Shown here: positions 1 through 22,370 of the stretch, in pieces
Numbering within the stretch: position 1 is the first letter of the stretch
Layout of the letters: every line of letters starts with the position of its first letter
Virus record (IMG/VR): IMGVR_UViG_3300035183_000325
Location: 1-22,370 of that record
Strand: one strand, 5' to 3'
DNA length: 22,370 nt
From: a virus
Program-made: the position numbers and the translations under genes
Notes under the pieces: generated by a model
What the model saw: the letters and a program-made list of their open reading frames with translations, nothing else
What the model was told of the DNA's origin: nothing
The model's database searches: none

Positions 1-2464
1 CGAACATCGAGGCGAAGGCGTCCTTGATCTGCGTGCCGATGGCGGCGGCAAGCGGATCGACGACCTCGCGCACGCTCGCGAGTTCGTTCTTCCACGCCTG
101 CACACGGGCCACGGCCTCCGGCCCGATTGTCCGTGCGGCCTGTTCCATCAACGGAAGCAGCTGCTCCATCTCCTGCGCAGCCTTCTGATGGGCGTCTGCG
201 ATCGCCTGCTGCGCCTGCGCGGTGCTTATCAGGCCCTGCTCGCGCTGGATGGCGGCGGATTGCTCTGCGTTGCGCATCGTCTCAAGAGCCAAACGCCAGC
301 GCGACTCCAGCGCCGTCAGATCAGCTTCCGCGACCTTGATATCGATTAGCCGCTGCGCGAGTTGCGCGCCCTCCGCATCCTGAGCTAGTCGGGCCACGGT
401 ATCGCGCAGGGCGCGCTCGACAGCCGCGCGCCTCATCTCGGGCGTGTCGGTGCCCTCGGCCTGGGCGATCGCCAGCTTGGCATCCTCCACCGCGTCTCGG
501 ATTTCGCGCAACGCCTTTTCGCGGTCGATCTGCAGCCTGAACTTCGCCGCGACTTCCTTGCCGTTCAGTGCGTCAAGCTCTGCGCGCAGCTCCCCGGCCT
601 TGGCGCGCGCGTCGTTGAGCTTGTCGGCGATCTCGGCGCGCTGGTTGGCGTCCTTCGGCTTGACTTGAGAAAGCCGCGCGATCAGGTCTTCCTGCGCAGA
701 GAGTTCTCGCGTGAGCTTCTCCCGCTCGGTTGCGAATGCCTGGGCGTCGATCGATTCCTTTGCCTTCCAATAGGCGGACACGCTCACAAGCCGCCCGGCC
801 AGTGCCGACTCGACGATGTCGCTCTGCGTCTTGAGCGCCTCCTGCATGGCACGAATGTCGTCCTCCATCGGCTTCTTGAGGTCCGGCAGCCTTGTGACGG
901 TCGACAGCTTCTTCGACAGGATTCCCTCCATTTCCTGCTGCTGCTTGAGCACGAGCTCGCGCCGGGCCTCCTGAAATTCCTTCGTGAATGCCTTGCGGGC
1001 CGCCTCGTCCTTGAGCGTTGCGAGCTTGTCCTGATAGGCCTGTTCAAGCTGCAGGAGCTCCTGCTTGTGCTTCTCGCGCAGGCGCGTCTCGTAGGCGAGA
1101 TCGGCAGTCAGACGCGCGAAGGCCGCAGGGTCTGCAAGGCGCTTTGGCGTTGCGGACGCGCCCTTTGCGGCTGCTGCCGTCGCAGCAGCAAGCGCCGTCT
1201 GCGCATCCTTCGCCCGGTCGATGCCGCGCAGCCTGTCGACAAGCTGAAAAACCGGCGTGAGCAGGTCGGTGATGGCGTCGCGCACTTTCAGGAATTCGAT
1301 CACCCAATCCGTGATCTCATAGGCCCCGAAGAACACGAGACCGAGCAGACCGGCCCTGCCGGCAAGCGAGAGCGTTTCCAGCTTTTTCATGGCCGCGCCG
1401 GCCATGAGCCCAAGCATGACAGCGTTGACGCCAGCCAGTGCAGTGCGAATGGCGGCAACCGCCGCAGCCGCGCGGCTCATGGCAATCACGAAGGCACCAA
1501 TCGCAGCACCCGCGAACACCTCGGCGGCCACCCTGCCAAGCGCGACCAGTCCATCGACCAGCACCCGCACCGCCTTAGCCGCCGTATCCGCATGGCCTGC
1601 GAGCGCACGCACCGCATCGGAAAGCCCGGTGGCCTGCTGCTCGAACTCGCGCCCGAATGCGCGCGAAAGCTCATTGCGCAGCACCTGCATCGACTGCGAC
1701 ATGCCAAGCGGCACCTTCGCCGCCTGACCGGCCAGCTTGTCGATCGCGGGCAGCAGGGCATTGCCGAAGGCCTGGCTGGTAAGCAGGCCCTGCTCGGCCA
1801 TCTGGCGCAGCTCGCCGGTGGTCTTGCCCATCTGCTCCGCCACCGCGCGCATCAGCGGCTCGGCGTTCTCCAACATGGAGCGCAGTTCGTCGCCGCCGAC
1901 CTTGCCGGAGCCCATCGCCTGGGAGAATTGCAGCAGCACGGAGGATGTCTCCGCAGCCGTCGCGCCGGAGAGCTTGAGCGAGGCGGCCAGGCCATCGAGC
2001 ATCTTCAGCGTCTCGGCACTGCCGCCGCCCATCTGCCGGATGACCGGATTCAGGCGCGCGAAGGCCTTGGCCGTCTCCTCCACGGCCGCGCCGTAGCGGT
2101 TGGCAATCTCGAAGACGCCAGCCTGGGCCTTGGCGAACTCGGCCGCGTCCGCCGTGGCGATCTTGAGCCGCGCGGAGAGCTGGCGCACGCCGTCTGCGGC
2201 CTCGATGATGGCCTGCGCTCCGCGCATGGCCTGCATGACGCTGAAATAGCCCAGCAGCGCATTGCGCGCCTCGGCCAGCTGGCTGGAGATCGACTTCAAT
2301 GCCGTGCGCGTGGCGCCGAACGCGCCTGCGCCGGCCTCGGCGGCGCGCTTCATGTCGGCGGCGAAGACGCGCAGCTGCTCGCGGGAAATGGCCAGATTGC
2401 CTGACATCTCCCGGTTGTCCAGGGACAGCTTGATGCCGATCGTCAGATTGCTTACGCTGGCCAC
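1..2464 (-). CDS. Tail tape measure protein (partial, C-terminus off left edge)
   Basis: This protein sets tail length and occupies the tail tube lumen. The reading frame is open from 2464 to the window edge (821 codons seen). An N-terminal domain typical of tape measures lies at about residues 60-200, with the family pattern LLQFSQAMGSGKVGGDELRS. A long hydrophobic Ala/Gly-rich stretch follows at about 270-370, then Lys/Glu/Gln-rich coiled coil to the edge. I chose the GTG at 2464 because AAGGG lies 7 bases upstream and it restores a family-like N-terminus (VASVSNLTIGIKLSLD). The first ATG, at 2407, would remove 19 residues of it. The gene directly follows the frameshifted chaperone gene, the standard order in long-tailed phages. 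The family call is secure; the C-terminal extent is unknown. Confidence 0.93.
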   Translation of the reverse strand, partial: MASVSNLTIGIKLSLDNREMSGNLAISREQLRVFAADMKRAAEAGAGAFGATRTALKSISSQLAEARNALLGYFSVMQAMRGAQAIIEAADGVRQLSARLKIATADAAEFAKAQAGVFEIANRYGAAVEETAKAFARLNPVIRQMGGGSAETLKMLDGLAASLKLSGATAAETSSVLLQFSQAMGSGKVGGDELRSMLENAEPLMRAVAEQMGKTTGELRQMAEQGLLTSQAFGNALLPAIDKLAGQAAKVPLGMSQSMQVLRNELSRAFGREFEQQATGLSDAVRALAGHADTAAKAVRVLVDGLVALGRVAAEVFAGAAIGAFVIAMSRAAAAVAAIRTALAGVNAVMLGLMAGAAMKKLETLSLAGRAGLLGLVFFGAYEITDWVIEFLKVRDAITDLLTPVFQLVDRLRGIDRAKDAQTALAAATAAAAKGASATPKRLADPAAFARLTADLAYETRLREKHKQELLQLEQAYQDKLATLKDEAARKAFTKEFQEARRELVLKQQQEMEGILSKKLSTVTRLPDLKKPMEDDIRAMQEALKTQSDIVESALAGRLVSVSAYWKAKESIDAQAFATEREKLTRELSAQEDLIARLSQVKPKDANQRAEIADKLNDARAKAGELRAELDALNGKEVAAKFRLQIDREKALREIRDAVEDAKLAIAQAEGTDTPEMRRAAVERALRDTVARLAQDAEGAQLAQRLIDIKVAEADLTALESRWRLALETMRNAEQSAAIQREQGLISTAQAQQAIADAHQKAAQEMEQLLPLMEQAARTIGPEAVARVQAWKNELASVREVVDPLAAAIGTQIKDAFASMF

Positions 2465-2556
2465 ATGCGCACCCTTGCCATCATGTTCTTCGCCGCCTCC
2501 GCGCCCCTCGCCGTGCTGGGCGGATCATTTGCCGGCGCGTTGGCCTTCGCCGCCAT
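2452..2556 (-). CDS. Possible 34-residue protein between chaperone and tape measure
   Basis: This short frame begins 17 bases after the stop of the frameshifted chaperone and ends 13 bases inside the tape measure gene, an arrangement that would couple translation. The peptide is polar and Ala/Lys-rich (begins MAAKANAPANDPPS, ends MMARVRMWPA) with no recognisable domain. The ribosome binding site is weak (GAGCGCG before the ATG). The opposite strand carries an equally short frame (2465-2584), so coding on either strand is uncertain. I do not recognise the family. Confidence 0.35.
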   Translation of the reverse strand: MAAKANAPANDPPSTARGAEAAKNMMARVRMWPA

Positions 2557-2573
2557 CGCGCTCGCGCTCGTTT

Positions 2574-3088
2574 TTACCCGCTGACCTCCTTCAGCCACCG
2601 CTCCCAGTCGCGCCTCTCCGCTTGCGCCACGCGGGCGGCTACCGCCGCATCCAGCAGGCGTTGACGGCGCATCATCTGCGCCGCCGTGAGAAAGTCCCGC
2701 GCCTCCGTCCAGGCCATCTCCATCACGTCCCGGTAGCCGAACCCTGCGTCGACGAGTCCTGCGACCCACTCGTGCCACCAGAGGCGGCCTGCGCCATCCG
2801 CTGCGCCGCCGCGGTGACGATCGGCAGCACACGCCGGACGAAAAAATCCGCGTTGACCTCCAGCACGCGGGCGGCCAGCGTGGCGAGCACGTCTGGCGTC
2901 TGCTCCTCCAGCCACGCGCGCTCCACACGGGCCCCGATCACCGTGGCTTCGATGATCCCGTCGGCGTGCCGCATCATCGCGGCAGCAAGATCACCGGCGG
3001 CGAGCTCCGTTGCGATCGGCTCGATCGCCCGCAGAAACCGCGGCAGGTCGCGCACGCGCACCGGCTCGATGCGGTCCAGATCCATCAC
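2574..3088 (-). CDS. Tail assembly chaperone, long form made by -1 frameshift (GT-type)
   Basis: The upstream frame (3088 to 2723) encodes the short chaperone. A -1 shift at 2840-2846 continues into the frame ending at 2574, giving about 171 residues: 83 from the first frame and 88 from the second. The second frame looks like real protein (LWWHEWVAGLVDAGF, then YRDVMEMAWTEARDFLTAA) but has no ribosome binding site or sensible start of its own. Known biology: many long-tailed phages make a short G and a long GT chaperone that coat the tape measure during tail assembly, and the gene lies just upstream of the tape measure, as here. Shift direction, heptamer frame and position agree; the efficiency is unknown. 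Confidence 0.72.
2723..3088 (-). CDS. Tail assembly chaperone, short form (Mu gp41 position)
   Basis: This 121-residue protein starts MMDLDRIEPVRVRDLPRFLR and has the helical, Ala-rich character of gp41-like chaperones of Mu-type and related phages. Its last 20 residues (SGGTSGSQDSSTQGSATGT) are low-complexity, as expected where a frame is read past the point of normal frameshift. It overlaps the stop of the upstream fibre-like gene by 4 bases (ATGA). It should bind the tape measure protein and be absent from the finished virion; this role is inferred from gene position and the frameshift arrangement rather than from a sequence motif. Confidence 0.75.
   Translation of the reverse strand: MMDLDRIEPVRVRDLPRFLRAIEPIATELAAGDLAAAMMRHADGIIEATVIGARVERAWLEEQTPDVLATLAARVLEVNADFFVRRVLPIVTAAAQRMAQAASGGTSGSQDSSTQGSATGT
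2840..2846 (-). promoter_or_regulatory. -1 frameshift slippery heptamer U UUU UUC
   Basis: On the coding strand the chaperone message reads GAT TTT TTC at codons 81-83. This places T TTT TTC in the zero frame required for tandem -1 slippage of both tRNAs. The next codons in the -1 frame run open to 2574. P2 uses the similar T TTT TTG in its tail gene E. GC-rich sequence follows, so a stimulatory structure is possible, but I have not folded it. Confidence 0.65.
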
Positions 3089-4377
3089 GACCCCACCAGA
3101 TAGATCGCCGGCGCCACACCGGTGCCGGCCGTGAACGTCGCCGGCGCCGGGCTGGCGAGTGTCGAGCCGCTGCCGGCTGCGTACAGATGCGTGATCATGG
3201 TCGTGTTGTTGACGCTCCGACCGAGCGCCGGCTGGACCGAGCCCACTGCCAGCGCGCGCAGTACGGCGGCCGCTGCGCAGATCACGCTCGCCCAGTAGAT
3301 GGTCCCGGGCTGCAGCGTGTAGCTCAGTGTCCCCGTCTTGTCGCCCGTGGTGCCGGTGTCAAGCCCCGTTACGGACGCGAGCAGCTGATCCGGTTCGTCG
3401 CTGCCGGAAACGACGCGGTTGCTGTATAGGCCGACGGATGCCAATCCTGTTGCAGCGGTCGTCACCGAGATACGCAGGCCCGTCAGCGTGATCTTGCGCG
3501 CGACCACCAGAGGAATCCAGTACTGACGCGAGGACGTCATCGTGATGGTCGACAGCGCGGTGCCGTTGACGTCTCCGGCGATTTTCGGGGTGGCCGTGCG
3601 GATGGGCCAGCACATCGTCTGGTCGAGGCCGCGCATCATGATGTCGGTGTAACTGTTCACCGATAGCCCCAGCGCCATGCGGTTCTCGTCGGTCAGCAGA
3701 TACGGCTCGGCCACCCGCAGCTGGCTGGCGATTGCCGCCGAGTCGATCTGCGCTCGCGTGCCGCGTTTGAACTGGATTATTGCCACGTCTTGTCCCCCTG
3801 ATGTGATGTTCCCTGCCGACCAGTCGTCCAGCGTCGGAAGTGGGCTACCAGAATCAGACCGGGCGACGATTGCTGCCTTGCCGGAAGCAAGCGCGGTATC
3901 CGTCGCCGTCAGTTGTGTCGTATTGTTGACGAGCAGCCTGAGCGTGCTGCCTTCGCATTCAAGGGCGAGCGTGAAAGGGGCGCTCGGCGAGTATGTCGTG
4001 CTCGCCAGTACAGTCCGTGTACCGTTGACGACCTTGGCGATCCTGAGTTCTGGCGTTCCCGTGTTGATCCATATCGCCTCGTAGAGCGAATGGTTCGGCT
4101 CATTCACTCCGTTCCAGCGGCACCCGACACCACCAAGCGTGCTGGTCCCCCATCCAATCCCAGTCGCATCGACCGTGACCTCGGCATACTGATCATTCCC
4201 GAGCGTGTTCGCTATCCAGGCGGCCGCGAGATATTCACCGGCGGCGTTTGTCCCACGCACCTTATTTGATCTAACGACAACATCCCCCCAGCCCGGCGCG
4301 ATCTGCTGCCAGTTAGGCGACCCGAGCGTCTCGTCCGCCCGGTTGAAGTTGTCGCTCACTACCTGCTGGCGCGGCAT
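3085..4377 (-). CDS. Fibre/receptor-binding-like structural protein with LamG-like domain
   Basis: The product has 430 residues. Residues 6-190 resemble a concanavalin/LamG-type jelly roll: it opens with DNFNRADETLGSPNW, has a beta-rich core, and contains the repeated-strand segment FTLALECEGSTLRLLVNN. Residues 199-243 (IIQFKRGTRAQIDSAAI ... AEPYLLTDENRMALGLSV) match the RRGT...GEP...TD pattern at the start of many phage tail fibres. Residues 244-430 are Ser/Thr/Gly-rich and probably beta-structured. Start: the ATG at 4377, one base after the stop of the XRE-like gene; the ribosome binding site is weak, so coupling is likely. The likely role is a virion surface protein that touches the host or sugars. 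Unusually, it lies before the tape measure gene rather than after it. Function is inferred from architecture. Confidence 0.6.
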   Translation of the reverse strand: MPRQQVVSDNFNRADETLGSPNWQQIAPGWGDVVVRSNKVRGTNAAGEYLAAAWIANTLGNDQYAEVTVDATGIGWGTSTLGGVGCRWNGVNEPNHSLYEAIWINTGTPELRIAKVVNGTRTVLASTTYSPSAPFTLALECEGSTLRLLVNNTTQLTATDTALASGKAAIVARSDSGSPLPTLDDWSAGNITSGGQDVAIIQFKRGTRAQIDSAAIASQLRVAEPYLLTDENRMALGLSVNSYTDIMMRGLDQTMCWPIRTATPKIAGDVNGTALSTITMTSSRQYWIPLVVARKITLTGLRISVTTAATGLASVGLYSNRVVSGSDEPDQLLASVTGLDTGTTGDKTGTLSYTLQPGTIYWASVICAAAAVLRALAVGSVQPALGRSVNNTTMITHLYAAGSGSTLASPAPATFTAGTGVAPAIYLVGS

Positions 4378-4378
4378 C

Positions 4379-4741
4379 TCATCTGCCCCACATATCCGGC
4401 GGCGTCCACGCACGCGTCCGGCGAGCACGACGGGCGGCGCGTTGCGCCTCGTCTTCTGCCGTGCGGTACATGCGCGCTACACCGTTGGTATCAAGATCGA
4501 GCGCAACGATGCGCTGAGGCAGCAGCCCGGCCAGGTACAGCAGCCAGTCCTCGTCGAGACCGTACAGCAGCGTGGCGGCGCGCACGGCATAGGCCGTCCC
4601 CTCGCGCGACCCGCACTCGATCTGCGACAGATACTGGTCGCTCATCGGCATTCCCCGTCGCGCCAGCTCGCGCGTCACGTCGGCGAGCGACCAGCGCCGC
4701 TGCGTGCGCTGCTGTCGCAGGATCTCGCCCAGCCGGCTCAT
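4379..4741 (-). CDS. XRE-family helix-turn-helix protein inside the tail operon
   Basis: This 120-residue protein has an N-terminal helix-turn-helix of the Cro/CI (XRE) type: RLGEILRQQRTQRRWSLADVTREL, then MSDQYLSQIECGSREGTAYAVRAATLLYGL, residues 3-64. The YLSQIE segment fits the recognition helix. The C-terminal third is Arg/Ala-rich (EDEAQRAARRARRTRAW) and could contact nucleic acid or a partner. It overlaps the stop of the next upstream gene by 4 bases and is one base from the fibre-like gene downstream. It is therefore co-transcribed with tail genes rather than placed with a repressor region. Possibilities are a late regulator, a small cargo gene, or a structural protein reusing the fold. 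Target DNA is unknown. Confidence 0.7.
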   Translation of the reverse strand: MSRLGEILRQQRTQRRWSLADVTRELARRGMPMSDQYLSQIECGSREGTAYAVRAATLLYGLDEDWLLYLAGLLPQRIVALDLDTNGVARMYRTAEDEAQRAARRARRTRAWTPPDMWGR

Positions 4742-5046
4742 GACGCCTGCTGCAGGCGCGAGGCGATGTAACGGATGTGCTCCCGCAGACGCTGCGCGTC
4801 TGCCTCGATCTGCGCGATGCGCTGCGCGTTTCCTTCCCTCAGCGCCCTGATGCTCTTGCGATCAAGCTCGTCCAGCTCGTCGATGATGTCCTGCTGCCAG
4901 GTCTGCGCGTCCTGCATCGTGGCGATGGCGTCTGCTGGTGCGCCGTCGGCGGCAGGGTCCGCGCCCGTGCGCGGCACGCGCTGTGCGATGGCGCGGCCGT
5001 CCTCGTCAGTGCCCGCGATCCAGTACCAGACCGGAACGTCGCTCAT
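4738..5046 (-). CDS. Small coiled-coil protein of unknown function in the tail block
   Basis: The protein has 102 residues. A short N-terminal part (MSDVPVWYWIAGTDEDGRAI) precedes a long predicted helix from about residue 42, rich in Glu, Asp, Arg and Gln with heptad-like spacing (QDIIDELDELDRKSIRALRE, then AQRIAQIEADAQRLREHI). It overlaps both neighbours by 4 bases (ATGA), so it is translated within the tail operon. I recognise no family. A minor virion protein or an assembly factor for the adjacent fibre-like genes is possible. Confidence 0.65.
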   Translation of the reverse strand: MSDVPVWYWIAGTDEDGRAIAQRVPRTGADPAADGAPADAIATMQDAQTWQQDIIDELDELDRKSIRALREGNAQRIAQIEADAQRLREHIRYIASRLQQAS

Positions 5047-5384
5047 GTGCAGTGCCTCCCGTCAGGATCGAACGGATCGAGCAGTTCTGTGCATATCCAT
5101 CGCGCAAGATCGCCGCGCCAGCCGTCATTCACCGCAGACCAGCGCGCGAGCCGCTTGCTCGTCGTCCATTCGCGCGGCAGCTCGGCGAAGACGATCGTGC
5201 CGTGGACGACGTTGACGATGCCGTCGAGCAGCAGCCCGAAGTAGAGCAGCGGGTACCCGATGGCCTTCGCCGCGGGCGTGAGGCGCCCCTGCCGGCGCGC
5301 AGTATCAAGGTGCATGACGGCCAGGTACAGCGGCCATAACGCCAGCGGGAGCAGCAGCGCCGCCACGGTCAGCAGCGCGCGCAT
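5043..5384 (-). CDS. Membrane protein of unknown function
   Basis: The protein has 113 residues. It begins MRALLTVAALLLPLALWPLYLAVMH, a clear N-terminal membrane segment, with a second hydrophobic stretch at about residues 43-68 (GYPLLYFGLLLDGIVNVVHG). The polar C-terminus has Trp and Cys residues (WRGDLARWICTELLDPF). The start at 5384 shares one base with the preceding stop (TGATG). The topology suggests an inner membrane protein expressed late. It resembles small proteins of unknown role found beside phage tail and fibre genes, but I cannot assign a family. Superinfection exclusion or a lysis accessory role are speculative options. Confidence 0.65.
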   Translation of the reverse strand: MRALLTVAALLLPLALWPLYLAVMHLDTARRQGRLTPAAKAIGYPLLYFGLLLDGIVNVVHGTIVFAELPREWTTSKRLARWSAVNDGWRGDLARWICTELLDPFDPDGRHCT

Positions 5385-5839
5385 CAGAAGGTGCCCCCGT
5401 CGACCACGTTGACGTCGAGCGTCACGAATGCGTTGCCGGCGTCCTTTGTCCACGACATTGACGGCCCCATTCGCAGAACGCCGTTGGTGCCATCGGTGCC
5501 CCACAGGTAGCCGCTGGTTCCACCCGAGACGACGGCCACCTTCTCATCCGACGAGCCCGCCGGGATATTCAACGCCGTCTTGAAGGCGTCGAAAGTGATC
5601 TTCTTCTCTTTCTGAGCCGCCGCCTCGCTGGCATCGTGCATGATGATGAGGTCGGCGGTGCCGTCCACTGACGGCATGGTGGCAAGCTGGTCGATGGCAG
5701 GCGTGACCGGAACGCGCGTGGTCGGATCCTTCGCCACGTGCAGGTTGCCGCGGTCGAGCGTGACGAACGGCTCTCCGGCGAGCATGCCGCTCGTCGGCAG
5801 GTTGCTATGGTTTCCGCGCCGCAGTTGCAAGCGTGCCAT
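5384..5839 (-). CDS. Tail fibre N-terminal-like protein (RRGxH...GEP...TD module)
   Basis: This 151-residue product begins MARLQLRRGNHSNLPTSG and continues MLAGEPFVTLDRGNLHVAKD. This is the compact module that opens many phage fibres and receptor-binding proteins, including Mtd-type proteins. The middle has a segment typical of fibre stems (GTADLIIMHDASEAAAQKEK). The end is Gly/Ser/Thr-rich and stops at VDGGTF. It is short for a fibre and may be the virion-anchoring part of a split fibre or a decoration protein. The ATG at 5839 has a GGGGA element 8-9 bases upstream. It sits between a collagen-like mini-protein and a membrane protein. Function is inferred. Confidence 0.68.
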   Translation of the reverse strand: MARLQLRRGNHSNLPTSGMLAGEPFVTLDRGNLHVAKDPTTRVPVTPAIDQLATMPSVDGTADLIIMHDASEAAAQKEKKITFDAFKTALNIPAGSSDEKVAVVSGGTSGYLWGTDGTNGVLRMGPSMSWTKDAGNAFVTLDVNVVDGGTF

Positions 5840-5852
5840 GTTGTTGTCCCCT

Positions 5853-6035
5853 TCAGAAGGTGCCGGCGTCCAGGGTGCCGGTCATGTGCCCCAGGTCGAA
5901 AACGTCAACCTCGAACCCGTGCGGGTCGTAGATGAGCTTCTTCATGTCACCGTCGCCGCCCGGTCCCGGAAGCCCAGGCACGCCGACCTTTACGGTCGTG
6001 GGCTCGCGCACGACGATCTTCACGACATCAGTCAT
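5853..6035 (-). CDS. 60-residue collagen-like virion protein candidate
   Basis: The sequence contains four Gly-X-Y-type triplets (GVPGLPGPGGDGD, residues 18-30), a collagen-like motif used in phage fibres to trimerise. The C-terminus (TGTLDAGTF) resembles the C-terminus of the next gene product (VVDGGTF). The start ATG at 6035 overlaps the upstream gene by 8 bases, with GGAGG 9 bases upstream. The likely role is a small structural or linker piece of the same surface assembly as its neighbours. No family is recognised with confidence. Confidence 0.65.
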   Translation of the reverse strand: MTDVVKIVVREPTTVKVGVPGLPGPGGDGDMKKLIYDPHGFEVDVFDLGHMTGTLDAGTF

Positions 6036-6357
6036 GGCTCATGTCCTCCAGCACAACAAGCGTGTCCTGCTCGTAGGTGCGGCGCAGGCTGCTGGCATGC
6101 GTGACCTCAAGGTCGAAGCGGTAGCTGCCCGGCGCAAGCCCGGTCGCCGAATACGGCACGGTCATGTCGATGCGACCGGCAGCCGGCGTGATCGTGATCC
6201 TGCCGTCCGTGGTGGAGGCCGAGACGACGACGTTGCCGGCCTGGTCGCGCACCTGCAGCCGGGCGGTGGCTCCGGTCAGGTCGATCGCAGCGCCGGCCTC
6301 GTCCGTGAGCAGCCACGCGCGCGTCCACGTGTCGCCGCGATACAGCTTGACGGCCAC
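6028..6357 (-). CDS. Beta-rich baseplate/fibre-associated protein (BppU-like N-domain pattern)
   Basis: This 109-residue protein begins with a GTG codon at 6357 preceded by GAGG 5 bases upstream. The sequence KLYRGDTWTRAWLLTDEAG ... IDLTGATARLQVRD followed by an Ig-like strand pattern (RIDMTVPYSATGLAPGSYRF) is the one seen in N-terminal domains of phage baseplate upper/fibre-attachment proteins and small virion Ig-like proteins. It lies immediately downstream of the tail tube gene, so a protein decorating the tube or linking fibres to it is a reasonable guess. The domain match is by eye only. Confidence 0.65.
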   Translation of the reverse strand: MAVKLYRGDTWTRAWLLTDEAGAAIDLTGATARLQVRDQAGNVVVSASTTDGRITITPAAGRIDMTVPYSATGLAPGSYRFDLEVTHASSLRRTYEQDTLVVLEDMSHD

Positions 6358-6367
6358 ACGCGCCTCA

Positions 6368-7120
6368 TCACGAGCCGGCCTGGATTACACGACCGAACAG
6401 CCCGAGCGGTCCGGTGTCGCTCTTGGTGACGTCGGCCAACACGCGACCATTAAGCGAGAACTTCTGCACGTCGTCGCCCACCAGCGCGAAATCCTGCGCC
6501 GGAGAAAGCTGCACGCGGTACAGATCGACGATCACGCGCGCGTTGTTGTTCGCGGTGTTGAGACCATCGAAGCGCAGCCAGACCTCCGGCTGCCCGGTCT
6601 TGAACATCGCGATCCGCTTCGCCGCGCCGTAGGCGTAGTCGACCTTGAATGGTTGCGTGAACGTGCCGACGTTCAGAAACTCGATCGCACCCTGCTCTGC
6701 GTGCACCTTGTAGTGCGTGCCAGCCGTCAGCGTCGCGGGAGAGGCGGCCGAGTCCTTGACCACCACCGATGAAACGAACTGGTTCGCCAGCAGGTAGATG
6801 TCGCCAGCAGCCGCGCCGGTGGGCAACGTCTCGGCAGTGACGTTGCCGGACGCGACGCTGGTCGTCTGTCCGTACAGCGTCAGTTCGAGGTTCTGGACGC
6901 TGAAGTCCTCCACCGTCGCATTGAACTCGCCGTCCTTGCCGCGGATGAGCTGCAGGTCGGTCAGGCGCTGGCCGGAGTAGGACTCCTTGTGCTCGATCGT
7001 GTCGATCTTCAGCGACACGCGCAGCTCCGGCACGTTGCCGAGCCAGCGCATCGCCAGCGGGTTGCCAGACGTGTCGCGGTTGGCGATGTAGACGCGACCT
7101 TGTCCAGAGAAATACGGCAT
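6368..7120 (-). CDS. Major tail tube protein
   Basis: This 250-residue protein starts MPYFSGQGRVYIANRDTSGN and has the character of siphophage tube proteins: a beta-rich core, an early strand with a conserved target-like segment (LRVSLKIDTIEHKESYSGQR) and a C-terminal strand set (VIVDLYRVQLSPAQDFALVG). A Gly/Ala/Thr-rich insertion sits around residues 90-135. AGGGAG lies about 7 bases before the ATG, inside the end of the preceding gene. It follows the gp37-like terminator gene with no sheath gene between them. At 250 residues it is much longer than a Mu-type tube protein. It should polymerise into the tail tube around the tape measure. Confidence 0.8.
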   Translation of the reverse strand: MPYFSGQGRVYIANRDTSGNPLAMRWLGNVPELRVSLKIDTIEHKESYSGQRLTDLQLIRGKDGEFNATVEDFSVQNLELTLYGQTTSVASGNVTAETLPTGAAAGDIYLLANQFVSSVVVKDSAASPATLTAGTHYKVHAEQGAIEFLNVGTFTQPFKVDYAYGAAKRIAMFKTGQPEVWLRFDGLNTANNNARVIVDLYRVQLSPAQDFALVGDDVQKFSLNGRVLADVTKSDTGPLGLFGRVIQAGS

Positions 7121-7122
7121 CT

Positions 7123-7302
7123 TCAGTCTCCCTTGCGGTTACGTTTGCGGGTCTGCGGCTCGGAAGAAGCGTCCGGCTCGGCCTCGGTCGCCGCCCCTCG
7201 GGCGATCAGCGCCCCTGCGCTGTCCTCGGGCAGCTCCAGCACCGACCCGGGCGGGTAATCCTGGCCCTCGTGCGTGTGCGGCTGTAACACGACGACTCTC
7301 AT
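7123..7302 (-). CDS. Small conserved phage protein, paralogue of 8165-8350
   Basis: This 59-residue protein begins MRVVVLQPHTHEGQDYPPGS and ends in a basic tail (RKRNRKGD). The core pattern H-x-[ED]-G-x3-P-x-G-[SA]-V-x-E-[LM]-P is shared with the protein at 8165-8350. Such small proteins lie among head-tail connector genes of many phages; their function is not established. It overlaps the upstream stop by 4 bases (ATGA). It may be a minor assembly factor. Confidence 0.75.
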   Translation of the reverse strand: MRVVVLQPHTHEGQDYPPGSVLELPEDSAGALIARGAATEAEPDASSEPQTRKRNRKGD

Positions 7303-7733
7303 GGCTCGATTCCCTGCACCACCGCCGCCACCTCGAAGGCGATCGGGTACAGCAGCAGACCGGCTTCGTACACGGGCGCCGGCGGATCGATGAGCTGCAT
7401 GCGCTGCAAGCCGGCCCTGGGCTGCCAGCCCATCAGCGCCGCCATGCACGCGGCCACCAGGTCCGCGCCCGCGGCGCGCGCGGCGGACCCGTCGGCCACG
7501 GCGGCGACGTTGCGGACCGCCACCACCACCAGCCAGCGGCTGGCGATACGCGAGACGCGACCGAACCCGGTGGTCTCGAGCACGCGATAGCCGTCGGCGA
7601 TGACGAACGCCGCGGGCAGCCGTTTGCCCGCGACATCCTCCGCCCCCAGAGCCACCGCGCCGTGCACGCCGGCCAGCTCCGGCACGGAGGCGGCCAGGCG
7701 ATCGCGGATCAGCGGCTCCAGATCCAGCATCAC
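7299..7733 (-). CDS. Mu gp37-like tail terminator/completion protein
   Basis: This 144-residue protein begins MMLDLEPLIRDRLAASVPEL, with an alternating hydrophobic core (SRWLVVVAVRNVA, then LLLYPIAFEVAAVVQGI) typical of the gp37 family. Position is the main support: it directly follows gp36 (DUF1320) and precedes the tail tube, where Mu gp37 and siphophage tail terminators lie. The terminator caps the finished tail so that it can join the head. It overlaps the gp36 stop by 4 bases. The family call is good; the precise function is inferred. Confidence 0.78.
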   Translation of the reverse strand: MMLDLEPLIRDRLAASVPELAGVHGAVALGAEDVAGKRLPAAFVIADGYRVLETTGFGRVSRIASRWLVVVAVRNVAAVADGSAARAAGADLVAACMAALMGWQPRAGLQRMQLIDPPAPVYEAGLLLYPIAFEVAAVVQGIEP

Positions 7734-8152
7734 GGACCCTGATAGCCGGCGGTGGCGGTGCGGTCCATGGTCCGGGCAGGTGCCGCATACGCCACGCCCT
7801 CGGCCGACGGCTGCTGGGCGGCGGGCAGGCCGAGCGAGACCTGGCCGCGCGCAATCGCATCGAGCAGCCGCCGCGCGTCCTCGTAGCGGCGGCGCACCTC
7901 GTCACTGGCGCGGTCCTCCCAGAGCCTGAAGCGCGCGATGTCGCAGGCCAGTCGAGCGATGACCGCAGGCACGGCGGGCAGCGGCAGCGCATACCGCGTC
8001 CCGAGATACGTGTCGATCTCGGCGTCGGCGTCCGCCAGCGCCCGCGCCACGACCGTCGCGTCCGGCACGCCGGCGCCAGCGCGGTCGGTCAGCTGGGCGA
8101 GCTCCTCCGCCCCGAATCGGTCGGCAAGATCGGCCAGCGTGGCGTATGCCAT
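7730..8152 (-). CDS. Mu gp36-like head-tail connector protein (DUF1320)
   Basis: The 140-residue product opens MAYATLADLADRFGAEELAQL and carries the family core: a helix (VARALADADAEIDTYLGTRY), then ALPLP and IARLACDIARFRLWEDRASD with EVRRRYEDARRLLDAIARG. These helices are typical of DUF1320, the Mu gp36 family, whose fold resembles the head-completion connectors that sit on the portal ring. It lies between capsid and tail-terminator genes, as in Mu. The last 30 residues are flexible and Ala/Pro/Gly-rich. Confidence 0.88.
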   Translation of the reverse strand: MAYATLADLADRFGAEELAQLTDRAGAGVPDATVVARALADADAEIDTYLGTRYALPLPAVPAVIARLACDIARFRLWEDRASDEVRRRYEDARRLLDAIARGQVSLGLPAAQQPSAEGVAYAAPARTMDRTATAGYQGP

Positions 8153-8164
8153 CGGCGTCCTGCA

Positions 8165-8350
8165 TCAGCGTTTGCGGCGCGCAGGCTGCGCGTCGGCAGC
8201 CGGATCGTCTTGCGTCTGCGCGGACGGCTCGGCGCACGCAGCCGCGATGAGCTGCGCGGCCTGCTCGTCGGGCATCTCGACGACGGCGCCGCTCGGCAGT
8301 CGCCGGCCGTCGTGCTCGACGTGATCGACCAGGATCCGCACCAGCATCAC
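8165..8350 (-). CDS. Small conserved phage protein, paralogue of 7123-7302
   Basis: This 61-residue protein begins MMLVRILVDHVEHDGRRLPS, followed by GAVVEMPDEQAAQLIAA. It ends in a disordered, then basic, tail (DAQPARRKR). Its first 40 residues align with the other small protein of this block over the pattern H-x-[DE]-G-x3-P-x-G-x-V-x-E-x-P. It overlaps the capsid stop by 4 bases (ATGA). Role unknown; its place between capsid and connector suggests assembly. Confidence 0.75.
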   Translation of the reverse strand: MMLVRILVDHVEHDGRRLPSGAVVEMPDEQAAQLIAAACAEPSAQTQDDPAADAQPARRKR

Positions 8351-9282
8351 GCCACCGCGTTGGTGATCAGGAAGCCGGCGTCGGCGCCGGCGATGACAGG
8401 CGCCACGTCATCGACGATCTGATACACCCAGCTGCGGGATCCGCGGTCCTGATAGGGCTCCTCGACCACCGGCGAGTCGCTCAGCCGGTAGGTGTAGCCG
8501 TAGGACGGCTCTTCGGCGTCGGCCAGGCTGCCGGTGGTCGTGTAGGCGAGGATCGCGTCCTTGCCCCAGACGTCGTCCATGGCGCCGGCGGCGGTCTGAT
8601 AGACGGCGTCGCCGACGACCACCCGCTCCAGCCCGAAAAGCTGCGCCAGCAGCTCCGGCGTGGCCACGTCGCGCGAGGTGTACTTGATCCGGTCGGTGAT
8701 GGCTGCATGCGTGCGCAGAGCCGCGAAGACCTTGGCGCCCATCAGCATCGTGTTCGGGCGGACGCCGACCTGGGTGCGCACGGCCTCCTTGTAGCTCTCC
8801 ACCGCAGCCAGCGGATTGGACGCCGGGTCGGACCACTGGCTGGTGCCCGACAGCGTCACCTTGTTGCTGGCGCCGTAGTTGGCTGGATTGCGCGCCAGAT
8901 CGGCCTGCGCCTTCTCCAGGCGCAGACCGATGATGTTCTGCCCGCGCCGCACCGCCTTCGCGCCCAGGTCTACGCCTGGCACGGCGGCGGCGTCTTCCAT
9001 CAGCTCGTACGGCACGCCTTCTTCGATCGCGTGGTTCTCGAGCGCATAGGTCTTGCTGCTGTACGCCGTGGCAATGCGCACGACGTTGGCACCCGGCGCG
9101 CGGGCCGTGTTGTACAGGCGGAAGTGCTCCTTGCCGAACTCGATGATGCGGCCGCCGCGCTGGCCCACCGGCACGTAAGGGAACAGCGCGAGGCCGGCGA
9201 ATGCCGGGTTGCGGTAGCCGCGCGCGACCTCGGTGAGCACCGGGTCGATGACGCGCGCCTGCTGGGTGGTCATTTGGGGCAT
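8347..9282 (-). CDS. Major capsid protein
   Basis: This 311-residue protein follows the scaffold and DUF2190 genes. Its N-terminus (QARVIDPVLTEVARGYRNPAF ... LFPYVPVGQRGGRIIEFGKE) and its central segment (RTQVGVRPNTMLMGAKVFAAL) are characteristic of a HK97-fold capsid family of phages and prophages. The C-terminal part includes PSYGYTYRLSDSPVVEEPYQ and ends at GADAGFLITNAVA. AGGGAG lies upstream of the ATG. It should form the icosahedral shell around scaffold Z and be trimmed or matured by protease I. It is not obviously of the Mu gpT type, so the head module is closer to B3/D3112-like phages, which I infer rather than show. Confidence 0.88.
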   Translation of the reverse strand: MPQMTTQQARVIDPVLTEVARGYRNPAFAGLALFPYVPVGQRGGRIIEFGKEHFRLYNTARAPGANVVRIATAYSSKTYALENHAIEEGVPYELMEDAAAVPGVDLGAKAVRRGQNIIGLRLEKAQADLARNPANYGASNKVTLSGTSQWSDPASNPLAAVESYKEAVRTQVGVRPNTMLMGAKVFAALRTHAAITDRIKYTSRDVATPELLAQLFGLERVVVGDAVYQTAAGAMDDVWGKDAILAYTTTGSLADAEEPSYGYTYRLSDSPVVEEPYQDRGSRSWVYQIVDDVAPVIAGADAGFLITNAVA

Positions 9283-9306
9283 CTTGGATCTCCCTTTGCG
9301 CTACGG

Positions 9307-9651
9307 TTATGCCGCGTTCGATACCAGCAGCACCTCGACCAGCTCGCCGGCGGCCGAGGCCGCGGCCAGGGCGATGCCCAGGCGCGCGCCGCTGGTGGCC
9401 CACGGCACGGCGCGGCCCTGGGCGTCGGACTTGACGGTGGCGCCGGCGGTGATCGCCGCGCCGGCCTCCACCGAGACGGTGCCGATGGCCACCACGGGGA
9501 CTTTGTCTCCGGCGGTGGCGGCGTTCAGCGCCACGCCGATGGCGTTGGCATCCGCGCCGGCCTGCGCGCCGGCCGCGGTGACGAAGCGGTGCGCGGCGAT
9601 GGTGCCGGCTGCGGTCATGGTCAGCGTCAATGCGCTGCGATATTGGCTCAT
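9307..9651 (-). CDS. Capsid decoration/cement protein (DUF2190)
   Basis: This 114-residue protein, MSQYRSALTLTMTAAGTIAA onward, is an almost pure series of short beta strands rich in Ala, Gly, Val and Thr (NAIGVALNAATAGDKVPVVA, AGATVKSDAQGRAVP, LVEVLLVSNAA). This is the signature of the DUF2190 family, whose members decorate phage heads. It lies between scaffold and major capsid genes, the usual place. GGAGA lies about 6 bases before the ATG. Confidence 0.88.
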   Translation of the reverse strand: MSQYRSALTLTMTAAGTIAAHRFVTAAGAQAGADANAIGVALNAATAGDKVPVVAIGTVSVEAGAAITAGATVKSDAQGRAVPWATSGARLGIALAAASAAGELVEVLLVSNAA

Positions 9652-9666
9652 GGCGGTCTCCTGGGT

Positions 9667-10131
9667 TCAGGCGGCGCGCTCGACGGCGCGCGCGGCGGTG
9701 AGGATGTCGACTCCCGGGTGCTGCGCCTGATAGGCGCGGGCGCGGCTCCACAGATCCAGCCCGCGCTCCGACAGGCGATAGCCGTGCGGCAGACGCGGCG
9801 GCGGCGGCGCGTCGGCGGCGGCCGGGCCGGCGCGTTCGGCCATCTCCACGCGCGCCGGCAGGCGCGCCAGGAAGCCGCGCAGGAGGTCCAGCGCGGGTTG
9901 AGCGCCGCCCTCGGCCAACGTGACGGCCTCGGCCTGTGCCAGGCGCTCCATCACCGCCACGAGCGACGCGCATTCGGCCGGCAGCACACGGCCGGCGCGT
10001 ACGTGGGCGTCGAGCTCGGCGGCATAGGCGGCGCGCGCCAGCTCGCGCTCGCGCGCGGCGATGGCGGCCTCGCGCTCGGCGAGCCGCCGCTCGCGTTCGG
10101 CGGCGGCCACGGAGGGGTCGGTCTCACTCAT
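9667..10131 (-). CDS. Scaffold protein from internal start (Mu gpZ-like)
   Basis: An in-frame ATG inside the protease gene has an excellent ribosome binding site, AAGGAG with 6 bases of spacing. The 154-residue product starts MSETDPSVAAAERERRLAE and is mainly alpha-helical, with a strongly charged coiled coil (AAIAARERELARAAYAAELD) and an Ala-rich C-terminus. In Mu the 3' part of gene I is separately translated as scaffold Z, which guides capsid assembly and is removed on maturation. The same nested design is visible here. Both full-length I and Z share the C-terminal scaffold sequence. Confidence 0.8.
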   Translation of the reverse strand: MSETDPSVAAAERERRLAEREAAIAARERELARAAYAAELDAHVRAGRVLPAECASLVAVMERLAQAEAVTLAEGGAQPALDLLRGFLARLPARVEMAERAGPAAADAPPPPRLPHGYRLSERGLDLWSRARAYQAQHPGVDILTAARAVERAA

Positions 10132-10674
10132 GCTTTGCTCCTTCGGGTTGCGGTGCTGCACGCGCTCGCGCAGCGTCACGGTTACGATCTGGCCGTCGGC
10201 CACGGCGGCCAGTTGCACAGGCGCCAGGCCCTTGACGGCCGGCGCTGCCGCGCCCAAAAAGCCCAGATGCTTCAGCGCCCAGACGCCCGGCGTCGGATTG
10301 CCCGGCGCATCCGGCGTCCACAGGGCCACCGATACGGCCTGATAGCGGCGGCTGCGCACGAGGTCGGCCATCTCCGGCAGCAGCTCGACATCCAGCCACA
10401 GCCCGTCGGCCTGCGCCGACGCCCCAAGAACCCAGCCCCATGCCGGGTCGTCGGTCTCCGGGTGCCCAATCACCACAGGCGCCCGGTAGCGCGCCGGATC
10501 GTAGGCGCTGGCGGTCGCCGCGATGTCCTCCGGCGTGATGGTCAGGTCGACCGGGTCGGCCGGCCAGGTGCCCGGGGCCAGTGCGTGGATGCGCGCAGGC
10601 ACGAGATCAGGCGCGGGCAAGCGGGCCGCGTGCTGCGCGGCCTGCTCGGCGGCCATGGACGGATGCGAGTACAT
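9667..10674 (-). CDS. Head maturation protease with C-terminal scaffold (Mu gpI-like)
   Basis: The product has about 335 residues. The N-terminal protease domain contains HALAPGTWPADPVDLTITPE, VVIGHPETDDPAWGWV and SRRYQAVSVALW. These match the pattern of Mu I-type serine peptidases: a His in a GHP motif and a Ser in the RYxxxS segment. From residue 182 on the sequence is a helical scaffold that is also made alone. The frame is open to a GTG at 10797, but that stretch includes an inverted repeat, atypical codons and no ribosome binding site. I therefore favour the ATG at 10674 (MYSHPSM) or 10689. The protease cleaves scaffold and capsid proteins during head assembly. Confidence 0.85.
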   Translation of the reverse strand: MYSHPSMAAEQAAQHAARLPAPDLVPARIHALAPGTWPADPVDLTITPEDIAATASAYDPARYRAPVVIGHPETDDPAWGWVLGASAQADGLWLDVELLPEMADLVRSRRYQAVSVALWTPDAPGNPTPGVWALKHLGFLGAAAPAVKGLAPVQLAAVADGQIVTVTLRERVQHRNPKEQSMSETDPSVAAAERERRLAEREAAIAARERELARAAYAAELDAHVRAGRVLPAECASLVAVMERLAQAEAVTLAEGGAQPALDLLRGFLARLPARVEMAERAGPAAADAPPPPRLPHGYRLSERGLDLWSRARAYQAQHPGVDILTAARAVERAA

Positions 10675-10689
10675 GCCGGCATCGTGCAT

Positions 10690-10933
10690 GCGCCGGCCGG
10701 CGTGGTTAAGCACGACGGGCGTCGCGGCACGTTTGGGGCCGGGCCGCCAGAACGGCCTAGGAACGATTTTGCGGGGCGGGTGGCATCCGAGTACCACCCG
10801 CGCACCGATCGCGGCTCAGCGGCCCGTCCAAACCGTTTGCAAATGGGGTCTGGTGGCGGCGCGAAGCGCTGTCCGATGCCCCGGTCTGGCCGTGGGCGGT
10901 CGCGGCGCGGACGCCGTCACTCGGCCGCCCGCA
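10690..10933. promoter_or_regulatory. Noncoding gap between gpG and protease I; candidate central gyrase site or promoter
   Basis: This is the only gap over 200 bases without a supportable gene. It holds an 8-base inverted repeat (10776-10783 and 10794-10801) and an A/T-richer patch with two nested palindromes, CAAAC-C-GTTTG at 10829-10839 and TTTGCAAA at 10836-10843, in otherwise very GC-rich DNA. Known fact: phage Mu carries its central strong gyrase binding site between genes G and I, the same interval. That this gap serves the same role is inference; a late promoter or operator is the alternative. Confidence 0.4.
10776..10801. repeat. Inverted repeat with 8-base perfect arms
   Basis: Arms GCGGGTGG and CCACCCGC are separated by 10 bases. 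No T-run follows on either strand, so a classical Rho-independent terminator is unlikely. It overlaps the alternative far-upstream GTG start of the protease frame at 10797, which argues against that start. Confidence 0.6.
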
Positions 10934-11464
10934 TCAACGCGCGCGCAGGTGCGCGGCCAGCAGCTGCAGCACCGATGTCCGGTCCGCGTCGGACAGCCCC
11001 AGGAACGGCCGCGGCGGGATGTCGCCCCATGGGATGGGCGCGCCACGGCGGGTGCGGCCGAACTGGCCCTTGCGCGCACCGAACTGTTGCGTGGCGGCGT
11101 ATGCGAGGCTCGATCCGACCTCGACGCCGCGCGGGATGAGCCTGTAAGCGATCTCGGAGGACAGCCGCCGGGTCTCGCCGATGAGGGGTTTCTTCGCGGC
11201 GGCCCGCGCCTGCCCGCGCTTCGTGAGCCCGCCGCCGCGGCGGAACGAGCCGCCGAAGCGAGAAAGGTAGCGCAGCACCGTGACGGGGCTGTTGGGCGCC
11301 CAAGGGGTGCCATCGGGCGCGCGGCCCGTGGCGAAGCGCTGTCGGGTCGACGCGACCAGCAGCTCGCCGATGTCGCGCAGCGCCGGGGCGGGATCCTGCA
11401 CGCGCCTAAGGAGCTCGCTCAGGGCGGCGCGCACCGCCTGGTCGTCGATTTCAATGCGGATCAA
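10934..11464 (-). CDS. G: Virion morphogenesis protein gpG (tail completion)
   Basis: This 176-residue protein matches the Mu gpG family. Features are a helical N-terminus (MIRIEIDDQAVRAALSELLR), the segment IGELLVASTRQRFATGRAPD followed by GTPWAPNS, and the C-terminal IPPRPFLGLSDADRTSVLQL motif typical of phage virion morphogenesis proteins. The start codon is TTG at 11464, with GAGGA 6 bases upstream, which fixes the start. It lies between the MuF gene and the protease, the Mu order. In Mu the protein acts in head-tail joining or tail completion. Confidence 0.9.
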   Translation of the reverse strand: MIRIEIDDQAVRAALSELLRRVQDPAPALRDIGELLVASTRQRFATGRAPDGTPWAPNSPVTVLRYLSRFGGSFRRGGGLTKRGQARAAAKKPLIGETRRLSSEIAYRLIPRGVEVGSSLAYAATQQFGARKGQFGRTRRGAPIPWGDIPPRPFLGLSDADRTSVLQLLAAHLRAR

Positions 11465-11504
11465 GTGCTATCCTCATTCCTGCGTGGCCGGGTGCATCCC
11501 GTCG

Positions 11505-11521
11505 TCGTGGTCATACCACGA
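11505..11521. repeat. 7-base hairpin between MuF and gpG genes
   Basis: The arms TCGTGGT and ACCACGA flank a 3-base loop in the 61-base space between the two genes. No U-run follows. It could slow ribosomes or RNases and alter relative gpG level, but no function is shown. Confidence 0.5.
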
Positions 11522-11525
11522 AGCG

Positions 11526-12812
11526 TTACGGACGTCTGATGGGGGGACGGCCACGTATCCACAGCGTTTGCAGCGCGAGCATGCGGCGCCTTGCACGCAC
11601 CTCGAACGCGGCCCAGTACTCCAGATCGCCGAAGCGCTTGACGAGGCGCACCACGGGACGACCTATACCAGACGTGCCTCCGTATTCGAGGCGGTCCGCC
11701 TCGGCAATGAGGCGTGGCAACAACGCATAGTCCTCGACCGTGACGCCGGTCTGTCCCGACCTGGCTTCCGCCGCGTCATCGCCGTGATCCTTGGCCACCT
11801 TGCGCACGGTCGACGCATCGATCGTCCAGTCATAGATCTGGCTGCGCACCGCTTCGACCCCCGTCATATCGGCGATCGCGCGCGCTTCGGCCTGCGTGAG
11901 CAGCCCAAGCGTCTGATACTGCTGCACGATGACCGGCCCCGGAATCGCGGCGTCGTTGCGCACGCCGAGCGCGCGCTCGGCGTAACGGCGCGCCGCCTCG
12001 GCGGTACCCGGCAAGCGGCGGATTGCCAGGGCAAGCGCATCGCGCATGCGCTCCGGCACTTCGCTCATGTACGCCTTGGCCATCTCATAGGGCCAGGCGA
12101 TGGTCTTGGCGGCCACGGCACGCGCGATTTCGTCGGCCACCGTCGCCCCCGGCATATATCCCCATCCGCGGTCGACGCCCGCCGGCTCGCCGTTCGGTCC
12201 GGTCTCGAGCCAGGACGGATCGAGCGGCTTGTCTGGATTGCCGCCGATCAACCTCGCGCCGGCCCGGCCGTTGGCTCCCACCACACTGCACCGGCACCCC
12301 CAGCCATTGGGCGGATAGTGCGTCTGCCAGAAGGGATGATCGGCCGGCAGCGTGAGACCGTCCCAGGCCAGGTGCAGCGGCCGCGGATGCAGCACCGAGT
12401 CCGAATGCCGGTACACCCACAGTGCAAAGCCGCCCTGCTTGAGCTGCGCAAGCCGCCCGGCGGCGTAGCTCGTGGCGGCATTCGTCGTGTAGATCACGCG
12501 CGTGCGCCAGTTGCGCGGGCCGCGGTAGGACCAGCCGTGTCGCTCGACGATGGCGTCGAACTGCGCGCGGAACCACTCGATGCCCCTGCCGTCGGCGATC
12601 GCACCATCGACGGCGCCCGCCAGGTCCGCGAGTAGATCGGCCTTGGCCGCGCCGGCCACCATGAAGGCGCGGTCGTGGGCTGCCTTCCAGATGTCGTCCC
12701 AGCGCTCGGTGGGCACCAGATTGCCCAGCTTGCCGCGGAAGAAGGCGAGCTGCTCGTCGAAGGGCCGGCGGAATACGCCGGCGACGGCCGGATCATCGGT
12801 GGATGCGCTCAT
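11526..12812 (-). CDS. F: MuF head morphogenesis protein with C-terminal nuclease-like domain
   Basis: The product has 428 residues. The MuF domain is clear at residues 100-178: TTNAATSYAAGRLAQL, then RHSDSVLHPRPLHLAWDG, then HPFWQTHYPPNGWGCRCSV with the invariant CRC pair (C173, C175). MuF proteins sit near the portal and are injected or needed for head assembly. From about residue 330 a separate domain begins (TIDASTVRKVAKDHGDDAAE ... RLVKRFGDLEYWAAFEVRAR). Its layout matches the phage-Barnase/EndoU/ColicinE5-D/RelE-like nuclease domains known at the ends of MuF proteins. The start ATG at 12812 has GGGAG 7 bases upstream and overlaps the zinc-finger gene by 20 bases. Nuclease activity is inferred. 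Confidence 0.92.
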   Translation of the reverse strand: MSASTDDPAVAGVFRRPFDEQLAFFRGKLGNLVPTERWDDIWKAAHDRAFMVAGAAKADLLADLAGAVDGAIADGRGIEWFRAQFDAIVERHGWSYRGPRNWRTRVIYTTNAATSYAAGRLAQLKQGGFALWVYRHSDSVLHPRPLHLAWDGLTLPADHPFWQTHYPPNGWGCRCSVVGANGRAGARLIGGNPDKPLDPSWLETGPNGEPAGVDRGWGYMPGATVADEIARAVAAKTIAWPYEMAKAYMSEVPERMRDALALAIRRLPGTAEAARRYAERALGVRNDAAIPGPVIVQQYQTLGLLTQAEARAIADMTGVEAVRSQIYDWTIDASTVRKVAKDHGDDAAEARSGQTGVTVEDYALLPRLIAEADRLEYGGTSGIGRPVVRLVKRFGDLEYWAAFEVRARRRMLALQTLWIRGRPPIRRP

Positions 12813-12987
12813 GCGCCCGCTCCCAGTCGTCGCGACAGCTCACGTCGCACCAGCGCAGCGGCGCACGCACGGGCTCGCCGCACCACAGGCATCGACCCGT
12901 GGGCTGCGGCCCTGCGCGCCGGCGCAACTGCAGCAGCCGCCCCATCTCGATGGCGATCCGTTCGTCGGCGATATCCGCCTCATCCAC
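12793..12987 (-). CDS. Small zinc-finger protein between portal and MuF genes
   Basis: This 64-residue protein has a four-cysteine pattern C33-x2-C36 ... C47-x3-C51 (CLWCGE ... RWCDVSCRDDWE), consistent with one zinc site, after a helical N-terminus ([20 protein letters not shown]). The GTG start at 12987 has GGAGT 6 bases upstream and overlaps the portal stop by 8 bases; it also overlaps the MuF start by 20 bases. The tight overlaps on both sides support real translation. I do not know its function; a similar small zinc ribbon is seen near early regulators of other phages, but here it sits in the head operon. Confidence 0.75.
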   Translation of the reverse strand: MDEADIADERIAIEMGRLLQLRRRAGPQPTGRCLWCGEPVRAPLRWCDVSCRDDWERAHERIHR

Positions 12988-14485
12988 CGGAAGACTCCGC
13001 GCGCACGTCGAACCGGCCCGCGAGATCCGCCACCGCGAAGGCGGCCTGCATGACGCGCGCCACGTCCTCCGATGGCAGATCGCCATACGCAGCGAGCAAA
13101 GAATCGCGCAGTTCTTGCAGCGACTGCGCCTGCTCGACGAGCGCGCGAATGCGATCGAGCCAGTCGGCAAGCATCGGCGCGGCCGCCAGCTCGATCCGAT
13201 CTGCCAGCAGATCGGCCGGATGCTGCGTGCCCGCAGGCTCGGCAGCACGGACCTCGGATGCCGCGCCGCGCCCGGCCTGCTCGCGCGCCGACACTGCGGT
13301 TGCGCCCGCCTCGGGGGGCGTTTGCGCCGCATTTGCGGCCGCCGTGTAGTCGTCGCCGTAGATGCGCGCCGCCGCCTCGGGCTTCAGATGCCAGCCGATG
13401 CGCGCGAGGATCTCGTCGCGCTGGGCACGTGACAGCAGATCCTCCGGGTCGTCCATCTCGCGGTAGATGCGCGGGTACGCCGCGCCGGGCAGCTCGTAGT
13501 CGACGAGCCACCGCACCCACGTGTGGTTGGCGCTCTCGCAGACGAGATCGGCGTCCGCGGCCACGATGTCCTCGCGCACGTCCCAGTGCACCTGCGCCTG
13601 CGCGCGCGAGCTGCCGTCCTCGGTGGTCATGGTCTGGCCGAGCACGATCTTGGCGATCGCCCTGTCCCAGTAGCCCATCCATTCGCCGTAGCTGGCGGTG
13701 CCGCCGCGCGATGCCTCGATCAGCTCGATGGCCATGCCCTCGGGCAGGATCACGCCGGCATCGGTCTGGATGGCCTGCACCGCCTCCAGCAGCCGCGCGC
13801 GCTCGCCGGCGTCGGTGCCGGCCGGAAATCTTCCGACCGCGGTCGGCGCGCCGAACTTTTCCAGGAACGTCGCCCAGAACCGCGCGCCCTGGCGTTTGAA
13901 CCAGACCGGCCAGTACAGCGCCTGCGCGAGGCCGCGTCCGTAGGGCTCGTCGTGGTGGCTCGCGCCCACCGCCGCCACCCAGAACTTGCGCTGCGGCACG
14001 CGCTCGCCGTGCGGTCTGCTGCTGGTGCGCAGCAGCAGCGCGCCGTCCGGCGCGAAGGCAAAGCGCGCGCGGTCGCGCACGCGGATGTCCTCGATCGCGA
14101 TCCCGTCGCGGTCGACCGCCCACATGATCTCGGCCACGGCGAACCCGTAGAACCGCGCGTACAGCATCTGGTCGCTGACGGCGTCCCAGTCCACCCGCTC
14201 GAGCGTGGCGCGGACGAGCTCAGCCGCCTGGCGGTCGACGCGCCGCTCGCCGCCCGGCTCGACGGCCCACGGCCGGCGCACCACGGCCATGCGCCGCTGC
14301 GCGAAGGTGGCTGCCACCTGGTCGTCGCGCAGCAGCTCCTCGTAGCCGCGCCAGCCGCCGGCCACCGGCAACACGCGGTCGGTCGGCGGCAGCCACGGCA
14401 GCGCATCGACGTAGCCGCGCGTGATGTCGCGGCCGTCGCGCGTGGTGGCGATCTCCGTGAGGTCGGGTCGACGATCAGTAGCCAT
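12980..14485 (-). CDS. Portal protein (Mu gp29-like, DUF935)
   Basis: This 501-residue protein belongs to the DUF935 portal family. It has a characteristic N-terminal region ([20 protein letters not shown]), a central domain with [20 protein letters not shown] and [20 protein letters not shown], then [14 protein letters not shown] and the [20 protein letters not shown] and [17 protein letters not shown] motifs. The portal forms the dodecameric gate for DNA entry and exit. The start ATG at 14485 has AGGAG 8 bases upstream and overlaps the terminase stop by 11 bases. The last 130 residues are Ala-rich and variable. Confidence 0.95.
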
Positions 14486-15866
14486 GCGATACGCTCCTCG
14501 CGGTGCCCCAGCCGCGGCCCGTGGGCTCGAGCGCGGCCAGGCGCGCGCGCTCGGCAGGCACAGCCGACGCCCAGAGGCTGTAGTCTGGGCGCTCGGTCTG
14601 CGCGGCCGAGCAGGCCAGCGCCAGCGCCCAGAAGCGGTCGGCGTGGCCTGCCTCGGTGCGCTCGGCCACCAGCCGCGGGTTGCCGTTCGGCCCGGCCACG
14701 CGCTGCACGCTGTGCAGATCCGCGCGCAGCGCCTGGTGTCCCACTGGCAGACGCAGCCGCCGGTCTTCCATGCGTTCCTTGAGGGCCGTGGCCATGTCGA
14801 GCTTGCGCGCAGGCGCGAACAGCACGCCCTCGATGCGGTACTGCCCATGCCGCCGCCGCGCCTCCTCCACCGGCATCTCGCCCAGACCGGTCTGGTCGAG
14901 GGCGGCGCGGATCACCCGGTAGTCGCGCATCACCCTGTCGAGTTCGGCAAGCTGCGCGCTGAAGCTCGTCGCGCGCAATTCGAGCAATTCGCGCAGCCAC
15001 AGCACGTCGCCCACCTCTTCGAGCACGGCGATCACGGTCAGGTCGCCACGGGCGGCGAAGTCCATGCCCACGTAGCACGGGCCGCCCTGGTAGGCACCGG
15101 GGCGCTCCCCTCTCCCCTGGGGAGAGGGGCCGGCGGTGAGGGTGCATTCGGCATCCTCGCAGCCGTCGATCAGGTCGTACGGCAGCCAGGCGGTCGCCTC
15201 ATCGACGAACTGGCACTCGAACTCCTGCGCCCAGGCGATGGGGTCGGCCATGGCGCGCTTGAGCTCCTCGACATTGCGCGGCAGGCCATCGGCCACCGCG
15301 TCGTAGATCGTGACCACATGGCGCGAAAACAGCCCGTCGGGCTGCGTCATGATCTCGTAGAACTTGTTGCCCTTGCCGTTCGGCGTGGAAATCACCCGCA
15401 GCTTCAGATCCGGCCGCGACACCACCGGCAGAAGCGCCGTCCAGATGGCGCGGGAATCCTGGTGGTGGGCGAATTCGTCCAGGATCAGGTTGTCGCTCAT
15501 GCCGCGCGCCGTGGAAGGCTTGCTCGCCACCGCGCGGATGTAGCTGCCACGGCTGCCGATGCGCACCATGTGCGCCATTTCGTCGGCCTCGAAGGGCACG
15601 TCCAGCGCCTCGAACGCCGCGCCGATGGCACGCAGGTGCAGCTTGACGCCGTTGTCCATGGCGTCCAGCGCCCTATCGCGCGACACGGAGAGGATCGTCC
15701 AGCGGGAGGCGCGCCCTTCGGCCTCGGCCTCCAGCACGTCCAGCACCGCCTCCAGCGTGGTCGTGAAAGTCTTGCCCGTCTGCCGCGACCACATCCCCGC
15801 CTTGAACCGGCTGGCGTCGGCCAGATACCGGCGCTGGTAGGGGTAGAGGATGGGCTCAGCCGCCAT
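14475..15866 (-). CDS. Terminase large subunit (Mu gp28-like)
   Basis: This 463-residue packaging motor has an ATPase with Walker A SRQTGKT (27-33), Walker B LILDE (127-131) and a coupling motif VISTPNGKGN (158-167). A nuclease domain has acidic residues D269 (GMDFAARGD), D324 (ALDQTGLGE) and D410 (GHADRFWALA). The ATG at 15866 with GAGGGG nearby is preferred over an upstream frame start. Odd feature: residues 242-256 between the two domains are encoded partly by a REP-like palindrome (15107-15129). In Mu the terminase packages DNA by headful cutting into host flanks. It overlaps gp27 by 11 bases. Confidence 0.95.
   Translation of the reverse strand: MAAEPILYPYQRRYLADASRFKAGMWSRQTGKTFTTTLEAVLDVLEAEAEGRASRWTILSVSRDRALDAMDNGVKLHLRAIGAAFEALDVPFEADEMAHMVRIGSRGSYIRAVASKPSTARGMSDNLILDEFAHHQDSRAIWTALLPVVSRPDLKLRVISTPNGKGNKFYEIMTQPDGLFSRHVVTIYDAVADGLPRNVEELKRAMADPIAWAQEFECQFVDEATAWLPYDLIDGCEDAECTLTAGPSPQGRGERPGAYQGGPCYVGMDFAARGDLTVIAVLEEVGDVLWLRELLELRATSFSAQLAELDRVMRDYRVIRAALDQTGLGEMPVEEARRRHGQYRIEGVLFAPARKLDMATALKERMEDRRLRLPVGHQALRADLHSVQRVAGPNGNPRLVAERTEAGHADRFWALALACSAAQTERPDYSLWASAVPAERARLAALEPTGRGWGTARSVSHGY
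15107..15150. repeat. REP-like palindromic element inside the terminase gene
   Basis: Positions 15107-15129 form a perfect palindrome: 11-base arms CCCCTCTCCCC and GGGGAGAGGGG around one base. A short GC-rich flank (CCGGCGGTGAGGGTGC) follows. This CTCTCCCC...GGGGAGAG plus GGTGAGGG pattern is a widespread dispersed repeat of high-GC proteobacterial genomes. It is translated in frame as part of the terminase (GPSPQGRGE). Only one copy is visible in the window. Confidence 0.75.
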
Positions 15867-16383
15867 AGAGCCCCTCGCGGATCGCCTGCAGAGTCGCCGC
15901 ATCGAGCGTGCGGCCTTCCTTCGCGGCGGATTTCTCCACGGCGTCGAGCTTGGCCCGCAACTCCTCGGCCCACCGCTTCTGGCCGATGGACGCGCGCGAA
16001 GCCTCGGCCACCGCGCGCGCGGCGTGGGTCAGTAGCTTGACCTGCTGCGCCGGATCGGCGTCCTCGGCCTCGCGCACCGCCAGCATCGCGTCGAACAGAG
16101 CCGACTGCACCATGCGGATGACCGCCGCGGAGTGCTCGTCGGCATCGTCCGGGCTGGTCTGCGCGATCAGCCGAGCGGCTTCGGTCGACGCACGGATGGC
16201 CGCCATGCTGCGCTGGACGCGCTGGTCGTACCGATGCAGGCTGCTCTTGCTGATGGCGTAGCCCTGCGCGGCGAGCCAGGCGGCCAGCGCCTCATAGCCG
16301 CCGTGCGCCTGGTCGGCGAGCAGCCGTTCCAGCTCGGCGCGCACGGACTGCGGCAGACCGGTGACTTTCGGGCGGCGCGGCAT
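15856..16383 (-). CDS. Small terminase-like protein (Mu gp27, DUF3486)
   Basis: This 175-residue protein begins MPRRPKVTGLPQSVRAELER and has a helix-turn-helix-like N-terminal half (YEALAAWLAAQGYAISKSSL followed by HRYDQRVQRS) typical of DUF3486, the Mu gp27 family. The C-terminal half is helical (QVKLLTHAARAVAEASRASI). Its place just before the large terminase supports a DNA-recognition role in packaging, as for a small terminase. It is separated from the gp26-like gene by one base. Confidence 0.92.
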   Translation of the reverse strand: MPRRPKVTGLPQSVRAELERLLADQAHGGYEALAAWLAAQGYAISKSSLHRYDQRVQRSMAAIRASTEAARLIAQTSPDDADEHSAAVIRMVQSALFDAMLAVREAEDADPAQQVKLLTHAARAVAEASRASIGQKRWAEELRAKLDAVEKSAAKEGRTLDAATLQAIREGLYGG

Positions 16384-16384
16384 G

Positions 16385-16708
16385 TCACCACCTCGGCGGG
16401 CGCGCGATGTCCGCCGGGCAGTCGGCGCGATAGTCCACCAGCGCTTCGCCCTCCGGCGTGATGTCGGCGGACCAGACAGGCCCGCTGTCGTCGATGCTGA
16501 TGAGGCCGCGTTTCTTTAGGCTGACCATCTCGGCGCGGAGCTGGTCCGCGGTCACGCGCAGCGGGATGTCGCGGCACGCGCCCATGATGACCGTCTCGAC
16601 GGTGCCGTATGGACGCGCGTGCCACAGGGCGGAGAGGATCACCCAGCGCAGGTACTCGCGCTCCGCGCGAGCGTGGTCGATTATGGCGTCGAGGTGTTTA
16701 TCGCTCAT
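16385..16708 (-). CDS. Winged-helix protein at the Mu gp26 position
   Basis: This 107-residue protein is built of helices and a wing: LRWVILSALWHARPYGTVET, then MGACRDIPLRVTADQLRAEM, then VSLKKRGLISIDD followed by VWSADITPEGEALVDYR. This reads as a winged helix that could bind DNA. It overlaps the DUF2730 gene by 11 bases and lies directly before the terminase pair, so a packaging or late regulatory role is plausible. In Mu the matching gene has no defined function. Confidence 0.78.
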   Translation of the reverse strand: MSDKHLDAIIDHARAEREYLRWVILSALWHARPYGTVETVIMGACRDIPLRVTADQLRAEMVSLKKRGLISIDDSGPVWSADITPEGEALVDYRADCPADIARPPRW

Positions 16709-17132
16709 GGCGCAGTTCCATCATCACTTCGTAGATCCGGTCGATCTTGGCGTTCAGCGAGGTGTATTCGCGGATGGCGTCTTCGCGCAGCTGGAAGCGC
16801 CGGATGTCCGCATCGCGGTCGCGCTCGATGGCGTCCAGTCGCCGGCGGGCATCCGCCAGCTCGTCGCGCAGGGTCTTGATGATCTGTTCCACCGCGCGCT
16901 GATAGCGTTCGTCGGCCTGCGCCATCTCGCGGATGGCGTCGTCGCGGCGCTGGTACTGCAGCGGCAGATTGGCGACCAGCGCCTTCATGCGCGCGTCCAC
17001 CTCGTCGATACGCGCCAGGCGCTGCTCGATGTCCTGCAGCAGGCGGGCCGCGAACCAGCGCAGCAGGCCGAAGACCCCTCCCAGGACGGCCAAGGCCACC
17101 GCTACCGCCGTGGGCATGTTCAAGGCGCCCAT
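16698..17132 (-). CDS. Membrane-anchored coiled-coil protein (Mu gp25-like, DUF2730)
   Basis: The 144-residue product has one N-terminal membrane segment (TAVAVALAVLGGVFGLL) and then a long charged coiled coil (IEQRLARIDEVDARMKALVA ... EQIIKTLRDELADARRRLDA). It matches the DUF2730 family found in Mu between spanins and terminase. GGAAGG lies 10 bases before the ATG at 17132; an alternative ATG at 17150 lies just upstream and would add 6 residues. The role is unknown; a place in lysis timing or membrane attachment is possible because it follows the Rz gene. Confidence 0.85.
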   Translation of the reverse strand: MGALNMPTAVAVALAVLGGVFGLLRWFAARLLQDIEQRLARIDEVDARMKALVANLPLQYQRRDDAIREMAQADERYQRAVEQIIKTLRDELADARRRLDAIERDRDADIRRFQLREDAIREYTSLNAKIDRIYEVMMELRHER

Positions 17133-17139
17133 CAATAGA

Positions 17140-17694
17140 TCACCTTCCATCGCCGCTCGCTTCCCTGGCAGCTACCGCGTCCCGCCACAGCCTGATGGCG
17201 TCGATCCTGGCGCGGCACTGCTGGTACAGGCTTGCGACCTCGAGGGCCCAGGCGGCGACATCGGAGTCGGAGGACTCGGCTGCGGCAGCGTGGCCGGGAT
17301 CGGCGGCAGCGGCGGCATCGGTTCGATCAGCGCCGGCGGCGGCAGCGGGCACGGCGCCACGGAAAGCGCTCGAGGCGTGGAGCAGCCCGCGAGCGCGAGC
17401 AGACAGGCAGGCACGGCCAGTGGTAGCGGACTGAATCGCATCTCGAATACTCCCGTGGGCGATCTCCAGCTCGGCGAGCGCGCGGTCGACGAGTTCCGTG
17501 GCCGTTTGCGCGGCGTTTTGCGCGGCTTCGAGGCGGCGCCGGGCGTCGTCCGCGGCCTTCGCCTCGCGGGCGGCGACCTCCGCTCGCATCCGCGCGATCT
17601 GCGCATCGGCCAGCCAGCCGCGCGTGGTCCAGCCGGTGGCGACGGCGACGACGATCGCGGCGGCGGCTGCCCATGCCGTCGGGTTCGGGATCAC
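17140..17694 (-). CDS. Inner-membrane spanin Rz
   Basis: The 184-residue product has an N-terminal membrane anchor (WAAAAAIVVAVATGW) followed by a periplasmic helix with many charged residues (RMRAEVAAREAKAADDARRR, then LEAAQNAAQTATELVDRALA). The CLSARARGLLH segment is typical of Rz in this phage group. It overlaps the holin stop by 4 bases (ATGA). The gene for the outer-membrane partner is embedded in it in another frame. Together they fuse inner and outer membranes at the last step of lysis. Confidence 0.88.
   Translation of the reverse strand: MIPNPTAWAAAAAIVVAVATGWTTRGWLADAQIARMRAEVAAREAKAADDARRRLEAAQNAAQTATELVDRALAELEIAHGSIRDAIQSATTGRACLSARARGLLHASSAFRGAVPAAAAGADRTDAAAAADPGHAAAAESSDSDVAAWALEVASLYQQCRARIDAIRLWRDAVAAREASGDGR
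17172..17441 (-). CDS. Outer-membrane lipoprotein spanin Rz1, nested in Rz
   Basis: The frame starting MRFSPLPLAVPACLLALAGC carries a signal peptide with lipobox LAGC. The mature part is strikingly Pro-rich (PCPLPPPALIEPMPPLPPIP), the usual Rz1 composition. The ATG at 17441 has GGGAG 8 bases upstream. It lies entirely within Rz in a different frame, the classic embedded spanin layout. The product has 89 residues, with further Cys near the C-terminus. Confidence 0.9.
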   Translation of the reverse strand: MRFSPLPLAVPACLLALAGCSTPRALSVAPCPLPPPALIEPMPPLPPIPATLPQPSPPTPMSPPGPSRSQACTSSAAPGSTPSGCGGTR

Positions 17695-17873
17695 TTGTCC
17701 TCGCCGCCGCCCCTGAACCAGTAGCCGAGCGCCATGCCGAAGGAGGGCCCCAGCCCGGAGATGAAGCTCTGCACGTCCAGCCGTTCGTTCGCCAGCGCCC
17801 AGACGAGAGCGCCGACGTACACGGCGCCCAGCGCCAGCGTCGTCACCGCCTTGAAGTTGAAAACCCGATTCAT
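17691..17873 (-). CDS. Small holin-like membrane protein
   Basis: The product has 60 residues. It begins MNRVFNFKAVTTLALGAVYV and contains a membrane segment (VTTLALGAVYVGALVWALA), then a second weakly hydrophobic stretch (FISGLGPSFGMALGYWF). It ends in a polar tail (RGGGEDK). The ATG at 17873 has GGGGAG 8 bases upstream. It lies between lysozyme and Rz, the place of a holin. With a SAR lysozyme, such a protein would act as a pinholin that depolarises the membrane; this is inference. Confidence 0.78.
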   Translation of the reverse strand: MNRVFNFKAVTTLALGAVYVGALVWALANERLDVQSFISGLGPSFGMALGYWFRGGGEDK

Positions 17874-17874
17874 T

Positions 17875-18363
17875 TCACTGGCTCCCCACGCACAAGGCAT
17901 ATTCCGCCCGCCGTCGCTTCACCAGTCCCGGCAGCTCGCGCCCGCCGGCGCGCGTCCAGCGCAGCAGCTCGCGGCATGCGCCGGCGTAGTCCGGCGGCTG
18001 CTGGCGCAGGCGCGCCACGAGCGTGGAGCGGCACGCCGCGCCGGATCCGACGTTGTAGGCCCAGGAGACGAAGGCATCCCACTCGTGCGGCGCCAGCGGC
18101 ACGTCGCCGATGCACGCGGCAAGCTCGCGGGCGATGCGGTCGGCACCGACGGCGAGCATCACGACGGCACGGGGCGGCGTCACCGTGTCGCCCGGCGCGA
18201 CGGGACGGCCGTCCTCGTGCCGCGTGCTGCCGAAGCCGACCGTCTGCACGCCCACACCGTCGTCGTATGCGCGCGACGAGTAGCCCTCATGCAGCGCGAT
18301 CATTGCGATGACAGCCGCGCTGGCTCCCAGGCCCGCGATCGACATCCGGGTTGCGCCTTTCAT
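17875..18363 (-). CDS. SAR-type endolysin, GH24 lysozyme
   Basis: This 162-residue lysozyme has the GH24 triad pattern E-x8-D-x5-T (HEGYSSRAYDDGVGVQTVGF). Immediately before the catalytic Glu is a weakly hydrophobic segment (SIAGLGASAAVIAMIAL), the mark of a signal-anchor-release endolysin. It is exported by Sec, held in the membrane, and freed when the membrane is depolarised. GNVGSG-like core residues are present as FVSWAYNVGSGAACRST. ATG at 18363 (MKGATRM) is favoured over an upstream in-frame GTG at 18372. It follows the Mor gene by 51 bases and starts the lysis cassette. Confidence 0.92.
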   Translation of the reverse strand: MKGATRMSIAGLGASAAVIAMIALHEGYSSRAYDDGVGVQTVGFGSTRHEDGRPVAPGDTVTPPRAVVMLAVGADRIARELAACIGDVPLAPHEWDAFVSWAYNVGSGAACRSTLVARLRQQPPDYAGACRELLRWTRAGGRELPGLVKRRRAEYALCVGSQ

Positions 18364-18414
18364 CCGGCGCACTCTGCTGCATGTGCGGCCTGGATGCGCC
18401 TGCGACGATGGTCG

Positions 18415-18861
18415 TCAGTCCTCGCCGAAGGCGAGCAAGCCCTGCGTGGAGTCGGCGGTGCGGCTGGGCTCGCCCGATCGCGCCTCGGCCGCGAGCCGCT
18501 GCACCTGGCGCAGGTGAAGTCCCAGCCGGCGGGCGATCTCGCAGTGATTCAGCCCGGCGTCGCGCAGCTCCGCGACACGCCGCACGATGCGCGCGCGGCG
18601 CCAGGCCGCACCCATGGGCACGACGATGCGCTCGCCGCCGTAGATGCGCACCATGACGGCGGCGGCCGTGGGCCCGGCCAGCGCCACGAGCGCATGTTCT
18701 TGGGGCAGGGATCGCGGCACGTACACCGGCAGCCCGCCGAAGTTGTCCAGGAGGCGGTCGATTTCCGCCTCGGGGACGCCGGCGGCGGCGAGGGTATCAA
18801 TCAGCGTGGCGATCGCTTGCCTCCATGCGCTTGAGCCCTTGCAGCAGCTCGCCGAGCGCAC
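18415..18861 (-). CDS. Mor/C-family transcription activator
   Basis: The conserved Mor core is present: IDTLAAAGVPEAEIDRLLDN with FGGLPVYVPRS (dimerisation part and beta strand), and a C-terminal helix-turn-helix (AELRDAGLNHCEIARRLGLH followed by LRQVQRLAAEA). In Mu, Mor activates the middle promoter and C the late promoters. Here only one member is visible, just before lysis. No ATG precedes the core in frame within reach. The only ordinary candidate, a GTG at 18861, has no clear ribosome binding site, while a strong GGAGG lies 6 bases before an AUC codon at 18813. The start is therefore unresolved. Confidence 0.85.
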   Translation of the reverse strand: MRSASCCKGSSAWRQAIATLIDTLAAAGVPEAEIDRLLDNFGGLPVYVPRSLPQEHALVALAGPTAAAVMVRIYGGERIVVPMGAAWRRARIVRRVAELRDAGLNHCEIARRLGLHLRQVQRLAAEARSGEPSRTADSTQGLLAFGED

Positions 18862-19186
18862 GCCTGATCCGCTCGCGCTCGCGCGGATCGGGCGCCGGCG
18901 CGGCCAGCGCTTCGGGCGGCCGCGGCTGCGGCAGGTGATCGAACAGCATCGCCGGCGCCGGCCATCGCACGGCGTGCGCGGCAAGCCGGCGAAACGCTTC
19001 GTTCAGCCTGGGCGCGTCGCGCGCTTCGATCCAGCCGGCACGCGCCGCCAGCGCGTCGGCCCATGCAAGCGCGCAGCCCTCGATCGCATCGGCCGCGGGC
19101 GCGCCGTCCAGGCGCAGCAGCACGAGCCGCTGCAAGCCGGCGGCCACCGCCGCGACGAGCCATGGCTCAGGCGCCCTTTGCTGCAT
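18797..19186 (-). CDS. Unknown conserved early protein before Mor
   Basis: This 129-residue protein is helical and Ala/Arg-rich (PWLVAAVAAGLQRLVLLRLD ... LNEAFRRLAAHAVRWPAPAM), with a Pro-rich segment LPQPRPPEALAAPAPDPRER before the C-terminal helix. The WPAPxxxxxxLPQPRPP arrangement is common in proteins of this position in Mu-like prophages, but I know no function. It overlaps the half zinc-finger gene by 20 bases. Its end overlaps the region where Mor translation must begin, so coupling is likely. Confidence 0.72.
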   Translation of the reverse strand: MQQRAPEPWLVAAVAAGLQRLVLLRLDGAPAADAIEGCALAWADALAARAGWIEARDAPRLNEAFRRLAAHAVRWPAPAMLFDHLPQPRPPEALAAPAPDPRERERIRRALGELLQGLKRMEASDRHAD

Positions 19187-19631
19187 CCTTCAGAGTCTGC
19201 AGCCGCTGCAGGGCGTCCATCGTCGCCGACCGTGGCGCCGGACTCGCCGCTTGCGCTGATCGCACGACCGGCGACGGACGCGCCTGGGCGGACGTCGATT
19301 CGATGACGCGCCGCAGATAGTTGTGGCTTGCCAGCGGGCGGGCATCGCCGGCGTCGCGTTTTGCGGTGATGGCCTCGACCGTCTGCGCGAGCGCCTCGGC
19401 CAGGACTGCCGCATCGGCGTGCAGCTCGAGCGCTTCGCGCGCCAGCCGCAGCGCCCGGTCGAACGATAGCGCGCGGCGCTCCGGACGCCACAGCCCGAGA
19501 TAGGCCACGAGCGGCCGGCCAAGCTCCGCAGGCAGCGACGCGAGCAGCGCCATCAGTTCGCGCGCCGCGTCATCCTCGGACCACGCCTGAAGCGACGCCT
19601 CGGCATGGCACGCAGGGCACCTCAGCCGCAA
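19167..19631 (-). CDS. Conserved early phage protein with N-terminal CPxC motif
   Basis: The 154-residue product begins RLRCPACHAEASLQAWSEDD, where CPAC-H is half of a zinc-ribbon motif. A helical body follows (MALLASLPAELGRPLVAYLG, LWRPERRALSFDRALRLARE). This layout is familiar from early regions of Mu-like and lambdoid-type prophages but has no assigned role. The start is TTG at 19631, supported by GGAGG 7 bases upstream; a larger upstream reading frame is not needed. It overlaps the winged-helix gene by 10 bases. Confidence 0.78.
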   Translation of the reverse strand: MRLRCPACHAEASLQAWSEDDAARELMALLASLPAELGRPLVAYLGLWRPERRALSFDRALRLAREALELHADAAVLAEALAQTVEAITAKRDAGDARPLASHNYLRRVIESTSAQARPSPVVRSAQAASPAPRSATMDALQRLQTLKDAAKGA

Positions 19632-19879
19632 TGCAGCGCCTCCGGCGTGAGGCTGGCGAGCATGCCAGGTGGCACGTCGGCGCGATACTCGTAGCGGCCG
19701 CGCCCTGCGCGCCGGCAGTGCACCGGCACTCCATTGGCGCGCAGTTCCGCCACCGCGGAGTTCACAGCGCAGATCTGCGCGCGCTGCACGATGTCCAGCG
19801 TGCCGTGCCACTGGCCGTCGGCCAGGAGTACGAGCAGCCGCTGCAATCGGTCGCTGCGGTCGATGCGGGCGTAGTTCAT
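19622..19879 (-). CDS. Small winged-helix DNA-binding protein
   Basis: This 85-residue protein starts MNYARIDRSDRLQRLLVLLA and reads as a winged helix: LVLLADGQWHGTLDIVQRAQ, ICAVNSAVAELRANGVPV as recognition part, then the wing CRRAGRGRYEYRA. The ATGA overlap with the GemA gene fixes the start at 19879. It is a plausible regulator of early genes or of the switch to late transcription. The DNA target is unknown. Confidence 0.75.
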   Translation of the reverse strand: MNYARIDRSDRLQRLLVLLADGQWHGTLDIVQRAQICAVNSAVAELRANGVPVHCRRAGRGRYEYRADVPPGMLASLTPEALHCG

Positions 19880-20313
19880 GGCCGCTTGTGCGCCGCGCGA
19901 CGCCGCTCGGCGTAGACCATTGCGGCGACGACCTTGCGCAGCACCTCGGCCGTGACCCACTCGATTCTCTGCACCTCATGTCCGAGCATGTGCCGCACGA
20001 TGCCCAGCGCGTACGCGGGGAACGGCCAGCCGTTGGCATCGGACAGCGCCCGGATCTTGCCGATCAGCGGTGCACGCTCCTCGGATGCCCGCACCAGAGG
20101 CCCGGGCAGCGTCACGCGCGCACCATGCCGCTGCCAGTAGCGGATCACCGCCTGCAGCGCCGACACGTCCATCTGCGCGCACGAGTCCACGCCGGCCACG
20201 CGCCGCTGCACCTCGCGTCGCGTGGCGTCATCCGCCCCGCACTGCTGCGCGGCGATGTGCGCCAGCGCGATCAGCCGCCGGCGCAGGTCGTTATGTACTG
20301 GCGCGGCGCTCAT
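19876..20313 (-). CDS. gemA: GemA-like protein (Mu gp16, DUF1018)
   Basis: This 145-residue protein has the family pattern: an N-terminal helical part (LRRRLIALAHIAAQQCGADD), a middle segment, then SDANGWPFPAYALGIVRHML followed by GHEVQRIEWVTAEVLRKVVA. In Mu, gemA (gp16) modulates host gene expression and DNA supercoiling. The ATG at 20313 has GGAG 7 bases upstream. It overlaps the stop of the membrane peptide by 4 bases (ATGA). The assignment rests on the C-terminal motif and on its place after gam. Confidence 0.85.
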   Translation of the reverse strand: MSAAPVHNDLRRRLIALAHIAAQQCGADDATRREVQRRVAGVDSCAQMDVSALQAVIRYWQRHGARVTLPGPLVRASEERAPLIGKIRALSDANGWPFPAYALGIVRHMLGHEVQRIEWVTAEVLRKVVAAMVYAERRRAAHKRP

Positions 20314-20414
20314 TGGTCGTCTCCGGTAGCGGCGGACATCGCCATCAGGGCCGCCAGCAGCACGCCGGCGGCGAAGGCGAGCCATACCACGACGATCAGG
20401 ATGACGAGGCTCAT
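20310..20414 (-). CDS. 34-residue single-pass membrane peptide
   Basis: The frame encodes MSLVILIVVVWLAFAAGVLL followed by AALMAMSAATGDDQ, a single membrane segment with a short polar tail. AGGAGG lies 4 bases before the ATG, one of the best ribosome binding sites in the window, and the stop overlaps the GemA start (ATGA). These signals support real translation despite the length. No family recognised. Confidence 0.65.
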   Translation of the reverse strand: MSLVILIVVVWLAFAAGVLLAALMAMSAATGDDQ

Positions 20415-20501
20415 GCGGCCTCCTTTTCGAGGGGTTCGTATTCGAGTTCACCAACGCCCGCGCGGCCATCAGCTCATGCGACCTTCTGTTCGAGGGGTTC
20501 G
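20411..20501. repeat. Imperfect 28-base direct repeat at the end of gam (25/28 identical)
   Basis: Copies lie at 20411-20438 and 20474-20501, 63 bases (21 codons) apart and in the same frame. The first on the coding strand ends the Gam protein (EPLEQKVA, stop). The second would encode EPLEKEAA and a stop after read-through, and it supplies the ribosome binding site of the membrane peptide. This looks like a local duplication. Confidence 0.7.
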
Positions 20502-21001
20502 GTGTCGGCGAGCAGCCGCTCGAGTAGGCGGTCCAGATCGCCGTCGACCGGGCGGATGACGATCTCCTCGCCGGTGTCGACGACCTGCACGCCGATGCGC
20601 CGCAGGTCGGCGCTGGCGAGTTGCGCCAGCGCGGTCTTGAGCGGCCGCTCGATCACGCGGATCAGTTGATCGGCCTGGTCCGGCAGGTGCTTGCGGATGA
20701 GCGCGCAGACGCGCGCGTCGTCGTCCCAGGTGATCGCGCCGCGACCCTTCTGGTAGCCGACGCGGATGCCCGCGAAGACGACCGTCTTCGGCCGCTCGAA
20801 AAGCTGCGGTGCGGCCGCCACGGCGGCGGCGAGCTCGTCGCGCCGCTCCTGGGCGATGGCCAGCGCGCGGCGGATCGCGGGCATGCTGGACCTGCGCAGC
20901 CTGGTCACCTCGTCTTCGAGACTTTGCACCCGGCCGGCCAGCGCCTCGCGGGCCTCCGCATAGCGGCGCGCCAGCCGTTCGATGTCTGCAATCGTCGTCA
21001 T
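20474..21001 (-). CDS. gam: Gam-like host-nuclease inhibitor (DNA-end binding)
   Basis: This 175-residue protein, similar in length to Mu Gam, has an N-terminal coiled coil (IADIERLARRYAEAREALAG, VQSLEDEVTRLRR), then the family core VVFAGIRVGYQKGRGAITWD and DDARVCALIRKHLPDQADQL. Mu Gam binds double-strand ends like Ku and protects phage DNA from RecBCD-type nucleases. Of two tandem ATGs, the one at 21001 has the better spacing (6 bases) to GGAGG and shares one base with the upstream stop. The gene sits downstream of MuB as in transposable phages. Confidence 0.9.
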   Translation of the reverse strand: MTTIADIERLARRYAEAREALAGRVQSLEDEVTRLRRSSMPAIRRALAIAQERRDELAAAVAAAPQLFERPKTVVFAGIRVGYQKGRGAITWDDDARVCALIRKHLPDQADQLIRVIERPLKTALAQLASADLRRIGVQVVDTGEEIVIRPVDGDLDRLLERLLADTEPLEQKVA

Positions 21002-21219
21002 CATCGTCCTCCACGCGCGCGGCGGATCGCGCGCCACTGTTCGTCCAGTAGCCGTTGCACCTTCCGCTGCGCCGGCAGCAGCGGCAAATAGCCGTCCGAG
21101 GGCGCAGGATGCGCGGGCGTCTGCTGGGCAAGTTCGCGCCGCACCCGCTCGAACGTGCGCCGGATGTCGGTGCGGCTCGCCGGCACGTACCTGAAGTTCG
21201 GGTCGTCGATGCGTTTCAT
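21001..21219 (-). CDS. Small basic protein of unknown function
   Basis: The 72-residue product starts MKRIDDPNFRYVPASRTDIR, is rich in Arg and Gln, and has a helical C-terminus (AQRKVQRLLDEQWRAIRRAR). Its opening matches small proteins seen between B and gam in Mu-like prophages by position only. The start overlaps the upstream stop by 4 bases (ATGA). It could bind nucleic acid through the basic C-terminus; this is not shown. Confidence 0.7.
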   Translation of the reverse strand: MKRIDDPNFRYVPASRTDIRRTFERVRRELAQQTPAHPAPSDGYLPLLPAQRKVQRLLDEQWRAIRRARGGR

Positions 21220-21407
21220 GCCTGCTCCGTTCCGTCTTCCCAGTAGATCGTCAGCCCCTCGGCCTGCGCCATGCGATACGCGATGTCGTGCAGGATCGAC
21301 GCGCACTGCTTGATGATGGTCCGGTCCGGATCGGGAAGCTCGTTGGCGAGCGAATCCAGGTCGCACGCGGCGTCCGCGATCCCCTCGATGGCGTGTTCGT
21401 GCGTCAT
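21216..21407 (-). CDS. Small acidic helical protein of unknown function
   Basis: The product has 63 residues: MTHEHAIEGIADAACDLDSL, then ANELPDPDRTIIKQCASILH and DIAYRMAQAEGLTIYWEDGT. It is acidic and helical, with two Cys. The start overlaps the MuB stop by 4 bases and its own stop overlaps the next start by 4 bases, so translation is well supported. No family recognised; early position suggests a role in transposition or host takeover. Confidence 0.7.
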   Translation of the reverse strand: MTHEHAIEGIADAACDLDSLANELPDPDRTIIKQCASILHDIAYRMAQAEGLTIYWEDGTEQA

Positions 21408-22366
21408 GCGGCACCCCCTTCGAGTTCGCGCCAGGCGGCCTGCACGTGCGTCGCCTCGACGGACGCGCCCTCGGCCATCATCGTCGCCAGCCGCAGCGTC
21501 TTGACGACCGCGCGCAATGCGCCAGGTCGCGCGCCGATCTCGGCGAGCAGCCCGAGCGCGCCGTTGCGCACACCGAATGCGCCGGCCACGCGCTCCACGT
21601 CTTCGCGGGTGGCGCGGCTCAGCCGCACCCGCCGGCCGATGCGCGAGTACAGGCGGTCCAGGTAGGCCGCGCGGTAGCCGCCGGTCATGCGGGCGTAGAC
21701 GAGCTCGTTGCCGACAAGGGCGAGCCCCACGCCCGTGGCGTCGTGCAGCGCGCGGATGGCGTCGAGCGCGGCCACCGTCAGGTGCTGAGCCTCGTCGATG
21801 ACGAGCAGCCCGCCGGTGCCGGCGATGCGCGCGACGATCGCGCGGCTCATGCGCGCCGCGCCCTGCGGCAGATCGCGCATGCCGCAGGCGATGCACACCT
21901 CCTCGAGCGAGGTGGCCACGCCGGCGGTGGCTGGGCTGACGGTGGCGATCCACACGTTGGGGTAGCGCCGCGCATACTCGCGCACCGCGGTGGTCTTGCC
22001 CAGGCCGGCGCCGCCATAGACGACGGCCACGTCGCCGGCCATCTGCGCGTAGCCCAGCGCCGCCAGCACGCGCTCGGCCGTCGGCGTGGGCACCCAGGCC
22101 GGCGCCTCCGGCATCTGCGGCTGCGCGCGCGCCTGCTCCTGCATGCCGAGCCAGCGCGAAAGCCGCTCGAGCTGACGGGCCGGGTCGGCCGGATACGTCC
22201 CGCCGAGCAGCTGCGTCAGCGTGGTCGGGCTGACGCCGATCTCGCGGGCCGCCTGCGATTGCGTGATGCCGCGCCGCTCGATCTCGGCGCGCACGCGCGC
22301 CAGGATGTCGTCGCCGCCATGGTCGGCGGCGGCTTGGGTCTTCTCGATGACTGCAAGTTGTGCCAT
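21404..22366 (-). CDS. B: MuB-like transposition target-selection ATPase
   Basis: The 320-residue product, about the length of MuB, has three parts. An N-terminal helix-turn-helix (ITQSQAAREIGVSPTTLTQL, residues 34-53) is followed by an AAA+ ATPase with Walker A GGAGLGKT (118-125), Walker B LLVIDEAQ (187-194) and sensor-like LALVGNE (215-221), then a C-terminal helical domain (EIGARPGALRAVVKTLRLAT). MuB binds DNA with ATP, delivers target DNA to the MuA transpososome and protects the phage from self-insertion. The ATG at 22366 is 4 bases from the window edge; MuA should lie just beyond. Confidence 0.95.
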   Translation of the reverse strand: MAQLAVIEKTQAAADHGGDDILARVRAEIERRGITQSQAAREIGVSPTTLTQLLGGTYPADPARQLERLSRWLGMQEQARAQPQMPEAPAWVPTPTAERVLAALGYAQMAGDVAVVYGGAGLGKTTAVREYARRYPNVWIATVSPATAGVATSLEEVCIACGMRDLPQGAARMSRAIVARIAGTGGLLVIDEAQHLTVAALDAIRALHDATGVGLALVGNELVYARMTGGYRAAYLDRLYSRIGRRVRLSRATREDVERVAGAFGVRNGALGLLAEIGARPGALRAVVKTLRLATMMAEGASVEATHVQAAWRELEGGAA

Positions 22367-22370
22367 GATT

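Follow-up and report, generated by a model that had tools for sequence, protein, structure and literature searches.

Fibre anchors in described phages and the cassette locus

In the long tail fibre of phage T4, several proteins are linked one after another, the arrangement proposed here for the products of a small gene cassette. In phage DT57C, LtfC is described as a dodecameric ring into which LtfA, the fibre protein, inserts strands from its N-terminus (PMC10713586), and residues 1-100 of Douge BppU are reported to form a dodecameric ring (PMC13033339). The whisker genes of Sf14, gp30 and gp31, are placed after the portal gene, and the passages of that report on the whisker chains present them as dimers threading up and down and mention no collagen-like stalk (PMC11821841). 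The neck passage structure of lactococcal 936 phages, which resembles the present proposal by description only, is depicted as a collar with fibres ending in carbohydrate-binding domains and differs in being one protein of about 500-900 residues (PMC6669499). In JBD30, a relative of DMS3 (Casadabanvirus), the tube protein itself is described as having an Ig-like decoration domain (PMC11445458), and in DMS3 the chaperone gene directly follows the tube gene, with no cassette between them.

The window analysed here, a stretch of 22,370 nucleotides from an IMG/VR virus record (IMGVR_UViG_3300035183_000325), belongs to a Mu-like phage, and named phages match it closely at the DNA level over 0-3% of its length. 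Seven ORFs, designated p1 to p7 and located like all features below on the minus strand, lie between the gene for the major tail tube protein, which has an Ig-like domain (6368..7120; phrog_807, E 3.1e-86) and is 40.7% identical to the DMS3 tube protein, and the tail assembly chaperone gene (2723..3085; phrog_1442, E 8.2e-20). The seven small genes that the preliminary description reported at this junction are thus present, and other phages have a direct junction there. Because co-linear homologues occur in other contigs and no comparison gave p1-p7 a dN/dS outside 0-0.31 (each gene was compared with 4 to 9 relatives; tube gene as yardstick, 0.07-0.27), the ORFs are confirmed as genuine genes under purifying selection, beyond chance. 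Genes were called with our own script, which misassigned the strand in sections of L131, L132 and L134. An NCBIfam profile search with p1-p7 gave no useful match.

Candidate anchor, stalk base, adaptor and tip

The first cassette gene, p1 (6028..6357), matched phrog_1084 (function not annotated) over residues 4-107 (E 1.1e-14), a family detected in 30 of the 299 Pseudomonadota genomes that were sampled. Its predicted structure (pLDDT 93.1) yielded fold matches with Z 9.8-11.3 to chains of Douge, DT57C, T5, Sf14 and Bas63, and the solved structures nearest to it belong to anchor-type phage proteins: the Douge BppU ring domain (8zdo_a residues 9-106, Z 11.3), tail-tip chains of DT57C and T5 (8hqz_T, Z 10.9; 7qg9_J, Z 10.8; 103 residues, 2.3 Å) that are probably LtfC judging by length and place, and a putative whisker chain of the Sf14 neck (9c39_J, Z 10.0). 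Below about Z 8.8, non-phage Ig folds were mixed among the phage rows, and TP901-1 BppU (4v96_AA, Z 8.8; 3uh8, Z 8.1) ranks level with these. The model and fold search back the earlier Ig-like label; the BppU-like part of that label holds for the fold but not for Pfam, where no BppU match was found up to E 0.1, and p1 further differs from BppU in being a single domain separate from the adhesin. Nor does p1 match the DT57C and T5 chains in sequence: a profile of 15 sequences searched against PDB chains (E up to 1) found only 26dk_M and 9lb6_A. A peptide-pattern search of GTDB contigs found no p1 relative. Streptomyces phage Patelgo has a p1 homologue, gp30, with the annotation tail fiber; the next protein, of 692 aa, has a start similar to that of p2. 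Together, these matches suggest p1 as the subunit of a fibre anchor ring.

The adjoining p2 (5853..6035; dN/dS 0-0.2), proposed as the stalk base from its sequence, selection and tail class, has a strand-like N-terminus and the C-tail DAGTF. It had been described as collagen-like, which applies in the window to a short GLPGPGGDGD stretch but to nothing longer. The putative adaptor p3 (5384..5839) combines an RRGN-type N-module with the C-tail DGGTF. Its earlier assignment as a fibre N-module agrees with a Pfam Mtd_N match (PF18454), although the score of 21.7 bits is under the cut-off of 26.3; p3 gave no PHROG match (E up to 0.1) and no NCBIfam match (E up to 0.01). It recurs in dozens of other IMG/VR phage contigs, with 141 candidate relatives, the best 80 of which are 68-95% identical. 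Literature searches for the motif DGGTF or DGGTFN or for phrog_1084 by name, and for segmented or branched fibre wording, found no paper.

The most distal gene, p7 (3085..4377), is the proposed receptor-binding part, with an N-terminal beta domain, a KRGT module and a C-terminal domain. It matched phrog_2804 (virion structural protein; residues 4-163, E 1.6e-6), phrog_18251 and phrog_25864, and its KRGT module matched the fibre N-module profile (E 4.9e-11), whereas the suggested LamG likeness found no Pfam LamG match up to E 0.1. The N-terminal domain is exchangeable, being replaced in L007, while homologues in L002, L003 and L015 match p7 over its full length (68-89%, dN/dS 0.15-0.23). The predicted structure was unusable (pLDDT 46.7), and a search of IMG/VR with the C-terminal part returned only three contigs, all already among the relatives. 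A short form (3085..3786), translated from a GTG codon located inside p7 at the KRGT module, is possible: that start codon, with a GG-rich site upstream, occurs in all five homologues looked at, the window included. Our gene caller placed the p7 start only at 3714.

C-terminal tails and N-terminal modules of consecutive genes

From the best 80 of the 141 p3 candidates, 74 loci with an intact p3 ORF of at least 140 aa were retained, corresponding to 63 distinct loci once records that agreed in p3, in the gene before it and in the start of the gene after it had been merged (class A). Using a p1 profile widened with its own hits to 37 and then 44 ORFs, a p1-like gene was located two genes upstream of p3 in 41 of the 63, including the window's own clade; for the other 22, none was seen in the four genes preceding p3, 5 of these loci being close to the end of their contig and 17 not. 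A collagen-like run was present in the gene after p1 in 29/41 loci, compared with 34/618 in the background.

The gene preceding p3 ends in D-x-G-(T/E/S)-F in 62/62 cases. GTF falls within its last seven residues in 56 of these, with GEF or GSF in the remaining 6, against 0/450 other forward ORFs shorter than 400 aa with a GTF tail. On the far side of p3, a common N-module opens the next gene in 52/60 loci (15/19 sequence clusters) and was not detected in 8/60 (4/19 clusters), while controls scored 10/454, all ten being the second gene after p3. These counts come from a cross-validated profile, on which the conclusion is based in preference to the p3 N-terminus alone as a profile (9/61 next genes vs 3/454 controls, E 0.01) and to a pattern written after the data were seen (49/61 vs 12/454). 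In the window's own clade, the gene directly after p3 is p4 or p5.

A second class (B) comprised 15 loci, reduced to 10 by removing L240, L245, L248 and L094, in which the script found no intact class-B ORF, and merging L242 with L241. In class B, both the preceding gene and the adaptor end in W (10/10 each; background 5/130), and the next gene carries a matching module in 10/10 loci vs 0/111 in the background, by a pattern written after the sequences were seen. Tail and module thus differ jointly between classes A and B (10/10), in samples that were both seeded with the adaptor and whose rows share common ancestry. The class-A profile reached the class-B protein of L013 only at E 0.5, and the 230-aa protein of L013 and the 261-aa protein of L093 were not among its matches. 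Classes A and B are the only two well-sampled tail classes. By eye, L094 fits class B, and two further tail classes can be distinguished (L016/L097 and L093).

Distribution of the cassette and its proposed role

Tube-chaperone junctions were readable in 58 of 70 IMG/VR and 23 of 24 GTDB cases. Among relatives with tube identity of at least 60%, the cassette is optional, because 7 of the 15 readable junctions carry it (two of the seven resemble one phage) and 8 are direct. The preliminary description implied that the cassette stands in for genes that usually follow the tape measure, which does not fit the close relative L015: this cassette-bearing record shares the DMS3 tail backbone, with tube, chaperone and tape measure, and retains homologues of DMS3-42, -44, -45 and -48 after the tape measure, along with the start of a further fibre-like gene. 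The cassette supplements a tail of the ordinary DMS3-like kind, with no relocation of tail genes. Replacement of the right-end fibre was likewise rejected, as the stretch between the hub and the lysis genes is alike in L133, which has no cassette, and in L130, which has one; the gap in L126, considered as a further fibre insert and discarded, holds three tyrosine-recombinase-like ORFs by eye. L013 and L016 appear to have a lambda-like tip, judged by eye from gene size and order. The gene order sought in other phages was found, and p1-headed cassettes there also follow portal, terminase, head or fibre genes, the place after the portal gene being the one used by the Sf14 whiskers. Gene place is therefore no guide to product place, and attachment to the tube, as a candidate site, may apply.

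The idea of a fibre or decoration cassette is borne out, and we consider it probable, with moderate confidence, that the cassette specifies an additional, optional set of segmented side fibres, built up on a p1 anchor through plug-and-socket joints. In such a fibre, p1 would be an Ig-like anchor subunit that, as with LtfC or the BppU ring domain, probably assembles into a ring at the virion neck, at the end of the tube or at the tip of the tail. The strand-like N-terminus of p2 would add strands to the p1 sheets and begin the stalk, its D-x-GTF tail would dock on the p3 N-module, the p3 tail would dock on the KRGT module of p7, and p7 would carry exchangeable host-binding domains, with p4-p6 accessory. 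We infer virion presence, ring formation, strand donation, docking order and receptor binding of these products. Compared with LtfA, the fibre would be split over several small proteins, and its start would be collagen-like rather than helical as in the LtfA system.

More tentatively, the cassette could represent a widespread, unnamed side-fibre kit in which p1 serves as Ig ring anchor, p2 as stalk base and p3 as conserved adaptor, linked by a tail-and-socket code that pairs a D-x-GTF tail with an RRGT/KRS-type module or an xxW tail with a K..LP..YLV module. Such a kit would be self-contained and would take any fibre with the right N-module, so that it could sit among the head, neck, tube or tail-tip genes of unrelated phages, which would swap host-binding tips at the sockets. 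Fibres set phage host choice, and the cassette genes are mostly unannotated; should the tail-and-socket rule prove correct, the order of assembly and the tips that fit could be read off the sequence even for phages represented only by metagenomic data, and phrog_1084 would acquire a function as a fibre anchor.

Conservation of the tails could have a reason other than docking. In a somewhat unlikely account, p2, p3 and p7 are ordinary fibre proteins whose C-tails and N-modules stem from common descent or from recombination at conserved ends, which would suit the shared ancestry and adaptor seeding of both samples and the eight next genes without a module, but leaves the joint change of tail and module between the two classes, and the contrast in GTF tails between preceding genes and other ORFs, to be accounted for. 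The common tails and N-modules of consecutive products argue against an improbable alternative in which p1 merely decorates the tube discs as an Ig protein, the remaining products serve as surface adhesins in their own right, and there is no segmented fibre. That p1 directly follows the tube gene in the window's clade, and that the JBD30 tube protein has its own Ig-like decoration domain, would favour such a decoration; the occurrence of p1-headed cassettes in other gene blocks does not.

The segmented side fibre must also be set against a moron-like insertion encoding proteins that function in the lysogen rather than the virion, which we regard as highly improbable. It would draw on the membrane-like p4 (5043..5384) and on p6 (4379..4741; dN/dS 0.10-0.18), whose XRE/HTH label agrees with an HTH_31 match of 24.9 bits that falls below the cut-off of 27, and which gave no match against phage records. 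Against this, no promoter-like or terminator-like site was found on the cassette coding strand in the window; variable cassette members of L097 and L093 match tail-fibre families (those of L093 also head decoration); and other phages, such as L163 and L013, have p1, p2, p3 and p7-type genes but lack p4-p6. The genes p4-p6 are accessory to the cassette. The remaining one, p5 (4738..5046; dN/dS 0.07-0.21), had one weak and partial match against phage records, and its coiled-coil label, like the membrane label of p4, agrees with the sequence by eye only. In L003 p4 is absent and in L006 it is broken; its relatives adjoin fibre genes in TJ1, P26059A and L131 and terminase in MW202455. An apparent p3-p4 pair in the Curvibacter phages TJ1 and P26059A was rejected, as the 156-aa neighbours are not p3 and by eye resemble tail-fibre assembly proteins.

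The tube–chaperone junction and its optional cassette

The window, a 22,370-base IMG/VR virus record, comes from a Mu-like phage whose genes are transcribed from the minus strand. It encodes members of the MuB C-terminal domain, Mu gp27, terminase, Mu portal, Mu F, tail S and lysozyme families, together with a Gam-like protein whose match fell below the cut-off. The downstream gene order is tube, cassette, chaperone and tape measure, the last cut by the record end. The tube (7120–6368) is approximately 40% identical to those of the related phages DMS3 and D3112; in DMS3 the chaperone directly follows the tube, whereas in the window seven genes, p1–p7, separate the tube from the chaperone (3085–2723). 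These cassette genes are real; co-linear homologues occur in the relatives (L-numbers denote loci or contigs from IMG/VR or GTDB) L002, L003 (without p4), L004/L007, L006, whose record stops after p5, and L009/L015, and dN/dS was 0–0.31 for all seven genes in every comparison made. Elsewhere in the window, a PBECR3 nuclease-like domain (E = 3.5e-12) is present at the C-terminus of the Mu F-like protein (11526–12812). A short ORF directly 3′ of the chaperone (2574–2723), with counterparts of 49–51 aa in several relatives, is a possible chaperone frameshift extension of the lambda G/GT type.

The cassette is an optional insertion. Among 70 IMG/VR loci found through their tubes, the junction was readable in 58, being direct in 51 and containing an insert of 1.8–3.5 kb in seven, all with p1 directly after the tube; two of these seven, L009 and L015, look like one phage from two samples. 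In L003, L006 and L008, p1 is present and the records end before the chaperone. At a tube identity of at least 60%, the 15 readable junctions comprised eight direct ones and seven with the cassette. In GTDB genomes, 22 of 23 readable junctions were direct. The sole exception, L126 from a Thiobacillus MAG, is without p1; by eye, its gap (10744–14300) is filled by three consecutive tyrosine-recombinase-like ORFs, an insert of another kind at this site.

Constant and variable parts, p7 and the two tail classes

Variant cassettes begin with p1 (6357–6028), usually followed by a small collagen-like gene (p2, 6035–5853, in the window), and vary in the middle, which encodes proteins of 187–188 aa in L013, L020, L088 and L094, of 170 aa in L016, and of 261 aa in L093, the last matching tail-fibre and head-decoration families. 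The proposed receptor-binding part, p7 (4377–3085), has a C-terminal domain that reappears late in the L013, L016 and L093 cassettes. In L007, a different stretch replaces the N-terminal part of p7, with 90% identity over residues 194–431; the N-terminal part found in the window has a 75% match in L005, in other surroundings. Such a swap is expected of a receptor-binding protein. In all five homologues examined, the window included, a GG-rich site precedes the GTG or ATG codon that opens the KRGT module of p7, and the window GTG at 3784–3786, with its upstream GG-rich site, is a possible second translation start. Because a start codon and a GG-rich site coincide with the module, p7 looks like a fusion ahead of an older stand-alone fibre gene, which may still start there; a glycine-rich linker could yield the same bases by chance. 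The genes p4 (5384–5043), p5 (5046–4738) and p6 (4741–4379) are accessory: L003 lacks p4 and L006 has a broken copy of it, and the scan for promoter-like and terminator-like sites returned none of the former and one of the latter, on the non-coding strand.

Relatives of the adaptor p3 (5839–5384) were represented by the best 80 of 141 candidates (68–95% identity); among named phage records, one phage only (two records) matched p3, at 46% over residues 6–90. In this class A, counted here and for collagen-like runs as loci that share ancestry rather than as independent events, a p1-like gene lies two genes upstream of p3 in 41 of 63 distinct loci, is absent in 17, and five loci are near an edge. 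GTF occurs within the last seven residues of p3 in 48/63 loci and of the preceding gene in 56/62; the remaining six preceding genes end in GEF or GSF, all 62 fit D-x-G-(T/E/S)-F, and GTF was found in none of 450 other forward ORFs shorter than 400 aa. With five-fold cross-validation over clusters, the gene after p3 contained an N-module in 52/60 loci (15/19 clusters), as did 10 of 454 control ORFs, all ten being the second gene after p3. The p3 N-terminus matched the next-gene profile in 57/63 loci, and the window p7 module matched the N-module profile (E = 4.9e-11) though left out of it. A collagen-like run was present in the gene after p1 in 29/41 loci versus 34/618. In L138 (1079–6650), whose p3 is 78% identical to that of the window, a Thr/Pro-repeat protein and glycosyltransferase-like genes (by eye) directly precede the p1–p2–p3 cassette.

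Class B, seeded with the 188-aa L013 protein and comprising ten distinct loci, follows the same plan in other letters. Both the preceding gene and the adaptor end in W in 10/10 (background 5/130), and the next gene opens with a matching K..LP..YLV module in 10/10 (background 0/111); no W tail was found in class-A rows and no GTF tail in class-B rows. That tail and module differ together between the classes is the main ground for the reading that p2, p3 and p7 would dock in this order, a proposal we regard as evenly balanced.

Fold and genomic setting of p1

The p1 model, built on 15 relatives, reached a pLDDT of 93.1. Its top fold matches were phage proteins, namely the Douge baseplate chain a (Z = 11.3, residues 9–106), DT57C baseplate (10.9), T5 tail tip (10.8), Sf14 neck (10.0), Bas63 connector (9.8) and NF5 baseplate (9.0); TP901-1 BppU (8.8), the 80alpha baseplate (8.5) and the TP901-1 ORF48 N-domain (8.1) were interspersed with non-phage Ig folds. 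Published work describes a dodecameric ring for Douge BppU residues 1–100 (PMC13033339), a dodecameric LtfC ring in DT57C whose sheets accept short LtfA N-terminal strands (PMC10713586), and Sf14 neck whiskers of gp30/gp31 (PMC11821841); we inferred the chain-to-protein assignments in the T5, DT57C and Sf14 entries. The p1 sequence search did not recover the T5 and DT57C chains, and matched 26dk_M, a "structural protein" (E = 5.5e-5). The likeness of the modelled p1 to fibre anchors is one of fold, and a role as ring-type anchor is somewhat favoured. The first 34 residues of p1 also match in L099 (5591–5890) and L100 (7001–7102); in L099, where the flanking genes are terminase-like and portal-like, they open a 99-aa ORF of otherwise unrelated sequence, an arrangement suggestive of recombination at the p1 start.

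In the window's clade p1 stands after the tube, as it does in L085, L087, L088, L091–L094 and L096. Mostly by eye, it was placed after the portal in L095, L169 and L190, near protease/capsid or head-completion genes in L097, L172, L198 and L222, and downstream of the tape measure in L098. A PHROG scan of 26 upstream p1 neighbours returned portal, head closure, terminase small subunit, tail fibre and tail fibre assembly families, with one or two members each. In Patelgo, gp30 is homologous to p1 and is encoded two genes downstream of the major capsid protein; gp31 opens with a p2-like stretch. The p1 family, phrog_1084, was detected in 30/299 sampled Pseudomonadota genomes versus 0/14 control genomes, preceding fibre-like ORFs in several loci (by eye).

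The remaining tail

The cassette supplements an ordinary tail tip. After the tape measure, the L015 record encodes homologues of DMS3-42, -44, -45 and -48, matches DMS3-43 over 27 residues and contains one more fibre-like gene start; the same DMS3 set is found in the cassette-free L064 record, which lacks the last fibre-like gene. In the related phage JBD30, tail fibres are formed from gp47/gp48 and a tripod from gp54 (PMC11445458), and from gene order we infer that gp47/48 correspond to DMS3-42/43. The preliminary description had suggested tube-side fibres or tail decorations; a virion side-fibre cassette is the likely identity of the insertion. Two neighbouring genes after the tape measure in L015 (17615–19422) both match phrog_687, "structural protein", like a paralogue pair.
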